The position numbers and the translations under genes are program-made. The notes beneath the pieces are model-generated. The model had not been told where the DNA came from. It was given only the letters and a program-made list of their open reading frames with translations, and made no database searches. This document shows, in pieces, positions 1 to 64,000 of a stretch of 64,000 nt of DNA. The stretch lies in the NCBI RefSeq assembly GCF_000421745.1, contig NZ_ATXP01000001.1, positions 62,001-126,000 of the forward strand, written 5' to 3'. Position 1 is the stretch's first letter; each line of letters starts with the position of its first letter. The DNA is from Nesterenkonia alba DSM 19423 (GTDB taxonomy: Bacteria; Actinomycetota; Actinomycetes; Actinomycetales; Micrococcaceae).

Positions 1-2
1 GG

Positions 3-407
3 GGACTGGAGTCTGCACGGGCACAGATCTCCCCGAAATCCCGAGGACTGCTGCTCTCCAATGACTCCGAGGGATCCTTCTACAACCTGGAGATCGACGT
101 CACCTTCGGGGAGGAGAGCAAAGCCGTTACTGTCTCCCCGCAGGTCAAAGTCCTCCCACCCGGGCGCTATTACTCCGCCGGGCCGCAGGTAGGTTCTCCG
201 AACTGGCACTTTCCCCAGGCGGTGGAGGCCCTGCAAACCACATTCACGCCCTACGCCGGTACAGATAGGTTCAAAGTGCTTTCGGTGAAGTTCACCGACT
301 CGTTCAACCAGCGGTGGCATATGAACCACGCCGGGGTGCTCACCTATTTAGAAGACGTCGCCAGTCACGGGCAGGGCATCGCCCCGCTGCGTAAGAAGCA
401 GAAATAG
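3..407 (+). CDS. 3' end of an unknown gene (5' truncated by window edge)
   Basis: This reading frame is open from the first bases of the window to a TAG stop at 405-407, so about 134 C-terminal residues are visible and the start lies outside. The residues are a soluble mix of charged and aromatic side chains (a Trp-His-Phe-Pro stretch, and a basic tail ending in Leu-Arg-Lys-Lys-Gln-Lys). I see no membrane segment and no motif I recognise. Third codon positions are rich in C, which supports real coding. It converges with the minus-strand gene that ends at 437, with 29 bp between the stops. I cannot assign a function. Confidence 0.55.
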   Translation, partial: GLESARAQISPKSRGLLLSNDSEGSFYNLEIDVTFGEESKAVTVSPQVKVLPPGRYYSAGPQVGSPNWHFPQAVEALQTTFTPYAGTDRFKVLSVKFTDSFNQRWHMNHAGVLTYLEDVASHGQGIAPLRKKQK

Positions 408-436
408 CCGCGGCAGAGACCCGCTGGTGGTGCCCC

Positions 437-1108
437 TCAGCTTCCGGTCTGCTGTGAGGTTGCGAAGGAGGAGCCGCTCCGGCTCGGCTGCCACCTCAGG
501 CGGCGGAGTTTCGCCCGGCCCAGGCGGAACGCTTCCGTCGCGATCCACAACGCAATCATCACCAGGGTGTAGATCCACCACCCGTGACTATTCCACCGGA
601 CGATGCCCGGTTCCGTGGAACTGAGCCATCCGCCCGAGGCCAACGGGGCAAGGACCACGGCGCCGATGATGACCACCGTGAGCGAACACCCTCCAACATC
701 ACGAGCGAAGACCCGGTAGAGGGCTGCAGGTAGGAATACCAGCAGGGAGGGAGCCAAGAAGAACAGCAGAAGGGCGAACACCTGCAACCACATCACCGGC
801 CCGTACTCATCCGGGTAATCCTCGCGGGCCATCTCCAGTGCGGGAGCGGCCATCCAGGTCAGCAGAGCCCCGGCCGCTACGAGGGCCACAGCACCGAGGA
901 CCAACCGGGTGGTTGCCTCCTTGCGCACTTGTCGCTTCCAGGCGGGCATGCCGGACTCTCCGCCGTTACCGCGGGCTGCATTGCCATACCCTGAGCCAGT
1001 CGCCGTCGAGTGATCCCCAGCGAGGTGGGCAATGAACCAGCCGAGGGCGAAGATCACCGCCGCAGCGGCTTGCAGCATCCACGTGTCAATGTCTGCCAGG
1101 AATTCCAC
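437..1108 (-). CDS. unknown integral membrane protein, about five TM segments
   Basis: The 223-residue product has hydrophobic segments near residues 11-31, 69-91, 105-134, 142-160 and 176-197. A Gly/Ser/Asn-rich loop lies at about 32-55, and a basic, Ser-rich tail follows the last helix, so the C-terminus is probably cytoplasmic. The start is GTG at 1108 on the minus strand, preceded by AGGGGAG at a suitable distance. It is divergent from the OmpA-like lipoprotein gene at 1292. I do not recognise the family. The reading frame is convincing, but no function can be given. Confidence 0.65.
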   Translation of the reverse strand: MEFLADIDTWMLQAAAAVIFALGWFIAHLAGDHSTATGSGYGNAARGNGGESGMPAWKRQVRKEATTRLVLGAVALVAAGALLTWMAAPALEMAREDYPDEYGPVMWLQVFALLLFFLAPSLLVFLPAALYRVFARDVGGCSLTVVIIGAVVLAPLASGGWLSSTEPGIVRWNSHGWWIYTLVMIALWIATEAFRLGRAKLRRLRWQPSRSGSSFATSQQTGS

Positions 1109-1244
1109 GGCGTACTCCCCTCATCAGTGCGACCTAGCCCTCACTCTATCGAGAGGTGACTATCGCAGAGCCCGATGCCACCGCCCGCTATATTGATGAG
1201 TGACGGAGGCAACTTTTCCGCTGCGGGCTACGACTCACAGGTGT

Positions 1245-1257
1245 CACCACAGTGGTG
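1245..1257. repeat. short inverted repeat CACCAC-A-GTGGTG upstream of the OmpA-like gene
   Basis: A perfect 6-bp inverted repeat around a single central A lies 35 bp before the start at 1292, in the 183-bp divergent intergenic region. Its position would suit an operator for either flanking gene, but a palindrome this short can occur by chance in GC-rich DNA. Confidence 0.3.
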
Positions 1258-1291
1258 GCTGTGAACGGATCACGCTGCAAGGAGCGAACGG

Positions 1292-3184
1292 ATGAGCACC
1301 CTGACCCCTGACACCCCGCCCTCAGGTACGTCCTTTCGAGGTCGCTGCCCGACACCTACTCAGTCCGCTGAGATCCTCACCCGCGCTCGCCGAAGAGGCC
1401 ACCGGCGCCTGGTCGCCGGCCTGGGGCTGAGCGCCGCCCTGGGGCTCACCGCCTGTTTTCCGGAGGGGCAGGCGGAGTTCGAGGATGTCGACTCCGGCGA
1501 AGACACTCAGACCACAGAAGAGCCCGACGACGCCGAGGAGGGGAACCAGACCCAGGCCGCCACCGAGCAGACTGACCAGGACAATTCCCCCGCGGACGCC
1601 GACGCTGGGGTCACTGTCGAGAAGACATTCGTCCACAAGGGTGTCCTTGGCTCCGGTGAGGAGATCACCATGGAGCTGACCGCCGGACCCATCGTTGCCG
1701 AGGGTGACCTGGCCGCAGTCCCCTTGCACCTGGAATTCGTCACCGGGGAGGGAACTGTCATGCCGCGTGATCTCTTCCACGGTCTGGTGGGGATCACCGA
1801 CGCAGAATCTGCCGGAGGTCAGGTCCGTCTCATCGATCACGAGGCGATGACCGTTGCAGAACTGGCCCGTCGTGACGGTGGAGAGGGGCAGATCGCCTCA
1901 TATTGCGACGCCACCGGAGACAGCTTCCAATGCGCCACCGAGCCCGGGGAGACGATGTCCTGGACCGGAGTGTTTGCCGCTCCAGAGGGGGAGACCGCTA
2001 GTGTGCTGCTGCCACACTTCGGACTGGTCACCGGGGTCCCCGTAGTGGAGGGTGACCTCCATGACGCCCACCCCACCGGGAGCTCGGAGAACTACGGGGA
2101 TATGGTCGGCGAAGCCTATGACCTGGTGACCTGGCGGCAGTCTCCGCATTACTCCGTGGACGTCGAGGGGGAGGAGACCACCGTCAGTCTGCCCTCCGAT
2201 GTGCTCTTCGACGTCGACTCCGCTGATCTCTCCGACGAGGCAGATGAAGCTCTGCAAGCCGCCGCCGAGGAGATGGAAGGCACCGAAGGTGGCCAGTTGC
2301 AGATCATCGGACACACGGACAACGTCCTCGACGAGGAGTACAACCAGGTGCTCTCCGAGGAGCGGGCGGAGGCCGTCCACGCTCGGCTCGAGGAACTCAC
2401 TGATCTGGATGCCTTCGACGAGGTCGCCGTCTCAGGGGAATCATTCCGTGAACCGATTGCCGACAACACCTCGGAAGAGGGCCGTGCCCTCAACCGCCGG
2501 GTGGAGCTGCACTTCACCACGGTGACCCCGGACGAGGAGATCGAAGTCACCGGTGAGCTGCCCGAGCCTTACGGTCCGGTCGCCTCAGCGGATGAGACCC
2601 TGCGTCTGGTCAACGGCGGCCACGGTCCCAACGCCGGAGAGGAGTTGGACCTAGAGGTGGACAGTGTCCAACGTGCTGACGGGCTCGTCGTCGTCGGTCT
2701 GCGTGTCACCGCCGTGGAGGATGACCAGTTTCTGGACTGGCCGCTGGAGACCGGCATCAGCACCATCCATGGAGGGATGGCGCAACTGGGTGCGGTGGAC
2801 CTGCCGTACTTGGCAGCCGGTGACCAGTGGGTCGAGCCGCTGCGCTACTTCCCCGGAGACATCGAACTCGACGAGCAAGCTCCCGAAGAGACTGACCTGC
2901 ACCGCCGGGACTACCGCCTGCTGACGGATGCGCTCTTCGCCTTCGCCAAGACGTACGACGCCGGTGAATCTGCAGTCGCTTATCTCGTCTATCCCGATCT
3001 CGGCGTCGACGAGGTGACCCTCGAAGCACCGGGCGAGGATGAGGACACCAGCCAACTGCAGCGCGGATTCGGGGTGAACCCCTTCCGATTCGAAGACGTC
3101 CCCGTCACCGATATCGACAGCAACACTGACCGGGCGGAGGACGGCGACCCGGAAGACGATGAGGCTGAAGACTCAGACGAATGA
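1292..3184 (+). CDS. secreted lipoprotein with central OmpA-type domain (630 aa)
   Basis: The protein starts with a basic N-region, a hydrophobic segment and a lipobox ending Leu-Thr-Ala-Cys (Cys about residue 55), followed by a Glu/Asp/Thr/Gln-rich acidic spacer to about residue 105. An OmpA C-terminal domain spans about 300-410: VLFDVDSADL, then IIGHTDN, then an LNRRVEL end, the pattern that binds peptidoglycan in OmpA, Pal and MotB relatives. Beta-rich domains flank it, at about 105-255 and 430-595. Both show a GEE(I/L)..EL start, a Gly-Gly segment before a Leu-(I/V)-Asp-like strand, and a final Pro-x-(F/L)-Gly element, so they may be duplicates. A good AAGGAG precedes ATG 1292. It lies directly before a second OmpA-family gene and probably sits on the outer face of the membrane, anchored to the wall. 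Confidence 0.85.
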   Translation: MSTLTPDTPPSGTSFRGRCPTPTQSAEILTRARRRGHRRLVAGLGLSAALGLTACFPEGQAEFEDVDSGEDTQTTEEPDDAEEGNQTQAATEQTDQDNSPADADAGVTVEKTFVHKGVLGSGEEITMELTAGPIVAEGDLAAVPLHLEFVTGEGTVMPRDLFHGLVGITDAESAGGQVRLIDHEAMTVAELARRDGGEGQIASYCDATGDSFQCATEPGETMSWTGVFAAPEGETASVLLPHFGLVTGVPVVEGDLHDAHPTGSSENYGDMVGEAYDLVTWRQSPHYSVDVEGEETTVSLPSDVLFDVDSADLSDEADEALQAAAEEMEGTEGGQLQIIGHTDNVLDEEYNQVLSEERAEAVHARLEELTDLDAFDEVAVSGESFREPIADNTSEEGRALNRRVELHFTTVTPDEEIEVTGELPEPYGPVASADETLRLVNGGHGPNAGEELDLEVDSVQRADGLVVVGLRVTAVEDDQFLDWPLETGISTIHGGMAQLGAVDLPYLAAGDQWVEPLRYFPGDIELDEQAPEETDLHRRDYRLLTDALFAFAKTYDAGESAVAYLVYPDLGVDEVTLEAPGEDEDTSQLQRGFGVNPFRFEDVPVTDIDSNTDRAEDGDPEDDEAEDSDE

Positions 3185-3203
3185 GGGACAGATCAGCTAT
3201 GCG

Positions 3204-3232
3204 TTGCAATTGCGAATTTGCTGTGGCATGCT
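3204..3232 (+). promoter_or_regulatory. candidate promoter TTGCAA-N17-CATGCT for the second OmpA-like gene
   Basis: TTGCAA at 3204-3209 and CATGCT at 3227-3232 are separated by 17 bp and lie 63 bp before the ATG at 3296. The layout matches the TTGCAC-N17-CATACT pair before the sugar transporter at 29602. The -10 keeps only the A2 and T6 positions, so confidence is modest. Confidence 0.4.
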
Positions 3233-3295
3233 GGGGCGTATCGCGAGACCTCCGCACCGCCCCGAAGTGGAGCCTAAGCATCGAGGAGTAGAGCA

Positions 3296-4657
3296 ATGCG
3301 CAGCACGGATCCCACACCCCGCGAGGCCCTGATGAGTTTGCCGCAGAAAACACTCGTCCGCCGTGGTGGACCGGCGGCCGCTCCGCTGACCGGGTTCTGT
3401 CTGCTCGCACTGCTGACCAGCTCCTGCGCCATCCTGGACTTCCCCCAGGGTGGCGGCTCCACTGAAGAGACCCCGCCTGTGGAGGAAACTCCCGAAGAAA
3501 CGGACTCCCCGGATGAGACCCCGGAGGCGGGGGAGGATGCCACCCAGGCGCCCGGTTCCGATGAGGTCCTCACTGCTGAGGTCGACGAGCCCATCACTCT
3601 CCAGGAATGTGAAGAGGCCGAGGAAGATGACGACGTCGCCCGCGTGACCTGGCTCGATGACGTCACCATGGAGGAGCAAGAGTACAGCGGCACCGAGGAT
3701 GAAGTGATCGAGATCAACGGTCAGCAGATCGAGCTTCCCGGCGCACCGGCGGTCATTATCCCCGAGCGGGTGGGGCAAGCCGGTTGCATCATCGAATACC
3801 AGGCCCCCGGTGCCTGTTTGCCCCGAGTGGAGATCTCCCGGGGCTACCTGCCCGGAGTCACTCTGCCCGAGCGCAGTATCCCGCAGGTTGACTTGCCTGA
3901 TGGCACCATCTTGGAGGAAGTCGCTCAGGAGGAGATCGTGATCGACGCGATCGAGGTTGATGGTGTCGTCGCTGAGGAAGTCTGCCAAGAGGAAGACGAC
4001 GACCTGGAAGAGGGCGATGTGGTCTGGGGTGTCACGCGCTGGTCAGAGACGCGCTGGTCAGAAACCCAGTGGTCAGAGACCCAGTGGTCAGAGACGCGCT
4101 GGTCAGAACGGCTCGACGACGTCACCGCCCCCACGATGTCCCTGCAGAGCATCTCAGCAAGTAGTCTCAGTCTGCCTACGGTGACGATCCCGACCGAGAG
4201 GCTGGAAACCTACCGGCTCGACGGCAGTGACCACACCGAGCGCACTGATGACGACGATGCGGTCTCTTATATCACCGAAGGTGATGTCCTCTTCGACAGT
4301 GATGAGTACGAACTGCGCTCAGATGCCGAAAGTGAGCTTGAGGCGATCGCCGAAGACATCGCCGCACGCGACGACGACTTTGTCATCGTCGTCGAAGGGC
4401 ATACCGACAACCTGCCCACCGAGGTCTACGACGACAATGATGAACTCTCCGAACTGCGCGCGGAGTCGGTTGTTGAATGGCTGGTGACCAACGCCGACGT
4501 CGACGTCGATGTCATCACAGCCATTGGCCGCGGGGAGGACTATCCCCGGGCGGATAACGACACCGAGGAAGGCCGAGCGGAGAACCGCCGCGTCGTCATC
4601 ACGGTGTACCCCGAAGACGCCGAGGATGAAATCGACTATGACCTCGAGGATGAGTAG
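3296..4657 (+). CDS. secreted lipoprotein with C-terminal OmpA domain and pentapeptide repeats (453 aa)
   Basis: A hydrophobic segment ends in a lipobox-like Leu-Leu-Thr-Ser-Ser-Cys, followed by a Pro/Glu/Thr-rich acidic spacer. A middle domain with several Cys residues follows (about 100-235), then five TxWSE repeats at residues 247-271, then an OmpA domain at about 325-440 (DVLFDSDEYEL, VVEGHTDN, ENRRVVI), and an acidic tail. The OmpA domain is expected to bind peptidoglycan. GAGGAG at 3283-3288 supports ATG 3296; an in-frame ATG a little downstream would give a shorter signal peptide. It follows the related gene ending at 3184 by 111 bp, and their products may act together at the cell wall. 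Substrate and role are unknown. Confidence 0.85.
   Translation: MRSTDPTPREALMSLPQKTLVRRGGPAAAPLTGFCLLALLTSSCAILDFPQGGGSTEETPPVEETPEETDSPDETPEAGEDATQAPGSDEVLTAEVDEPITLQECEEAEEDDDVARVTWLDDVTMEEQEYSGTEDEVIEINGQQIELPGAPAVIIPERVGQAGCIIEYQAPGACLPRVEISRGYLPGVTLPERSIPQVDLPDGTILEEVAQEEIVIDAIEVDGVVAEEVCQEEDDDLEEGDVVWGVTRWSETRWSETQWSETQWSETRWSERLDDVTAPTMSLQSISASSLSLPTVTIPTERLETYRLDGSDHTERTDDDDAVSYITEGDVLFDSDEYELRSDAESELEAIAEDIAARDDDFVIVVEGHTDNLPTEVYDDNDELSELRAESVVEWLVTNADVDVDVITAIGRGEDYPRADNDTEEGRAENRRVVITVYPEDAEDEIDYDLEDE
4034..4108 (+). repeat. five in-frame 15-bp repeats coding T-[RQ]-W-S-E
   Basis: Five consecutive 15-bp units encode TRWSE, TRWSE, TQWSE, TQWSE, TRWSE (residues 247-271 of the OmpA-like lipoprotein). 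Units differ at only a few bases (cgc or cag; gag or gaa), so the array is recent or under constraint. Repeat number could vary between strains by slippage. Confidence 0.95.
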
Positions 4658-4682
4658 CCTGGCGCGAGCGTCCTCCCATGGT

Positions 4683-4712
4683 TTCGCTTGAGTCGAGATG
4701 ACCTGGTATCGT
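4683..4712 (+). promoter_or_regulatory. candidate promoter for the str operon (rpsL)
   Basis: A TATCGT hexamer at 4707-4712, preceded by GG, fits the TANNNT -10 boxes seen before other operons here. TTCGCT at 4683-4688 lies 18 bp upstream as a weak -35. If used, the transcript would carry a leader of about 205 nt before rpsL. The rest of the 4658-4923 gap shows no other clear signal. Confidence 0.35.
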
Positions 4713-4923
4713 TGACTTGATTGTTTCTGTGTGGCAAAGGACTCGGTCCGGGTTGCGGGGTTAGTGCGCAACGAATGCCACCTTTTTGCGCGTCTGAATG
4801 ACATCGGCCGTGCGCAGGGAGCCCGCAAGGGCATCCGGCGAGAAAGGGTGGCGCCGCCCCCGCCGCAGAGACTGCCCGGCCGAGCAGCGGCCTCAAGACC
4901 TGAACAACGATGGAGAACGCATA

Positions 4924-5298
4924 GTGCCTACTATTCAACAGCTGGTGCGCAAGGGGCGTAACCCCAAGCGCAGCAAGAACAACACCCCTGCCCTGCAGGG
5001 GTCCCCGATGCGCCGCGGCGTCTGCACCCGCGTCTACACCACCACCCCGAAGAAACCGAACTCCGCACTGCGTAAGGTCGCCCGTGTGCGCCTCGGTGGC
5101 GGCGTCGAAGTCACCGCCTACATTCCCGGTGAAGGCCACAACCTGCAGGAGCACTCCATCGTGCTCGTGCGCGGCGGTCGTGTGAAGGACCTCCCCGGTG
5201 TGCGCTACAAGATCGTCCGCGGCGCCCTCGACACCCAGGGTGTCAAGGGTCGCGGCCAGGCCCGCAGCCGCTACGGCGCGAAGAAGGAGAAGAAGTAA
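4924..5298 (+). CDS. rpsL: 30S ribosomal protein S12
   Basis: The 124-residue product matches S12 over its whole length, including the decoding-centre [18 protein letters not shown] loop and the [11 protein letters not shown] and [14 protein letters not shown] segments. The lysine of the KPNS loop, the classical streptomycin-resistance position, is the wild-type Lys. GTG 4924 follows GGAG at 4912-4915 with 8 nt spacing; the longer upstream reading frame has no support. It is the first gene of the str operon, and its TAA stop overlaps the ATG of rpsG by one base, so translation is probably coupled. Confidence 0.98.
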
Positions 5299-5768
5299 TG
5301 CCTCGTAAGGGACCCGCACCCAAGCGCCCGCTCGTTCAGGACCCCGTCCACGGCTCCCCGCTGGTCACCCAGCTGATTAACAAGGTGCTCGTCGATGGTA
5401 AGAAATCCACTGCTGAGCGCATCGTCTACGGCGCTCTCGACGGTGTCGCCCAGAAGACCGGCGAAGACTCCGTCGCGGTGCTGAAGAAAGCCATGGATAA
5501 CGTCCGCCCGGCTCTGGAGGTCCGCTCCCGCCGCGTCGGCGGTGCCACCTACCAGGTGCCCGTTGAGGTCAAGCCCGGCCGTGCGACTGCCCTGGCCCTG
5601 CGCTGGCTGGTCGGTTACGCCAAGGATCGCCGCGAGAAGACGATGACCGAGCGGCTGATGAACGAGATTCTCGACGCCTCCAACGGCCTCGGCGCCGCAG
5701 TGAAGCGCCGTGAAGACACCCACAAGATGGCTGAGGCCAACAAGGCCTTCGCTCACTACCGCTGGTAA
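5298..5768 (+). CDS. rpsG: 30S ribosomal protein S7
   Basis: The 156-residue length and the sequence are typical of S7, which nucleates assembly of the 30S head and contacts the E site. The N-terminal [11 protein letters not shown] and the C-terminal AHYRW end are characteristic. The start ATG shares its A with the rpsL stop (TAATG), with AAGGAG just upstream inside rpsL. It is 42 bp before fusA in the same operon. In other bacteria S7 represses its own operon; no obvious S7-binding mimic could be confirmed by eye in the rpsL-rpsG junction. Confidence 0.98.
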
Positions 5769-5810
5769 GACCTCCCACACCTGAAGCAACCACTTAAAGG
5801 GGAAAACACC

Positions 5811-7928
5811 GTGGCACAACAAGAGGTGCTCACTGACCTGAAGAAGGTCCGCAACATCGGCATCATGGCCCACATCGATGCCGGGAAGACCACCACCACT
5901 GAACGCATCCTGTTCTACACCGGGCTCAACCACAAGATCGGTGAGACCCACGATGGTGCTTCCACCACGGACTGGATGGAACAGGAGAAGGAGCGCGGCA
6001 TCACCATCACCTCCGCCGCGGTGACCTGCTTCTGGGAGAACAACCAGATCAACATCATCGACACCCCCGGTCACGTCGACTTCACCGTCGAGGTGGAGCG
6101 CGCACTGCGCGTGCTCGACGGTGCCGTTGCCGTTTTCGATGGTAAAGAAGGTGTCGAGCCGCAGTCGGAGACCGTGTGGCGTCAGGCGGATAAGTACAAC
6201 GTGCCGCGCATCTGCTTCGTCAACAAGATGGACAAGCTCGGTGCCGACTTCTACTTCACCGTGGACACCATCAAGTCCCGCCTGGGCGCCAAGCCGCTGG
6301 TGATGCAGCTGCCCATTGGTGCGGAGAACGACTTTGTCGGCGTCGTCGACCTGCTTTCCATGAAGGCGCTGGTCTGGCCTGGCGACGCTAAGGGCGATGT
6401 CACCATGGGTGCCGAGTACGAGACCCGTGAGATCCCCGATGACCTCAAAGAGCGTGCCGAGGAGTACCGCAACGAGCTCATCGAGAACGTGGCCGAGGCC
6501 GACGAAGAGCTCATGGAGAAGTACCTCGAAGGCGAAGAGCTCACCATCGATGAGCTGAAGTCCGGTATCCGTAAGATCACCATCGCCGGTGAGGCCTATC
6601 CGGTCTTCTGTGGTTCGGCGTTCAAGAACCGCGGTGTCCAGCCGATGCTCGACGCCGTCGTCGACTTCCTGCCTTCCCCGGCAGATGTCGAGGCCATGGA
6701 GGGGCACAAGCCCGGTGATGAAGAGACCGCGCTGACCCGTAAGCCCGCCAAGGACGAGCCGTTCTCCGCCCTGGCGTTCAAGATCGCAGCCCACCCGTTC
6801 TTCGGGCAGCTGACTTACATTCGCGTCTACTCCGGCAAGCTGTCCTCCGGTGCCCAGGTGCTGAACTCCACCAAGGGCAAGAAGGAGCGCATCGGCAAGC
6901 TCTTCCAGATGCACGCCAACAAGGAGAACCCGGTCGAGGAGATCCAGGCCGGGCACATCTACGCGGTCATTGGCCTGAAGGACACCACCACCGGTGACAC
7001 GCTGTGTGACCCCAACGACCCCATCGTTCTGGAGTCCATGACGTTCCCCGAGCCGGTGATCTCGGTGGCCATCGAGCCGAAGTCCAAGGGTGACCAGGAG
7101 AAGCTCTCCACGGCCATCCAGAAGCTCGCCGCCGAGGACCCCACCTTCACCGTGCACCAGAACGACGAGACCGGCCAGACCGAGATTGGCGGAATGGGCG
7201 AGCTCCACCTCGACATCCTGGTTGACCGGATGAAGCGCGAGTTCAAGGTCGAGGCCAATGTCGGCAAGCCGCAGGTGGCCTACCGCGAGACCATCAAGAA
7301 GAAGGTCGAAAAGGTCGAGTACACCCACAAGAAGCAGACCGGTGGCTCCGGCCAGTTCGCCAAGGTGCTCGTGGACTTCGAACCCCTGGACACCACTGAC
7401 GGCGAGCTCTACGAGTTCGAGAACGCCGTCACCGGTGGTCGCATCCCGCGTGAGTACATCCCATCGGTGGACGCCGGCATCCAGGACGCCATGCAGCTGG
7501 GTATCCTCGCCGGTTACCCGGTGGTCGGCGTCAAGGCCACCCTGCGTGACGGTCAGTACCACGATGTTGACTCCTCGGAAATGGCGTTCAAGCTCGCCGG
7601 CTCCCAGGTCTTCAAAGAAGGCGCCCGCCGTGCCAACCCGGTGCTGTTGGAGCCCATGATGTCTGTGGAGGTCCGCACCCCCGAGGAGTACATGGGCGAT
7701 GTCATTGGTGATCTGAACTCCCGCCGCGGTCAGATCCAGTCCATGGACGATGCCGCAGGAGTCAAAGTGGTCAAGGCCCTGGTGCCGCTGAGCGAAATGT
7801 TCGGCTACATCGGGGAACTGCGCTCCCGCACCCAGGGGCGCGCCGTGTTCACCATGCACTTCGACTCCTACGCCGAGGTCCCCAAGGCTGTGGCCGAGGA
7901 GATCATCGAGAAGAACCGCGGGGAATAA
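5811..7928 (+). CDS. fusA: translation elongation factor G
   Basis: The 705-residue GTPase drives tRNA-mRNA translocation. The G1 motif AHIDAGKTT sits near residues 20-28, followed by the switch segment ERGITITSA, the DTPGHVDF G3 motif, the NKMD G4 motif, and domains II-V to the C-terminus. The length is normal for EF-G. GTG 5811 follows AAAGGGGA at a good distance. It is the last gene of the rpsL-rpsG-fusA unit, and the hairpin at 7953-7986 separates it from tuf. Codon use is strongly biased to C-ending codons, as expected for high expression. Confidence 0.98.
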
Positions 7929-7952
7929 TCCTCCGCCCACCTCTTCACCGCT

Positions 7953-7986
7953 CGGTCCGCAGTGAGCTCCGGAACACTGCGGACCG
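7953..7986 (+). terminator. hairpin after fusA (12-bp stem)
   Basis: A perfect 12-bp stem (7953-7964 with 7975-7986) encloses a 10-nt loop, 25 bp after the fusA stop. There is no U-tract, as is usual for actinobacterial terminators. It would reduce read-through from the str operon into tuf. Confidence 0.65.
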
Positions 7987-8037
7987 GGCGAAGCTCGTCA
8001 TAAACCCGGAGAATTTCCCGAAAACACCTGTGCTTAG

Positions 8038-8043
8038 TAGACT
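8038..8043 (+). promoter_or_regulatory. candidate -10 box TAGACT for tuf
   Basis: TAGACT at 8038-8043 lies between the fusA hairpin and the tuf start. The same hexamer stands before glmM. The -35 (TTTCCC at 8014-8019, 18 bp upstream) is poor, so the promoter is placed mainly by position. Confidence 0.3.
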
Positions 8044-8119
8044 TACGAGAGTTTCAGCGTAGGACACCCCTGTGCCTGAAGTGAGTCTTCTGACCTGACA
8101 CGTTCTATAGGAGGAACCT

Positions 8120-9310
8120 GTGGCCAAGGCAAAGTTCGAGCGGACTAAGCCGCACCTCAACATCGGCACCATCGGTCACGTCGACCACGGTAAGACGACG
8201 CTGACCGCTGCGATCTCCAAGGTGCTTGCAGACAAGTACCCGGACCTCAACGAGGCCAAGGACTTCGCCGGTATCGACAACGCTCCCGAGGAGCGCGAGC
8301 GCGGCATCACCATCAACGTTTCCCACGTTGAGTACCAGACCGAGAAGCGGCACTACGCCCACGTCGACGCCCCTGGCCACGCCGACTACGTGAAGAACAT
8401 GATCACCGGTGCTGCTCAGATGGACGGTGCGATCCTCGTGGTTGCCGCCACCGACGGTCCGATGGCGCAGACCCGTGAGCACGTCCTGCTCGCCAAGCAG
8501 GTCGGTGTTCCCGCCCTGCTGGTCGCCCTGAACAAGGCTGACATGGTCGATGACGAAGAGCTCCTCGACCTCGTCGAGATGGAAGTCCGCGAGCTGCTCT
8601 CCGACCAGGAGTTCGACGGCGACAACGCTCCCGTTGTCCGCACCTCCGGCCTGAAGGCCCTCGAAGGCGATGCCGAGTGGGTCAAGACCGTCGAAGAGCT
8701 GATGGACGCCGTTGATGAGTACATCCCCGAGCCGGAGCGTGACAAGGACAAGCCGTTCTTGATGCCCATCGAGGACGTCTTCACCATCACCGGTCGCGGT
8801 ACTGTGGTCACCGGTCGCGCCGAGCGCGGCACCCTGGCCATCAACTCCGAGGTCGAGATCATCGGTCTGCGGGAGAAGCAGAAGACCACCGTTACCGGTA
8901 TCGAGATGTTCCACAAGCAGCTCGACGAGGCCTGGGCCGGCGAGAACTGCGGTCTGCTGCTGCGTGGTCTCAAGCGTGACGACGTCGAGCGTGGCCAGGT
9001 CGTGGCTGCCCCCGGCTCCATCACTCCGCACACCAAGTTCGAGGCCAACGTCTACATCCTCTCCAAGGATGAAGGCGGCCGGCACAACCCCTTCTACACC
9101 AACTACCGTCCGCAGTTCTACTTCCGGACCACGGACGTCACTGGTGTCATCGAGCTGCCGGAGGGCACTGAGATGGTCATGCCTGGTGACAACACCGAGA
9201 TGACCGTTGAGCTCATCCAGCCCATCGCGATGGAAGAGGGCCTCGGCTTCGCCATCCGTGAGGGTGGCCGCACCGTCGGCTCCGGACGTGTCACCAAGAT
9301 CATCGAGTGA
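8120..9310 (+). CDS. tuf: translation elongation factor Tu
   Basis: The 396-residue GTPase delivers aminoacyl-tRNA to the ribosome. The motifs GHVDHGKTT (about 19-27), [20 protein letters not shown] and NKADMVDD are all present, and domains 2 and 3 run to the usual [13 protein letters not shown] end. GTG 8120 follows TAGGAGGAACC. It stands alone between a hairpin upstream and a strong terminator downstream, so it is probably a separate transcription unit. Only one tuf copy is seen in this window. Confidence 0.99.
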
Positions 9311-9407
9311 CATTCTTCAGCTGATGCAGGTCACCTTGCCGGTGGCCCCGGGCTTCCCCGGATAACACCGGCAGCACTGGCCGAATACTGGCTGAAGAGC
9401 ACAGCAT

Positions 9408-9451
9408 GAAAGCCCCCGGCTCCCGCTTGAGGTGAGAGCACGGGGGCTTTC
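9408..9451 (+). terminator. tuf terminator (11-bp stem)
   Basis: GAAAGCCCCCG at 9408-9418 pairs perfectly with CGGGGGCTTTC at 9441-9451. A second short pairing (GCTC with GAGC) lies inside the loop. It sits 97 bp after the tuf stop and ahead of the membrane-protein gene at 9544. Confidence 0.85.
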
Positions 9452-9543
9452 GTGTGCCCGGCGGGGTAGTCACGACCTAGACCAGCTGCGGGGCATACAC
9501 TGTGCCCGCCAGGTGCATCACTGACTCAAGGAGGCCGCGCAGC

Positions 9544-11508
9544 ATGGAATGGGTCGCTCTGGCACTCTTCGTCCTGGCGATTCTCTTCGCCATCCCCTTC
9601 GGTATCGGTATGGCCGTGGGATACCCGCTCGGCAAACGAAAGGGACGTCGCGAAACCCAGAACGAGACAGTAGTCACCCCATCGACAAGACCATCGGTCC
9701 CGCCAAGGGGATCTCTGCCGTACGGAGGACCACAGGACGCTGGGCCTCAACAGGGCCAACCATGGGGTGGCGCACCTGGGCCCGATCCCTCCTGGCAACG
9801 AGGCGGCACACCGTCTGCGGCCCCTTCGGTGGCGTCGGACCGTCTCTCCACTGAGAGTCGAGTCATCAATGTAGCCCTCTATATCGGCGGACTGCTCATC
9901 ACCGCTGCGGCCCTGTCCTTCGTTGCCGTGGTGCAGAACGCCGCCGTGACGGCCATTGCTCTGTTGGCTGCTTTTCTCCTCTTCGCCGCCGCCGGATACC
10001 TCCTGGCCGTGGCCGTGCCCATGCTCAAGCCGGCTGGACTCGCCCTATTCGGCACATCTCTCGCGCTGTTCGCCGTCGCCGCCGTCCCCGTGAATCAGGC
10101 GTTCATTGGATTCGGGCAGCTCACCTGGTTGATCTTCAGTCTGGGGGGACTGGTGATCTACGGTGCCGCCGCGGTGCACTTGGATAGCCGGCTTCTTGGC
10201 TACCTGGTGATCCCCTTCCTCTACTCGGCCCTGTTTTCCAGCACCGCGGTGATCCAACCGGCGCTGGTCGTCACACTGACGGCCATCATCCTGCTGTGCA
10301 CACTTGTCCAGACGGCGATCCTTGCTCTGGGAGAACGGGTCCCGACTGTGTTGCGTCGTCCCTTCGGGCACCTACACTGGGCGGTTATCCCCGGGGTGAT
10401 CCTCGCCTGCGTCCTCATCGGCGATGAACTCGGCAGCTTCGACTACACCATCATCTTCACCGCCGCCACGTTCTACTACACCGTCAGTGCGGTGCGCCCG
10501 CCTGCGGCGGGCTTCACGGGAACGCTGCGGATCGTCTACGCCATGGCCGCTCGGGCTGCGGCCACTGCCGCGCTTATCAGTCTGATGAGTGGGTTCGACG
10601 CCGACCTGCAGCTTGCAGTGCTCATGCTGAGTCTGTGGTGTCTGCTGGTGCATCTATCCGTGGTGTACGGACCGGAGCGGAGTCGTAACGGCCAGGGAGT
10701 CGTGAGCCAGGTCGCGCGGTCAGCCAGTCTGGGCACGGCCCTGTTCCTCATCGCCGGTGGACACTTCCTGCTGCACATCGAGCTGTCCTCGAGAAGCGAA
10801 TCGGGACTCTACGAGCATCTCTGGGTCATCGCGGTGATGCTCGTCGCCTTGCTCATCTGCTTCCATGAGCTGCTCCATCACCGTCCTGAGCGGGCTCGGC
10901 GGTGGGTTCTACGCGCCTTCTTTGGTGCAGCTGTGCTGGGTTCTGTCTTCTTCACACCGCTCTACGCAGTGGCCTGGATGATTCTCTGGATGCTCACCGA
11001 ACTGCTGCTTTCCCGGCGCGAGGTCTTACTGGTCACCCAGCGGATCCTCGCAGTGGGTTTGGCTGCTGTCGTCGGCTGGGCCGTGGTGGATGCCACCGAG
11101 GATGTCGGCGTGTTCTCCGCAGTGCTGTTGATCGTCCTGCTGCTGACCTTAACCAATGAGGCTCTGACCCCGGCCGCCAGCCGCTCACCAGCGGTCTCCC
11201 TGGCTCATGCCATCAGTGCTGGGGTCTTAGCCAGCGTGCTGGCATTGATCGCGATCTTCTCCGATGGGCTCATCGTCCAGGTGGCGCCGCTGGCCGGGGC
11301 CGTGGCGATGATCGTCTTCGGCATGATCCGGGGGAGTCGGACTGGAGCCTACTGGGGTGCAGTTATCATTGTGCTCAGTGTGCTGTGGTCGCTACGCGAC
11401 ACTGCATGGGCCGTCATTGCGGTGCTTGGCCTGTTGCTCATCTCGGCCGGAGTCTGGCGTCTGATCGTCATCCAACGCCGTGGAGTTGCACGGCACCACA
11501 GTTCGTGA
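9544..11508 (+). CDS. unknown large polytopic membrane protein (654 aa)
   Basis: ATG 9544 is chosen because AAGGAGG at 9528-9534 lies 9 nt upstream; an in-frame start at 9502 lacks a ribosome site. An N-terminal helix (about residues 3-27) is followed by a basic stretch (GKRKGRRE) and a Pro/Gly/Gln-rich cytoplasmic linker to about residue 95. After that, nearly the whole protein consists of hydrophobic segments, well over ten, up to a basic C-terminal tail. No catalytic or transporter motif is evident to me. It occupies the space between tuf and the S10 operon and points in the same direction. A possible S10 promoter overlaps its 3' end. Function unknown. Confidence 0.8.
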   Translation: MEWVALALFVLAILFAIPFGIGMAVGYPLGKRKGRRETQNETVVTPSTRPSVPPRGSLPYGGPQDAGPQQGQPWGGAPGPDPSWQRGGTPSAAPSVASDRLSTESRVINVALYIGGLLITAAALSFVAVVQNAAVTAIALLAAFLLFAAAGYLLAVAVPMLKPAGLALFGTSLALFAVAAVPVNQAFIGFGQLTWLIFSLGGLVIYGAAAVHLDSRLLGYLVIPFLYSALFSSTAVIQPALVVTLTAIILLCTLVQTAILALGERVPTVLRRPFGHLHWAVIPGVILACVLIGDELGSFDYTIIFTAATFYYTVSAVRPPAAGFTGTLRIVYAMAARAAATAALISLMSGFDADLQLAVLMLSLWCLLVHLSVVYGPERSRNGQGVVSQVARSASLGTALFLIAGGHFLLHIELSSRSESGLYEHLWVIAVMLVALLICFHELLHHRPERARRWVLRAFFGAAVLGSVFFTPLYAVAWMILWMLTELLLSRREVLLVTQRILAVGLAAVVGWAVVDATEDVGVFSAVLLIVLLLTLTNEALTPAASRSPAVSLAHAISAGVLASVLALIAIFSDGLIVQVAPLAGAVAMIVFGMIRGSRTGAYWGAVIIVLSVLWSLRDTAWAVIAVLGLLLISAGVWRLIVIQRRGVARHHSS

Positions 11509-11514
11509 CACTAT
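11486..11514 (+). promoter_or_regulatory. candidate S10-operon promoter TTGCAC-N17-CACTAT
   Basis: TTGCAC at 11486-11491 lies inside the end of the preceding gene, and CACTAT at 11509-11514 follows 17 bp later, directly after its stop codon. The -10 is imperfect. If real, the S10 transcript has a leader of about 345 nt. Confidence 0.3.
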
Positions 11515-11864
11515 AGACAAGTTGCTCAGGGACAGATGCGTCCCGGCGTGCCCTCGGGGCCCGCTTCGAGCGAGAAAGCCCCACAAACAAGACCGGAACC
11601 TGCGGGTGCCGCTGTGCGCTCATCTCGAGTGTATTCAAAGCGACACGCCCGACCGCGGGGGACGGAGGCCGGCCGGCTGAGGAACCCGCATACCGCGGAT
11701 TCAGTCGGACCGGAGCGCCCATCAGGCCCCAAGGTCTGATATACGGGCGGCCGCAACTGCAGAAGGTGTTGAAGATCTTTCTGGGACTTCCGCGTCCTGA
11801 CCGCAGTGAGCAGGCCTGCCCGCGACGAACGATGTGAAAGCTGACCAGAAAGAGGCTCAACGCC
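11515..11864 (+). other. 350-bp gene-free leader of the S10 operon
   Basis: No coding frame, strong hairpin or recognisable riboswitch is apparent here. It is GC-rich and ends in an AGAGG ribosome site (11851-11855) 9 nt before rpsJ. Long leaders before S10 operons are sites of L4-mediated control in some bacteria, but I cannot identify such a structure here by eye. Confidence 0.5.
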
Positions 11865-12173
11865 ATGGCGGGACAGAAAATCCGCATCCGGCTGAAGTCG
11901 TATGACCACGAGGTCATCGACACCTCGGCCCGGAAGATCGTCGACACGGTCACGCGCGCAGGCGCCACGGTGGTCGGTCCCGTGCCGCTGCCGACTGAGA
12001 AGAACGTCTACGCCGTGATCCGTTCTCCTCACAAGTACAAGGACTCCCGCGAGCACTTCGAGATGCGCACACATAAGCGCCTCATCGACATCGTGGACCC
12101 CACACCGAAGGCTGTCGACTCCCTGATGCGTCTCGACCTGCCTGCAGACGTCAACATCGAGATCAAGCTCTAA
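11865..12173 (+). CDS. rpsJ: 30S ribosomal protein S10
   Basis: The 102-residue product has the standard S10 length and sequence: [31 protein letters not shown], the [20 protein letters not shown] loop and the IEIKL end. S10 is a 30S head protein and also the NusE partner of NusB in antitermination. ATG 11865 has AGAGG at 9 nt spacing. It opens the S10 operon, and rplC follows after 19 bp. Confidence 0.98.
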
Positions 12174-12192
12174 GGGAGGTGCGCCAGAGACG

Positions 12193-12855
12193 ATGACTAA
12201 CATTTCCCGCACTGAACTGCCTGTGAAGGGACTGCTGGGCACCAAGCTCGGCATGACCCAGGTCTGGGACGAGGACAACAACATCGTTCCCGTCACCGTC
12301 ATCCAGGCTGACTCCAATGTCGTCACCCAGGTCCGCACTGAGGACACCGACGGCTACAACGCGGTGCAGATCGGCTACGGCCAGATCGACCCGCGCAAGG
12401 TGACCAAGCCCCTGGCTGGCCACTTCGAGAAGGCCGGGGTGACCCCCCGCCGCCACGTGGTCGAGGTCCGCACCTCCGACGCCGGCGACTATGAGCTTGG
12501 CCAGGACCTCTCCGTCGAGGTCTTCGAGTCCGGTCAGAAGGTCGACGTCATCGGTAAAACCAAGGGCAAGGGCTTCGCCGGTGTGATGAAGCGCCACGGC
12601 TTCGCCGGCGTGGGTGCCTCCCACGGCCAGCACAAGAACCACCGCAAGCCTGGCTCCATCGGTGGTGCCGCCACCCCGGGCCGTGTCTTCAAGGGCCAGC
12701 GGATGGCCGGCCGGATGGGCAACGCCCGCCACACCACGCACAACCTCACCGTCCACGCCGTGGACGCCGAGAAGAACCTGCTGCTCGTCAAGGGTGCCGT
12801 TCCCGGCCCCAAGGGCGGGGTCATCCTGGTCCGCACGGCAGTGAAGGGAGCATGA
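12193..12855 (+). CDS. rplC: 50S ribosomal protein L3
   Basis: The 220-residue product contains the L3 core with [16 protein letters not shown] near the N-terminus and the long [11 protein letters not shown]...SHG...[27 protein letters not shown] loop that reaches towards the peptidyl transferase centre. AAGGGAGG at 12172-12179 supports ATG 12193. The stop overlaps the region just before the rplD start, so the two are likely translationally coupled. Confidence 0.98.
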
Positions 12856-12860
12856 CCACT

Positions 12861-13481
12861 ATGGCTACCAAGGTATCCGTCGACCTCCCCGCTGAGGTCT
12901 TCGACGTCCCCACCAATAACGCCCTGATTCACCAGGTCGTCGTCGCCCAGCAGGCTGCTGCCCGCCAGGGGACACACAAGACCAAGACCCGCTCCGAGGT
13001 CTCCGGCACGACGGCCAAGCCGTTCCGCCAGAAGGGGACCGGCCGGGCTCGCCAGGGTTCGATGATCGCCCCGCACATGGTTGGCGGTGGCATCGTCCAC
13101 GGCCCAACCCCGCGCAACTACGCCCAGCGCACGCCGAAGAAGATGAAGGCCGCTGCCCTGCGCGGTGCCCTCTCTGACCGGGCTCGCAACGGCCGGGTGC
13201 ACGTGGTGGACTCCATCGCCGCGGAGAAGCCCTCCACTAAGGCAGCCAAAGAGGCTCTGGCCTCCATTGGCGGTCAGGGCCGGAACTGGCTGGTTGTTAT
13301 TGGCCGCGACGAGGACAACACCGCGCTGTCGGTGCGCAACCTCCCCGAGGTGCACACCCTCTACGCCGACCAACTGAACACCTATGACGTGCTCGTCGCC
13401 GACGACGTCGTGTTCACTCAGGCCGGTTATGACGCGTTCATCGCCCAGGCCACCGGAGCGAAGAAGGAGGACACCAAGTGA
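12861..13481 (+). CDS. rplD: 50S ribosomal protein L4
   Basis: L4 lines the exit tunnel and can repress S10 operons in other bacteria. The long loop motif [15 protein letters not shown] and the [22 protein letters not shown] segment are present. An earlier in-frame ATG at 12852 lies only one base after the AAGGGAG ribosome site (12844-12850), whereas ATG 12861 lies 10 nt after it, so I place the start there (206 aa). The stop overlaps the GTG of rplW by 4 bp (GTGA). Confidence 0.96.
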
Positions 13482-13786
13482 GCGTCCTGACTGAAAAGGA
13501 CCCCCGCGACGTCGTGATCGCCCCGGTGATCTCGGAGAAGTCCTACAACAACATCGACGAGGGCAAGTACACCTTCCTCGTCGCGACCTCGGCCACTAAG
13601 CCGGAGATCAAGTACGCCGTGGAGAAGATCTTCGGCGTCAAGGTCGACAAGGTCAACACGATCAACCGCCAGGGCAAGCGCCGCCGCACCCGCTTCGGGT
13701 GGGGTAAGCGCAATGACACCAAGCGTGCGGTCGTCACCCTCAAAGAGGGCTACGCAATTGACATCTTCGGAGGAGCCGCGGCCTAG
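13478..13786 (+). CDS. rplW: 50S ribosomal protein L23
   Basis: The 102-residue product has the L23 fold markers [20 protein letters not shown] and the basic loop [17 protein letters not shown] that anchors it in 23S rRNA domain III. L23 sits at the tunnel exit and docks trigger factor and SRP. The GTG start overlaps the rplD stop, with an AAGGAGG site inside rplD immediately upstream, indicating coupled translation. Confidence 0.97.
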
Positions 13787-13819
13787 GTCGTGCGCGCCAC
13801 TTGATCGAAGGAAGAGAAC

Positions 13820-14656
13820 ATGGCTATCCGTAACCTCAAGCCGACCACACCGGGCCAGCGCGGCTCGTCCGTGGCCGACTTCGCAGAGATCACCCGGGAC
13901 ACCCCGGAGAAGTCCCTGCTGCGCCCGCTGACCAAGACCGGCGGCCGTAACGGCCAGGGCAAGATCACCACCCGCCACAAGGGGGGTGGCCACAAGCGCC
14001 AGTACCGCGTGATCGATTTCCGCCGCTCCGATAAGGACGGTGTCCCCGCCAAGGTCGCCCACATCGAATACGACCCGAACCGCACAGCGCGCATCGCCCT
14101 GCTGCACTACGCTGACGGCACTAAGCGCTACATCCTGGCCCCGGCCCGGCTGAAGCAGGGTGACGCCATCGAGTCCGGACCCAACGCGGACATCAAGCCT
14201 GGCAATAACCTGCCGCTGCGCCACATCCCGCTGGGTACTGTCATCCACGCGGTGGAGCTGCGTCCCGGCGGTGGCGCCAAACTGGGCCGCTCGGCCGGTG
14301 CCGGTATCCAACTGGTTGCCCGCGAAGGCAAATACGCCCAGCTGCGTCTGCCCTCTGGAGAAGTCCGCAACGTCGATGTGCGCTGCCGCGCCACTGTCGG
14401 CCAGGTGGGCAACGCCGAACAGTCCAACATCAGCTGGGGCAAGGCCGGACGGATGCGCTGGAAGGGCGTGCGCCCCACTGTCCGTGGTGTGGTCATGAAC
14501 CCCGTCGACCACCCGCACGGTGGTGGTGAGGGTAAGACCTCCGGCGGTCGCCACCCGGTCAACCCCAACGGTAAGCCCGAGGGCCGCACCCGCCGCCCGA
14601 ACAAGGAGAGCGACAAGCTCATCGTGCGTCGCCGTCGTAAGAAGAACAAGCGATAG
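13820..14656 (+). CDS. rplB: 50S ribosomal protein L2
   Basis: The 278-residue product is a full-length L2, needed for subunit association and the peptidyl transferase region. It carries [22 protein letters not shown] near residue 50, then [21 protein letters not shown] with the conserved His near the C-terminus, and a very basic tail. GAAGGA before ATG 13820 is a good ribosome site. rpsS follows after 12 bp. Confidence 0.98.
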
Positions 14657-14668
14657 GAGCCTGGAAAC

Positions 14669-14950
14669 ATGCCACGCAGCTTGAAGAAGGGCCCCTTCGT
14701 TGATCAGCACCTGTACCTCAAAGTCCAGGCTGAGAACGAAAAGGGCACCAAGAACGTCATCAAGACCTGGTCCCGCCGTTCCATGATCATCCCTGACATG
14801 CTCGGCCACACCATTGCCGTGCACGACGGCCGCAAGCACATCCCCGTGTTCATCACCGAGTCGATGGTCGGGCACAAGCTCGGCGAGTTCGCTCCGACCC
14901 GGACTTTCCGCGGACATGTGAAGGACGACAAGAAGGGCAAGCGCCGCTAA
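14669..14950 (+). CDS. rpsS: 30S ribosomal protein S19
   Basis: The 93-residue product is typical of S19: [15 protein letters not shown] at the start, the [26 protein letters not shown] core and the GEFAPTRTF segment. S19 pairs with S13 in the 30S head near the A-site finger. AGGAG upstream of ATG 14669 lies at the rplB stop. A short 38-bp gap separates it from rplV. Confidence 0.98.
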
Positions 14951-14988
14951 GCGCTGTCCCTCTGACGAGAGACGAGAGAAGGAAAGCA

Positions 14989-15354
14989 ATGGAAGCCAAG
15001 GCAATTGCGCGCTACCTGCGTGTGACGCCTATGAAGGCCCGGCGCGTCGTCGACCTTGTCCGCGGCAAGCAGGCCAATGAGGCGCTGGCGATCCTCCAGT
15101 TCGCCCCCCAGGGTGCCTCTGAGCCGGTGTACAAGGTCGTCGCCTCCGCTATGGCCAACGCCCGGCAGCACGCCGACCGTGCAGGAGTCGCCTTCAACGA
15201 GGACGACTACTACATCACCGAGGCGCGCGTCGACGAAGGCCCCACCATGAAGCGGTTCCGTCCCCGTGCGCAGGGACGTGCCTACCGCATCAACAAGCGC
15301 ACCAGCCACGTGACCATCGTGGTCGGCACAGAAGAGAAAGGTGGAGATCAGTAG
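14989..15354 (+). CDS. rplV: 50S ribosomal protein L22
   Basis: The 121-residue product shows the L22 pattern ([23 protein letters not shown], then a beta hairpin around [20 protein letters not shown] that forms part of the exit-tunnel constriction and is a known macrolide-resistance site). The hairpin sequence looks unaltered. GAAGGAAAG precedes ATG 14989. The TAG stop shares its last base with the GTG start of rpsC. Confidence 0.98.
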
Positions 15355-16148
15355 TGGGACAGAAGATCAACCCCAATGGTTTCCGTCTGGGCATCACCAC
15401 TGACCACGTCTCCCACTGGTACGCCGACTCCACCAAACCGGGTCAGCGCTACATGGACTACGTGAAGGAAGATGTCCAGATTCGCGAGCTGCTGGCCAAG
15501 TCCGTGGAACGGGCCGGTATCTCCAAGGTCGAGATCGAACGCACCCGTGACCGGGTGCGCGTCGACATCCACACCGCACGGCCGGGTATCGTCATCGGTC
15601 GCCGCGGTGCGGAAGCCGACCGGATTCGCGCCGAGCTGGAGAAGCTCACCAAAAAGCAGATCCAGCTCAACATTCTCGAGGTGAAGAACCCCGAGACCGA
15701 CGCTCAGCTCATCGCCCAGGGAGTCGCCGAGCAGCTCGCTGCTCGTGTGGCCTTCCGGCGTGCTATGAAGAAGGCGATCTCCTCGGCCATGCGTGCCGGT
15801 GCCAAGGGCATCCGGATCCAGTGCTCCGGGCGTCTCGGCGGGGCTGAGATGTCGCGTTCGGAGTTCTACCGCGAAGGCCGTGTTCCCCTGCACACTTTGC
15901 GGGCCAACATCGACTTCGGTAAGCACGAGGCGAAGACCACCTTCGGTCGTATCGGCGTGAAGGTTTGGGTCTACAAGGGTGACCTCACTGATAAGGAACT
16001 CGCCGCTCAGCAGGCCTCCCAGCCTTCGGGTCGGGGCCGCGGCGGACGCAGCGGTGGTGGCGAACGCCGTCGCCGCGGCGGAGGACGTCGTGAAGGCGCC
16101 GGCGCAGCAGCCGGTGCCGCACCTGCCGCAGAAGGAGGGCAGAACTGA
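15354..16148 (+). CDS. rpsC: 30S ribosomal protein S3 with Gly/Arg/Ala-rich tail
   Basis: [14 protein letters not shown] opens the protein. A KH domain with [13 protein letters not shown] follows, and the C-terminal S3 domain carries the [13 protein letters not shown] and [16 protein letters not shown] motifs; these basic helices contribute to mRNA entry and helicase activity. After about residue 220 a low-complexity tail rich in Gly, Arg and then Ala extends the protein to 264 residues, as is common in high-GC actinobacteria. GTG 15354 overlaps the rplV stop, and the TGA stop overlaps the rplP ATG. Confidence 0.98.
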
Positions 16149-16564
16149 TGCTGATGCCCAAGCGCGTCAAGTACCGCAAGCCACACAAGCCTAAGCGCGG
16201 TGGCCAGGCCAAGGGCGGCACCGAGCTGGCCTTCGGCGAGTACGGCATCCAGGCGCTGAGCCCGGCCTATGTGACCAACCGTCAGATCGAGTCGGCTCGT
16301 ATTGCCATGACCCGTCACATCAAGCGTGGTGGCAAGGTCTGGATCAACATCTACCCCGACCACCCGCTCACGAAGAAGCCAGCCGAAGTCCGTATGGGTT
16401 CCGGTAAGGGTTCCCCGGAGTGGTGGGTCGCCAACGTCAAGCCCGGACGCGTGATGTTCGAGCTGTCCGGTGTCAGCGACGAGGTGGCCAAGGAGGCCCT
16501 CCGCCTGGCAATCCACAAGCTGCCGTTGAAGGCACGCGTGATCAGCCGAGAGAGTGGTGAGTGA
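16148..16564 (+). CDS. rplP: 50S ribosomal protein L16
   Basis: The 138-residue product is standard for L16: [17 protein letters not shown] at the start, the GEYGIQAL strand, the [17 protein letters not shown] helix and the [14 protein letters not shown] loop near the A-site tRNA elbow. The ATG overlaps the rpsC stop by one base. rpmC starts one base after its stop codon. Confidence 0.98.
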
Positions 16565-16565
16565 C

Positions 16566-16838
16566 ATGGCAGTCGGTTCCAAAGACCTGACGGTGGACAA
16601 GCTCGCAACGATGACCCAGGATGAGCTCGCTGAGCGTCTCCGCGGCGCAAAGGAAGAGCTGTTCAACCTCCGGTTCCAGGCCGCCACCGGTCAGCTGGAG
16701 AACTCCGCCCGGCTCAAGGCCGTCAAGCGGGATATCGCCCGCATTTACACCATCCTGCGCGAGCGTGAGCTCGGTATCCGGGAAGCCGTGGATGCACCCG
16801 CCGAGGCAGCTGACTCGGATGAGAGTGAAGAGGACTGA
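16566..16838 (+). CDS. rpmC: 50S ribosomal protein L29
   Basis: The 90-residue product carries the two-helix L29 fold ([52 protein letters not shown]) and then an acidic Ala/Glu/Asp tail. ATG 16566 is preferred: GGTGAG within the end of rplP lies just upstream, whereas an earlier in-frame GTG at 16554 would add four residues atypical of the family. L29 sits beside L23 at the tunnel exit. rpsQ starts three bases after the stop. Confidence 0.95.
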
Positions 16839-16840
16839 GT

Positions 16841-17155
16841 ATGACTGAGCAGAACACAACCACCGCCGCCCCGACCAACGCGGCACAGAGCGACGCCGCC
16901 TCGGAGCGTAACTACCGTAAGAACCTCCGTGGAGTGGTGGTCTCCGACAAGATGGACAAGACGATTGTCGTCGAAGTCGAAGACCGCAAAAAGCACTCCC
17001 TGTACGGCAAGGTCATGAAGCGGCACAAGAAGTTCAAGGCCCACGACGAGAACGAAGAAGCCGGCATCGGCGATATCGTTCAGATCTCTGAGACCCGCCC
17101 CCTCTCCGCCACCAAGCGGTGGCGCCTGGTGCGGATCGTAGAGAAGGCGAAGTAG
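16841..17155 (+). CDS. rpsQ: 30S ribosomal protein S17
   Basis: S17 is a primary 16S rRNA-binding protein. The core [23 protein letters not shown]...[16 protein letters not shown] and the [24 protein letters not shown] end are all present. The N-terminus carries an extra Thr/Ala-rich segment of about 22 residues (104 aa in total versus about 85-90 usual). It is the last gene of the first ribosomal unit; the hairpin at 17177-17222 follows immediately. Confidence 0.97.
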
Positions 17156-17176
17156 GACTTCTTCCCACCGCGCAGT

Positions 17177-17222
17177 ACGTCGGGGCTCGGCTCGCTCATC
17201 ACGGCGAGTTGGGCCCCGACGT
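17177..17222 (+). terminator. terminator between rpsQ and rplN
   Basis: ACGTCGGGGC at 17177-17186 pairs with GCCCCGACGT at 17213-17222 (10 bp). An inner CTCGC/GCGAG pairing (17191-17195 with 17204-17208) extends the hairpin. It lies 21 bp after the rpsQ stop and splits the usual S10-spc transcription unit. Confidence 0.75.
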
Positions 17223-17238
17223 CGTTGTGCGCTATGAT
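17209..17238 (+). promoter_or_regulatory. promoter TTGGGC-N18-TATGAT for the spc operon (rplN)
   Basis: TATGAT at 17233-17238 is a near-consensus -10, and TTGGGC at 17209-17214 lies 18 bp upstream, overlapping the 3' arm of the terminator. The resulting leader would be about 225 nt. The rest of the 17239-17469 gap holds no clear gene or second hairpin. Confidence 0.55.
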
Positions 17239-17469
17239 ATTGAAGTTGTGCGCCCGTGTGCGTTGGTTTCGTGAAGAATCCGCCGCGGACAGCGCACGTC
17301 CCCCAAGGTCGCCTCGGCCATCCGCCACATAGGGTGCTCATCATGAGCCATGGCGTGTGGGTAAGCGGCGGGGGAGCGATGACACATCAATTGAAGTTCC
17401 ACCAGGCTCGCCGGTCCGTTGAAGGGCCCACCAGTGTGCGAGGACCAGTGCGACGACAGGAGAAACCAC

Positions 17470-17841
17470 GTGATTCAGCAGGAATCGCGGCTGAAGATCG
17501 CCGATAACACCGGTGCCAAGGAAATCCTTGTCATCCGCGTGCTCGGCGGATCCGGACGCCGCTACGCAGGTATTGGCGATACGTTCGTCGCCACCGTCAA
17601 GGACGCCATCCCCGGCGGCAACGTCAAGAAGGGCGACGTCGTCAAGGGTGTGCTCGTGCGCTCGAAGAAGAAGACCCGCCGCAGCGACGGCTCCTACATC
17701 TCCTTCGACGAGAACGCCGCCGTCATCCTCAAGGGCGACACCCCTGAGCCACGCGGGACCCGTATCTTCGGGCCCGTGGGTCGTGAACTGCGTGACAAGC
17801 GGTTCATGAAGATCGTCTCGCTCGCTCCGGAGGTGCTCTGA
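17470..17841 (+). CDS. rplN: 50S ribosomal protein L14
   Basis: The L14 signature runs from [19 protein letters not shown] through [10 protein letters not shown] and [17 protein letters not shown] to the ARIF-like [16 protein letters not shown] segment that faces the subunit interface. GTG 17470 matches the family N-terminus and follows ACAGGAGAAACC; the longer in-frame start at 17419 gives residues foreign to L14. Length 123 aa. It opens the spc operon downstream of its own promoter, with rplX three bases after its stop. Confidence 0.97.
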
Positions 17842-17844
17842 GTC

Positions 17845-18171
17845 ATGGCCAAGATCAAAAAAGATGACCTCGTCCAGGTGCTCACCGGCAAGGACAAGGG
17901 CAAGCAGGGCAAAGTGCTCGAGGTGATCCCTAAGCGCGACCGCGTCGTCGTCGAGGGCATCAACCGGGTCAAGCGCCACCTGCGCGCCGGCCAGTTCGGC
18001 AACACCGAAGGCGGCATCGTGGAGTCCGAGGCTCCCATCCACATCTCCAACGTCGCCGTCGTCGACCCGGAGACCGGCAAGCCGACGCGCGTGGGCTACC
18101 GCTTCGAAGAGGTCGACGGTGAGACCAAGAAGGTCCGCTACGCCAAGGCCTCCGGGAAGGAGCTGTCATGA
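17845..18171 (+). CDS. rplX: 50S ribosomal protein L24
   Basis: The 108-residue product has the KOW motif ([31 protein letters not shown]) typical of L24, an assembly initiator protein. The C-terminal half carries [35 protein letters not shown] 17845 follows GGAGGTGCTCTGAGTC. Its stop overlaps the rplE start by 4 bp (ATGA). Confidence 0.98.
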
Positions 18172-18743
18172 CCGAGACGATTGAAACCCCGGTGAAGATC
18201 ACCCCCCGCCTGAAGTCCAAGTACCGCGAGGAAATCCGCCAGGCGCTGCAGAACGAGTTCGGCTACGACAACGTGATGCAGGTTCCTGGCCTGGTCAAGG
18301 TCGTGGTGAACATGGGTGTGGGCGAGGCAGCCCGCGATTCCAAGCTCATCACCGGTGCCGTCGAAGACCTCACCGCCATCACCGGTCAGAAGCCCAAGGT
18401 CACCCGCGCTAAGAAGTCCATCGCCCAGTTCAAACTGCGCGAAGGCCAGCCCATCGGTGCCCACACCACGCTGCGTGGGGACCGGATGTGGGAGTTCCTC
18501 GACCGCCTCATCACCTTCGCGCTGCCGCGCATCCGCGACTTCCGCGGCCTGAGCGATAAGCAGTTCGACGGTAACGGTAACTACACCTTCGGTCTGACCG
18601 AGCAGTCGGTCTTCCACGAAATCGACCAGGACAAGATCGACCGTCCTCGCGGTATGGACATCACTGTGGTGACCACCGCAACTACCGACGACGAAGGCCG
18701 GGCGCTGCTACGCGCACTGGGCTTCCCGTTCAAGAGCGAGTAA
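18168..18743 (+). CDS. rplE: 50S ribosomal protein L5
   Basis: The 191-residue product contains the L5 hallmarks: [14 protein letters not shown] near the N-terminus, [15 protein letters not shown], the [20 protein letters not shown] loop that contacts P-site tRNA, and the [21 protein letters not shown] end. It binds 5S rRNA together with L18. The gene normally followed by rpsN here is followed by a 101-bp gap and then rpsH. Confidence 0.98.
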
Positions 18744-18844
18744 AACCCGTACGACGCCGACAGGTCCCTTCACCAGAGCCCCTCACTGTCAAGCAGGGGA
18801 GTTCCGGAGATGAGGAAACCGCGGCAGAAAGGGCATAAGCCCCT

Positions 18845-19243
18845 ATGACCATGACCGATCCCGTCGCAGACATGCTGACGCGTCTGCGCAACGCCAACTC
18901 GGCCTATCACGACCAGGTCTCCATGCCCAGCTCCAAGCTGAAGACCCGTGTGGCTGACATCCTCAAGGCCGAGGGCTACATCACCGACTGGCGTGAAGAA
19001 GAGGCCGAGGTCGGCAAAACGCTGATCATCGACCTGAAGTTCGGCCCGAACCGTGAGCGTTCGATCGCCGGCCTGCGCCGTATCTCCAAGCCCGGTCTCC
19101 GGGTCTATGCCAAGTCCGACAACCTGCCCCACGTGCTGGGCGGCCTCGGCATTGCCATCCTGTCCACCTCCTCCGGTCTGCTCACCGACCGGCAGGCAGC
19201 CAAGAAGGGTGTGGGCGGGGAAGTCCTCGCCTACGTCTGGTAA
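18845..19243 (+). CDS. rpsH: 30S ribosomal protein S8
   Basis: The 132-residue product is a normal S8: [15 protein letters not shown], the [17 protein letters not shown] helix, and the C-terminal [33 protein letters not shown] 16S-binding domain with the conserved STS..G pattern. S8 represses the spc operon in E. coli by binding near rplE; the 18744-18844 gap contains no obvious mimic that I can confirm. Two start codons, ATG 18845 and ATG 18851, are possible, and AAAGGG upstream fits either. Confidence 0.97.
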
Positions 19244-19263
19244 CCGGAAGGAGTCGAAGCACT

Positions 19264-19800
19264 ATGTCACGCATCGGTCGTCTTCCGATCACCATCCCCT
19301 CCGGCGTCGAGGTCACTCTCGATGGCCGCGACATCACCGTCAAGGGATCTAAGGGCGAACTGTCCCGCACCCTGCCAGCCGGTATCGGCGTCGAGATCGA
19401 AGACGGTGTCCTCACCGTCACCCGTCCCGACGACGAGCGGGAGTCCCGCTCCCTGCACGGTCTGAGCCGCAGCCTCATTAACAACATGATCATCGGGGTC
19501 ACCGAGGGCTTCACCAAGAAGCTCGAGATCGTCGGCACCGGTTACCGTGTGCAGGCCAAGGGCTCCGACCTCGAATTCGCGCTCGGCTACTCCCACCCGG
19601 TTCCGGTGAAAGCCCCGCAGGGGATCACCTTCGCCGTGGAGGGCAACAACAAGCTGGCCGTCTCCGGCATCGACAAGCAGCAGGTCGGCGAGGTCGCCGC
19701 GAACATCCGCAAGCTGCGCAAGCCTGACCCGTACAAGGGCAAAGGCGTGCGCTACGAGGGCGAGCAGATTCGCCGCAAGGCCGGAAAGGCAGGTAAGTAA
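19264..19800 (+). CDS. rplF: 50S ribosomal protein L6
   Basis: The 178-residue product carries two tandem L6 domains: [15 protein letters not shown] with [13 protein letters not shown], then the signature near the C-terminus [17 protein letters not shown]6 sits at the base of the L7/L12 stalk by the sarcin-ricin loop. CCGGAAGGAG before ATG 19264 is a strong ribosome site. rplR follows after 3 bp. Confidence 0.98.
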
Positions 19801-19803
19801 CCC

Positions 19804-20175
19804 ATGGCTATCGGTATCAAGGGCAAGTCCAAGTCCGCTGCCCGCAGCCGGCGCCACCTGCGCCTGCGCAAAAAGGTCCACGGCACCGCTGAGCGTCCGC
19901 GCCTGGTGGTCACTCGCTCCTCGCGCCACATGGTCGCCCAGGTCGTCAACGACCAGGAGTCCCGCACACTGGTCTCGGCCACCACCATGGAAGCCGACCT
20001 GCGCAGCTACGACGGCGATAAAACCGCCAAGGCCAAGAAGGTCGGTGAGCTGATCGCCGAGCGCGCCAAGGCCGCCGGTATCGAAGCTGTCGTCTTCGAC
20101 CGCGGGGGCAATAAGTACCACGGCCGTGTGGCCGCCGTCGCCGACGGCGCCCGGGAAGGTGGTCTGAAGCTGTGA
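19804..20175 (+). CDS. rplR: 50S ribosomal protein L18
   Basis: The 123-residue product shows a very basic N-terminus (about residues 1-30) followed by the L18 core ([24 protein letters not shown], then [42 protein letters not shown]-like sequence). L18 delivers 5S rRNA to the large subunit with L5. The stop overlaps the GTG of rpsE by 4 bp. Confidence 0.98.
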
Positions 20176-20903
20176 GTGAGAACACCAATGAGAAGGACGT
20201 TCAGGTGACTGAGGCCAACGAGAACGCCGAGGCTGCTCAGGAGCAGCCGCAGGCTGAGAAGACCGAGTCCGACCGTTCGGGCCGGGGCTCGCGCGGCGGA
20301 GACTCCCGCGGCTCGGGCCGTGGCCGCCGGGAAGGCGGACGCCGCGGCGGGCGCGACGACGACCGTGACAAGTTCCTCGAGCGCGTGGTGACCATCAACC
20401 GCGTCTCCAAGGTCGTCAAGGGTGGTCGGCGCTTCAGCTTCACCGCACTGGTCGTCGTCGGCGATGGCGACGGCACCGTGGGTGTGGGCTACGGCAAAGC
20501 CAAAGAGGTTCCGGCCGCCATCCAAAAGGGTGTGGAAGAGGCCAAGAAGAACTTCTTCCGCGTCCCGCGCGTGGGCTCCACCATCCCGCACCTGGTCAAG
20601 GGTGAGGATGCTGCCGGCGTCGTGCTCCTGCGTCCGGCATCCCCCGGTACCGGTGTGATCGCCGGTGGTCCGGTCCGTGCCGTGCTGGAGTGCGCTGGTA
20701 TCCACGACGTGCTGACCAAGTCCATGGGCTCGGTGAATGCCATCAACATCGTTCACGGCACCATCGACGCCCTCAAGCAGCTCGAGGAGCCCGAGTCCGT
20801 GGCAGCACGCCGCGGCAAGGCCCTCGACGAGGTTGCTCCGGCCCCCATGCTCCGCACGCTGGCTGCGGACCGTGAGGCACGGACCCAGAAGGCAGGTGCG
20901 TAA
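20172..20903 (+). CDS. rpsE: 30S ribosomal protein S5 with long charged N-terminus
   Basis: S5 helps decoding fidelity and mRNA unwinding at the entry site. The double-stranded RNA-binding N-domain begins near residue 65 ([20 protein letters not shown]), and the C-domain includes VPHA-like segments and [22 protein letters not shown]. The first 60 or so residues are an unusual extension: acidic and Gln/Glu-rich, then Arg/Gly/Ser-rich, bringing the length to 243 residues. GTG 20172 overlaps the rplR stop. rpmD follows after 2 bp. Confidence 0.97.
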
Positions 20904-20905
20904 CA

Positions 20906-21136
20906 GTGGCACAGAAGGTTCAGTACAACACCGCCCGCGATCTGCAGCCCTCCGACACCAAGCTGGAGATCACCCAGATCAAGTCCACGATCGGCACCAA
21001 GCCCAAGCACCGGGACACCATCCGGTCCCTGGGTCTGAAGCGCATCGGCCACACTGTGGTCCGCGACGCCGACGCCGTCACCGTGGGCATGCTCAACACT
21101 GTCAAGCATCTCGTTCACGTTGAGGAGGCCAAGTGA
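20906..21136 (+). CDS. rpmD: 50S ribosomal protein L30
   Basis: The 76-residue product has an N-terminal extension of about 15 residues and then the short L30 fold: [36 protein letters not shown] 20906 follows AAGGCAGGTGCG inside the end of rpsE. The stop overlaps the GTGATG start region of rplO. Confidence 0.96.
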
Positions 21137-21633
21137 TGGCTGAGAACACTCCCGGAGAATCGGAGGTCCTCAAGCTTCATGACCTGAAGCCGGCCCCCGG
21201 TTCCAAGAAGTCCCGCATCCGCGTGGGTCGCGGTGAGTCCGGCCGTCGCGGCAAGACCGCCGGCCGTGGCACGAAGGGCACCAAGGCCCGTTACCAGGTG
21301 CGCCCCGGATTCGAAGGTGGGCAGCTGCCGCTGCACATGCGCCTGCCGAAGCTGCGTGGTTTCACCAGCCCCTTCCGGGTCGAATACTCCCCGGTCAACC
21401 TCGCCAAGCTCGCCGAGCTCTACCCCGAAGGTGGGGAGGTCACTGCAGCTGACCTCGTGGCTAAAGGTGTGGCTCGCAAGGGCAAGCCGGTGAAGATCCT
21501 CGGTACCGGTGAGATCTCCGTGGCGGTGACGGTGAAGGCTCACGCTTTCTCCGGCAGCGCCAAAGAGAAGATCGCCGCAGCCGGAGGAACGGTGGAGGAA
21601 ATCCCGCTCAAGGGCGGTTCCACTCCAGCGTGA
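21136..21633 (+). CDS. rplO: 50S ribosomal protein L15
   Basis: The family signature is clear: [35 protein letters not shown] followed by [18 protein letters not shown]. The frame could start at GTG 21133 or ATG 21136. GAGGAGG at 21122-21128 gives a 7-nt spacing to the ATG and only 4 nt to the GTG, so I place the start at 21136 (165 aa). It is the last ribosomal gene of this transcription unit; a strong terminator follows. Confidence 0.96.
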
Positions 21634-21651
21634 TCTGGTCTGATGCATGCT

Positions 21652-21682
21652 CAGCGCCCCGACGGCACACGTCGGGGCGCTG
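21652..21682 (+). terminator. terminator after rplO (12-bp stem)
   Basis: A perfect 12-bp stem pairs 21652-21663 with 21671-21682 around a 7-nt loop, 18 bp after rplO. Flanking GCATG/CGTGC bases could extend it. It separates the spc ribosomal genes from secY. Confidence 0.88.
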
Positions 21683-21724
21683 CGTGCACCCAGGCACCGA
21701 TTCTTCCCCTCGCCGCCCCCGCGT

Positions 21725-21730
21725 TAGGAT
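21725..21730 (+). promoter_or_regulatory. -10 box TAGGAT of a candidate secY promoter
   Basis: TAGGAT lies 39 bp before the secY start and after the rplO terminator. The preceding CCCCCGCGT resembles the bases before the glmM and glmS -10 boxes. The -35 (TTCTTC at 21701-21706, 18 bp upstream) is weak. Confidence 0.4.
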
Positions 21731-21769
21731 GACTGACTGTGTGGTCGCCAGGCCCCTAGAGGAGGACGC

Positions 21770-23076
<1,307 letters not shown>

Positions 23077-23080
<4 letters not shown>

Positions 23081-23646
23081 CGCGATTGTTGATCGTCGGC
23101 CCCCCAGGGGCCGGTAAGGGAACCCAGTCGACTCTGATCTCCGAGGAGCTTGGCATCGTGGCCATCTCCACCGGAGACATCTTCCGGGCGAATATCAAAG
23201 GCCAGACCGAACTGGGCAAAGAGGCCCAAAAGTACGTCGACGCCGGTGAACTCGTCCCCGACTCGGTGACCAACCGCATGGTGGAGGATCGGCTCACCTG
23301 GGAGGACGCCAAAGACGGCTTCCTGCTGGATGGCTACCCCCGCAACCGCACTCAGGTGAGCGCAATGGACGAAATCCTCGCCCGCCTAGGTGTGGAACTC
23401 GACGTCGTGCTTGAGCTCACTGCCGATCGCGAAGAGCTGATCTCCCGGCTGGTGAAGCGCGCCGAAACGGACGGCCGCACCGATGACAATGAAGACGTCA
23501 TCCGCCACCGACTGGAGGTCTTCGACTCGGAGACCGCCCCGATGATCGAGGAATACCGTCAGCGGGGACTACTCAAGCAGGTCGATGGCCTGGGCTCCGT
23601 GGAGGACGTCAACGCCCGAATCATGCAAGCCATCAAGAGCAGCTGA
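23077..23646 (+). CDS. adk: adenylate kinase, short-lid form
   Basis: The 189-residue protein has the P-loop GPPGAGKGT at residues 8-16, the AMP-binding STGDIFRANI and the LLDGYPRNRTQ motifs, and the lid-flanking RLVKRAETDGRTDDNEDVIRHRL. It catalyses ATP + AMP to 2 ADP. The short lid without zinc cysteines is the usual actinobacterial form. It overlaps secY by 4 bp and precedes map, the classical secY-adk-map order. Confidence 0.97.
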
Positions 23647-23659
23647 ATCTGACCACAGC

Positions 23660-24499
23660 ATGTTCAACCGCTCACGCATTGAGCTGAAAACTCCCGGGCA
23701 GCTGCGCTCTATGGACGCCGCCGGCACAGTGTTGTGCCAGGCGCTTGACGCGGTCATCGGCGCAGCCCGCCCGGGAGTCACCACCGGTGAGCTGGACGCG
23801 GTGTTCGCTAAGTTCATCGCTGAACGAGGTGCCCAGCCGAACTTCCTTAACTACCACGGTTTTCCGGGGCATATTTGCACCTCCGTGAATGAAGAAGTCG
23901 TCCACGGGATCCCAGGGGACCGGGTTCTTGCCGAAGGGGATGTCCTCACTGTCGATGCCGGCTGCATCATCGACGGTTGGCACTCCGACTCGGCCCGCAC
24001 CGTGATCCTCGGCTCATCCGACGAGGGCACCGCCGATCCGGCCGACGAGCGGCTTTCCGATGTGACACGCGGCGCCCTGTGGGCCGGTATCGCTGCCTTC
24101 GCTGAAGCCAAGCACGTCGGGGAGATCGGTGAGGCCATCGAAGACTACGTCACCTCCCAGCCGGGTGAGCCGCTGGGGATCCTCGAAGACTACGTGGGCC
24201 ACGGCATCGGCTCGGCCATGCACCTTCCCCCGGACGTGTTCAACTACGCCACCGGGATGAAGGGCGCCAAGATTAAACCGGGTATGGCCTTAGCGATCGA
24301 GCCCATGCTGGTCCGCGGCAGCATCGAAACCCGCGTGCTCGACGACGACTGGACTGTCGTCACCGCCGATGGTGCCCGGTCTTGCCAGTGGGAACATTCG
24401 GTCTGCCGGCACGAGGACGGTATCTGGGTGCTCACCGCCGCCGACGGCGGAGCCGCCGACCTCGCGCCGCACGGGATCACCCCGGTGCCCATTCCCTAG
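23660..24499 (+). CDS. map: type I methionine aminopeptidase
   Basis: The protein removes N-terminal Met from nascent chains. The metal ligands of the pita-bread fold are present: Asp in LTVDAG, Asp in WHSDSARTV, His in GHGIGSAMH, Glu in AIEPML and Glu in CQWEHSV; the substrate-site His is in NYHGFPG. ATG 23660 (279 aa) agrees with the family N-terminus; no strong ribosome site precedes it, so coupling with adk 13 bp upstream is likely. The frame extends upstream without support. Confidence 0.96.
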   Translation: MFNRSRIELKTPGQLRSMDAAGTVLCQALDAVIGAARPGVTTGELDAVFAKFIAERGAQPNFLNYHGFPGHICTSVNEEVVHGIPGDRVLAEGDVLTVDAGCIIDGWHSDSARTVILGSSDEGTADPADERLSDVTRGALWAGIAAFAEAKHVGEIGEAIEDYVTSQPGEPLGILEDYVGHGIGSAMHLPPDVFNYATGMKGAKIKPGMALAIEPMLVRGSIETRVLDDDWTVVTADGARSCQWEHSVCRHEDGIWVLTAADGGAADLAPHGITPVPIP

Positions 24500-24632
24500 C
24501 TGGAAAGGCTACGGTCAGACCGTGGCAGAGTTCACCAGAAGTTCATCCGAGCTCTGTCCGGCAACTCTTCCCCCTCGGGTAGATGCAGGCGCACAATGAG
24601 CGCACCTACCCACTGAGTATGGAAGGCCCACC

Positions 24633-25055
24633 ATGGCACTCGGTTTCACCCCGTATCTGATGTTCAACGGAACCGCTCGCGAAGCGATGACGTACTATGC
24701 CGAGGTCTTCGGCGGTGAACTCGACCTTCTCACCTACGGAGAGGGGATGGGTGTCGATGACGACTCTCAAGACCGCATCATGCACAGCTCCCTGTACTTG
24801 GAGCGTGGCGCCCACATTATGGGTGCTGATCTATTCCCCGGCCAGGTGGCCAATGGGCTGGGCACCATCTCGCTGACCTCGAGTGACGAAACCGCAGACG
24901 ACAATGCGCGGATCGCGCAGTGGTGGGAGCGTTTCGCGCCGGAGGCCGAGATCTCCATCCCGTTAGAAGCAGCACCGTGGAACCCTGAGGACCGATTCGG
25001 CCAGCTGAAGGACAAGTTCGGCGTCGAATGGATGTTCATCCTCGGCAGCCAGTAG
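24633..25055 (+). CDS. PhnB-like VOC superfamily protein
   Basis: The 140-residue sequence fits the PhnB / glyoxalase-like fold: TPYLMFNGTAREAMTYYAEVFGGEL at the start, the GMGVDDDSQDRIMHSSL middle, and DRFGQLKDKFGVEWMFILG at the end. Members of this family have diverse or unknown substrates, so no reaction can be assigned. GGAAGG precedes ATG 24633. It interrupts the usual map-infA neighbourhood, with 133 bp upstream and 239 bp downstream, and is probably transcribed on its own. Confidence 0.85.
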   Translation: MALGFTPYLMFNGTAREAMTYYAEVFGGELDLLTYGEGMGVDDDSQDRIMHSSLYLERGAHIMGADLFPGQVANGLGTISLTSSDETADDNARIAQWWERFAPEAEISIPLEAAPWNPEDRFGQLKDKFGVEWMFILGSQ

Positions 25056-25116
25056 CGCACCACCCAGCGGCCGAGGCTGACCTACCATGTAAGTGGCGGT
25101 GTCGCGAATTCTCAGG

Positions 25117-25122
25117 TAGAGT
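25117..25122 (+). promoter_or_regulatory. -10 box TAGAGT of a candidate infA promoter
   Basis: GGTAGAGT resembles the GGTATAGT and GGTATCGT sequences before rplM and rpsL. No good -35 is visible; GTGGCGG lies at roughly the right distance, as it does before rplM. The start of infA is 172 bp downstream. Confidence 0.35.
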
Positions 25123-25294
25123 TGACTGCTGGTTGTCTCTGTGGGTGAGCCGTGCCCGCGCGTCGTCGTGCGAAACGGTCATCTGCAGGGCGTATCAGGC
25201 AGAAGTCCAGATTCCCTCTGACGTTCACCGTCGGCCCACAGCTTAGCGGGTCGATGCGTGCGCTGACGGGGATCGCGATCGGTGTGTGGAGAGT

Positions 25295-25516
25295 ATGGGC
25301 AAAAAAGAAGGCGTCATCGAGGTCGAGGGTCAGGTTGTCGAAGCCCTGCCGAATGCCATGTTCCGGGTGAAGCTGGAGAACGACCACGTCGTTTTGGCCA
25401 CGATCTCGGGCAAGATGCGTCAGCACTACATCCGGATCCTCCCCGAGGACCGGGTCGTCGTCGAGATGAGCCCCTACGACCTCAACCGCGGCCGCATCGT
25501 CTACCGCTACAAGTAA
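25295..25516 (+). CDS. infA: translation initiation factor IF-1
   Basis: The 73-residue protein is a single S1/OB domain covering the 30S A site during initiation: [30 protein letters not shown], then [26 protein letters not shown] and [11 protein letters not shown] 25295 gives the exact family length; in-frame codons further upstream would add unrelated residues. rpmJ follows after 16 bp. Confidence 0.98.
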
Positions 25517-25532
25517 GAAGGAACCCACCACT

Positions 25533-25646
25533 ATGAAGGTTCAGCCGAGCGTCAAGCAGATCTGCAGCGACTGCAAGCTGATCCGCCGCAACGGCGTGGT
25601 CCGCGTGATCTGCAAGAACCCGCGCCACAAGCAGCGCCAGGGCTAA
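25533..25646 (+). CDS. rpmJ: 50S ribosomal protein L36
   Basis: A 37-residue basic protein reads [19 protein letters not shown] at the start and ends in Lys-Gln-Arg-Gln-Gly. The zinc ligands Cys11, Cys14, Cys27 and His32 are intact, so this is the zinc-binding (C+) form. AGAAGGA at 25516-25522 lies 10 nt before the ATG. It sits between infA and rpsM as usual. The 265-bp gap after it (25647-25911) has one short GC hairpin near 25661-25679 and no gene. Confidence 0.97.
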
Positions 25647-25911
25647 ATGCTCTTGCTGCGCCGGGGTGCCGCATCCCGGGGCAGGTCCCGGCAGTGTTAC
25701 CCGCCTTTTACGGTGAGGAACACCGCCAACAACTCAATACAGCTCACAGATATGGCAGTGCAGCTTGCGCGAGCTGGCAAGCACACCTCCGGTTGCCGAA
25801 GGCCGGAGACCCGCAGCTGCGGCGTCACCTCCGACGTCGCGGACTCACCACGGTGACGCGGGGTCGCGCTGCTGAAGACCTTCGGACACATACAAGGAGG
25901 AAACTGCACAG

Positions 25912-26280
25912 ATGGCACGTCTGGCAGGTGTCGACATTCCGCGCGAAAAGCGCGCGGTCATCGGACTCACCTATATCTACGGCGTCGGACGCAACCGCGC
26001 CGAACAGGCACTCGAGGCCACCGGAGTGGACCCCAACACCCGGGTGAAGGACCTCACCGACGATCAGCTGGTCGCCCTGCGCGACTACATCGAAGGCAAC
26101 TTCACCGTCGAGGGTGACCTTCGCCGCGAAGTCGCCTCAGACATTCGCCGCAAGGTCGAAATCGGCTCCTACCAGGGTCTGCGCCACCGCCGCGGGCTCC
26201 CGGTGCGCGGCCAGAAGACCCAGAACAACGCCCGCACCCGCAAGGGCCCCAAGAAGACCGTCGCAGGCAAAAAGAAGTAG
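25912..26280 (+). CDS. rpsM: 30S ribosomal protein S13
   Basis: The 122-residue product is typical: [14 protein letters not shown], a helix-two-turn-helix region, [29 protein letters not shown] and a Lys-rich tail that contacts P-site tRNA and bridge B1. AAGGAGG at 25894-25900 is 11 nt before the ATG. It starts the alpha operon rpsM-rpsK-rpoA-rplQ, from which rpsD is absent. Confidence 0.98.
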
Positions 26281-26295
26281 TCGAGCAGGAGAACC

Positions 26296-26697
26296 ATGCC
26301 CCCCAAGACTCGAGCCGCCGCGCGCAAGCCGCGCCGCCGCGCATCAAAGAACATCACCCAGGGTCAGGCTCACATCAAGTCGACCTTCAACAACACCATC
26401 GTCTCCATCACCGACCCCACCGGCGCCGTGGTCTCCTGGGCCTCCTCCGGCGAGGTCGGCTTCAAGGGATCCCGTAAGTCGACTCCGTTCGCCGCGCAGA
26501 TGGCTGCCGAGCAGGCCGCCAAGCGCGCCCAGGAGCACGGGATGAAGAAGGTGGACGTCTTCGTCAAGGGTCCGGGCTCCGGCCGGGAGACCGCCATCCG
26601 TTCGCTGCAGGCCGCTGGCCTGGAGGTCGGCTCCATCCAGGACGTGACCCCGAGCGCGCACAACGGCTGCCGGCCGCCTAAGCGCCGCCGCGTCTGA
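26296..26697 (+). CDS. rpsK: 30S ribosomal protein S11
   Basis: The 133-residue product contains the S11 core: [47 protein letters not shown], and the C-terminal [17 protein letters not shown] end. It lies on the 30S platform near the Shine-Dalgarno helix. GAGCAGGAGAACC precedes ATG 26296. A 137-bp gap with a GC hairpin separates it from rpoA; many bacteria have rpsD here. Confidence 0.98.
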
Positions 26698-26725
26698 CCC
26701 GCCACGCCGCAGACAGCTGACTTCA

Positions 26726-26765
26726 GCCGGCGTCGGCGGTTACCCGCCAACCCGCCGTCGCCGGC
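26726..26765 (+). terminator. long GC hairpin between rpsK and rpoA (possible partial terminator)
   Basis: Arms 26726-26739 and 26752-26765 pair over 14 positions with one mismatch around a 12-nt loop. It lies 28 bp after rpsK. It could be a terminator or attenuator that lowers rpoA transcription relative to rpsM and rpsK. A CATATA-like sequence at 26802 might provide a weak rpoA promoter. Confidence 0.5.
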
Positions 26766-26834
26766 GACCGCCTCATCCCTCCAGTCGACGAAAGAGTGCG
26801 TCATATAGCGGACGGACTCTGAAAGGAACCACCA

Positions 26835-27854
26835 GTGCTCATTGCACAGCGCCCCACGCTGACCGAAGAAGTCGTCAACGACACTCGCGCCCGCTTCACC
26901 ATCGAGCCGTTAGAGCCCGGCTTCGGTTACACCCTCGGCAACTCCCTGCGCCGGACCCTGCTGTCCTCCATCCCCGGTGCGGCGGTGACCAGCATCCGCA
27001 TCGACGGCGTGCTGCACGAGTTCAGCACTATCGCCGGAGCTAAAGAAGACGTCACCGAACTGGTGCTCAACGTCAAGAAACTCTCGGTCTCATCCGAGCA
27101 CGACGAGCCCGTCGTCGCCTACCTCCGTAAGGAAGGTCCCGGCCCGGTGACTGCTGCCGACATCACCCCTCCGGCCGGTGTGGAATTCCACAATCCGGAC
27201 CTGCAGCTTCTGACCCTCAACGAGGACGGCAAGCTGGATCTTGAGCTGACCATCGAGCGTGGGCGTGGCTACGTCTCCGCTGCGATGAACAAGCTTGAGG
27301 ACTCCGAGATTGGTCGGATCCCGGTGGACTCCATCTACTCCCCGGTGCTGAAGGTCAGCTACAAGGTCGAAGCCACTCGTGTGGAGCAGCGCACTGACTT
27401 CGACAAACTCACCATCGACGTCGAGACCAAGCCCTCCCTCTCCCCGCGGGATGCACTGGCCTCGGCCGGCTCCACCCTCGTGGAGCTCTTCGGCCTGGCC
27501 AAGGAGCTCAACATCTCCGCCGAAGGCATTGAGATGGGCCCCTCGCCGACCGACGCCGCCCTCGCCGCCGACATGGCGCTGCCCATTGAGGACCTCGACC
27601 TCACGGTGCGGTCCTACAACTGCCTCAAGCGCGAAGGCATCCACACGATCGGTGAGCTGACCGCCCGCTCCGAGGCCGACCTGATGGACATCCGGAACTT
27701 CGGAGCCAAGTCCATCGACGAGGTCAAGGAGAAGCTGGCCGAATACAACCTCCAGCTGAAGGACTCCCCGGAGGGCTTTGACCCGACGGCCGCTCGCTTC
27801 GCCGCAGAAGAGGACGAGTACGACGACGAGGCCGACGCTCAGTTCTCCAACTGA
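26835..27854 (+). CDS. rpoA: RNA polymerase alpha subunit
   Basis: The 339-residue product has the alpha N-terminal assembly domain ([34 protein letters not shown]) and the C-terminal DNA- and activator-binding domain with [20 protein letters not shown] and [17 protein letters not shown] 26835 follows GAAAGGAACC. It shares a unit with rplQ downstream (72-bp gap). No unusual change in the alpha-CTD is evident. Confidence 0.98.
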
Positions 27855-27926
27855 GCCTCACCGACGTCGCCCCCTAGAGAACATCGTGCTCGCCCCGGGC
27901 GAGCAGACCAACAGGAGTAAGAGACC

Positions 27927-28538
27927 ATGCCAACCCCCACCAAGGGAGCACGCCTGGGCGGCAGCCCGGCGCACGAGAAGCAGATGCTGGCCAACTTGGC
28001 GGTCAGTCTCTTCGAGCACCGCTCCATCACCACCACTGTCACCAAGGCCAAGCGCCTGCGCCCCTATGCCGAGCGGCTCATCACCCACGCCAAGAAGGGT
28101 GACCTGGCCGCCCGGCGTCGTGTGGTCGCTGAGATCAGCGCCTCCAACGCCACGAACCAGGGCGTGGTGCACGAGCTGTTCACCGTCATCGCTCCGGCCA
28201 TGGCCGAACGTCCTGGTGGCTACACCCGGATCACCAAGATCGGTAACCGTAAGGGTGACAACGCCCCCATGGCCGTGATCGAGCTGGTGATGGAACCGGT
28301 CAGCCCCAAGCAGAAGGTGGTCCGCGACGCCGAGGCGGCCACCGCCGCAGCTGCGCCGGCTGAGGACACCGCGGCTGAAGAGACCGAGCAGGTTGACGAG
28401 GTCGCCGCGGAGACCGCCGACGCCCCGGATGCCGAAGCCTCTGATGACGCGGCCGCTGAGACCCCAGCGGACACCGAGACCGACGAGGCGGCCGCAGAAG
28501 CCGCTGCAGAAGACGGCGATCCCGAAGCTGAGAAGTAA
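27927..28538 (+). CDS. rplQ: 50S ribosomal protein L17 with acidic Ala-rich extension
   Basis: The first 120 or so residues are a normal L17: [32 protein letters not shown], the [12 protein letters not shown] segment and [22 protein letters not shown]. From about residue 130 the protein continues for some 75 residues as a low-complexity tail of Ala, Glu, Asp and Thr, giving 203 residues. Acidic L17 tails occur in other actinobacteria; their role is unknown to me. CAGGAG precedes ATG 27927. It is the last gene of the alpha operon, followed by a strong terminator. Confidence 0.97.
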
Positions 28539-28578
28539 GCGGGCTGGGCAGTAAACCGGCCCTGTCGCATACAGCCTG

Positions 28579-28611
28579 GTGCCCCGGACCTGACCAAGAG
28601 GTCCGGGGCAC
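28579..28611 (+). terminator. rplQ terminator (13-bp stem)
   Basis: A perfect 13-bp stem joins 28579-28591 and 28599-28611 around a 7-nt loop, 40 bp after the rplQ stop. It ends the large ribosomal block. Confidence 0.88.
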
Positions 28612-28640
28612 TGCTGTGTCTGCCGCCTGCACCGAAGCAG

Positions 28641-28708
28641 TCCTGCATAACCCTATGAACTCTGCATAGGGTTATAGCGTGATGCAGAGTTCATAGGGTT
28701 ATGCAGGA
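28641..28708. repeat. perfect 27-bp inverted repeat with 14-nt centre, upstream of truA
   Basis: Positions 28641-28667 are the exact reverse complement of 28682-28708. The block is visibly richer in A and T than its surroundings. The 11-mer CATAGGGTTAT occurs at 28665-28675 and 28693-28703 and, inverted, at 28646-28656. The first and second copies can form an alternative 10-bp hairpin (28647-28656 with 28666-28675). The repeat sits between the rplQ terminator and truA (ATG 28733). Possible roles are an operator, a structured leader or a small palindromic mobile element; the sequence alone does not decide. No second copy is evident in this window. Confidence 0.9.
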
Positions 28709-28732
28709 ACGGGTGTTCAGTAGGCTGGGACC

Positions 28733-29581
28733 ATGCCCCGCATCCGCCTGGATCTCGCCTATGACGGCAACGCGTACAAGGGCTGGGCGCACCAGCCCGG
28801 CCTGCGCACCGTCGAAGGAGCCCTGCGGGAGGCGCTCGTCACCATCATCCGCCGCGAGGTGCCGGTCGTGGTCGCTGGACGGACCGATGCCGGCGTGCAT
28901 GCGCGAGGGCAGGTCGTCCACCTCGACCTCGAGACCGCCGAGTGGCAGCGCCTGGCCCGTGATCGGCAGCTGACCGCCGCTGAGGCGATGGCCCGCCGAC
29001 TCAACGCCGTACTCGCCAACGAAGCAGGCGCCGTCGTCGTCTACCGTGCCGCAGAAGTTCCCGAGACATTCGACGCCCGGTTCTCGGCACTGAGCCGCAC
29101 CTACACCTACCGGATCGCCGACCAGCGCGAGTTGTGGGACCCGCTGCGCCGGCACCACACTGCCTGGCTGCGCACGCGGTTGGATGAAACCCTCATGCAT
29201 ACCGAAGCCATCACTGCCACGGGTCTGCGTGACTTCGGCAGCTTTTGTCGGCCCCGAGAGCACTCCACCACCATCCGGGAGCTCCTCGCCTTCGACATCA
29301 CCCGGGGGGACGACGGCGTCATCACCGCGGCACTGACAGCCGATGCCTTCTGTCACCATATGGTCCGGGCGCTCATCGGGGCCTGCATCGACGTCGGCTC
29401 CGGGCGCCGAGCCCCCGGATGGGTCACCACCCGGTTAGCGGACCCCCAGTGGGACGAACGCGTGCGCCTCGCCCCGCCGCAGGGACTCGTGCTCGAACGC
29501 GTCGACTACCCTGCGCCGGACCAACTGGCTAGCCGTGCCGCCCAGACCCGCGCAATGCGCCCCACCCAGGGCACCACGTAA
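28733..29581 (+). CDS. truA: tRNA pseudouridine(38-40) synthase
   Basis: TruA modifies U38-U40 in the anticodon arm. The 282-residue product opens with MPRIRLDLAYDGNAYKGWAHQP, and the catalytic Asp52 lies in AGRTDAGVHARGQV. The family segments SRTYTYRI, FGSFCRPREHSTT and DAFCHHMVRALIGACIDVG follow. truA commonly follows rplQ, but here a terminator and the large inverted repeat lie between them. No strong ribosome site is seen before ATG 28733, so a short or structured leader is likely. Confidence 0.95.
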   Translation: MPRIRLDLAYDGNAYKGWAHQPGLRTVEGALREALVTIIRREVPVVVAGRTDAGVHARGQVVHLDLETAEWQRLARDRQLTAAEAMARRLNAVLANEAGAVVVYRAAEVPETFDARFSALSRTYTYRIADQRELWDPLRRHHTAWLRTRLDETLMHTEAITATGLRDFGSFCRPREHSTTIRELLAFDITRGDDGVITAALTADAFCHHMVRALIGACIDVGSGRRAPGWVTTRLADPQWDERVRLAPPQGLVLERVDYPAPDQLASRAAQTRAMRPTQGTT

Positions 29582-29601
29582 GCGGTGCGGGTCACCTTTT
29601 G

Positions 29602-29630
29602 TTGCACGGACCGACTCAAACAGGCATACT
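29602..29630 (+). promoter_or_regulatory. promoter TTGCAC-N17-CATACT for the sugar transporter
   Basis: TTGCAC at 29602-29607 and CATACT at 29625-29630 are spaced by 17 bp, 70 bp before ATG 29701. It lies just after the truA stop. Confidence 0.5.
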
Positions 29631-29700
29631 CTCTGAGGCTCACCGCGCCTTACGTGCCGGTAACCTCCCAACACGTCCCTCACCTAAGGACACCTGACCT

Positions 29701-31155
29701 ATGACTACACAGACTCGCTCTGGCGAGCCCGCCGTTGGCGCTGTCGCCTGGGTCGTGCTCGTCGCCGCCTTCGGCGGATTCCTCTTCGGCTTCGACACCG
29801 CCGTCATCAACGGGGCCGTAGGCCCCATCGCTGAGGAGTTTGACCTCGGCGCCGGGATGAGCGGCTTCAGCGTCTCCTCCGCCCTGCTGGGGTGTGTGAT
29901 CGGCGCTTTCACCGGTGGAAAGATCTCGGACATGCTCGGCCGGCAGAAAGCCATGTTGGTAGCCGCCGGACTGTTCTTCCTGTCGGCGATCGGCACGGGG
30001 CTAGTCTTCGGAGTCACCGACCTCATCGCCTGGCGTGTGATCGGCGGGATCGGCGTCGGGATGGCTTCTGTCATTGCCCCGGCGTACATCGCCGAAGTCT
30101 CTCCGGCTGCCTGGCGAGGCCGTCTCGGATCGCTGTTCCAGCTGGCCATCGTCGTGGGTATCTTCATGGCGGCCTTCTCCAACTGGATCTTCGCTGAGGT
30201 GGCCGGTGGCGCCTCCGAAGAGCTGTGGTTCGGGCTGGAGGCCTGGCGTTGGATGTTCCTCTCCGAGGCCGCCCCGGCGCTCATCTACGGCCTGCTGGCG
30301 TTGTCCATCCCCGAATCCCCCCGCTACCTGGTCTCCCGCGGACGCAACGACGACGCCGAAAAGGTCCTCACCGAGGTAGTCGGCATCCAGGGCAAGGACG
30401 ATCTCGCTCAGAAGATCGAGGACATCCGCGCCACCATCAACCTTGAGGCCCGGCAGAAACTTAAAGACCTGTTCCTCGGTGGGAAACTGATGCCGATCGT
30501 GTGGGTGGGTATCGGTCTAGCGGTGTTCCAGCAGTTCGTCGGCATCAACGTGATCTTCTATTACTCGACCTCCCTGTGGACCGCCGTTGGTATCGCTGAG
30601 GAGCAGGCCATGTTGGTCCAGGTCATCACCACCAGTGTGAACATCATCGCCACGATCGTCGGGATCCTCATCGTGGACAAGGTCGGCCGGCGTATCCCGT
30701 TGGCTGTCGGGTCGGCAGTCATGGCCGTGGGGTTGGGAACTATGGCCATTGCGTTCTCCCAGGCTGAACTCGTCGAAGTGGTCAACGAGTTCGGGGAGAT
30801 CGAGACCGAACCGAACCTCGTCGGTATGTGGGGTCCGATCGCCCTGGTGGCGGCCAATGTCTTCGTGGTCGGTTTCGGTGCCACGTGGGGTCCGTTCATG
30901 TGGCTGATGCTCGGGGAGATGTTCCCCAACCGGGTCCGGGCCGTGGCCCTGGGAGTGTGCTCGGCCTTCAACTGGCTGGCCAACTTCGCTATCTCTTCCA
31001 GCTTCCCCTCCATGGCGGAGCTCTCCCTGGTCTTCTCCTACGGGTTCTACGCGATCTCCGCGCTGATCAGCTTGTTCTTCGTGCTGAAGTTCGTCCCGGA
31101 AACTAAGGGTCGGGAGATCGAAGAGATGCAGGAGACTGCCCACCGCCGGAGCTGA
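29701..31155 (+). CDS. sugar porter family MFS transporter
   Basis: The 484-residue, 12-TM protein has the sugar-porter signatures: GGFLFGFDTAVINGA in TM1, DMLGRQ after TM2, RVIGGIGVGMASVIAPAYIAEVSP and WRGRLGS in the first half, PESPRYLVSRGR before the central loop, and PETKGREIEEM at the end. These place it with the XylE/GalP/GLUT-type proton or facilitative sugar carriers. Aromatic and Gln residues of the sugar site (QQFVGINVIFYY) are present. AAGGA precedes ATG 29701. The specific sugar cannot be deduced; no catabolic gene lies nearby. Confidence 0.92.
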   Translation: MTTQTRSGEPAVGAVAWVVLVAAFGGFLFGFDTAVINGAVGPIAEEFDLGAGMSGFSVSSALLGCVIGAFTGGKISDMLGRQKAMLVAAGLFFLSAIGTGLVFGVTDLIAWRVIGGIGVGMASVIAPAYIAEVSPAAWRGRLGSLFQLAIVVGIFMAAFSNWIFAEVAGGASEELWFGLEAWRWMFLSEAAPALIYGLLALSIPESPRYLVSRGRNDDAEKVLTEVVGIQGKDDLAQKIEDIRATINLEARQKLKDLFLGGKLMPIVWVGIGLAVFQQFVGINVIFYYSTSLWTAVGIAEEQAMLVQVITTSVNIIATIVGILIVDKVGRRIPLAVGSAVMAVGLGTMAIAFSQAELVEVVNEFGEIETEPNLVGMWGPIALVAANVFVVGFGATWGPFMWLMLGEMFPNRVRAVALGVCSAFNWLANFAISSSFPSMAELSLVFSYGFYAISALISLFFVLKFVPETKGREIEEMQETAHRRS

Positions 31156-31181
31156 TTTCACCTCTGTCAGTTCTGTCACTG

Positions 31182-31223
31182 GCAGCGGGCCCTGAGCGTC
31201 ATGCCACGTTCGGGGCCCGCTGC
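31182..31223 (+). terminator. terminator after the sugar transporter
   Basis: An 11-bp perfect stem (31182-31192 with 31213-31223) continues inward through a G-U pair and further pairings (GAGCG with CGTTC). It separates the transporter from the operon that starts at 31284. Confidence 0.82.
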
Positions 31224-31283
31224 GATCTCCGGGCTGCGTGCTACGTTAAGGAACAGCTCAGCATGCAGTGAGGGGGAACCAAG

Positions 31284-31676
31284 GTGACGGGGGAGCCGAC
31301 GTGGACATCGCCAGCCGGCGGTGACACCTTGCGCTTCTCCTCGCCCTCAGTCGGCAGCTCCGCGAAGCAGTGGCCTGTGGTCGCGGTCTTTGTGCTGAGT
31401 CTGGTCGGCGTCGTGATGGCTGTGCTCACCTCCCACCTGGTCTACGACCTGCCGGGCCTGGCGCTGGCCTCCTACCTGGTGGTGCTGCTAGGCGGATGCG
31501 CGCTCATCGGCTATCGCCGCTACGAGGCGATCCGGGCGACCCGCACCGGGGGAGGGTTCGCGGACCTCAGTGTCCAGCCGTTGGAGAAACTGGCCATCAT
31601 CACACTTGCGCTGGCGTGCCTCGCCCATGGGGCGGTGCTGGCCTATGAGGCGGCGGGGTGGTCGGTGTGGTTCTGA
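31284..31676 (+). CDS. small membrane protein, first gene of the tubulin-like operon
   Basis: The 130-residue product has an N-terminal soluble stretch of about 28 residues and three hydrophobic segments (about 30-54, 56-79 and 99-122), with a basic Arg/Tyr-rich loop between the second and third. GTG 31284 follows a GAGGGGGAA ribosome site. Its 3' end overlaps the following vWA gene by 19 bp, which argues for co-translation and a shared role. I do not recognise the family; it might be a membrane partner of the vWA protein. Confidence 0.75.
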   Translation: MTGEPTWTSPAGGDTLRFSSPSVGSSAKQWPVVAVFVLSLVGVVMAVLTSHLVYDLPGLALASYLVVLLGGCALIGYRRYEAIRATRTGGGFADLSVQPLEKLAIITLALACLAHGAVLAYEAAGWSVWF

Positions 31677-34189
31677 AGTGGATCTCCCGCCTGGGCGTAG
31701 CATTTTCGGCTGCGGCCCTGGCGACCGCCGGGGGTCTGTTGCCTGCCTCCGCCACTCAAGAGAACGCGCCCGACGACGCCCTGGCCACCAATGCTTCCCA
31801 GATCGCCACATGCTTGCAGTCGGCTCGTAGTATCAGCGGGCTGTTCCTCTTCGACCAGTCCGGCAGTCTCAGCAGCAACGACCCCGATGAGGTCCGGTAC
31901 GAGGGTTTGGAGACCGCACTGCTGAGCCTGTCGAGGCTGCAGCACGCCTCCGAGGCCACCGGGGACTCCCTGGACATTGAAGTGGCTGTGTCCGCCTTCG
32001 ACGGCGATTACTACCCCGCTCGCGATGTGGTCGGTTGGACACAGCTCAATGATGGGGAAGACGCCGACCGGGGCGAGATCATCGATCAGATCGTTACCAC
32101 CACCGCCGAACGCACCCAGCCTGAGGGCGGGACGAACTTCGAGGCCGCATTAGAAGGTGCCGCCGAGGATCTGGCAGATCGCGGCACCCGAGGCAATTGC
32201 CGGGTGCTGTTCTGGTTCACCGACGGGGAGTTCGAACGTGCCGAGGACTCGGTGGAGGCGGCTCGGGAGCGGATGTGCCGCGAAGACGGTCTGCTCGATG
32301 AGATGCGTGCCGCCGGCATCACCATCATCGGGCTGCAGCTGAATATGGAGGACCTCGACTCCGATGACCTGCTCTCCATGGCCACCGGATCCAGCGGCAC
32401 CCAGGACTGCGGAACTGTCCCGGTGCCCTCTGACTGGGCCAATGGCGCATTCCTCCACGCTGACGACACCGCCGGGTTGCGCCGGCTTTTCGGCTCCCTG
32501 GGCAACATCATCGAAGGCTGCACCCCGCAGGGCGAACGCGGGGCAGAGATCGACCCCGGAGTCGGCCGACTCAACGTGACCCTGGAGACTCTCGAGCAGA
32601 CCGAGCAGGTCGAGCTCACCGCCCCGGACGGTACGGTCATCACCGCCGGACCGGACGGCACCGTCACGGAGTCCGGTTACACCGCCGTGGCGCATTCGGA
32701 TGAGTCCTACCACTCGGTCACAGTTACCCTCCCGCCCGGTGCTGCTTCGGGCACGTGGAGCGTGTCTTCTGTTCCGGAGACTGAGGAGGAGTTCACCGAT
32801 TGGTGCGTCTACCCGGGGGTCAGCCTCCAGCACGCCGGCGGTGACGAGCCCACAGCGGGACAGACCGCGCATATCGCCTTCGACGTCGTCGACACCCACG
32901 GCGGACAGGCCAGCTTCGCCGACTACGAGGATGTCACCCTCACTGCCGCTGCCCACGGTGAGGATGGTCACCCGCGGGAGGCGACAGCGGAGATGACCGA
33001 CGACGGCGTCGTCGTCGCCGTGGACACCGAGGATACCGACGCCCGCATCCAAGTGCGGGTCTCCGCCCAGCCCACCACCATTTCCGGGCTGCATCTGACC
33101 CCCGTCGGGGCGGAGGAGGGCATCGCCCTGGCACTGAGCAGTGTGTTCCCCTCGGTGCGACCGCTGGATGAACTCGACCTCGGCAGCGCAGTGCGCCAGG
33201 ACCCTGCCACCGCTGAGCTGACCCTGAGCGGATCCCCCGACGGGCCCACCGAGGTGTGCCTGGGTGAGCCCGAGACCCTCACCGTCCCGGAAGAAGTCAG
33301 TGGCGACCAGCTGACTGTGGAGACCGGCTGCATCGGGCTGGATACCGGCGAAACCCGCACTGTGGAGGTCTCGGTGACCCCCGGTGCGCCCACTGTGGGT
33401 AACGGGGAAGCCGACTTGCCGGTTCGCCTCAGTGCCGCCGAAGGGTCCGAAGCCGCTGGCACCTCAGTGGATGTGGATCTGCCGGTCATCTGGCGCTATG
33501 AGGACCCCCGCGACGTCGGCGCGTTCTTCACCGTGCTCACCGGGCTGATGCTGCTCTCCGTGCTGCCGCTCTATCTCATCCTCGTGGCGGTCAAAGCTGC
33601 CACCGCCAAGTACACCACCGCCCGACTGCAGGGGGAGACCATCGAGCTGGTCATCGGCCCGGACGGTCCCCGCCGAGAACCGGCGGCTCCCAATGGACTG
33701 CTGCTCGATGACAGCCGGCTGGTGCCGGTGCCCGCCGATCCCGGAGGTTTCACCCACAACGGAGTCCGCCTCGGCGTGGAGAAGAAGCTGCTGAACCCGT
33801 TCAGCATGCCGGAGTTCTACGCCGAACCGGCCGCGACCGGGCAGCGCATCCTCACCAGTGAACAGCCGCCCACCGCCGACGGTTCCCGCGGCCGGGCCAC
33901 CCCCGGGCTCGGGTTCTTCGCTGCGGTGCTCATCGATGAGCACACCTTGGCCGGTGATGAGGACGAGATCCGCGCCACTGCGGTGGTCTTGGTCACTGAC
34001 ACCCATTTGTGGTCGGCCGACCTCGACCGCCTCCTGCGGGACACCGTGCCCTGGAGCACCATCGCCCAGTGGCGCAGTCAAGCCAAGCAGTCCGCGACAC
34101 CGGCGGCAGCCGCCAGCTACACAGCCGGTTCCACACCACCCGACGACGCCGGCCCCTCCCCGGGAGCCTCCCTCACCTGGCGGGGATAG
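31658..34189 (+). CDS. membrane-anchored von Willebrand factor A domain protein (843 aa)
   Basis: A signal peptide-like segment (to about residue 32) is followed by a vWA domain with an intact metal-ion-dependent adhesion site: Asp66-x-Ser68-x-Ser70, Thr159 in GGTNF and Asp189 in FTDGEF. An extracellular beta-rich region follows, with paired cysteines, to about residue 615. One strong membrane helix lies at about 622-645, then a cytoplasmic tail of about 200 residues. So the metal-binding face lies outside and the tail inside, where it could meet the tubulin-like protein encoded next. The GTG at 31658 overlaps the upstream gene; GTG 31667 is an alternative start. A 112-bp gap precedes the next gene. 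Confidence 0.88.
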   Translation: MVGVVLKWISRLGVAFSAAALATAGGLLPASATQENAPDDALATNASQIATCLQSARSISGLFLFDQSGSLSSNDPDEVRYEGLETALLSLSRLQHASEATGDSLDIEVAVSAFDGDYYPARDVVGWTQLNDGEDADRGEIIDQIVTTTAERTQPEGGTNFEAALEGAAEDLADRGTRGNCRVLFWFTDGEFERAEDSVEAARERMCREDGLLDEMRAAGITIIGLQLNMEDLDSDDLLSMATGSSGTQDCGTVPVPSDWANGAFLHADDTAGLRRLFGSLGNIIEGCTPQGERGAEIDPGVGRLNVTLETLEQTEQVELTAPDGTVITAGPDGTVTESGYTAVAHSDESYHSVTVTLPPGAASGTWSVSSVPETEEEFTDWCVYPGVSLQHAGGDEPTAGQTAHIAFDVVDTHGGQASFADYEDVTLTAAAHGEDGHPREATAEMTDDGVVVAVDTEDTDARIQVRVSAQPTTISGLHLTPVGAEEGIALALSSVFPSVRPLDELDLGSAVRQDPATAELTLSGSPDGPTEVCLGEPETLTVPEEVSGDQLTVETGCIGLDTGETRTVEVSVTPGAPTVGNGEADLPVRLSAAEGSEAAGTSVDVDLPVIWRYEDPRDVGAFFTVLTGLMLLSVLPLYLILVAVKAATAKYTTARLQGETIELVIGPDGPRREPAAPNGLLLDDSRLVPVPADPGGFTHNGVRLGVEKKLLNPFSMPEFYAEPAATGQRILTSEQPPTADGSRGRATPGLGFFAAVLIDEHTLAGDEDEIRATAVVLVTDTHLWSADLDRLLRDTVPWSTIAQWRSQAKQSATPAAAASYTAGSTPPDDAGPSPGASLTWRG

Positions 34190-34219
34190 ACCCGGTGGGA
34201 CACCATCACCGCACGGAGC

Positions 34220-34256
34220 CCCACAGCACGCAGAACCCCCACAGGGAAACCCACAG
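34220..34256 (+). repeat. three CCCACAG repeats between the vWA and tubulin-like genes
   Basis: CCCACAG occurs at 34220-34226, 34238-34244 and 34250-34256 within the 112-bp gap. It may be a binding site cluster or chance in a C/A-rich leader. No hairpin terminator is evident here, so the operon probably reads through. Confidence 0.3.
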
Positions 34257-34301
34257 CCCGACGACCCCTGAAGGCCGAAGCACACACGAAAGGCACACAC
34301 T

Positions 34302-37300
34302 ATGGCAGACCAGCCCACTCCCGTCCGGCCGTTCATCTTCGTTGGCGTCGGCGGCACTGGGGGCAAGACGCTCGGCATCGTGCGGAAAACCGTCTCCGAT
34401 GCGTTGGAACGCGCCGGGTGGGACGGCGGCTGGCCCGCGGCCTGGCAGTTCGTGCAGATCGACGTGCCCGCAGCCCCGGACACCGGCGCCGCCGACCCCG
34501 CCTTCGCCCTGCCCCGCAGTGTCTACGTGCCGTTGAGCTCGGCCAAGAGCACCTATGCCGGCTACCACCAATCCATCAGCCAACAGCTGCAGCGCACCTC
34601 CGCTGATGCCGTCTCCCGTTACCTCGCCTGGGATAGCTGGCACCCCGAACCGCCCGAAAGCGTGCGGGTCGACATCACCCAGGGGGCCGGTCAATACCGG
34701 GCTGTGGGTCGGGTCGCGGCCCTGCACGCGCTGAAGGACATCGACTCCGCCCTCAAACGCGCCCGCGACGCAGCCGTGGACTCCGAGGCCAACGCCCAGT
34801 TACGCCGGGCCTTGCAGGAGGTCACCGGTCAGCGGTTCACCGGAGCTGACGGCGCTGATGATCCGGTGGTCTTCGTCGTCGGATCCGTGGCCGGAGGCTC
34901 CGGTTCGGGAATGTTCTTAGACGTCTGCGATGTACTGCGCGCCCACGGGCATAGCAACCTCAACAGCATCCTGTTCACCCCCGAGGTGTTCCAGCGACCC
35001 ACCGGGGCCATCGACCCCGGCGTCGCGCCGAATACCTTCCTCGCACTGACAGAGGCCTCGAACTCCCTGTGGATCACCTCCGCCGAGGATGCTCCGGTCT
35101 CCCGCACCCTGCATTTTGCCCGCGCCGGGGTCAGCGAACCCACAGGTCATGACACCTCGACCACATTCCTGCTGGTGGGCCGGCGTAACTCCACGGTGGC
35201 CTTCGACTCCGCCGATGACGTGTTCAAGATCGTGGGCCGCTCTGTCGGTGAACTGGTCCTGGACCCCGCGCTGACGGCGAACATCGTCGCCTATGACATG
35301 GCTAACTCTCAGGCGGTAGCGGAAGGCGGCACCGACAACCTGGGGCTTTCGGCCTCGGCCACGCGCCGGGATATCGCGCCCTTCCGCTCCATGGGGTTTG
35401 CCCGCATGACCGTGGGCCGGGACTTCTTCGACCGCTACGCCACTGACCGGATCCTCAAGCAGGCCGGTACCCGGCTGCTCGAAGGCCACCTGGAACGTCG
35501 CCGGCCCGACGATCTCTCCAGCGACGAGGAGCTCAAAGACCAAGCCGTTGATGAAGCCTGGCCCGGGTTCCTCGATGACATCGGCCTTGATGTCGATACC
35601 ATCGATCGTCGCCTCAACGTCTGGGACGACGACGGCTTCGCCGCCACCCGCCAGCGCTTCACCTCCGCCCTGCAGAACGAGATCTCCACCCTGGGCCAGC
35701 AACACCGGCGACGCATCCCCACCCCTGAGGCCCGCCAAGCGCTGGTCAACCGGCTGCAGGTCGCCACCCGGGAGGACAATGAGTACTCCGCCGACGTCGC
35801 CACCGTCTTCGGTCGGCTGGTCACCCGGCTCGCCGCGGCGGCCCAAGAGGATGTTCGCCGTGTGGTCCTGCACGCCGCGGCCTCCTACGGTCTGCCGGTG
35901 ACCATTGACCTCATTGCCCGGCTCATCGAGTCCAGTCGCGGTGCCGCCGCTGAGCTGCGCCAACGCGCGGCCACCGACCGAAAGCACCTCACCGACCGGC
36001 TGGCAGTGCTCAGCCGCGGAGTCAGCGGGGAACCCAACGACTTCACCCGGGACAACTCTGACTTCAGCGGGTTCCTCGTCTCATCGACCACTGAAGGCCT
36101 CCAGTGGCACGTCAGTGCTCAGCGGCGCGCCCAGGGAGCCGATGTGCTCGAAGACCTCACCGACAATCTGCTGGTGCCGTGGCGGGATGCCCTGCGCGAC
36201 GCCGCCGGACTCCTCCGCATGGACCTCTACCCGGAGCTCGGAGCCAGTCCCCTGGACATCTGGCCCGGCGAGCACGGGGTGCCCGACTACCTGCAGCCCT
36301 CCAAAGTCGAATTCCTGCTCGATGACACCGACACCTTCGCCGACCAGTTCGTCCACGTCATCGAACGTTCCCTCAGCGGAGCTCAAGGCCGGGCGGCTGT
36401 GGCCCGGGCAGTCGAGGACATCATCCAGGGCCGCCAGCTGGGACTCAACGCCCGCGGCGGTGAGGTCGCCCGCACCGAACGTCCCTGGGTGCCGGAATTG
36501 CGGCAGGCCCGGCCTGCCGGGCAGAACCGCTCCACCGCGCAGATCCACCTGGCCTTTGGGGTGGAGGACATCGCCACCCGCACCCACGCCTGGCTGCACG
36601 ACCGGGAGAAGTTCGTCGGTAAGTTCCTCAGCCAGTCGCTGGCTGACTATCTCACTGACCCCATGGTGGACGCAGCGGAACGACGTCGGCGTGAAGACGG
36701 CGTCGTCGGCGCCTTCGACTCCATGGTCCGTTCCTCCCGCCCGCTGGTCGCCCTGGACCCGGCGCTGACCAACCTCATCCACGGCTCGGCCGAGGCCCCT
36801 TACCGTCCGCACGCTTCAGCGCTGAACATCCCCAGTGAAGCCACGGACCTACGCCAACGGCTTCAAGACTCGGCGGCCTCCCTGCTCGGTGACCCCTCCG
36901 CAGTGCGGTTCACCACCGATCCGCGCAGCGACGCGATGATGATGACCCTGCTGCGCGAGCCCTACCACTTAGTGGAGATCGCCAGCATTATGGCTCCCAT
37001 CGTCGAACAGTGGCAACAGAGCACCTCCACCCGGATGTGGAACTTCCGCCGGGCCCGACCGCTCCCCGAATGGGTGCCACTGTCTCCGGCGGCCCGCCGC
37101 GCCCTCATCACCGGGTGGTTCGCCGAACGGTTGCTGGGCCGGGCCACGATCACTGTGGAGGGCAATAAACCGGTCCTCTCCGTGGAGGTGGACAGCACCC
37201 GGCACCAGCTGCCCCAGCGCGGAGTGCGGGAAGCCACCCCACAGGATCACGTGGGGCTGCTGCTTGAGGGGCTCTTCGCCGCTTTCGTGGAGGTTTACCG

Positions 37301-37652
37301 CACTAAGACCTTGGACGCCTTGGTGCCCTATCAGCACCTCATCGGTGTGGGGGCCTCCGTGCCGCAGGCGAGCAACGACGTCGTCTCCTGGGTCGCCGGA
37401 AGCGTGCAGGCCCCCGGGGCTGCTGATCTGCAGGATCCCGAAGCCCGCGACCTCTCCCGCCAGGACGCCGCACATTGGCTCATCGCCGAATGGCGCACCG
37501 GCTACGAGGCCATCGGCGGCCGGCTGCACAACCACGCCGCAGCCCAGGCTCACGCCACCTACGAGGTGATCCACGACGTGCTCGAGGCCCTCACCACGCT
37601 CGATGCCTGTGTGGAGCGTGGCACCGGGTCCAACCTGCCGGGCCGCCTGTGA
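34302..37652 (+). CDS. tubulin/FtsZ-superfamily protein, Tubulin_2-like (1116 aa)
   Basis: The protein opens with PFIFVGVGGTGGKTLGIVRK (residues 10-29), a nucleotide-binding first loop like that of FtsZ and tubulin. A second glycine loop AGGSGSGMF at about 197-205 corresponds to the GGGTGSG tubulin signature, followed by a helix-rich region. The first 400 or so residues therefore form a tubulin-like GTPase domain. The rest, about 700 residues, is mostly helical and charged, without membrane segments and unfamiliar to me. It is far longer than FtsZ (about 400 aa), so it is not the division protein. GAAAGG lies 8 nt before the ATG. Large FtsZ-like proteins of this kind have been proposed to remodel membranes; the role here is inference. 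Confidence 0.85.
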   Translation: MADQPTPVRPFIFVGVGGTGGKTLGIVRKTVSDALERAGWDGGWPAAWQFVQIDVPAAPDTGAADPAFALPRSVYVPLSSAKSTYAGYHQSISQQLQRTSADAVSRYLAWDSWHPEPPESVRVDITQGAGQYRAVGRVAALHALKDIDSALKRARDAAVDSEANAQLRRALQEVTGQRFTGADGADDPVVFVVGSVAGGSGSGMFLDVCDVLRAHGHSNLNSILFTPEVFQRPTGAIDPGVAPNTFLALTEASNSLWITSAEDAPVSRTLHFARAGVSEPTGHDTSTTFLLVGRRNSTVAFDSADDVFKIVGRSVGELVLDPALTANIVAYDMANSQAVAEGGTDNLGLSASATRRDIAPFRSMGFARMTVGRDFFDRYATDRILKQAGTRLLEGHLERRRPDDLSSDEELKDQAVDEAWPGFLDDIGLDVDTIDRRLNVWDDDGFAATRQRFTSALQNEISTLGQQHRRRIPTPEARQALVNRLQVATREDNEYSADVATVFGRLVTRLAAAAQEDVRRVVLHAAASYGLPVTIDLIARLIESSRGAAAELRQRAATDRKHLTDRLAVLSRGVSGEPNDFTRDNSDFSGFLVSSTTEGLQWHVSAQRRAQGADVLEDLTDNLLVPWRDALRDAAGLLRMDLYPELGASPLDIWPGEHGVPDYLQPSKVEFLLDDTDTFADQFVHVIERSLSGAQGRAAVARAVEDIIQGRQLGLNARGGEVARTERPWVPELRQARPAGQNRSTAQIHLAFGVEDIATRTHAWLHDREKFVGKFLSQSLADYLTDPMVDAAERRRREDGVVGAFDSMVRSSRPLVALDPALTNLIHGSAEAPYRPHASALNIPSEATDLRQRLQDSAASLLGDPSAVRFTTDPRSDAMMMTLLREPYHLVEIASIMAPIVEQWQQSTSTRMWNFRRARPLPEWVPLSPAARRALITGWFAERLLGRATITVEGNKPVLSVEVDSTRHQLPQRGVREATPQDHVGLLLEGLFAAFVEVYRTKTLDALVPYQHLIGVGASVPQASNDVVSWVAGSVQAPGAADLQDPEARDLSRQDAAHWLIAEWRTGYEAIGGRLHNHAAAQAHATYEVIHDVLEALTTLDACVERGTGSNLPGRL

Positions 37653-37692
37653 GCTGGTGGGAAGATGGCAGCCAGGTGACGGAGGTGGACAG

Positions 37693-40392
37693 GTGACGGT
37701 CGGCGTCGTCGTGGTCTGTCCTCCGGTGATCCTTGAGCAGGCCACCGAGTGGGGCCGGGCCGGGCTCATTGCTGACAGCCTGTGGATCAGCAGTGAGCAG
37801 GTCGACAGCATCGACCCGGATGAGCCCAACAGCATCACTGCCCGCCGTATCCGTCCCCACCGGATCGATGACGGCGTCCGCCTGGCCAAATCCCTCTCTG
37901 CCCTCGGGTCGCTGGATGAGGCCCGCATTGGATGGATCCGTACCCCTGCCGAGGATGCCACCCGACCCATCGCCGAGCTGGAGGCACTGCTGCGTCAGTT
38001 GCTGCCGGAGGATACGTACCGGTGGTTCGATATCGTCATCCCGCAGCGGCGCACCGACGCGGAACTCGCCCCGCTGCCCGGACGATGGGTGCGCCTGCGG
38101 GTGCTCCCCGAAGACCGGGCCACTCCTGATGTCACTGACGCCGGATGGGACCTGGACCTGCACGTGCCGCTGCACGCCTCCCTGGCCGCCATCGGCATTC
38201 TCGGAGGAGTGTTCACCCAGACACCCTGGGGCGCGGCAGAGGCCAACCGGCACTACGAGTTCCGGGCGTTTAGCCGACTGGTGCTGGGCCGAACGGTGGC
38301 CCGCTCAGCGGCTGAACGCTACTTGGCCGAAGATCTCCCGGCGCTGGCCGCCGGAGAAGCCCACCCGCGGCGTTACCTCACCGTGGAGGGTGCCGAGGCC
38401 GAGCAGGTGCTCGACTCCGCGGTGCATCACGTGCTGGCCGAGGGGGACGCCGCCCTGAGCTACACCCCGTTACCGCCCAGTGGGTTCGAACCCCCGCAGA
38501 AAGTCAGCCTGCTTCAGCACCTGCGGCAGATGGTCTCAGTGCTGCTGACCGGGCTGCTGGCTCTGCTGGGGCGGCGCATGGTGCCTGAGGCGCTGCTGCC
38601 GGACCGTTTCGACTTTACCGATCTGGGGTACTCGGTGGAGCGGTACTCGCTGAACCTCGGCTGGGGGCTGCGGATCCGCGACTACAACGCCGACGACGCC
38701 GCAGCCGCCTCGGCGGCGCGTCGTGACCTCACTGCCGAACGGGAGAAGCTACGCAGCCGTTCTCACCCGGTACCGCCCGGGGTGTGGCGGACTGTCGCTG
38801 GAACCGCCACCGCACTGGTCGACGGAGCAGAGCAGGTGACCAGCTGGCGGCCGCCGCAACGTGAGAACCGCACGGTGACGATCCCACCGGAGGTGGTCAT
38901 CCCGGAGACCGCAGCCCCGCAGACACCGAACCCGGAGGCACCGAACCCGCAGGCACCGGCCCCGGAGGTTGACCAGAGCCTCGGCGTCTTCGCCGAGGAG
39001 GGATCCGCCGCCGCCACGGTCGCACTGGCAACGCTACATGCCCGGCGCCCGGCACCGGTCACCGCCTGGGTCACCGAAGAACAGGTCTCAGCCACCGTCT
39101 CCGCCAGCGCTGAGGAATTCGCCCGCCACGGAGCCGCCCGTGATGCCGAGGCACTCAATGCCCAGCTCAGCGACTACCCGCAGGCCACCGGGCAGGTGGG
39201 TGGGCAGGTCGCACGGGGGTACTTTGAGAGGCTCCGCGGTGCCGTAGCCGGGGCCGCTGTGCGTGCTGACCTCGACGCCGACCGGTGGATGGACATCGCC
39301 GCCGATGAGACGCTCACTGAGGCCCAGGACTGGCAGGAACACGAACGCTCTTTCCGCCGCCGCAGTTGGCTGGGCTTGGGTATCTTCGCAGCCCTGGCCG
39401 CCGGATGGTGGTACTTCGCCGCCGACCTGCTGACCGTTTTGCCCGCCTGGTTCAGCGTTCCACTAGGCTTCGTCATCCTCGCTGTGTTCGCCGTGGCCCA
39501 CCTGGTCGGTACCTTCACCGGATTGTTCCGGGCCTATCAGTCCTATAACGAACGCGGACGACGTCGGCTCGAATATCGGCAGATGTTCTACCGCCATAGC
39601 CTGCACGCCGCACAGGAAGCAGTCCGCCTGCACTCCGCGCGTCGGGTGCTGGGCCGGTGGGCGGTGATCCTCACTGGGATCTTCCCGCGGGTCGAGAACC
39701 CGCACGAGGAGCCCGAGCAGAGCACTGTGCCTGAGCGGAGCCCGAAAGGTACCGCCTTCGCCCAACCCACATATCAGCGCCGCGAACTGACCCTCTGGTT
39801 GGCCGATGAGGCCGCCGAGCCCGGGTGGCGGCACCGCGCCCTGGCCTGGGCTGCCCGCGCCGATCAAGGGGTGGACGCCGAAGCGGACGCCTTCGCTGAA
39901 CTCTGCACCGACGATGGCTTCACCGGAGGACTCCTGGCCCGGCTCGCCGAAGACATCAGCCACCTCTGGCGCGACTACGAGCGCAGCCTGCGCACCGAGA
40001 TCGCCGACTCCCTGGCCAGTCGGCTCGTCGAAGACGGCACCCGCGCGCTGGAGATCATCACCCCCGAGCACCGTGCTGCCGCCATTGCCGCAGGGGAGCG
40101 TCCCGCCCCACAGCTCGAGGACTTTCTGGCCGAACCCTGGCCACAAGACGACGACGCCGACCGCTGGCAGCGCGACTACCGGCTCGCTGGCACTCGTGGC
40201 GGCTCCGGTGAGCCCCGTGCCGGTGCCGCCAGCAGCGGCCAGGAGCGCATCGAAGAGCTGGTACCCGATGTGCTGGCACTGACCGTGCGGCTACAGCACC
40301 GCGAACTGGAGACCTTCGAGGAGGTTACCGCCCCCGCCGAGTCCTCTCCGGATGCCGGGCAGGACTACCACCCCACCCGTGGCCGACTCTGA
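37693..40392 (+). CDS. unknown large membrane protein, last gene of the tubulin-like operon (899 aa)
   Basis: GTG 37693 is chosen because GGAGG at 37681-37685 lies 7 nt upstream and the tubulin-like gene ends at 37652; the open frame upstream overlaps that gene without a ribosome site. The N-terminal 270 residues are soluble alpha/beta. A hydrophobic stretch lies near 276-296, a Pro/Ala-rich repeat-like linker (PQTPNPEAPNPQAPAPE) near 415-435, and two clear membrane helices at about 557-579 and 586-608. A helical charged C-terminal half follows. Most of the chain is probably cytoplasmic. I know no family for it. Its place after the tubulin-like gene suggests a membrane anchor or regulator for that filament. 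Confidence 0.78.
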   Translation: MTVGVVVVCPPVILEQATEWGRAGLIADSLWISSEQVDSIDPDEPNSITARRIRPHRIDDGVRLAKSLSALGSLDEARIGWIRTPAEDATRPIAELEALLRQLLPEDTYRWFDIVIPQRRTDAELAPLPGRWVRLRVLPEDRATPDVTDAGWDLDLHVPLHASLAAIGILGGVFTQTPWGAAEANRHYEFRAFSRLVLGRTVARSAAERYLAEDLPALAAGEAHPRRYLTVEGAEAEQVLDSAVHHVLAEGDAALSYTPLPPSGFEPPQKVSLLQHLRQMVSVLLTGLLALLGRRMVPEALLPDRFDFTDLGYSVERYSLNLGWGLRIRDYNADDAAAASAARRDLTAEREKLRSRSHPVPPGVWRTVAGTATALVDGAEQVTSWRPPQRENRTVTIPPEVVIPETAAPQTPNPEAPNPQAPAPEVDQSLGVFAEEGSAAATVALATLHARRPAPVTAWVTEEQVSATVSASAEEFARHGAARDAEALNAQLSDYPQATGQVGGQVARGYFERLRGAVAGAAVRADLDADRWMDIAADETLTEAQDWQEHERSFRRRSWLGLGIFAALAAGWWYFAADLLTVLPAWFSVPLGFVILAVFAVAHLVGTFTGLFRAYQSYNERGRRRLEYRQMFYRHSLHAAQEAVRLHSARRVLGRWAVILTGIFPRVENPHEEPEQSTVPERSPKGTAFAQPTYQRRELTLWLADEAAEPGWRHRALAWAARADQGVDAEADAFAELCTDDGFTGGLLARLAEDISHLWRDYERSLRTEIADSLASRLVEDGTRALEIITPEHRAAAIAAGERPAPQLEDFLAEPWPQDDDADRWQRDYRLAGTRGGSGEPRAGAASSGQERIEELVPDVLALTVRLQHRELETFEEVTAPAESSPDAGQDYHPTRGRL

Positions 40393-40489
40393 CCCCGGGT
40401 GCGCGGAGACGGGCGCGCCTGGCACCCAGCTGGGGCACGGAAGCGCGTGAGGGCGTACCGGTGCGGTGGCGTCGTCGTGCGCCCTCCGG

Positions 40490-40495
40490 TATAGT
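40490..40495 (+). promoter_or_regulatory. -10 box TATAGT of the rplM promoter
   Basis: GGTATAGTGATGG is the best -10 sequence in the 347-bp gap 40393-40739. The -35 region (around 40467-40472) is poor. The leader to rplM would be about 240 nt; it is GC-rich with no coding frame and no structure I can name. I see no terminator after the preceding gene. Confidence 0.5.
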
Positions 40496-40739
40496 GATGG
40501 GTTGTTGTGCGTGTCCACCCCTGCGCGGACTCGTGTCGAGGCGGCTTCCGTTGCATAGCCGAAACAGCCTCCACCGACCGCAGGGACCCCACGGGCCCGG
40601 CACCGTTCCAGCCCTCACCTGGAGCGCCGGAAGCGCACTCGCAAGACTGACAGTGCATCAGGCACTGGTCCGGCGTGCATCTCACACGCGCCCGGCCCAC
40701 GTGCGCTGAACCGTAAACCGACCGTAAGGCAAACACACC

Positions 40740-41183
40740 GTGCGTACGTACACTCCCAAGCAAGGCGACAATGACGCCCAGTGGCACGTCATCGACGCCA
40801 CCGACGTCGTGCTCGGCCGGCTCGCCAGCCACGCAGCGACCCTGCTGCGCGGCAAGCACAAGCCGACCTTCGCCCCCCACATGGACTCCGGCGACTTCGT
40901 CATCATCATCAACGCGGAGAAGGTCGCCGTCACTGGTGACAAAGCCAGCAAGAAGCGTTACTGGCGGCACTCCGGCTTCCCCGGCGGCATCAAGTCGCAG
41001 AGCTTCGAGGAGCTCATCCAGCGTCACCCCACCCGCGTGGTGGAGCAGGCGGTCAAGGGCATGCTGCCCAAGAACAAGCTCGGCCGTGCTCAGCTGACCA
41101 AGCTGCGCGTCTACGCCGGCAGCGAGCACCCGCACACCGCCCAGCAGCCCAAGCCCTACGAGATTACCCAGGTCGCCCAGTAA
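40740..41183 (+). CDS. rplM: 50S ribosomal protein L13
   Basis: The 147-residue product carries [59 protein letters not shown] and [13 protein letters not shown], all typical of L13, an early assembly protein of the 50S. GTG 40740 follows AAGG in a GTAAGGCAAACACACC leader. It forms an operon with rpsI, 36 bp downstream. Confidence 0.98.
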
Positions 41184-41219
41184 TCCGGGCCCGACTCGAC
41201 AGACCTACAGAGGAGAACC

Positions 41220-41720
41220 GTGGCTCAGAACACTGAAGAGCTCACTGAGACCGAGGGGCTGACCAGCTACACCTCGGAGTCCGCCCCCAGCACCAGCACC
41301 GAGGAGCCCGCCGCCGAGCGTGCTCCGCTGACCGTGCCCGGTGCCGCCATCGGCCGCCGCAAGCGCGCCCGCGCCCGGGTCCGGATCATCCCCGGCTCCG
41401 GCCAGTGGACCATCAACGGCCGCAGCCTGGAAGACTACTTCCCCAACAAGCTGCACCAGCAGGAAGTCAACGACCCCTTCACCCTGCTCGGGCTTGAAGG
41501 CGCCTACGACGTCATCGCCCGTATCGACGGTGGCGGACCCTCCGGTCAGGCCGGTGCACTGCGTCTGGGGATCTCCCGGGCGCTCAACGGCATCGACCGG
41601 GACCACAACCGTCCGGCGCTGAAGAAGGCCGGCTTCCTCACCCGCGACGCGCGCGCGGTGGAGCGGAAGAAGGCCGGACTCAAGAAGGCCCGCAAAGCCC
41701 CGCAGTACTCCAAGCGGTGA
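41220..41720 (+). CDS. rpsI: 30S ribosomal protein S9 with N-terminal extension
   Basis: The S9 core begins near residue 38 ([33 protein letters not shown]) and ends in the invariant SKR tail whose last Arg touches P-site tRNA. The first 37 residues are an acidic Thr/Ser/Glu extension, common in actinobacterial S9, giving 166 residues. GAGGAG precedes GTG 41220. A strong terminator follows before glmM. Confidence 0.98.
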
Positions 41721-41779
41721 TGCTCACCGTGTGTGGTTCCTCCCAGCGCTGATTGCGGAAGAACCTCACAGCTTCATAT

Positions 41780-41818
41780 CGAAAGTGCCCCGTCCGGTCC
41801 CCGGGCGGGGCACTTTCG
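41780..41818 (+). terminator. rpsI terminator (13-bp perfect stem, extendable to 18)
   Basis: 41780-41792 pairs perfectly with 41806-41818, and five further inner pairs (one G-U) leave a three-base loop. It lies 59 bp after rpsI and just before the glmM promoter. Confidence 0.9.
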
Positions 41819-41830
41819 CGTTCCCGGCGT

Positions 41831-41836
41831 TAGACT
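41831..41836 (+). promoter_or_regulatory. -10 box TAGACT before glmM, near-leaderless arrangement
   Basis: TAGACT ends 10 bp before the glmM ATG, so transcription starting 6-8 bp downstream would leave a leader of only a few bases. No Shine-Dalgarno sequence precedes the ATG. The preceding TTCCCGGCGT resembles TTCCCGCGT before glmS. Confidence 0.45.
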
Positions 41837-41846
41837 CAGCTTCAAT

Positions 41847-43199
41847 ATGACCAGACTCTTCGGAACCGATGGTGTGCGCGGGGTGGCTAATGGGCTGCTG
41901 ACTGCGGACTTAGCTCTTCGTCTTTCTCAAGCTGCTGCGGTGGTGTTGGGTCATCAGCGTGTTGGTGACCGACGTCGTCCGGTGGCGGTGGTGGCTCGTG
42001 ATCCGCGGGTCTCGGGGGAATTTTTGTCCTCTGCAGTGGAAGCGGGGTTGGCTTCTTCTGGGGTGGATGTTTTTGATGCGGGGGTGTTGCCGACTCCGGC
42101 GGCGGCGTTCTTGGTGGCTGATATTGATGCGGATTTCGGGGTGATGATCTCGGCGTCGCATAATCCGGCTCCGGATAACGGGATTAAGTTCCTCGGTGCC
42201 GGGGGGCATAAGCTCGATGACGCGGTCGAAGATGCGATTGAGGCGCAGATGGGGGCTGAGCCGTTGGCACCCACGGGGGCTGATGTGGGTCGGATCCGTC
42301 GGTTCTCCGATGCGGAGGACCGGTATGTGGTCCACCTGTTGCAGTCTTTAGGTGGGGTGAGCCTGGCAGGGCTGAAGATCGTGATCGATTGTGCTCATGG
42401 CGCCGCTAGTGGGTGTTCGCCGGAGGCTTTCGCTGCAGCTGGCGCTCAAGTGGTGGTCATCGGGGCGGAGCCCGATGGGATGAACATCAACTCCGGGTAT
42501 GGATCCACTCATTTGGGGGCCCTGCAGGAGGCAGTGGTGGCTCAAGGGGCTGATCTGGGGGTGGCCCATGATGGGGATGCTGATCGGTGTCTGGCGGTGG
42601 ATCACACCGGGGCCGTGATTGACGGGGATCAGATTATGGGGATCCTGGCCCTGGGGCTCAAAGAGGCCGGCACTCTCGTGGAGGACACCTTGGTTACCAC
42701 GGTGATGAGTAATCTGGGGTTGAAACTGGGGATGGCTGAGGCGGGGATCCGGCTGGTGCAGACTCAAGTGGGGGATCGGTATGTGCTCGAAGGCATGCGT
42801 GCTGGGGGATATTCCCTGGGTGGGGAACAGTCCGGGCATTTGATCTTCGCTGACTACGCGACCACCGGGGATGGGGTGCTGACTGGGTTGCAGCTGGCTG
42901 CACGGGTGGCTGCTACTGGTAAGACTCTGCACACTCTGGCGGCGGAGGCGATGACTCGTTTGCCACAGGTACTCATCAATGTCACCGGGGTGGATAAGGC
43001 CAAAGTGAAGACCGATCGGGTGGTTCTTCAAGCGGTGGCTGAGGTTGAGGCCCGCCTGGGAGACACTGGCCGAGTGCTCTTACGCCCTTCTGGAACCGAA
43101 CCGGTGGTCCGGGTCATGGTTGAAGCCGAGACCGCCGCCGCTGCTGAAGCAGAATCTAAACACCTCGCCGAGATCGTCGGTACCCACCTCGCCCTATAG
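41847..43199 (+). CDS. glmM: phosphoglucosamine mutase
   Basis: GlmM converts glucosamine-6-phosphate to glucosamine-1-phosphate on the way to UDP-GlcNAc and peptidoglycan. The active-site loop [17 protein letters not shown] has the phospho-serine at about Ser104. The metal loop AHDGDADRC, the sugar loop [10 protein letters not shown] and the phosphate loop [14 protein letters not shown] are all intact. Length 450 aa, as usual. ATG 41847 is the family start; the longer frame crosses the terminator. Its codon use is odd: most of the gene prefers G- or T-ending codons (13 GAT against 4 GAC in the first 170 codons), while the last 30 or so codons return to C-ending ones. Confidence 0.97.
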
Positions 43200-43200
43200 A

Positions 43201-43232
43201 GTTTGCAGCACCCCCGCAGGCGTGCTGCAAAC
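43201..43232 (+). terminator. glmM terminator (11-bp stem)
   Basis: GTTTGCAGCAC at 43201-43211 pairs perfectly with GTGCTGCAAAC at 43222-43232, directly after the glmM stop. A weaker copy (CAGCAC 43267-43272 with GTGCTG 43282-43287) follows, so the signal is partly duplicated. Confidence 0.82.
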
Positions 43233-43370
43233 CGGCGTACTTCTCGTCGAACTGTCCGAACTCATCCAGCACCGCGCTGGCGTGCTGCGAACCACATGCG
43301 TGAACATATTTCCTTGTGTGACACGTTGAGTCGAGTTGTGTTCAAGTATCCCCTAAGCTGAGTCCACACC

Positions 43371-43479
43371 CCATCACGAGCGGCTGAGAGATCTGGCTCG
43401 ATGACGCCGCAGCAACCCGGGAGTGCAGGAGTGATGTTCCTGTGCATCGCAGGCCGGGTGCTACCGCCAGGACCGATGG
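43371..43479 (+). ncRNA. SAM-I (S-box) riboswitch upstream of the sulfonate operon
   Basis: The order of elements matches SAM-I. P1 is CCATC (43371-43375) with GATGG (43475-43479). P2 (GCGGC with GCCGC) carries the kink-turn region CTGAGAGATCTGGCTCGATGA and is followed by the conserved AGCAACC. P3 is CCCGGG to CCGGG, followed by GTGCTACC and the P4/closing segment. The aptamer ends 24 nt before the ATG of the binding-protein gene, so ligand binding most likely hides the ribosome site (GAGGA 43491-43495). A TAAGCT -10-like box lies at 43354-43359. It would reduce sulfonate uptake when S-adenosylmethionine is plentiful. Confidence 0.85.
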
Positions 43480-43503
43480 AATCGATCAGTGAGGAACCGC
43501 ACC

Positions 43504-44622
43504 ATGGCGCAGCTCTCGCCAAAATATGTTCATAGTTTTGTTCGTCCTGCTGTGGCGGGACTGGCGCTCATCGGGCTGCTGACTGCCTGCTCTGAAGTCG
43601 GCGCCGCCGGAGAAGGCCAGGATCACGACGACGCCGGTCCCTTGAGTTTTGATGATCCGCTCCCCGAGGAGGTCCCGGAAGGAACTGAACTGGTCATCGG
43701 AGATCCCGCCACCCAACGGGCACTGGAACTCTCCGGGGAGATCGACGAGCTCTCCTTCGACGTCGAATGGGCCAACTTCAGTGGCGGGCCCCGTACCTCG
43801 GAGGCTTTCCGGGCCGGGGCATTGGACGCCGGAGCGGTCGCCGAAATCCCCGCCCTGCACGCCTACTGGACTGACCTGCCGACCCGGACGATCACCGCCA
43901 GCCGCAAAGTCGACCACCTCGAGCACCCGGTCTATGAGATCGGCATCGCCCCCGGGGTTGCCGATGAGGTCGAGACCCTCGAAGACCTAGAAGGCTTGCG
44001 GATCGCTTACAGTCCCGGCCAAGCCCAGGGCGCTCTGGTGCTTCGGGTGCTCGACGACGTCGGACTCACCACAGACGACGTCGAACTCGTCGAACTGGCC
44101 AGTACAGATGACACCTACCCCAATGCGCTCAGCAGCAACCAGGTCGACGCCGCCCCGTTGGGCATCCAGTCGGCCATCCGCTACGCCGATCAGTACGGCG
44201 AGGATGGTGCCATCACCTTAGAGCACGGACTCCGGGATGACCGCGGGGGGATCTACGTCCACGCAGAGAGTCTCGAGGACCCGGCCAAGGCGGCAGCACT
44301 GGTCGAATACGCCCACTACTGGGGCCGGGCACGGGCCTGGATCGACGCCCATCCGGAGATCTGGGCTGAACAGTGGTACGTCGAACACCAGGGCCTGACT
44401 CCCGAGCAGGCCGAGGAACTCCTCGAGTTGGAGGGCGACCGTGAGGTGCCCAGTTCCTGGGAGGAGATCATCGCCCAAGACCAGGAGACCGCAGACATCC
44501 TGCTGCAGGAGCAGGACCGCGCTGAGCCGATCGATGTGGAGAATGAGATCTTCGATCTGCGGTTCGAGTCCATCGCCGGGGAAGCCTGGGAAGAAGCGAG
44601 GGATGAATATGCCGATCAGTGA
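43504..44622 (+). CDS. ssuA: sulfonate/nitrate-type ABC transporter substrate-binding lipoprotein
   Basis: The 372-residue protein has a signal peptide with a lipobox ending in Cys29 (LLTACSE), then a type II binding fold of the SsuA/TauA/NrtA group: VIGDPATQRALELSG, an AGALDAGAVAEIPALHA segment that lines the site, and DLEGLRIAYSPGQAQGALVLRVLDDVGL. Upstream GTG 43489 is part of the GTGAGGA ribosome site itself, so ATG 43504 is the start. The riboswitch and the two monooxygenase genes downstream make an organosulfonate the likely ligand. The next gene starts inside its 3' end. Confidence 0.85.
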   Translation: MAQLSPKYVHSFVRPAVAGLALIGLLTACSEVGAAGEGQDHDDAGPLSFDDPLPEEVPEGTELVIGDPATQRALELSGEIDELSFDVEWANFSGGPRTSEAFRAGALDAGAVAEIPALHAYWTDLPTRTITASRKVDHLEHPVYEIGIAPGVADEVETLEDLEGLRIAYSPGQAQGALVLRVLDDVGLTTDDVELVELASTDDTYPNALSSNQVDAAPLGIQSAIRYADQYGEDGAITLEHGLRDDRGGIYVHAESLEDPAKAAALVEYAHYWGRARAWIDAHPEIWAEQWYVEHQGLTPEQAEELLELEGDREVPSSWEEIIAQDQETADILLQEQDRAEPIDVENEIFDLRFESIAGEAWEEARDEYADQ

Positions 44623-45535
44623 CGTCACAGAGGCCCGGCCCACTGCACAGCGACCGACGACGCCGGCTTCACCCGCTCCCGCCGAGGCCGCCTCCGCTGC
44701 CACGGCACCTGCCGTCACGGTCCCGGGCCCATCCAGTACCCGGCTGGGTCCGGTGAGTATCCGGCCGCTGGGACTGGGTCGGAAGTATCCCTTCGGCTGG
44801 TCCTACGGGATTGTGGCGCTGTTGCTCATCTGGTCAGTCGGCAGCATCCTGGGGATCATCGATCCCCGCACTCTGCCGGCGCCCTGGGTCATTGTCGAGA
44901 CACTGTGGTACCAGCTGGTCGAAGGGCGATTGCCCGAACATATGCAGGCCTCGGTGGTCCGAGCTGCACTGGGGTTCTCCGCAGGATTCGCTGTCGGGCT
45001 GGTGCTAGCGGTCATTTCCGGGCTCAGTCGTCTCGGTGAGGGATTCATCGATGGTCCGGTGCAGATCAACCGCGCCACCCCGGGTCTGGCCATGATGCCA
45101 CTGCTGATCCTGTGGTTCGGCATTGGGGAAGACATGAAGATCATTACCATTGCCCTGAGCGTGATGATCCCCATCTACATGCACACCCACAACGGGTTGC
45201 GCGGCATTGACAAGCGTTACATCGAACTGGCCGAAACACAGAAGGTCAGCCGGTGGACGTTCATCCGGCACGTCATCTTCCCCGGCTCCCTGCCAGGACT
45301 GTTCCTCGGGCTGCGCTTTGCGGTCTTAAGCTCGTGGCTTTCGCTCATCGTGGTCGAGCAGTACAACGCCACCGAAGGGATCGGTTACATGATGACCCTG
45401 GCCTCCACCTACGGTCAGACCGATGTCATCATCGCCGGGCTGGTCGTCTACGCGGCTCTCGGTCTGGCCCTGGACAGCGGCGTGAAGGCCCTGCAGCGAT
45501 TTGCTCTGCGGTGGCGGAAGACGATCGAAGGGTAG
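44609..45535 (+). CDS. ssuC: sulfonate-type ABC transporter permease
   Basis: A Pro/Ala/Thr-rich cytoplasmic N-terminus of about 60 residues precedes six hydrophobic segments. The ABC-coupling EAA-type loop (ELAETQKVSRWTFIRHVIFPGSLPGLFLGLR) sits before the fifth. ATG 44609 is preferred to ATG 44603 because GCGAGGG (44596-44602) lies 6 nt upstream of it. It overlaps ssuA by 14 bp, and ssuB follows after 6 bp. It forms the membrane channel of the importer. Confidence 0.88.
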   Translation: MPISDVTEARPTAQRPTTPASPAPAEAASAATAPAVTVPGPSSTRLGPVSIRPLGLGRKYPFGWSYGIVALLLIWSVGSILGIIDPRTLPAPWVIVETLWYQLVEGRLPEHMQASVVRAALGFSAGFAVGLVLAVISGLSRLGEGFIDGPVQINRATPGLAMMPLLILWFGIGEDMKIITIALSVMIPIYMHTHNGLRGIDKRYIELAETQKVSRWTFIRHVIFPGSLPGLFLGLRFAVLSSWLSLIVVEQYNATEGIGYMMTLASTYGQTDVIIAGLVVYAALGLALDSGVKALQRFALRWRKTIEG

Positions 45536-45541
45536 GCGACC

Positions 45542-46249
45542 ATGACTGCAACTGATCTGCTGGCCGCCCGGGTCACCGCACTGAGCCGACGGTTCGGGGA
45601 TAAGACCATCCTCGATGACATATCCCTGGACGTACTCTCGGAGGAGTTCATCGCCCTGATTGGTAAATCCGGCTCGGGAAAGTCCACCCTGCTGCGAGCC
45701 ATCGCCGGTCTCGACCACGGAGTCGCTGGCAGTGGAGACATCGCGGTGCCGCGGCGGGTCTCCTTTGCGTTCCAAGATTCCCGGCTGCTGCCGTGGAAGC
45801 GCGTCCTCGACAACGTCATCTTCGGGCTCGAGGCCCCAGACGCCGTCGAACGGGGTCGAACCCTACTTCAGGAGGTCGGCCTGGCTGGACGGGAACGCTC
45901 CTGGCCCTATGAGCTCTCCGGCGGGGAGCAACAGCGGGTCGCCTTGGCCCGATCCCTGGCCGGAGAACCGGAACTATTGCTCATGGATGAACCCTTCGGT
46001 GCTCTGGATGCCCTGACACGGCGCAGAATGCACAAACTGCTGCTGCGGCTCAAAGACATCCATCGTCCGGCGATCATCTTGGTGACCCACGACGTCGAAG
46101 AGGCTGTGACCCTCGCCGACCGTGTCCTCGTCCTCAAAGACGGCCAGATCGCCGAGGACCTCCCCGTCGTCGCAGACCGTCCCCGCGACGTCGAAGACCC
46201 CGAACTCATCACGATCCGCAAGACTCTGCTGCAGCACCTCGGCGTCTGA
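45542..46249 (+). CDS. ssuB: sulfonate-type ABC transporter ATP-binding protein
   Basis: The 235-residue ATPase has Walker A GKSGSGKST at residues 41-49, the Q-loop FAFQDSRLLPW typical of the SsuB/TauB group, the signature LSGGEQQR, Walker B LLLMDEPFG and the switch His in VTHDVEEA. It powers the SsuA-SsuC importer. A weak GGTAGGCGACC ribosome site precedes ATG 45542. The monooxygenase gene starts 43 bp after its stop. Confidence 0.92.
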   Translation: MTATDLLAARVTALSRRFGDKTILDDISLDVLSEEFIALIGKSGSGKSTLLRAIAGLDHGVAGSGDIAVPRRVSFAFQDSRLLPWKRVLDNVIFGLEAPDAVERGRTLLQEVGLAGRERSWPYELSGGEQQRVALARSLAGEPELLLMDEPFGALDALTRRRMHKLLLRLKDIHRPAIILVTHDVEEAVTLADRVLVLKDGQIAEDLPVVADRPRDVEDPELITIRKTLLQHLGV

Positions 46250-46292
46250 ACCGTACGCTCAGCCGCCCGAGATGCCGGATAAGGAGCACACC

Positions 46293-47678
46293 ATGACCAG
46301 ACGAGACGACGCACCCCTACACCTCAACGCCTTTCTGATGAGCGTGGGACACCATGAGGCTGCCTGGCGGCTCCCGGAGAGCCCACTGCACCGGGAAACC
46401 CAGGTGGACCATTACATCAGCCTGGCGCAGACCGCCGAGCGGGGGAAGTTCGATTCCATCTTCTTCGCCGACAGTCCCCAGCTCTACACCGATATTGGGC
46501 GGCGTCCCGCCGGAGGTCTCGAACCCCTGACACTGCTATCAGCTATCGCGGTTCACACCGAACGGATCGGGCTGATCGCCACCGCCTCCACCTCGTACAA
46601 CAGCCCGTACAACCTGGCCCGTCGGTTCGCCTCGATCGATCACATCAGTCGGGGACGGGCCGGGTGGAATATTGTCACCACCGCCGGGCCGAACGCCGCT
46701 CGAAACTTCGGGCTCGAGGACCAACCCAGCCACCGGGAACGCTATGAACGGGCCGCCGAGTTCCTCCAGGTCGCCCAGGCACTCTGGCAAGGATGGGAGC
46801 CCGAGGCGGTGCTGGCTGATAAAGCCACTGGCATATGGGGCGACAACAGCAAGGTCCACCCCGCCGACCACCATGGGCGGTTCTACTCTGTGGCCGGTCC
46901 GCTCAACGTCCAGCGGACACCTCAGGTGTATCCGCTGCTGGTGCAGGCTGGCTCCTCTGAGGACGGGAAGAACCTCGCGGCACAGTACGCCGAGGCGATC
47001 TTCACCGCCCACCAGCGCATTGAAGATGCTGTTGCCTTCTACGACGACGTCAAAGCGCGAGCGGCCCGCCACGGACGGGATCCGCACCAGGTCAAAGTTC
47101 TCCCTGGCATCGTGCCGATCATCGGGGCCACCGAATCCGAGGCGCGCTCCAAGGAAGTGCAGCTGAACCGGCTGATCCGCCCGGAATACGCTCTGCAGCA
47201 ACTCACCCAGACCCTCAGGTTGGAACCCGGGGAGCTGAGCCTCGACCAACCATTGCCGGAATATCTTCCCGACGAGGACGAGATCGAAGGCTCGAAGTCC
47301 CGGTACAGTCTCATCGTTAGTCTCGCCCGTCGGGAGAACCTCACTGTGAGGGAACTCATCGGACGTCTCGGTGGCGGGCGTGGACATTTCACCTTCGCCG
47401 GCACCCCAGAACAGGTTGCCGATGTCATCGAACAGTGGTTCACCCACGGAGCCGCCGATGGGTTCAACATCATGCCACCGGCCTTGCCCTCGGGGCTCGA
47501 AGAGTTCGTCGACACCGTGGTTCCCATCCTTCAAGAACGGGGACTGTTCCGCAGCGATTACACGGCCACCACACTGCGCGGCCACTACGGGTTACCGGTT
47601 CCACCGTTCACCCGGCCACAGGAGCTCAGCCGACCTCGAGCCGCCCTGGCCATCGAGAGCACCAGGGAAGGACACTGA
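46293..47678 (+). CDS. flavin-dependent monooxygenase, NtaA/SnaA/DszA (DmoA) group
   Basis: The 461-residue bacterial-luciferase-like protein has the NtaA-family pattern: LNAFLMSVGHHEAAWRLPES, FDSIFFADSPQL, and SRGRAGWNIVTTAGPNAARNFGLED. A PVLVQAGSS-like motif and an FTFAGTPEQVADVIEQWF C-terminal segment follow. Such enzymes use reduced FMN and oxygen to cleave C-S or C-N bonds in substrates such as dibenzothiophene sulfone, dimethyl sulfide or nitrilotriacetate. The operon suggests a sulfur compound. AAGGAG precedes ATG 46293; the longer open frame overlaps ssuB without support. The exact substrate is unknown. Confidence 0.88.
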   Translation: MTRRDDAPLHLNAFLMSVGHHEAAWRLPESPLHRETQVDHYISLAQTAERGKFDSIFFADSPQLYTDIGRRPAGGLEPLTLLSAIAVHTERIGLIATASTSYNSPYNLARRFASIDHISRGRAGWNIVTTAGPNAARNFGLEDQPSHRERYERAAEFLQVAQALWQGWEPEAVLADKATGIWGDNSKVHPADHHGRFYSVAGPLNVQRTPQVYPLLVQAGSSEDGKNLAAQYAEAIFTAHQRIEDAVAFYDDVKARAARHGRDPHQVKVLPGIVPIIGATESEARSKEVQLNRLIRPEYALQQLTQTLRLEPGELSLDQPLPEYLPDEDEIEGSKSRYSLIVSLARRENLTVRELIGRLGGGRGHFTFAGTPEQVADVIEQWFTHGAADGFNIMPPALPSGLEEFVDTVVPILQERGLFRSDYTATTLRGHYGLPVPPFTRPQELSRPRAALAIESTREGH

Positions 47679-47680
47679 CC

Positions 47681-48844
47681 ATGACGAGTCGATACCTCTG
47701 GTACGTGCCGAACCAGACTGTTCCCGGGCACCGGGGTGATGAGATCCGCCCCGACCACAACTCTCTGGAGACCCTCACGGAGCATGCCCGCGCGGTAGAG
47801 CGTCACGGCTGGGAAGGTGCGCTCATCGGTACCGGGTGGTCCCGGCCGGACACCTTCACAGTGGGGGCCACTCTGGCCGCCCGGACCGAAACGTTCAAGC
47901 CGTTGATTGCCGCCCGTCCCGGGTACTGGCACCCGGCGAACTTCGCGGCCGCAACCTCCACGCTGGACCACTTAACCGGCGGACGGGTTCTGGTGAACAT
48001 CGTCACCGGCACCGATGATCCCGATGCCTACGGAGACACCCTCACCGACCGGGCGGGCCGCTATGCTCGGACCGCGGAGTTCCTCCACGTGGTGCGGCGA
48101 CTGTGGACCGAGACCTCGGTGACTCACCACGGCCGGTACTACCAGCTCGACGACGCCACCCTCGGCATCGCTCCGAGGGGCACCGAACAGCGGGGGCACC
48201 CCACACTGTACTTCGGTGGAGCCTCTGAAGAGGCGGAACGGGTCGCCGCCGCCGAAGCCGATGTGCAGTTGTTCTGGGGTGAGACCTACGCGGCCATCCA
48301 CGAACGCATCCAACGGTTGAAGGCGCTCTCCGAAGAGCTCGACCGCCAGCATCCGCCACTGGAGTTCGGCCTGCGTACCACCGTGGTGGTTCGAGACACC
48401 AGTGAAGAAGCGTGGGAGGATGCCCGCGCTCGGGTCGCCACCATGGCACGCAACGACGCCGGACACTGGCGGCGCACCCGCGAAAAGGGCCGGGGTCAAC
48501 TCGGTTCTGTCGGGCAAGAACGCCTCGAGGCCCTCGGTGCGGAGGACGAGGTCCTCGATGATGTTCTCTACACCGCGCCTTCCCGGGTCGGCGGCGGAGG
48601 AGCTGGCACCACGTGGCTGGTCGGCTCCTACCAGGAAGTCGCCAACGCCTTGGAGAAATACCGGAGCCTGGGAATTACTCACTTCGTGCTCTCCGACACC
48701 CCCTATCTCCGGGAGATTCCCCGGGTTGGGGACCACGTACTGCCTCTGCTTCGGGCCGCAGAATCCGCCCAGGCTGCAGAACACCACAGCACCACAGAGA
48801 ACACCACCGTGCACAGCCCCACTCTCGTCCAAGGCACGCTCTGA
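47681..48844 (+). CDS. ssuD: alkanesulfonate monooxygenase (SsuD-like)
   Basis: The 387-residue luciferase-like protein fits SsuD: it starts YLWYVPNQTVPGHRG, contains the FMN-site segments GTGWSRPDTFTVGATLAARTETFKPLIAARPG and GGRVLVNIVTGTDDPD, then RTAEFLHVVRRLW, and ends with VGSYQEVANALEKYRSLGITHFVLSDTPYLRE. It would release sulfite from alkanesulfonates with FMNH2 and O2. ATG 47681 lies two bases after the stop of the upstream monooxygenase. The C-terminus has a longer His/Thr-rich tail than E. coli SsuD. Confidence 0.92.
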   Translation: MTSRYLWYVPNQTVPGHRGDEIRPDHNSLETLTEHARAVERHGWEGALIGTGWSRPDTFTVGATLAARTETFKPLIAARPGYWHPANFAAATSTLDHLTGGRVLVNIVTGTDDPDAYGDTLTDRAGRYARTAEFLHVVRRLWTETSVTHHGRYYQLDDATLGIAPRGTEQRGHPTLYFGGASEEAERVAAAEADVQLFWGETYAAIHERIQRLKALSEELDRQHPPLEFGLRTTVVVRDTSEEAWEDARARVATMARNDAGHWRRTREKGRGQLGSVGQERLEALGAEDEVLDDVLYTAPSRVGGGGAGTTWLVGSYQEVANALEKYRSLGITHFVLSDTPYLREIPRVGDHVLPLLRAAESAQAAEHHSTTENTTVHSPTLVQGTL

Positions 48845-48872
48845 TCGATCCCACCGTGACAAGGAGACAGAC

Positions 48873-49412
48873 ATGACCGCCGTATCCCTCAGCCCAGCTG
48901 TGGCCACACCACAGGCCGATCTCACCGACCCCGCCGCTTTGCGCACCATCTACGCCCAGTTCCCCCAGGGAGTTGTGGTGATCTCTGCGGAGATCAACGG
49001 TGTCCCCGATGGACTGGTGGCCGCGACCTTCACCGTGGGGGTGAGTCTTCAACCACCCTTGGTGAGCTTCGCGGTACAGAAGAGTTCCCGCACTTGGCCT
49101 CGACTGCGGGCGGTCACCGACCACATCGGTGTCTCCGTGCTGGGCCCTGAGCAATCCCACCTGGTGCGGCAGATTGGCTCCAAAGACCCGGCAGGCCGGT
49201 TCGCCGGCGTCGGGACCCGCCACCATCCTGGAGGGGCGCTCACCCTGGAGCCCACCCCATTGTGGTTCGCCACGCGGGTGTACAACGAGTTCCCCGCCGG
49301 GGATCACGACGTTGTCGTCCTCGAAGTGCTGAACTACGGGGTGGAACACAACGCCGGGGCCCTGGTGTTCCACCAGAGTGAACTCAAACAGCTCAGCCGA
49401 CTGTCTCATTGA
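48873..49412 (+). CDS. flavin reductase (SsuE-equivalent, FRD family)
   Basis: The 179-residue protein shows the flavin reductase-like split-barrel: LRTIYAQFPQGVVVISAEINGVPDGLVAATF, VSLQPPLVSFAVQKSSRTWPRL, and FAGVGTRHHPGGAL. It probably supplies FMNH2 to the two monooxygenases encoded upstream. It differs in family from E. coli SsuE (flavodoxin-like), so the function is equivalent by context rather than by descent. ACAAGGAGACAG before ATG 48873 is a strong ribosome site, and the gap to ssuD is 28 bp. Confidence 0.88.
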   Translation: MTAVSLSPAVATPQADLTDPAALRTIYAQFPQGVVVISAEINGVPDGLVAATFTVGVSLQPPLVSFAVQKSSRTWPRLRAVTDHIGVSVLGPEQSHLVRQIGSKDPAGRFAGVGTRHHPGGALTLEPTPLWFATRVYNEFPAGDHDVVVLEVLNYGVEHNAGALVFHQSELKQLSRLSH

Positions 49413-49473
49413 GAGGCCAGCCAGGCTGGGCCAGTGTTCAGGCCCGACATCGAGATCTGACCCCGGAGGTTTC

Positions 49474-50364
49474 ATGACCGTCCAGTCCACCACCGCCCAG
49501 CCCACGACTGCTCAGCCTGAGGGTGTCGATGCCGCCGAGAGTGCCACCGGTCACCAGCGGTTGCGACAGCGGTATGGCGCTGAACAGCACTGGCAGCCAC
49601 CGGCGTGGAATCAGACGTTGGATGTCCTGCTGCGTCACCGCTCGGTCCGCCAGTGGCGGGATGAACCGGTTGACGACGCCACGCTGCGGACCCTCATCGC
49701 CGCCGGGCAGTCGGGTTCGACCTCCTCGAATCAGCAGATCGTCAGTGTGGTCGCCGTCCGGGACCCGGAGCGCAAGCAGGCCCTGGCAGAGGTCGGTGGT
49801 CCGCGCCAGGCTGGGCACATCAGCACTGCCCCGGTGGTGCTGGTCTGGCTCATCGACTACTCCCATGCCCGCCGGTTGGCCGAGCAGGCCGGGGCGCAGA
49901 TCCCCGGGCAGGAGTACCTCGATGCGGTGCTCGTGGCAGCCACTGACATCGGCATCGCCGGGCAGAACACGGTCGTCGCCGCCGAATCCCTCGGGTTGGG
50001 TGCAGTGTTCCTCGGTTCCCTACGGAACGACGTCGACCGGGTCGCCGAGATTCTCAACCTGCCGGAGGGAGTCGTGGCTTTCCTCGGCCTAGAGATCGGT
50101 CACCCGGACCCCGAGGAGCCGGCCGGGATCAAACCCCGTCTGCCCCAGGAGGCGGTGTTGCACTTCGAGGAGTACGACGCCGACCGGGCCGCCGCCGCCT
50201 ATGCCGGCTACGACGACACCCTGGCGGAGTATTACGCCGGTTATGGGCAACAGCACGTATGGAGCCGGCAGCTGCTCAAACGACTTTCAGAGAAGGCGAC
50301 GACCTCCACCCAACGGCACCTGCTGCGCCGGGCCTTTGAGAAGGCCCAGCTGAAGCTGCGCTGA
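49474..50364 (+). CDS. nitroreductase-family FMN oxidoreductase (NfsA/FRP-like)
   Basis: The 296-residue protein matches NADPH-dependent flavin oxidoreductases: LLRHRSVRQWRDEPVDDATLRTLIAAGQSGSTSSNQQIVSVV at the FMN site, a TDIGIAGQNTVVAAESLGLGAVFLGSLRN helix, and a C-terminal arm with YYAGYGQQHVWSRQ. GGAGGT precedes ATG 49474; the in-frame start at 49378 overlaps the previous gene. Its place at the end of the sulfonate operon suggests an auxiliary source of reduced flavin, but a separate detoxifying role is also possible. It converges on the minus-strand gene with only 2 bp between the stops. Confidence 0.87.
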   Translation: MTVQSTTAQPTTAQPEGVDAAESATGHQRLRQRYGAEQHWQPPAWNQTLDVLLRHRSVRQWRDEPVDDATLRTLIAAGQSGSTSSNQQIVSVVAVRDPERKQALAEVGGPRQAGHISTAPVVLVWLIDYSHARRLAEQAGAQIPGQEYLDAVLVAATDIGIAGQNTVVAAESLGLGAVFLGSLRNDVDRVAEILNLPEGVVAFLGLEIGHPDPEEPAGIKPRLPQEAVLHFEEYDADRAAAAYAGYDDTLAEYYAGYGQQHVWSRQLLKRLSEKATTSTQRHLLRRAFEKAQLKLR

Positions 50365-50366
50365 GC

Positions 50367-50858
50367 TCAGGGGATCTTCGGCACTGTATTGGTGGCTGCT
50401 TCCCGCAGCTCACCCGGGGTGACATCGGCTCCGCGCTGGAGTTCATCGATCTGGCGGAAGGTGGTCTTCACCGCCTCCAGCAGTACCTGGCGCAGCCGCG
50501 GCAGAACTGCAGCGATGTGCTCACGGGTGGGCAGTTGATCCTTCCCTGCGGCGAAAATCCCGATGGTGGCGATCAGCCCGGTCCCGTCCGTGGTGGCCAA
50601 CAGCTTGGCCCCCTTCATCCGTTCGGTGCGCTCCCGTAAGATCTCGGCCAGCTTGTCATCCGGGACGCCTTCCGGGCGGCTGAAGAGGCAGAAGAGATCC
50701 AGGTACTCGGGATCCCCTGCGGCGGTGTCGTTGATGAAGAAACGGTACTCGCCGTCGTCGAGCTTCAAATCGCCGTCGCCGTCTACCTCGAACCCCCAGC
50801 CGAGGTCCTCAACAACTGCTTCCTTGTACCGCTGTGCCCAGTGTTCGTGCAGTGCCAT
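50367..50858 (-). CDS. unknown soluble protein (163 aa)
   Basis: The product has a mixed alpha/beta pattern, a DLKLDDGEYRFFINDTAAGDPEYLDLFCLF segment, and a helical, charged C-terminal half. There is no signal peptide and no membrane helix. The look resembles YbjN or type III chaperone-like folds, but I cannot support that from sequence alone. The ATG is preceded by AGGGAA on the minus strand. The ends converge with the nitroreductase gene; upstream is mscL in the same direction, 121 bp away. Confidence 0.72.
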   Translation of the reverse strand: MALHEHWAQRYKEAVVEDLGWGFEVDGDGDLKLDDGEYRFFINDTAAGDPEYLDLFCLFSRPEGVPDDKLAEILRERTERMKGAKLLATTDGTGLIATIGIFAAGKDQLPTREHIAAVLPRLRQVLLEAVKTTFRQIDELQRGADVTPGELREAATNTVPKIP

Positions 50859-50979
50859 GGTGCCTAGTTCCCTTCCGTTGATGTCATCGGTTCCGGTGCG
50901 AGGCTGGTGGTGAGCGCCTCACGAACACCACGCTAAGGCAGGGGTCGGACATCGTTGTCCTCCAGGGTCAGTCCGCCGG

Positions 50980-51516
50980 TCAGTCCTTACCCCAGACGAT
51001 GGTTTTGGCTCGACCGAGCAGACCGGATTTCGCCTCGGCCTCTTCCTTGGCTTGCTGTTCCTCTTCGGCTTTCTTCTCCGCCTCGACTAGGGATTGGATG
51101 AACGCCGGGTTGGTCACCTCAGTTTGGGCCTTGAGCTGGTCGCGGATCTCGCGCAGCAGCACGATGTTCTCCTCCGGGGCCTCCTCCGGCTCCCCGAGGG
51201 CGGCATTGCGAGCCTCGATCATCTTGTTCATCGGCATCACGATGACAAAGTAGATCGCCGCGGCGATGAGCAAGAAGTTCACCACCTGGGTCAGCAGTAT
51301 GCCGAAACGCATCGGCGGACCATCCAGACCCGGGAGCACCAGGGTGAAGAGATTGTCGAAGTCGGGATCCTGGGCGAAGAGCTGCCCGATCAGCGGCATC
51401 AGCACGTGCTCGACCAAGGCATTGACGACCGCGCCGAAGGCTGCACCGAGGACCACCGCGACGGCGAGATCGACGACGTTGCCCTGTTTAATGAAGTTCA
51501 GAAATCCCTTGAGCAT
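50980..51516 (-). CDS. mscL: large-conductance mechanosensitive channel
   Basis: The protein opens with FLNFIKQGNVVDLAVAVVLGAAFGAVVNALVEHVLMPLIG, the MscL N-terminal amphipathic helix and pore-lining TM1. TM2 lies at about 72-98 (LLTQVVNFLLIAAAIYFVIV), and a helical basic/acidic C-terminal bundle extends the protein to 178 residues, longer than the common 130-150. MscL opens under membrane tension to release solutes after hypo-osmotic shock. It lies downstream of the carboxypeptidase gene, with a 45-bp gap. Confidence 0.95.
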   Translation of the reverse strand: MLKGFLNFIKQGNVVDLAVAVVLGAAFGAVVNALVEHVLMPLIGQLFAQDPDFDNLFTLVLPGLDGPPMRFGILLTQVVNFLLIAAAIYFVIVMPMNKMIEARNAALGEPEEAPEENIVLLREIRDQLKAQTEVTNPAFIQSLVEAEKKAEEEQQAKEEAEAKSGLLGRAKTIVWGKD

Positions 51517-51561
51517 GCGTTCAGTCTAAGCGGCTCGGAGATCGCAGGGCAGCCGGTGGTC

Positions 51562-52434
51562 TCAGCTATGCAGATGGGGATCAGTCGCGTAGTCGTGTTC
51601 GTAGTCCGGAGCAGGCGGTTGCTCCCAGTACTCCTCAAGGGTCACTCCCGCCTGGACCACCTCCGTGGCAGTTTCCACACCCAGGTACCGCAGATGCCAG
51701 GGTTCGTAGAAGTACCCGGTGATCTCCTGGGCTTCAGCCCCGTCCGGGTAGCGGATGATGAACCCGAACTCGTGGGCGTGCTCAGCGACCCACATGCCCT
51801 CGGGGGTCTCCCCGAAGCACTGCCCCAGCTGGCATTCGGGGTTCTCGATGCTCGCTAAATCCACCGCCAGACCAGTCTGATGTTCGGAGTAGCCCGGCCG
51901 GGCCGTGGACTCATCAGTGGCCTGCTGGCCCCGCTCGGCATACCGGGTCTCATAGAGACTGCGCTGATGCTCAAACCCCCGGTAGGCGGTACTTACCGCC
52001 AGGGCGAGTCCCTCGGCTGCGGCCGCGGCGAAGAGGTCCTCACAGGCCTCGGCGGCCTCAGCGCGCATCATCTGCGGTGTTTCATAGACACCCCGCAGAT
52101 CAAGCACACGCAGGTCATCGGGTTCGTAGTTGGCCGGCTCCAACGGGTTGCGCTTGTTGACCAACACGTAGCGGGAATCTGCATCCCAACTGGGATCCGA
52201 GGCCCGTGTTGGGGTCGGACTCGGAGTGTCCGTCTCAGCAGGGGTCTCAGCGGATGGGGTGGAGGTCTCCGCAGGCTGCGTATCAGCCGGTGAGGGTGCA
52301 GCCGAGCCCGAGGGTGTCGTCTGCCCCGGGGAGATCGGCTCACCGGCGCAGGCGCTGAGCCCTAGAGTCGCCGCGGCTGCCAACAGCACCCGGCGGGAGA
52401 GCAGCCCCTCCGGCGTCGTCGTCGGCTGTGTCAT
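51562..52434 (-). CDS. VanY-type D,D-carboxypeptidase lipoprotein
   Basis: After a signal with twin arginines (SRRVLLAAAATLGLSACAGE), a lipobox Cys and a Ser/Thr/Pro/Glu-rich spacer, a peptidase M15B domain follows. SEHQTGLAVDL provides the His and Asp zinc ligands, and EPWHLRY the second His. VanY-like enzymes trim D-Ala from peptidoglycan stems. I prefer Met at 52434 because GAAGG lies just upstream; an in-frame Met at 52452 would add six residues. The Arg-Arg motif suggests Tat export followed by lipidation. It lies between coaA and mscL on the minus strand. Confidence 0.87.
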   Translation of the reverse strand: MTQPTTTPEGLLSRRVLLAAAATLGLSACAGEPISPGQTTPSGSAAPSPADTQPAETSTPSAETPAETDTPSPTPTRASDPSWDADSRYVLVNKRNPLEPANYEPDDLRVLDLRGVYETPQMMRAEAAEACEDLFAAAAAEGLALAVSTAYRGFEHQRSLYETRYAERGQQATDESTARPGYSEHQTGLAVDLASIENPECQLGQCFGETPEGMWVAEHAHEFGFIIRYPDGAEAQEITGYFYEPWHLRYLGVETATEVVQAGVTLEEYWEQPPAPDYEHDYATDPHLHS

Positions 52435-52458
52435 CTGACCTTCGCGTGGCATTCTGCC

Positions 52459-53508
52459 TCAGACCTTGCGCAACAACACTCGGGAGACGCTGTGGTCGGC
52501 ATCCTTGACCATGACCAGCTTGGCTCGGGAACGGGTCGGGGCGATGTTCTCCCGCAGGTTCGGACCGTTAATCCGCTGCCAGATATCTGTGGAGCGGGCC
52601 ACTGCCTGCTCATCGGTGAGGGTGCTGTAGCGGTGGAAGTAACTGTTCGGATCAGCGAAGGCCCCGTGACGCAACCGCATGAACCGTTCTACGTACCAGC
52701 GTTCGATATCCTCGGCCCGGGCGTCCACGTAGACGGAGAAGTCGAAGAAATCACTCAGCGCCAAGCCGGTGGTGCCATCGTCACGGACCCGGGCCGGCTG
52801 GAGCACATTGAGTCCTTCGAGAATCAGCACATCCGGGCGGCGGACAACGACCTCTTCGCCCGGAACGATGTCGTAGTGCAGGTGCGAGTACTTCGGAGCC
52901 CGCACCTCCGGTTGCCCGGACTTCACCTGAGCGACGAACCGCAGCAGCGCCCGGCGGTTATACGCCTCCGGGAAGCCCTTACGGTCCATCAACCCCCGGC
53001 GCTGAAGCTCCGCATTGGGGTAGAGGAACCCATCGGTGGTGACCAACTCCACCTGAGGTGTGGACGGCCAGCGACGTAGCAGTTCCTGAAGCACGCGTGA
53101 GGTAGTCGACTTCCCCACGGCCACCGAACCGGCTACCCCGATGACAAACGGCGTCCGCCGGTGCTCCTCACGCAGGAACTCATTGGTCCGTTCCCGCAGG
53201 TGGGCGTTGGCCTCAACGTAGATGGACAGCAGGCGGCTCAGCGGCAGGTAGATTTGCTCCACCTCATTGAGGGAGAGGTGCTCGCCGATACCGCGGAGCC
53301 GGTCGACATCGTGCTGATTCAGTGGCTGCTCGATCGACTCGGCAAGCCGACCCCAGGTCTCCCGGTCCAGCTCCGCGAACGGAGAATACGACGACGCCGG
53401 CTCGGCCGCGGGAGACCCCGCCCACGGTGCGGTGTTGTGAAAGTTCGGCACGGGGGTCACAGGGGGTACGGCGCGGCCCGGCGGCTGAGGGTCAGGCTGG
53501 GCGGTCAC
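52459..53508 (-). CDS. coaA: type I pantothenate kinase
   Basis: CoaA phosphorylates pantothenate in the first step of coenzyme A synthesis. The P-loop [12 protein letters not shown] lies at residues 124-135, followed by [39 protein letters not shown] and [11 protein letters not shown], all typical of the PRK-like type I enzyme. The first 45 or so residues are a Pro-rich extension, so the true start could be downstream of the GTG at 53508. The stop lies 24 bp before the carboxypeptidase start. It is divergent from glmS. Confidence 0.94.
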
Positions 53509-53625
53509 CCTGAGAGGATACTCTTCCGCCGGCAGGGCCCGCGTTCTGGTGACACCTCTTCGACAGATCGGAGGATGAGATCGGAGCAGGCCCAGCGCCT
53601 CCCCACTGCGCTCAGTTTCCCGCGT

Positions 53626-53631
53626 TAAGGT
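53626..53631 (+). promoter_or_regulatory. -10 box TAAGGT before glmS, near-leaderless arrangement
   Basis: TAAGGT ends 7 bp before the glmS ATG, so transcription would begin at or within a few bases of the start codon. Its AAGG could alternatively serve as a ribosome site for a transcript starting upstream. The preceding TTCCCGCGT matches the bases before glmM closely. Confidence 0.4.
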
Positions 53632-53638
53632 GACCCCT

Positions 53639-55528
53639 ATGTGTGGAATCGTGGGTTATGTGGGCTCTGCGGCGTCGTCGTCGGTCTCTGGTGCTGCTGG
53701 TGGTCGAGTGGCGTTGGATGTGTTGTTAGAGGGTCTGCGTCGGTTGGAGTATCGAGGGTACGACTCTGCAGGTGTGGCCACGATGAGTCAGGGGCAGCTT
53801 TCGGTGCGGAAGAAGGCGGGGAAGCTGTCGAATGTGCTGGCTGAGATTCAGGCCGACCCGATGGTTCCGGGTGTGGTGGGGATTGGGCATACCCGGTGGG
53901 CAACTCATGGTGGTCCTACGGACGTGAATGCGCATCCGCATCTGGATGCTGCGGGGAAGTTGGCGGTGATCCATAACGGGATTATTGAGAACTTCTCCTC
54001 GTTGCGGGCCCGGTTGGTGGCTGAGGGCGTGGTGTTTGAGTCTCAGACTGATACTGAGGTGGCGGCGAAGTTGCTGGGCCGGGTCTTTGAGACCTCTGCT
54101 GGTGGGGATCTGACCGAGGCGATGCGGCAGGTGGTCAACCAGTTAGAGGGTGCGTTTACGTTGTTGGCGGTGCATGTCGATCAGCCTGACCGGGTGGTGG
54201 CGGCTCGGCGGAACAGTCCTTTGGTGGTGGGCCTGGGTGATGGGGAGAATTTCCTGGGTAGTGACGTTTCAGCGTTTATTGATTTCACCAGGGATGCGGT
54301 GGAGTTGGAGCAGGATCAGATTGTGACGATCACTGCTGATGAGGTGGCGATCATCGGGTTTGATGGGGTTGCTGCTCAGGGCAGGCAGTTCTATGTGGAT
54401 TGGGATGCCTCGGCTGCGGAGAAGGGCGGGTTCGCCACGTTCATGGAGAAAGAGATCCATGACCAGCCCAAGGCGGTGGAGGATACGTTGCTGGGCCGGA
54501 CTGATGAGTCGGGTCGGTTGCAATTGGATGAGTTGCGGATTCCGGTGGCGGAGTTAAAGGCAGTGAGCAAGATTATTGTGATCGCCTGTGGGACCGCTGC
54601 TTATGCAGGGATGGTGGCGAAGTACGCTATTGAGCATTGGTGCCGGATTCCAGTGGAGGTGGAATTGGCCCATGAGTTCCGGTATCGGGATCCGATTATT
54701 GATGACACCACCTTGATTGTTTCAGTCTCTCAGTCGGGAGAGACGATGGATACGCTGATGGCGGTCCGGTATGCCAAGGAGCAAGGTGCCAGGACGGTGT
54801 CGATTTGTAATACCAATGGGTCCACGATTCCGCGGGAGTCTGATGCGGTGTTGTATACCCATGCCGGCCCGGAGATCGCGGTGGCCTCGACCAAAGCGTT
54901 TCTGGCTCAGATCACCGCGGCGTATTTACTGGGGTTGTATTTAGCGCAGTTGCGCGGGCAGATGTTCACCGAGCAGATCCGTGACATTTTGGCGGATTTG
55001 CATAAGATCCCGCAGAAGATCACTGAGATTTTGGCTGGCGCTGAGCAGGTGAAGTCTTTGGCCAGGTCGATGAAGGATTCGCCTTCGGTGTTGTTCTTGG
55101 GTCGGCATGTGGGTTACCCGGTGGCATTGGAAGGGGCGTTGAAGCTTAAAGAGCTGGCTTATATTCATGCTGAGGGTTTCGCGGCCGGGGAGTTGAAGCA
55201 TGGGCCGATCGCGTTGATTGAAGAGGGTCAACCGGTGTTTGTGGTGGTGCCTTCTCCGCACGGGAGGCACTCGCTGCATTCGAAGGTGGTCTCTAATATT
55301 CAGGAGGTCCGCGCCCGGGGTGCCAAGACCATCACTGTGGCCGAGGCCGGTGATGATGATGTGCGTGAGTACTCCGAGGAGGTGTTCTTCGTTCCGGAGA
55401 CGCCTCCGATGTTGATGCCGCTGTTGGCTACGGTGCCGCTGCAGATCTTTGCCTGCACGTTGGCCTCGGAGAAAGGCTACGACGTCGACCAGCCCCGCAA
55501 CCTCGCGAAATCCGTCACCGTGGAGTAG
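53639..55528 (+). CDS. glmS: glutamine-fructose-6-phosphate aminotransferase (isomerizing)
   Basis: GlmS makes glucosamine-6-phosphate, the entry to amino sugars. The N-terminal Cys2 nucleophile (MCGIVGYVG), HTRWATHG and the Ntn-hydrolase glutaminase domain are followed by two SIS domains ([60 protein letters not shown]) and the C-terminal [13 protein letters not shown]. The 629-residue length is normal, with a small Ser/Ala insert near residue 13. ATG 53639 is the only start that exposes Cys2. Codon use is strongly G/T-ending (for example, all five His codons in the first 120 codons are CAT) until roughly the last 25 codons, mirroring glmM. Confidence 0.98.
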
Positions 55529-55601
55529 GCCTCCGCCACGTCTCGCCCGACCGGTTTTCCTCGCAACATTGTGGTGTGACATTCCGCGGGGAGGAGGCAC
55601 T

Positions 55602-55634
55602 ATGGCTGGGAAGAATGGAAGGAGAGGGGCATGA
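55602..55634 (+). CDS. putative 10-residue leader ORF coupled to acpS
   Basis: ATG 55602 is preceded by an excellent GGGGAGGAGG ribosome site and encodes [10 protein letters not shown]. Its TGA stop overlaps the acpS ATG (ATGA). The arrangement suggests a leader peptide or a translational coupler. AGGAGAGGGG inside the ORF serves acpS directly, so the ORF could also be incidental. Confidence 0.4.
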
Positions 55635-55981
55635 TCGTAGGGATCGGTGTCGACGTCGTTCAGGTCAGCCGTTTCGAAGACCAGCTGATGCGGACCCCGG
55701 CGTTGCGACAACGGCTCTTCGCTCCGGCTGAACGGCACTTGGGTATCCGGTCCTTGGCTGCCCGATTCGCCGCTAAGGAGGCGGTCGCCAAAGCCCTGGG
55801 TGCCCCTGCCGGCATGAACTGGCAGGACTGCCAAGTGGTGCTCACTCCCGCCGGTGTGCCGCAGGTGCTCACCGAGGGGACAGTGGCTGAAGTGGCCCAG
55901 AGCAAAGGGGTGGCCCGCTGGCACCTGAGTTTGAGTCACGACGGCGACGTCGCCACCGCTATGGTCATCGCCGAAGCCTGA
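55631..55981 (+). CDS. acpS: holo-[acyl-carrier-protein] synthase
   Basis: AcpS transfers phosphopantetheine from coenzyme A to acyl carrier protein. The 116-residue product has Asp8 in [15 protein letters not shown] and Glu50 in [15 protein letters not shown], the two magnesium ligands of the family, and the [18 protein letters not shown] end. AGGAGAGGGG precedes ATG 55631. It follows glmS by about 100 bp and precedes nnr by 3 bp, an order often seen in actinobacteria. Confidence 0.95.
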
Positions 55982-55984
55982 ATC

Positions 55985-57715
55985 ATGAATACGGCAGAGC
56001 AAACGCAACCGGCGTGGACAGTGCAACCAGCCTGGACCGGCGATCAGATTCGCCAGGCCGAGCAGCCCCTGCTTGAGGCTGGTGAGGGGCCCGGGCTCAT
56101 GCGTCGGGCCGCCTACGGGCTGGCCCAGCACCTGAGTGAGCTGTTGCAGCCGGGAGTCTACGGGCGGAAAGTGGCCGGGCTCATCGGTTCCGGGAACAAC
56201 GGCGGTGACGGGCTGTACGCCCTGGCATGGTTGCGCCGCCGCGGTGTGGAGGTCCAGGCGGTACTGACTCGCGGCCGCGCCCATGAGCAGGCGCTGGCTG
56301 CTTTCACGGCGGCCGGCGGCAAGATCACCGAAGAGATCGACGACGACGTCGACATCGTCGTCGACGCGGTCCTCGGCACCGGGTTCACTGGGGACTACCA
56401 GGCACCCCAGTTGCCGGTGGCCCCGCTGGTGGTCGCCTGTGATGTGCCCTCCGGGGTCGATGCCAGTACCGGGGCAGTGCGGGGTACAGCGATCCGTGCC
56501 GACCACACCGTAACCTTCGGCGGGATGAAGACTGGCCTGTTGGCGGGGGAGGGCGGGTACCACAGCGGACGGATCCACACTGTGGACATCGGTGTGAGTG
56601 CCCACCTTCCGGAGGCGGCCGCATTCTGGCTCCAACCGCAGGAAGCAGTTCAGCGCTCTGCTCCGGCCACCGACACCGGTGTGACCTTGGGCAGGCGTGG
56701 CCCGGATCCGGCGATGCACAAGTACTCTCGAGGCACAGTCCACCTGGTGGCCGGGTCAGCCCAGTACCCCGGTGCTGCACAGTTGACTGCGGCGGCTGCG
56801 GTGACCACCGGGGTGGGCATGGTGACTCTCTGCGCCCCAGAATCCGTCCGTGCCCAGGTGCTGAGCCGCTGTCCTGAAGTGGTGGGTGGGTCTGCGGCGC
56901 ACGGCTCTACCACTGAAGGGGAGCAGGATCTCGTCGGTGAGTTTCTGGCCCGTGCTGCTGCCGTCGTCGTCGGCCCCGGTATCGGTGAGGATTTAGAACA
57001 GCTCCGCGCCGCCACGGAGGCGATCCGGCATGCGGGCCACACGGGCACACCCTGTGTGGTCGACGCCTCAGCTGTGCAACTGGTGGCCGGGCCATTGAGG
57101 GAGCAGCGTTCCCTGGGGCCGCATGTGGTCCTGACCCCTCACCTGGGGGAGATGCGTCGCGTCCTGGAGGAGACCGGGCAGCACTCGCTCCGTGAGGCGC
57201 TGAGTACGGATCCGGTGCGCACCACCCAGCAGGCCGCGGAGACCTGGGGTGTGACCGTGCTGCTTAAAGGTGCCACCACTGTGCTGGCGGCACCGGGATG
57301 TACGCCGATACTGCACCGGGCGCAGACTCCCGGGCTGGCCACTGCCGGAAGTGGGGACGTGCTTGCTGGGATGCTCGGCAGCCTGCTGGCCACCCAGATG
57401 GAACTGCCCGGCAAAGAAGACAAAGAAGACAAAGAAGCGGCCCAGGCGGATACGACCCAGACGGAGGCGACTCAGCAGATACAGCGGGTGGCTGCGCTCG
57501 CAGTGGCGCTGCACGCTGAGACCGCCCGGCGGCTGGATCCGCACGGTAGCGGATGTTTTGGTGCCTCGGCCCTGACCCACACCGCCCTGACCCACACCGA
57601 ACTGAGCTGTGCGGCACCGACCCGCACACCCGTGAGCCGGCCAGGTGGCGGCGTCGTGGGTTTCGGCAGTGTGGCACGGAGAGATCCCACCCGGTCGATA
57701 GAGTTGAATCCATGA
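55985..57715 (+). CDS. nnr: bifunctional NAD(P)H-hydrate epimerase / ADP-dependent dehydratase
   Basis: The protein repairs hydrated NAD(P)H. The N-terminal epimerase half has LIGSGNNGGDGLYALAWL and CDVPSGVDASTG; the C-terminal ribokinase-like dehydratase half has VVVGPGIGED, VLTPHLGEMRRVL, VLLKGATTVLAAPG and TAGSGDVLAGMLG. Two features are odd. A charged, Lys/Glu/Asp- and Thr/Gln-rich insert occupies residues 476-500 before the last helix, and the C-terminus (about 520-576) contains a 15-bp tandem duplication coding ALTHT twice (57569-57598) and no longer resembles the usual end. The catalytic regions look intact. Its TGA overlaps the alr ATG. Confidence 0.92.
   Translation: MNTAEQTQPAWTVQPAWTGDQIRQAEQPLLEAGEGPGLMRRAAYGLAQHLSELLQPGVYGRKVAGLIGSGNNGGDGLYALAWLRRRGVEVQAVLTRGRAHEQALAAFTAAGGKITEEIDDDVDIVVDAVLGTGFTGDYQAPQLPVAPLVVACDVPSGVDASTGAVRGTAIRADHTVTFGGMKTGLLAGEGGYHSGRIHTVDIGVSAHLPEAAAFWLQPQEAVQRSAPATDTGVTLGRRGPDPAMHKYSRGTVHLVAGSAQYPGAAQLTAAAAVTTGVGMVTLCAPESVRAQVLSRCPEVVGGSAAHGSTTEGEQDLVGEFLARAAAVVVGPGIGEDLEQLRAATEAIRHAGHTGTPCVVDASAVQLVAGPLREQRSLGPHVVLTPHLGEMRRVLEETGQHSLREALSTDPVRTTQQAAETWGVTVLLKGATTVLAAPGCTPILHRAQTPGLATAGSGDVLAGMLGSLLATQMELPGKEDKEDKEAAQADTTQTEATQQIQRVAALAVALHAETARRLDPHGSGCFGASALTHTALTHTELSCAAPTRTPVSRPGGGVVGFGSVARRDPTRSIELNP
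57569..57598 (+). repeat. in-frame tandem duplication of 15 bp (ALTHT-ALTHT)
   Basis: GCCCTGACCCACACC occurs twice without interruption, encoding residues 529-538 of Nnr. The exact identity suggests a recent duplication in a tolerant C-terminal tail. Confidence 0.95.
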
Positions 57716-58848
57716 GTTATCCCGCCGGCGCCGTCGACGCCGAACGGGTGGCGCTCATTGACGCCAGCGCCATCCAGCACAATGTCCGCACCATCGGTGA
57801 GTACGTGCGTCCTGCCAAGATCATGGTCGCGGTCAAAGCCGACGGGTACGGGCATGGTGCGCTCACCGCAGCCCAGGCAGCCTTGGCCGGTGGGGCGGAC
57901 TGGCTGGGTACCGCACACGTCGCGGAGGCCGCCGCGCTGCGTCAGGCGGGGATTGAAGCGCCGATCCTGGCGTGGCTACACACCCGCGGTACTGATTTCG
58001 CCCACGCTATTGAGCAGCACATCGACTTAGGCGTCTCCGGTTGGGAGATCGAGGCGATCGCCGAGGCCGCCGAGTCGTTGCAGACCCCGGCGCGCGTACA
58101 CTTGAAAATCGACACCGGGCTGGGACGTAATGGTGCCGCCCGGGCCGACTGGCCGCAGCTGCTGCGCCGCACCGTCGAGCACCGGGAACGGGGGCTTCTC
58201 AGCGTCGAAGGTATCTTCACCCACCTGGCTGTCGCCGATGAGCCAGACCGGAGGGAGACCGACGAACAGCTCGCCGCGTTCCGTGAAGCACTTGAGATCG
58301 CCGCCGAGCACGGCATCACCCCGGATCTACGGCACGCGGCTAACACTCCCGCGGCGTTGTCCCGGCCGGATGCGCACTTCGACATGGTGCGCGTAGGGGT
58401 GGGGGTCTACGGGCAGAGTCCCTTTGCCGACCGCACCCCGGAGGACCTGGGCCTGAAACCCACGATGGAGCTGCGCACCACCGTGGCCAATGTGAAACGC
58501 GTCCCCGCCGGGCAGGGGATCAGCTACGGCCTGACCCACCGGGTGGACCGACCGACCGCCTTGGCGCTCATCCCCTTGGGTTACGCCGATGGCATCCCCC
58601 GGATCGCGGTCCACGGGCCGGTGCTCATCAACGGGCGGATCTACCATTCGGCCGGACGGGTGGCGATGGATCAGTTTGTGGTGGATCTTCAGGACCCGGA
58701 CACGGAGGTTCAGGTGGGCGACGACGTCGTCGTCTTCGGTGGGGACTCCGGCATCTCCGCGGCAGATTGGGGTGCTGCCGCCCAGACCATCAACTACGAG
58801 ATCATCACGCGCATCGGTGCCCGGGTGCCCCGGGAGGTCATCGGGTGA
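57712..58848 (+). CDS. alr: alanine racemase
   Basis: Alr makes D-alanine for peptidoglycan. The PLP lysine is Lys42 in AVKADGYGHG; the second catalytic Tyr is in GQGISYGLTH, and the RIGRNG-like LGRNGAAR and DMVRVGVGVYG segments are present. ATG 57712 overlaps the nnr stop (ATGA); the frame extends upstream only as an nnr shadow. Length 378 aa. The alr-tsaE order is common in actinobacteria, and the tsaE GTG overlaps its stop by 4 bp. Confidence 0.96.
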   Translation: MSYPAGAVDAERVALIDASAIQHNVRTIGEYVRPAKIMVAVKADGYGHGALTAAQAALAGGADWLGTAHVAEAAALRQAGIEAPILAWLHTRGTDFAHAIEQHIDLGVSGWEIEAIAEAAESLQTPARVHLKIDTGLGRNGAARADWPQLLRRTVEHRERGLLSVEGIFTHLAVADEPDRRETDEQLAAFREALEIAAEHGITPDLRHAANTPAALSRPDAHFDMVRVGVGVYGQSPFADRTPEDLGLKPTMELRTTVANVKRVPAGQGISYGLTHRVDRPTALALIPLGYADGIPRIAVHGPVLINGRIYHSAGRVAMDQFVVDLQDPDTEVQVGDDVVVFGGDSGISAADWGAAAQTINYEIITRIGARVPREVIG

Positions 58849-59477
58849 GCGAGCACATGTCTGGTTCCACCTTCAGTACACCCCCGCCTCCTGGCGCACA
58901 GTGGACTCGTCAGTTCCGGCTGGAGAATCTCGAGTCGACCGCCGAGCTGGCCAGAGCGTTGGCATCAGTCCTGCGTGCTGGCGACCTGCTGGTCTTAAGC
59001 GGCGGGCTCGGGGCGGGCAAGACCACCTTGACCCGCGGGTTGGCTGAGCATCTGGGGGTGGCCGGAGCGGTCACCTCCCCCACGTTCGTGCTGGCCCGAG
59101 TCCACCCCAGCCTCTGCGATGGTCCCGATCTGGTCCACGTGGACGCCTACCGCACCGACGCCGCCGGAGTTCAGACCCTGGATCTTGCGGCGACGTTGCC
59201 GGATGCGGTGACCGTGGTGGAGTGGGGGCGCGGCCTCGTCGAAGAATTGCTGCTAGGCCCCGGGGGTTCCTGGCTGGATGTGGAACTCTCCGCCGCGGAC
59301 TGGACGGCGGCATCGCAGCCTGAGCCCGACGACGCCGTGGAGCCTCAGTCAGTCATCCGCACCGATTTCTCCGCTGAGGAGGAGACCGGTTCGGCTCGCA
59401 CTGCGGTGGTGCGCGGTTACGGCCCCCGGTGGGCGGAGGTCCCGCACGGATTGATGCTGGTGGAGGAGACCGGATGA
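58845..59477 (+). CDS. tsaE: tRNA threonylcarbamoyladenosine biosynthesis ATPase TsaE
   Basis: TsaE cycles ATP for the TsaB-TsaD complex that makes t6A in ANN-decoding tRNAs. Walker A GGLGAGKT lies at about residues 53-60, followed by SPTFVLARVHP, VHVDAYRTD and the VVEWGRGL end of the ATPase core. The product is about 210 residues, with extra N- and C-terminal segments of 20-50 residues compared with E. coli. GTG 58845 has GGGAGG (58832-58837) 7 nt upstream; ATG 58857 is an alternative start. Its stop overlaps the next ATG. Confidence 0.94.
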   Translation: MSEHMSGSTFSTPPPPGAQWTRQFRLENLESTAELARALASVLRAGDLLVLSGGLGAGKTTLTRGLAEHLGVAGAVTSPTFVLARVHPSLCDGPDLVHVDAYRTDAAGVQTLDLAATLPDAVTVVEWGRGLVEELLLGPGGSWLDVELSAADWTAASQPEPDDAVEPQSVIRTDFSAEEETGSARTAVVRGYGPRWAEVPHGLMLVEETG

Positions 59478-60766
59478 AGGCAACTCGCGTGGGTGTGGTG
59501 CTCGCCGGTGTGGTGCTCTGTGCCTCCGGGTGCAGCAACCCCTTCGACCCCCCGGAGGCAGGCACTCCTGCCGGTGACAGTGCCACGGAGGCAACGGCGG
59601 AACCAGAGGACACCGACCCCGGTGAGGGCGGGGATTCCGACGACGCCGATGAGGACTGGGACGAGACCTTCACCATCGTCTCGACGGGGGATGTTCTCAT
59701 CCACACCAACGTCATCGACTCGGCCGAGACCGGTGATGGGTATGACTTCGCCCCGCTCATGGAGCCGGTCGCCGAGTGGATTTCCGGGGCGGATCTGGCG
59801 CTGTGCAGCCTGGAGGTGCCGATCAAGCCTGCCGGTGAGGAGCCGGTCGGGTACCCGGTATTCGGTGCCCCGCCGGAGTTGATCCCCAGCCTGGCGGAGG
59901 TCGGGTTCCACGGGTGCAACACCGCGACGAACCATTCCCTGGACTCCGGGGTCGAGGGGCTGGAGCGCACCTTGGACACCTTCGACGAGCACGGTATGGG
60001 GCATGTGGGGACCGCCCGTACGGAGGCCGAGGCCGCCAGCCCCCAGCTGTACACCTTGCAGCGTGGGGACAGGGAGATCACTGTGGCGCACCTGTCCACC
60101 ACTGAGCTACACAATGATCCGTTCTACCCACCGCAGGATGCCCCGTGGATGGTCACCGACGATGATCCCGAGGTGCTCACTGATATGGCGGCTCAGGCGC
60201 GTGAGGAGGGGGCCGACGTCGTCGTCGCCTCTGTGCACTGGGGTGAGGAGTATGTCCACGAACCGGGGCCTGAGCAGATCCAGTACGCCGAGGCGTTGGC
60301 TGCCGGTGGCGAGATCGACCTGATCTACGGCAACCATTCGCACACTCCGCAGCCCATCGAACAGCTCGATGGTGGCCCCGGGGATGAGGGCGTGTGGGTG
60401 GTGTGGTCGATGGGGAATTTCCTCTCCAACCAGGATGAGCAGTGCTGCGTGATGGAGACCGCCACCGGGACAATGGCCGTGGCGACGGTAGAGGCACCTG
60501 AAGGGGAGCCGGCTCGGGTCACGGCACTGGAGTGGGCGCCGGTGACAGTGGACCGCGGCCCCGAGGATGAGGACGGCCACCGCGGCATCTGGCCGCTGCT
60601 GGACCTCTACGAGGACGGTGCTCCGGAGCCGGTGGAACTTGACGAGGCAACCATCCAACGGCGGTGGGAACGCATCGCTGAGGTGATGGGGGAGGATTCG
60701 TTGCGCACAGACCCCCCGGAGCCCACCGGTGAGGACCCCGAGGTCATCCCCCGCACCCAGGACTGA
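59474..60766 (+). CDS. CapA-family lipoprotein (PGA_cap / metallophosphoesterase-like)
   Basis: A signal peptide ends in a lipobox CASGC (Cys20), followed by an acidic spacer. The domain from about residue 65 is CapA-like: TIVSTGDVLIHTNV, DLALCSLEVPIK, FHGCNTATNHSLDSG, a VASVHWGEEYVHEP motif and LIYGNHSHTPQPIE with metal-ligand-like His and Asp residues. Homologues take part in poly-gamma-glutamate capsules, but stand-alone CapA proteins also occur without a capsule operon, as here. It overlaps tsaE by 4 bp (ATGA), so it is expressed with the alr-tsaE unit. The enzymatic role is not certain. Confidence 0.87.
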   Translation: MKATRVGVVLAGVVLCASGCSNPFDPPEAGTPAGDSATEATAEPEDTDPGEGGDSDDADEDWDETFTIVSTGDVLIHTNVIDSAETGDGYDFAPLMEPVAEWISGADLALCSLEVPIKPAGEEPVGYPVFGAPPELIPSLAEVGFHGCNTATNHSLDSGVEGLERTLDTFDEHGMGHVGTARTEAEAASPQLYTLQRGDREITVAHLSTTELHNDPFYPPQDAPWMVTDDDPEVLTDMAAQAREEGADVVVASVHWGEEYVHEPGPEQIQYAEALAAGGEIDLIYGNHSHTPQPIEQLDGGPGDEGVWVVWSMGNFLSNQDEQCCVMETATGTMAVATVEAPEGEPARVTALEWAPVTVDRGPEDEDGHRGIWPLLDLYEDGAPEPVELDEATIQRRWERIAEVMGEDSLRTDPPEPTGEDPEVIPRTQD

Positions 60767-60857
60767 TGCACTGATCCTGCCTGCGGGGTCAGCGCGTCAG
60801 GGTGGGGTCTTGGCGTGACTTATGGGGAGCGCAGTGTTCACGTGGCGTTCACCGTAT

Positions 60858-60873
60858 AGACAACCTCTTGTCT
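60858..60873. promoter_or_regulatory. inverted repeat AGACAA-N4-TTGTCT upstream of phnD
   Basis: A perfect 6-bp inverted repeat with a 4-bp spacer sits 113 bp before phnD and just upstream of a candidate promoter. The size suits a GntR- or TetR-like dimer. No regulator gene is adjacent in the window. Confidence 0.4.
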
Positions 60874-60880
60874 GAAACGA

Positions 60881-60909
60881 TTCACGCTGGCTCGTTTGAG
60901 TAGTACTGG
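60881..60909 (+). promoter_or_regulatory. candidate phnD promoter TTCACG-N17-TACTGG
   Basis: TTCACG (60881-60886) and TACTGG (60904-60909) have a 17-bp spacing, 77 bp before GTG 60986. The -10 lacks the final T, so support is modest. The inverted repeat at 60858 lies directly upstream. Confidence 0.3.
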
Positions 60910-60985
60910 TACGCCGGTGGAGTGCGTCCAGCCCCGCCGCGTCAGAATCACTGCCTGCTGAATCACACCACTGGAGGAGAAGCAC

Positions 60986-62029
60986 GTGACGCTGCGCAAG
61001 ACCGCCGAGACCACCGAAACCGTTCGCTTTCAGCCGCTGTCCCGCCTGGCCGTCGCCGGTTTCGCCGCACTGTTTGCGCTGACTGCCTGTGGGGAAGCCG
61101 CCGATGACGGCAACGGGGCCGACAACGACACCGATGTCGAAGACACCAACGGTGACGACGCCGACGCCGGTGATGACAACGGGGACGCCAGCGATGAGGG
61201 CCCGATCCGCCTCACCGGGGTGCCCGCCGAAGAAGCCACCCACCTGGAGGCCGGTTTTGAACTGCTGATGGAAGTCATCGAAGGCGAAACCGGTCGCGAA
61301 GTCGAGTTCAGCCACTCCACCGACTACAACGCCGTCATTGAGGCCATGGTTGCAGGCCAGGCTGATATGGGCATCGGCTCCCCGTTTACCTATGTGCGGG
61401 CCGGTGATGCCGGAGCCAACGTTGATGTGCTTGGCGGCCGCATTGAGGAAGAGGGCGAAGAAGCCGGTTACCACTCCTACGCTCTGACCCGCCCGGACAC
61501 CGGCATCGAGAGCCTCGAGGACGCCGAAGGCGAAAGTGTCTGCTACGTCGAACAGGGCTCCACCTCCGGGTTCCTCTACCCCTCGGCCGGCATGTTGGAG
61601 GCCGGCCTTGACCCCGAAGAGGACGTCGATGCCCAGTTCCCCGGCTCTCACGACGGCGCTATCTTGGCCCTGCTTGATGGCCAGTGCGATGTCGCCTTCG
61701 CCTATGACTCCATGGTTGAGGTGCTGATGCCCAACCGCGGGGAACTCTCTGAAGAGGACTACGAGATCATCTGGGAGTCCCCGCTGATCCCCGCCTCCCC
61801 GATCTTCATGAACCGGGACACTCTCGATGAGGAGACCCAGCAGACCCTGGAGAGCATCTTCGAGGAGAACCTCATCAACGTGGACAACCTCGTGGACGCC
61901 GGGTACTGCGACTCCGCCGACGAGTGCTCCCTGCCCGAGGAGTCCTACGAATACACCCCCGTCGACGACGACATTTACGACGGTATCCGCGAAGTTTGCG
62001 AAATCACCGAGGCCGAAGCCTGCGACTGA
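60986..62029 (+). CDS. phnD: phosphonate-type ABC transporter substrate-binding lipoprotein
   Basis: The 347-residue product has a lipobox (LFALTAC, Cys35), a strikingly acidic Asp/Asn/Gly spacer of about 35 residues, and a PhnD-like binding domain: SHSTDYNAVIEAMVAGQADMGIGSPFTYV, SVCYVEQGSTSGFLYPSAGML, SHDGAILALLDGQCDVAFAYDSM. The family binds phosphonates, phosphite or related oxyanions; the exact ligand is unknown. GGAGGAG (60973-60979) lies 6 nt before GTG 60986. The stop overlaps the phnC ATG by one base. Confidence 0.92.
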   Translation: MTLRKTAETTETVRFQPLSRLAVAGFAALFALTACGEAADDGNGADNDTDVEDTNGDDADAGDDNGDASDEGPIRLTGVPAEEATHLEAGFELLMEVIEGETGREVEFSHSTDYNAVIEAMVAGQADMGIGSPFTYVRAGDAGANVDVLGGRIEEEGEEAGYHSYALTRPDTGIESLEDAEGESVCYVEQGSTSGFLYPSAGMLEAGLDPEEDVDAQFPGSHDGAILALLDGQCDVAFAYDSMVEVLMPNRGELSEEDYEIIWESPLIPASPIFMNRDTLDEETQQTLESIFEENLINVDNLVDAGYCDSADECSLPEESYEYTPVDDDIYDGIREVCEITEAEACD

Positions 62030-62811
62030 TGTCCGCTATTACCCTGCAGAACGTCACCAAGAAGTTCCCGCCATCGACGGTGGCCGCTGATGACATCAGC
62101 CTGAGCATCGACGCTGGCACCTTCACCGTGCTGCTGGGCCTTTCCGGATCCGGTAAGTCCACCCTTCTGCGGCTCATCAACGGCTTGCACACGCCCACCT
62201 CCGGCTCAGTCACCGTGCTGGGCACGGAGGTGGGCACCGCCCGCCGGTCCCAACTGCGGCAGGTGCGTCGCGATATCGGCATGGTCTTCCAGCAGTTCCA
62301 CCTGGTGGGTTCGATGTCCACCCTGGAAAACGTCTGCACCGGGGCCCTCGGATCGCTGCGTGGACCGCGGATCGGACTGTTCAGTTACCCGAAAGCTGTC
62401 CGGCAGCGGGCCCTAGAGCAACTGGATCGCGTGGGACTGGCTGACCAGCGGTTCCAGCGCGCCGATACCCTCTCCGGGGGCCAGCAGCAGCGGGTAGCTG
62501 TTGCCCGGGCACTGGTCCAGCAGCCCAAGGTCCTGTTGGCTGATGAACCTGTCGCCTCCCTGGACCCGGAGTCCTCCCATCAGGTGATGAGCCTGATCGC
62601 CCAGATCGCCCGCGAAGACCAGCTGACCGTGGTGTGCAGCTTGCATCAGGTGGAGCTGGCCATGCACTGGGGTGACCGGATCATCGGTTTGCGGCAGGGC
62701 AAGAAAGTCATGGACGAGCCCGCCGCGAACGTCACCTCGGAGGACGCGATGAGTATCTACGGCTCTATGGCCTCTGCCCGGCCGGCACCACCGGAGACCG
62801 CTGCAGTATGA
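62029..62811 (+). CDS. phnC: phosphonate-type ABC transporter ATP-binding protein
   Basis: The 260-residue ATPase shows Walker A GLSGSGKST at residues 37-45, the PhnC-typical IGMVFQQFHLVGSMSTLENV Q-loop, a GRLGLFSYP-like insert, signature LSGGQQQR, Walker B VLLADEPVASLDP and the CSLHQVELA switch. ATG 62029 overlaps the phnD stop; the longer frame upstream is a phnD shadow. Its own stop overlaps the permease ATG by 4 bp. Confidence 0.94.
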   Translation: MSAITLQNVTKKFPPSTVAADDISLSIDAGTFTVLLGLSGSGKSTLLRLINGLHTPTSGSVTVLGTEVGTARRSQLRQVRRDIGMVFQQFHLVGSMSTLENVCTGALGSLRGPRIGLFSYPKAVRQRALEQLDRVGLADQRFQRADTLSGGQQQRVAVARALVQQPKVLLADEPVASLDPESSHQVMSLIAQIAREDQLTVVCSLHQVELAMHWGDRIIGLRQGKKVMDEPAANVTSEDAMSIYGSMASARPAPPETAAV

Positions 62812-64000
62812 CCACCTTGACCCGGGAACGTGCCGATACCCGTGCGGTGCCCGCGGGTGGGGGTGCCCGGCCTCAACTCACCGATCGGCGAACACTGCGG
62901 CCTCCCTCCGCCCGAGCACTGCTGGGCTTGGCCATCATGGGGTCTTTCGTTGCCGGTGGCATCTGGTCGCTGATCGAGCTGCGCGTCAATATCGCCTCGC
63001 TCATCGTCGGTTACGAGAACGCGGTGAACTTCTTCACCAATCGGGTGGGGGCCCTGCAACTGCCCCCGCTGGGAGAACTGGCCCAGATGACGGTGATGAC
63101 CCTGGCGATCGTCATCTGTGCCACTGCTCTGGGTATGGTCCTCTCCCTCATCCTGGGACTGCTTGCGGCAACAAACACCTGCCGACACGCCCCCGTGCGG
63201 GCGGTGGCCCGGGTGATTGTCATCGTCATGCGGGCGGTTCCAGAGCTCATCATGGCGATCATCTTCATTCGGGTGTTCGGCTTCGGAGCCGCCGCGGTCG
63301 CCGGAATTCTCGCTCTCGGACTCAACTCCATCGGCATGCTCGGCAAGTTCTACACCGAGGCGATCGAAGACCACGACGACGGTCCTCGGCAAGCACTGGA
63401 GACCGGCGGTTCCGTGCGCCTGCAGCAGATCTTCGGAGCGACCCTTCCGGGCATCATGCCCGCTGTGGTTGCCCACGGCCTGCACCGTTTCGATATCAAC
63501 CTGCGTGCCTCGGTCATCCTCGGTTATGTGGGGCTGCCCGGGCTTGGCATGGAGCTCTCCAGCGCCTTGGGTGTGGGGAACTATTCCCTGGGTATCGGTC
63601 TGGCTTTGGTGATTCTGGGTATCTGCATCGCCGCCGAGTTGCTTTCCGGGTTCCTTCGCATGAAGCTGCTCGGTCGCTCTGAGCCCAGCCGCTTTGGGTT
63701 CTTCTGGCTGGTGGGAAAGATGCGGCGCCGCTACGACGCCAACCGGCTCGAGGCTCCCTCTGGTGCGCGTCCCGCCGCCTGGGGTGAGCGCACCACCCCG
63801 CCGTGGAACGGGGAGCGGACTTCCCGGTTCACCTACATCGGGCTCTTCGGTCTGGTCATCCTCGCCTCTGTCTGGCTGGCCGACATCGACTGGATCGCCT
63901 TCTTCCACGGCCTGTTATCCATCCCCGCGGTCGCGGGTCAGTTCATCCCACCCAGTGATGGTGGCATCGCCGAACGTCTGTGGACCACGTTGCTGGAGAC
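62808..64000 (+). CDS. phnE: phosphonate-type ABC permease, apparently a two-domain PhnE fusion (3' end outside window)
   Basis: The frame is open from ATG 62808 to the end of the window (397 complete codons). The first permease domain has several hydrophobic segments and the coupling loop EAIEDHDDGPRQALETGGSVRLQQIF, followed by GYVGLPGLGMELSSALG and a final helix near residue 285. After a charged linker, a second domain begins around residue 345 (FTYIGLFGLVILASVWLADIDW, then a PPSDGG..ERLWTTLLET pattern like a PhnE N-terminus). So a single gene seems to encode both halves of the channel. The end of the second domain cannot be seen. Confidence 0.88.
   Translation, partial: MTTLTRERADTRAVPAGGGARPQLTDRRTLRPPSARALLGLAIMGSFVAGGIWSLIELRVNIASLIVGYENAVNFFTNRVGALQLPPLGELAQMTVMTLAIVICATALGMVLSLILGLLAATNTCRHAPVRAVARVIVIVMRAVPELIMAIIFIRVFGFGAAAVAGILALGLNSIGMLGKFYTEAIEDHDDGPRQALETGGSVRLQQIFGATLPGIMPAVVAHGLHRFDINLRASVILGYVGLPGLGMELSSALGVGNYSLGIGLALVILGICIAAELLSGFLRMKLLGRSEPSRFGFFWLVGKMRRRYDANRLEAPSGARPAAWGERTTPPWNGERTSRFTYIGLFGLVILASVWLADIDWIAFFHGLLSIPAVAGQFIPPSDGGIAERLWTTLLE

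Follow-up and report, generated by a model that had tools for sequence, protein, structure and literature searches.

A compact, apparently horizontally acquired FtsZ-like 1/vWA operon in Nesterenkonia alba

Operons combining FtsZ-like 1 (FtsZl1) and vWA genes were described in 2010 by Makarova and Koonin, and Tubulin_2 proteins are on record from diverse bacteria and archaea (PMC2875224). The role proposed there was membrane remodelling or vesicle formation, while a reviewer of that paper put forward transport or signalling instead (PMC2875224). Actinobacterial loci with tubulin and vWA genes, together with DO-GTPase and GAP1, were reported in 2020 by Kaur et al., who file them under conflict systems and give a conflict or surface-defence role as their lead (PMC7159879). 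No experimental function of Tubulin_2 proteins was found among the literature matches listed, which cover open PMC papers. We analysed a window of 64,000 nucleotides from N. alba DSM 19423, for which a first-pass annotation had suggested an undescribed system of four genes; given the 2010 and 2020 reports, that suggestion does not hold. What is new is a compact tubulin-vWA subtype without GAP1-N2 or DO-GTPase2 matches.

The operon consists of four ORFs on the + strand (Table 1), in agreement with the sizes and shared direction first annotated. The 19-bp overlap noted between genes 1 and 2 is exact, and the gaps that follow measure 112 bp (genes 2-3) and 40 bp (genes 3-4, with the GTG start at 37693). 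Six terminator-like sites were found in all (3.1 expected) and none lies in these two gaps, as had been claimed. The longest ORF of gene 4 (929 aa) starts at an ATG at 37603 without a ribosome-binding site; the GTG at 37693 has a good one, GGAGGTGGACAG-GTG. Codon usage is ordinary in all four open frames (CAI 0.64-0.72), and by Pfam the operon is flanked by ribosomal and metabolic genes.

Table 1. Coordinates of the operon, its domains and its right-hand limit in the window.
Feature	Position	Strand	Evidence
Gene 1: small 3-TM protein, 130 aa, GTG start	31284..31676	+	
Gene 2: vWA protein, signal peptide, 1 TM, predicted cytoplasmic tail, 843 aa	31658..34189	+	PF13519, hhalign
vWA domain with complete MIDAS, gene 2 residues 62-191	31841..32230	+	
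Gene 3: Tubulin_2 / FtsZ-like 1 protein, 1116 aa	34302..37652	+	PF13809
Tubulin_2 domain, gene 3 residues 12-388, T1-type and T4-type loops	34335..35465	+	
Gene 4: 899 aa, central 2-TM hairpin, preferred GTG start	37693..40392	+	hhalign, ribosome-binding site
Gene 4 two-TM hairpin, about residues 559-612, both flanks arginine-rich	39367..39528	+	Sequence reading
Conserved rplM leader, right-hand limit of the extra block	40489..40739	+	Congener L094 alignment

The N-terminal domain of gene 3 matches Tubulin_2 with E 2.9e-41 (142.4 bits against a cut-off of 27); in the HMM search that had been proposed, the first 400 residues do match a tubulin-superfamily profile. Both glycine-rich loops are present where they had been placed, VGVGGTGGKTL (T1-type) and AGGSGSGMFLD (T4-type; loop names after PMC2875224). 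Most of their glycines are invariant across 20 aligned proteins, and the window tubulin keeps 24 of the 25 columns invariant in 19 relatives, the exception being W44 in place of L. A catalytic T7-type loop was not identified in gene 3. The protein has no PF00091 match in Pfam, for which reason a paralogue of canonical FtsZ was rejected; the sole PF00091 match of the genome is on contig C3, and canonical FtsZ is a separate gene in 20/20 Tubulin_2 genomes tested. Profile comparison with canonical FtsZ gave a weak match (best E 0.016). Membership of the tubulin superfamily is supported by Pfam. A coiled coil and a largely helical C-terminal region are further marks of the FtsZ-like 1 family; the AlphaFold model, built from two aligned sequences, covered residues 1-460 of 1116 and was unusable (pLDDT 39.0), and Foldseek with this low-confidence model returned nothing under E 0.001. 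CetZ and FtsZ stood near the top of that list at E 0.7 and worse and were not counted. Solved structures gave three matches (best E 0.45), and none of the 158 stretches of viral contigs that fit a search pattern is a Tubulin_2 relative.

Gene 2 matches PF13519 above cut-off (E 1.3e-6), with the MIDAS complete (D66-x-S68-x-S70, T of GGTNF and D of FTDG). A signal-peptide-like N-terminus and one TM helix near residue 635, followed by a tail of about 200 residues, predict a vWA head outside and a tail inside; the architecture first annotated is confirmed and its topology stands as a prediction. Compared with the vWA proteins of seven related loci by hhalign, gene 2 aligned over 642 columns (E 2e-40), past the TM helix into the tail. 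Gene 1, already described as a small 3-TM protein, has three predicted helices, and its match to the 3-TM profile of related loci is weak (hhalign E 0.0015). Its score was reached by 0/84 three-TM controls with the full profile and by 2/84 and 1/84 with half-profiles, and kinship with the 3-TM proteins of those loci is suggestive. In 25 of the 26 loci of this branch whose upstream sequence is long enough, the vWA gene follows one for a 3-TM protein, as counted with a profile trained on 19 of these same loci and matching six outside the training set (L057, L060, L061, L062, L134 and L139); the sole exception, judged by profile, is the locus described here. The long-type half-profile matched seven compact loci (E 7e-6 to 0.08) and nothing else in 7584 ORFs, while its compact counterpart matched no long-type locus; profile against profile, the two gave E 2e-6.

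The last gene had been annotated as an 899-residue membrane protein. The length stands with the GTG start, but the protein is mostly soluble, with one two-helix hairpin. By hhalign it matches the third gene of compact and GAP1-type operons (E 1e-8); three unrelated comparisons were negative, and no relation to the Streptomyces-type third gene was detected. Strong gene-4 matches (E<1e-40) occur in 20/396 genomes of the order; each of these 20 belongs to the 22 that carry Tubulin_2, and 0/374 others have one. This survey scored two candidates per genome, apparently in the same 396 genomes as the Tubulin_2 survey, with a profile containing rows from 12 of the 20 strong genomes (none from G070, G551, G558, G602, G615, G655, G684 or G744). 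An AlphaFold model of gene 4, again from two aligned sequences, was unusable (pLDDT 35.5).

The vWA gene lies directly upstream of the tubulin gene in 45/47 fetched loci, as counted with vWA profiles trained on seven and eight of them; contig ends truncate the remaining two. Together with the confinement of strong gene-4 matches to Tubulin_2 genomes, this upholds the operon and the coupling of its genes: they are not routinely unlinked. The compact core of 3-TM, vWA, tubulin and 2-TM proteins was found in 12 genomes of eight genera. GAP1-N2 was matched nowhere in the 12 compact genomes and in 16/16 long-type ones; since the classes were assigned from neighbourhood, tree or genus, GAP1 in the long group is partly a matter of definition, and what stands independently of the classing is that none of the 12 compact genomes has a match. 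Flanks long enough to see the class were available for 10/12 compact and 14/16 long loci; contig ends cut G070 and G382 (compact) and G655 and G636 (long), the last being classed by genus. DO-GTPase2 was matched in 0/12 compact and 10/16 long-type genomes. The window genome (98.5% complete) has no match to GAP1-N2 (PF20013) and, with all 42 candidates scored, none to DO-GTPase2 (PF19993), a profile that misses 6/16 GAP1-bearing relatives. Because of these misses, and because first-look candidates were scored in part for six of the 12 compact genomes (G071, G095, G382, G492, G602 and G684), compact genomes may hold a diverged DO-GTPase. In the gene-4 tree (19 rows, 7 compact and 12 long), the seven sampled compact rows share one side of a branch with support 100/100. 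The tubulin tree joins the compact set with 35% support; it was built by a quick method from 44 rows for 46 genomes, leaving out G636 (a fragment), G159 (ORF missed by the GC filter), a second fragment of G382, and L002, which duplicates the genome of L058. The window proteins are the most diverged of the group, with end branches of 1.76 (tubulin tree) and 2.61 (gene-4 tree).

The four-gene set was apparently acquired horizontally. Tubulin_2 is carried by 0/29 congeners and 0/30 other family members, and its spread in the order is patchy (22/396 genomes). In the congener that is nearest by rplM, the site between MFS and rplM is empty; MFS lies directly before rplM in 9 of the 20 congeners read, and none of these 20 shows any of the four genes. 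Over 277 columns, the rplM leader shares 77% identity with congener L094, in the spacer between MFS and rplM and the start of rplM. Several other descriptions of the site were rejected. GC is slightly higher, but GC3 and codon usage are ordinary, which is not a compositionally foreign island. Ten proteins upstream of rplM in 6/20 congeners belong to PTS, sugar-kinase, mannitol and regulator genes, not to a defence hot spot, and none of the 20 direct-repeat families shown (of 57, positions 31000-40800) lies at both block edges as a transposition scar might. An ESX-4 locus lies near rplM in mycobacteria; no type VII family was matched here in Pfam or NCBIfam, and an ESX-4-like locus was rejected.

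We favour, with moderate confidence, a compact and apparently horizontally acquired FtsZ-like 1/vWA member whose products most likely form a single complex at the cytoplasmic membrane. In it, the vWA protein would present a metal-dependent (MIDAS) ligand-binding head outside, joined by its one TM helix to a partly conserved tail inside, and the 3-TM and 2-TM proteins would sit in the membrane as partners or anchors. In the cytoplasm, the tubulin-like protein would bind nucleotide, most likely GTP, and either assemble on the complex or switch it, so that ligand binding outside could be linked to assembly or disassembly inside. The GAP1 and DO-GTPase genes that lie downstream in longer relatives would be a likely second switch; neither is matched here, and the core could therefore stand alone. 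A stand-alone core suggests that DO-GTPase and GAP1 are add-ons. It also offers a minimal four-gene set to express and purify, where the many-gened long operons are hard to study.

A rather unlikely alternative is an anti-invader system, in which the tubulin-like protein would be an assembly-forming effector deployed upon sensing an invader, as in the DO-GTPase/GAP1-N2 proposal of Kaur et al. The patchy spread and the extra block at a site empty in congeners are consistent with it, as is the filing of related loci in PMC7159879. At 1e-5, 43 PADLOC families found a match among the 44 proteins that flank eight compact loci (each of the 25 listed was matched by one protein), and ten flanking proteins rescanned included a type IV restriction enzyme (L061) and a primase-like protein (L132). 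However, the defining GAP1 and DO-GTPase are unmatched in the window genome, whose operon has ribosomal and metabolic flanks, and PADLOC 2.0.0 gave no family for the four proteins at 1e-5 (best gene 4, E 0.081). Near-identical tubulins in the four Tubulin_2 genomes found in genus g43 also argue that the genes can be stable.

Interception or uptake of DNA at the cell surface by the membrane complex, partnered in several lineages by an anchored nuclease of HNH type, is unlikely. The search for GmrSD_C covered 35 of the 46 genomes (12/12 compact, 16/16 long and 7/18 Streptomyces-type). It placed such a gene no more than 13.5 kb from the tubulin gene in 10 genomes and 7/26 genera, with 0.31 genera expected at random (tail 1.3e-8, or 4e-7 with one genus fewer), under a distance limit picked after the data were seen. 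Long-type genera, unused in discovery, gave 3/12 against 0.12 expected (P 1.8e-4, or 6e-3 with family f41 counted once; 6e-4 and 1e-2 at a 20-kb limit). The nuclease gene borders the operon in several orientations (divergent or co-directional when upstream, co-directional or convergent when downstream). In each of the ten proteins an N-terminal TM segment is predicted (two in G327), and the NGCD-x-R-x-D and D-H motifs are conserved. Against this reading, GmrSD_C is unmatched in the window genome and absent from 6/35 genomes, 8 of the 11 long-type far ends read have no nuclease-profile match, and in G327 the nuclease gene overlaps one for type IV restriction and may belong with it. The genome of Corynebacterium glutamicum has matches to all of Tubulin_2, GAP1-N2, DO-GTPase2 and GmrSD_C. 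The recurrent surface nuclease offers a concrete, testable hint of substrate (DNA).

Membrane remodelling or vesicle formation, as proposed in 2010, seems quite unlikely here: a tubulin-superfamily protein is linked with several membrane proteins (PMC2875224), but the four proteins lack a recognised remodelling domain in Pfam and NCBIfam, and the reviewer's preference was for other roles. We regard it as improbable that the core is a self-sufficient surface machine working without DO-GTPase and GAP1, whose original job was to intercept or import DNA at the cell surface in recurrent partnership with a membrane-anchored HNH-type nuclease. A longer operon that has lost its switch genes and is now decaying would fit the longest end branches of the set and the unmatched GAP1 and DO-GTPase, but is very improbable given four open frames with ordinary codon usage, the conserved tubulin columns and full MIDAS, and a compact form common to 12 genomes.

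Among described systems, the locus can be placed as follows. NCBIfam returned no family for any of the four proteins at E<=1. Like FtsZ, CetZ and TubZ (PF00091), gene 3 has the glycine-rich loops of the superfamily; unlike them, it has no PF00091 match, is 1116 aa long and coexists with a separately encoded FtsZ. With the GAP1-N2/DO-GTPase loci of Kaur et al. the operon shares a membrane-bound vWA protein and a single tubulin with a C-terminal extension, and a homologue of gene 4 follows the tubulin in the GAP1-bearing loci that were fetched. It differs from them in that operon and genome lack GAP1-N2 and DO-GTPase2 matches and that no FNIII family is found in genes 1-4 (Pfam, E<=0.1). In common with the FtsZl1/vWA operons are the tubulin-type N-terminal domain with T1 and T4 loops, the long C-terminal extension, a vWA gene with MIDAS in the operon, TM proteins, and a canonical FtsZ elsewhere in the genome. 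Unlike those operons, genes 1-4 have no protein kinase, OmpA or P-loop GTPase domain, and beyond them, two further membrane partners (3-TM and 2-TM) are resolved in this branch.

The four genes at 31284-40392 are, with reasonable though not strong confidence, a compact, apparently horizontally acquired member of the FtsZ-like 1 (FtsZl1)/vWA family whose products most likely form one membrane complex. They run in one direction and are flanked by an MFS sugar transporter gene (after truA) and by rplM-rpsI-glmM. An ORF check confirmed the coordinates and gene sizes of the first-pass annotation, including the 899 residues of gene 4, for which the best start is the GTG at 37693. The gene 3 protein, described there as tubulin-type, matched the Pfam family Tubulin_2 (E 2.9e-41). 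Gene 2 encodes a vWA protein by Pfam (E 1.3e-6, above the cut-off) with a complete MIDAS as read from the sequence, while genes 1 (3-TM protein) and 4 (2-TM-hairpin protein) matched no Pfam family at E ≤ 0.1. The charges flanking the TM helix of gene 2 agree with the topology predicted earlier, an external vWA head and a cytoplasmic tail, and, in line with the first-pass annotation, none of the terminator-like sites found falls in the gaps between the genes. The hairpin preceding the operon lacks a T run and may mark the end of the upstream transcript. Two tandem OmpA-family-domain proteins are encoded at 1292-4657, 27 kb from the operon; elsewhere, OmpA proteins are FtsZl1 partners.

Tubulin_2 was sought in 98 genomes of relatives, 393 of the class and 396 of the order, each set including the window's genome, and was present in 6, 27 and 22, respectively. 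These 46 different genomes fall into three groups: 18 Streptomyces-type (our own label for a divergent tree branch), 16 long, with matches to the switch genes (GAP1 in all, DO-GTPase in part), and 12 compact, without such matches. The linkage claimed for the operon extends to other genomes: the vWA gene lies directly upstream of the tubulin gene in 45 of the 47 neighbourhoods fetched, and the remaining 2 stop at a contig edge. By hhalign, gene 4 is related to the gene following the tubulin, with E 1.1e-8 over 363 columns for other compact loci and E 1e-8 over 663 columns for GAP1-bearing loci; no match was obtained with the Streptomyces-type third gene or in three comparisons with unrelated proteins. 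Strong matches to the gene-4 profile (E < 1e-40) were found in 20/396 genomes of the order, every one among its 22 Tubulin_2 carriers. Of the two other carriers, G540 has a Streptomyces-type locus and G636 is a fragmentary assembly; the other 12 profile matches are short and weak (E 3.8e-5 or worse). A small 3-TM protein is encoded immediately 5' of the vWA gene in 25 of the 26 loci of the window's branch whose upstream stretch is long enough, and in 0/18 Streptomyces-type loci (one of them with just 0.6 kb on that side). By profile, the sole exception is the window's gene 1, although its position, its three helices and scores against 84 controls suggest kinship with this 3-TM family. In genome G551, the tubulin (L147:9404-12939) is split in two pieces in different frames and gene 4 is likewise in two pieces, reflecting frameshifts or assembly errors.

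In the long layout, the core is followed by gene c6 and then GAP1, and in 8/16 DO-GTPase2 is matched no more than 5 kb past GAP1. Scored genome-wide at E ≤ 0.001, GAP1-N2 (PF20013) is present in 16/16 long but 0/12 compact genomes, and DO-GTPase2 (PF19993) in 10/16 but 0/12, with some candidates unscored. The core-only genomes are G000 (the window's), G070, G071, G095, G159, G327, G382, G492, G501, G523, G602 and G684. Each group is one label change in the tubulin tree, with support of 100 and 99 for the other two groups and just 35 for the compact one; the window's tubulin is a long branch. In the gene-4 tree, seven compact rows sit together across one branch (100/100). Neither tree sets a direction between switch-gene loss and later gain.

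Tubulin_2 was absent from 29 congeners and 30 other family members, and none of genes 1-4 was seen in the rplM region of 20 congeners. In these regions, the MFS gene immediately precedes rplM in 9 and lies several kilobases away in 2, truA occurs without the MFS gene in 1, and neither is in the fetched stretch in 8. At L094, the closest congener locus by rplM, the spacer is 337 bp, compared with 9.6 kb in the window, and conservation of the rplM leader starts near 40489. These absences and the short spacer point to a gain of the operon in the window's lineage. Codon usage is ordinary, so the gain would be old or the donor similar. The operon is real and intact, and was probably gained laterally. 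The region 5' of rplM varies within the genus, with PTS, sugar-kinase, DeoR-regulator or mannitol-dehydrogenase genes (e.g., L097, L103, L105, L101).

GmrSD_C (PF07510), which we take to be an HNH-type nuclease domain, was found in 4 of 44 flanking proteins from eight compact loci. Across the 35 genomes searched (of 46), 59 such genes occur. One lies within 13.5 kb of the tubulin, a limit set after the data were seen, in 10/35 genomes and 7/26 genera, whereas random placement would give 0.31 genera (tail 1.3e-8, or 4e-7 if one genus is dropped). Among long-type genera, which are independent of the discovery, the nuclease is at the operon's far end in 3/12 (expected 0.12, P 1.8e-4; P 6e-3 when one family's two genera count once), adjoining a DO-GTPase2 match in two of the three; 8/11 long-type far ends show no GmrSD_C match. 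The gene lies at the edge of the operon, its orientation differing between loci, and encodes a protein with conserved nuclease motifs and, at the N-terminus, a predicted TM segment. In G327, the nuclease-like gene overlaps a large gene (L181:4294-8480) whose scanned part matches a type IV restriction enzyme at E 2.4e-288, and the adjacency there may therefore belong to a restriction system. The window's genome has no GmrSD_C gene, and the main texts of PMC2875224 and PMC7159879 name no GmrSD, DUF1524 or other nuclease in a tubulin-vWA setting. We regard the association as a lead and do not count the nuclease as a component of the window's system.

Hairpin in the window and predicted surface-anchored GmrSD_C-type HNH nucleases adjoining tubulin-vWA operons in several genera (L, loci of other genomes)
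Feature	Position	Remark
Hairpin, 18-nt, 89% complementary	31182-31223	Right 3' of MFS stop codon
Nuclease	L033:14150-15073	
Nuclease	L132:5155-6162	
Nuclease	L135:5261-6193	
Nuclease	L037:2313-3296	
Nuclease	L169:5535-6425	
Nuclease	L170:6345-7271	

The proposed membrane complex would couple a ligand outside to nucleotide-dependent assembly inside, as suggested by the nucleotide loops, the MIDAS and the topology, with a putative filament and a presumed direction of signalling. No experimental work on the Tubulin_2 family was among the matches listed for open PMC papers (titles and abstract starts). Membrane remodelling was proposed by Makarova and Koonin, whose text reports no confident identification of T6-H7 counterparts (PMC2875224), and conflict systems with tubulins as assembling effectors by Kaur et al. 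(PMC7159879). A 2023 study considers a direct link between the group's history and that of FtsZ/tubulin unlikely (PMC9871819). The first-pass suggestion of an undescribed system is set aside, the family being already known from the former two papers (PMC2875224, PMC7159879), and the four-gene set is a new compact variant within it.
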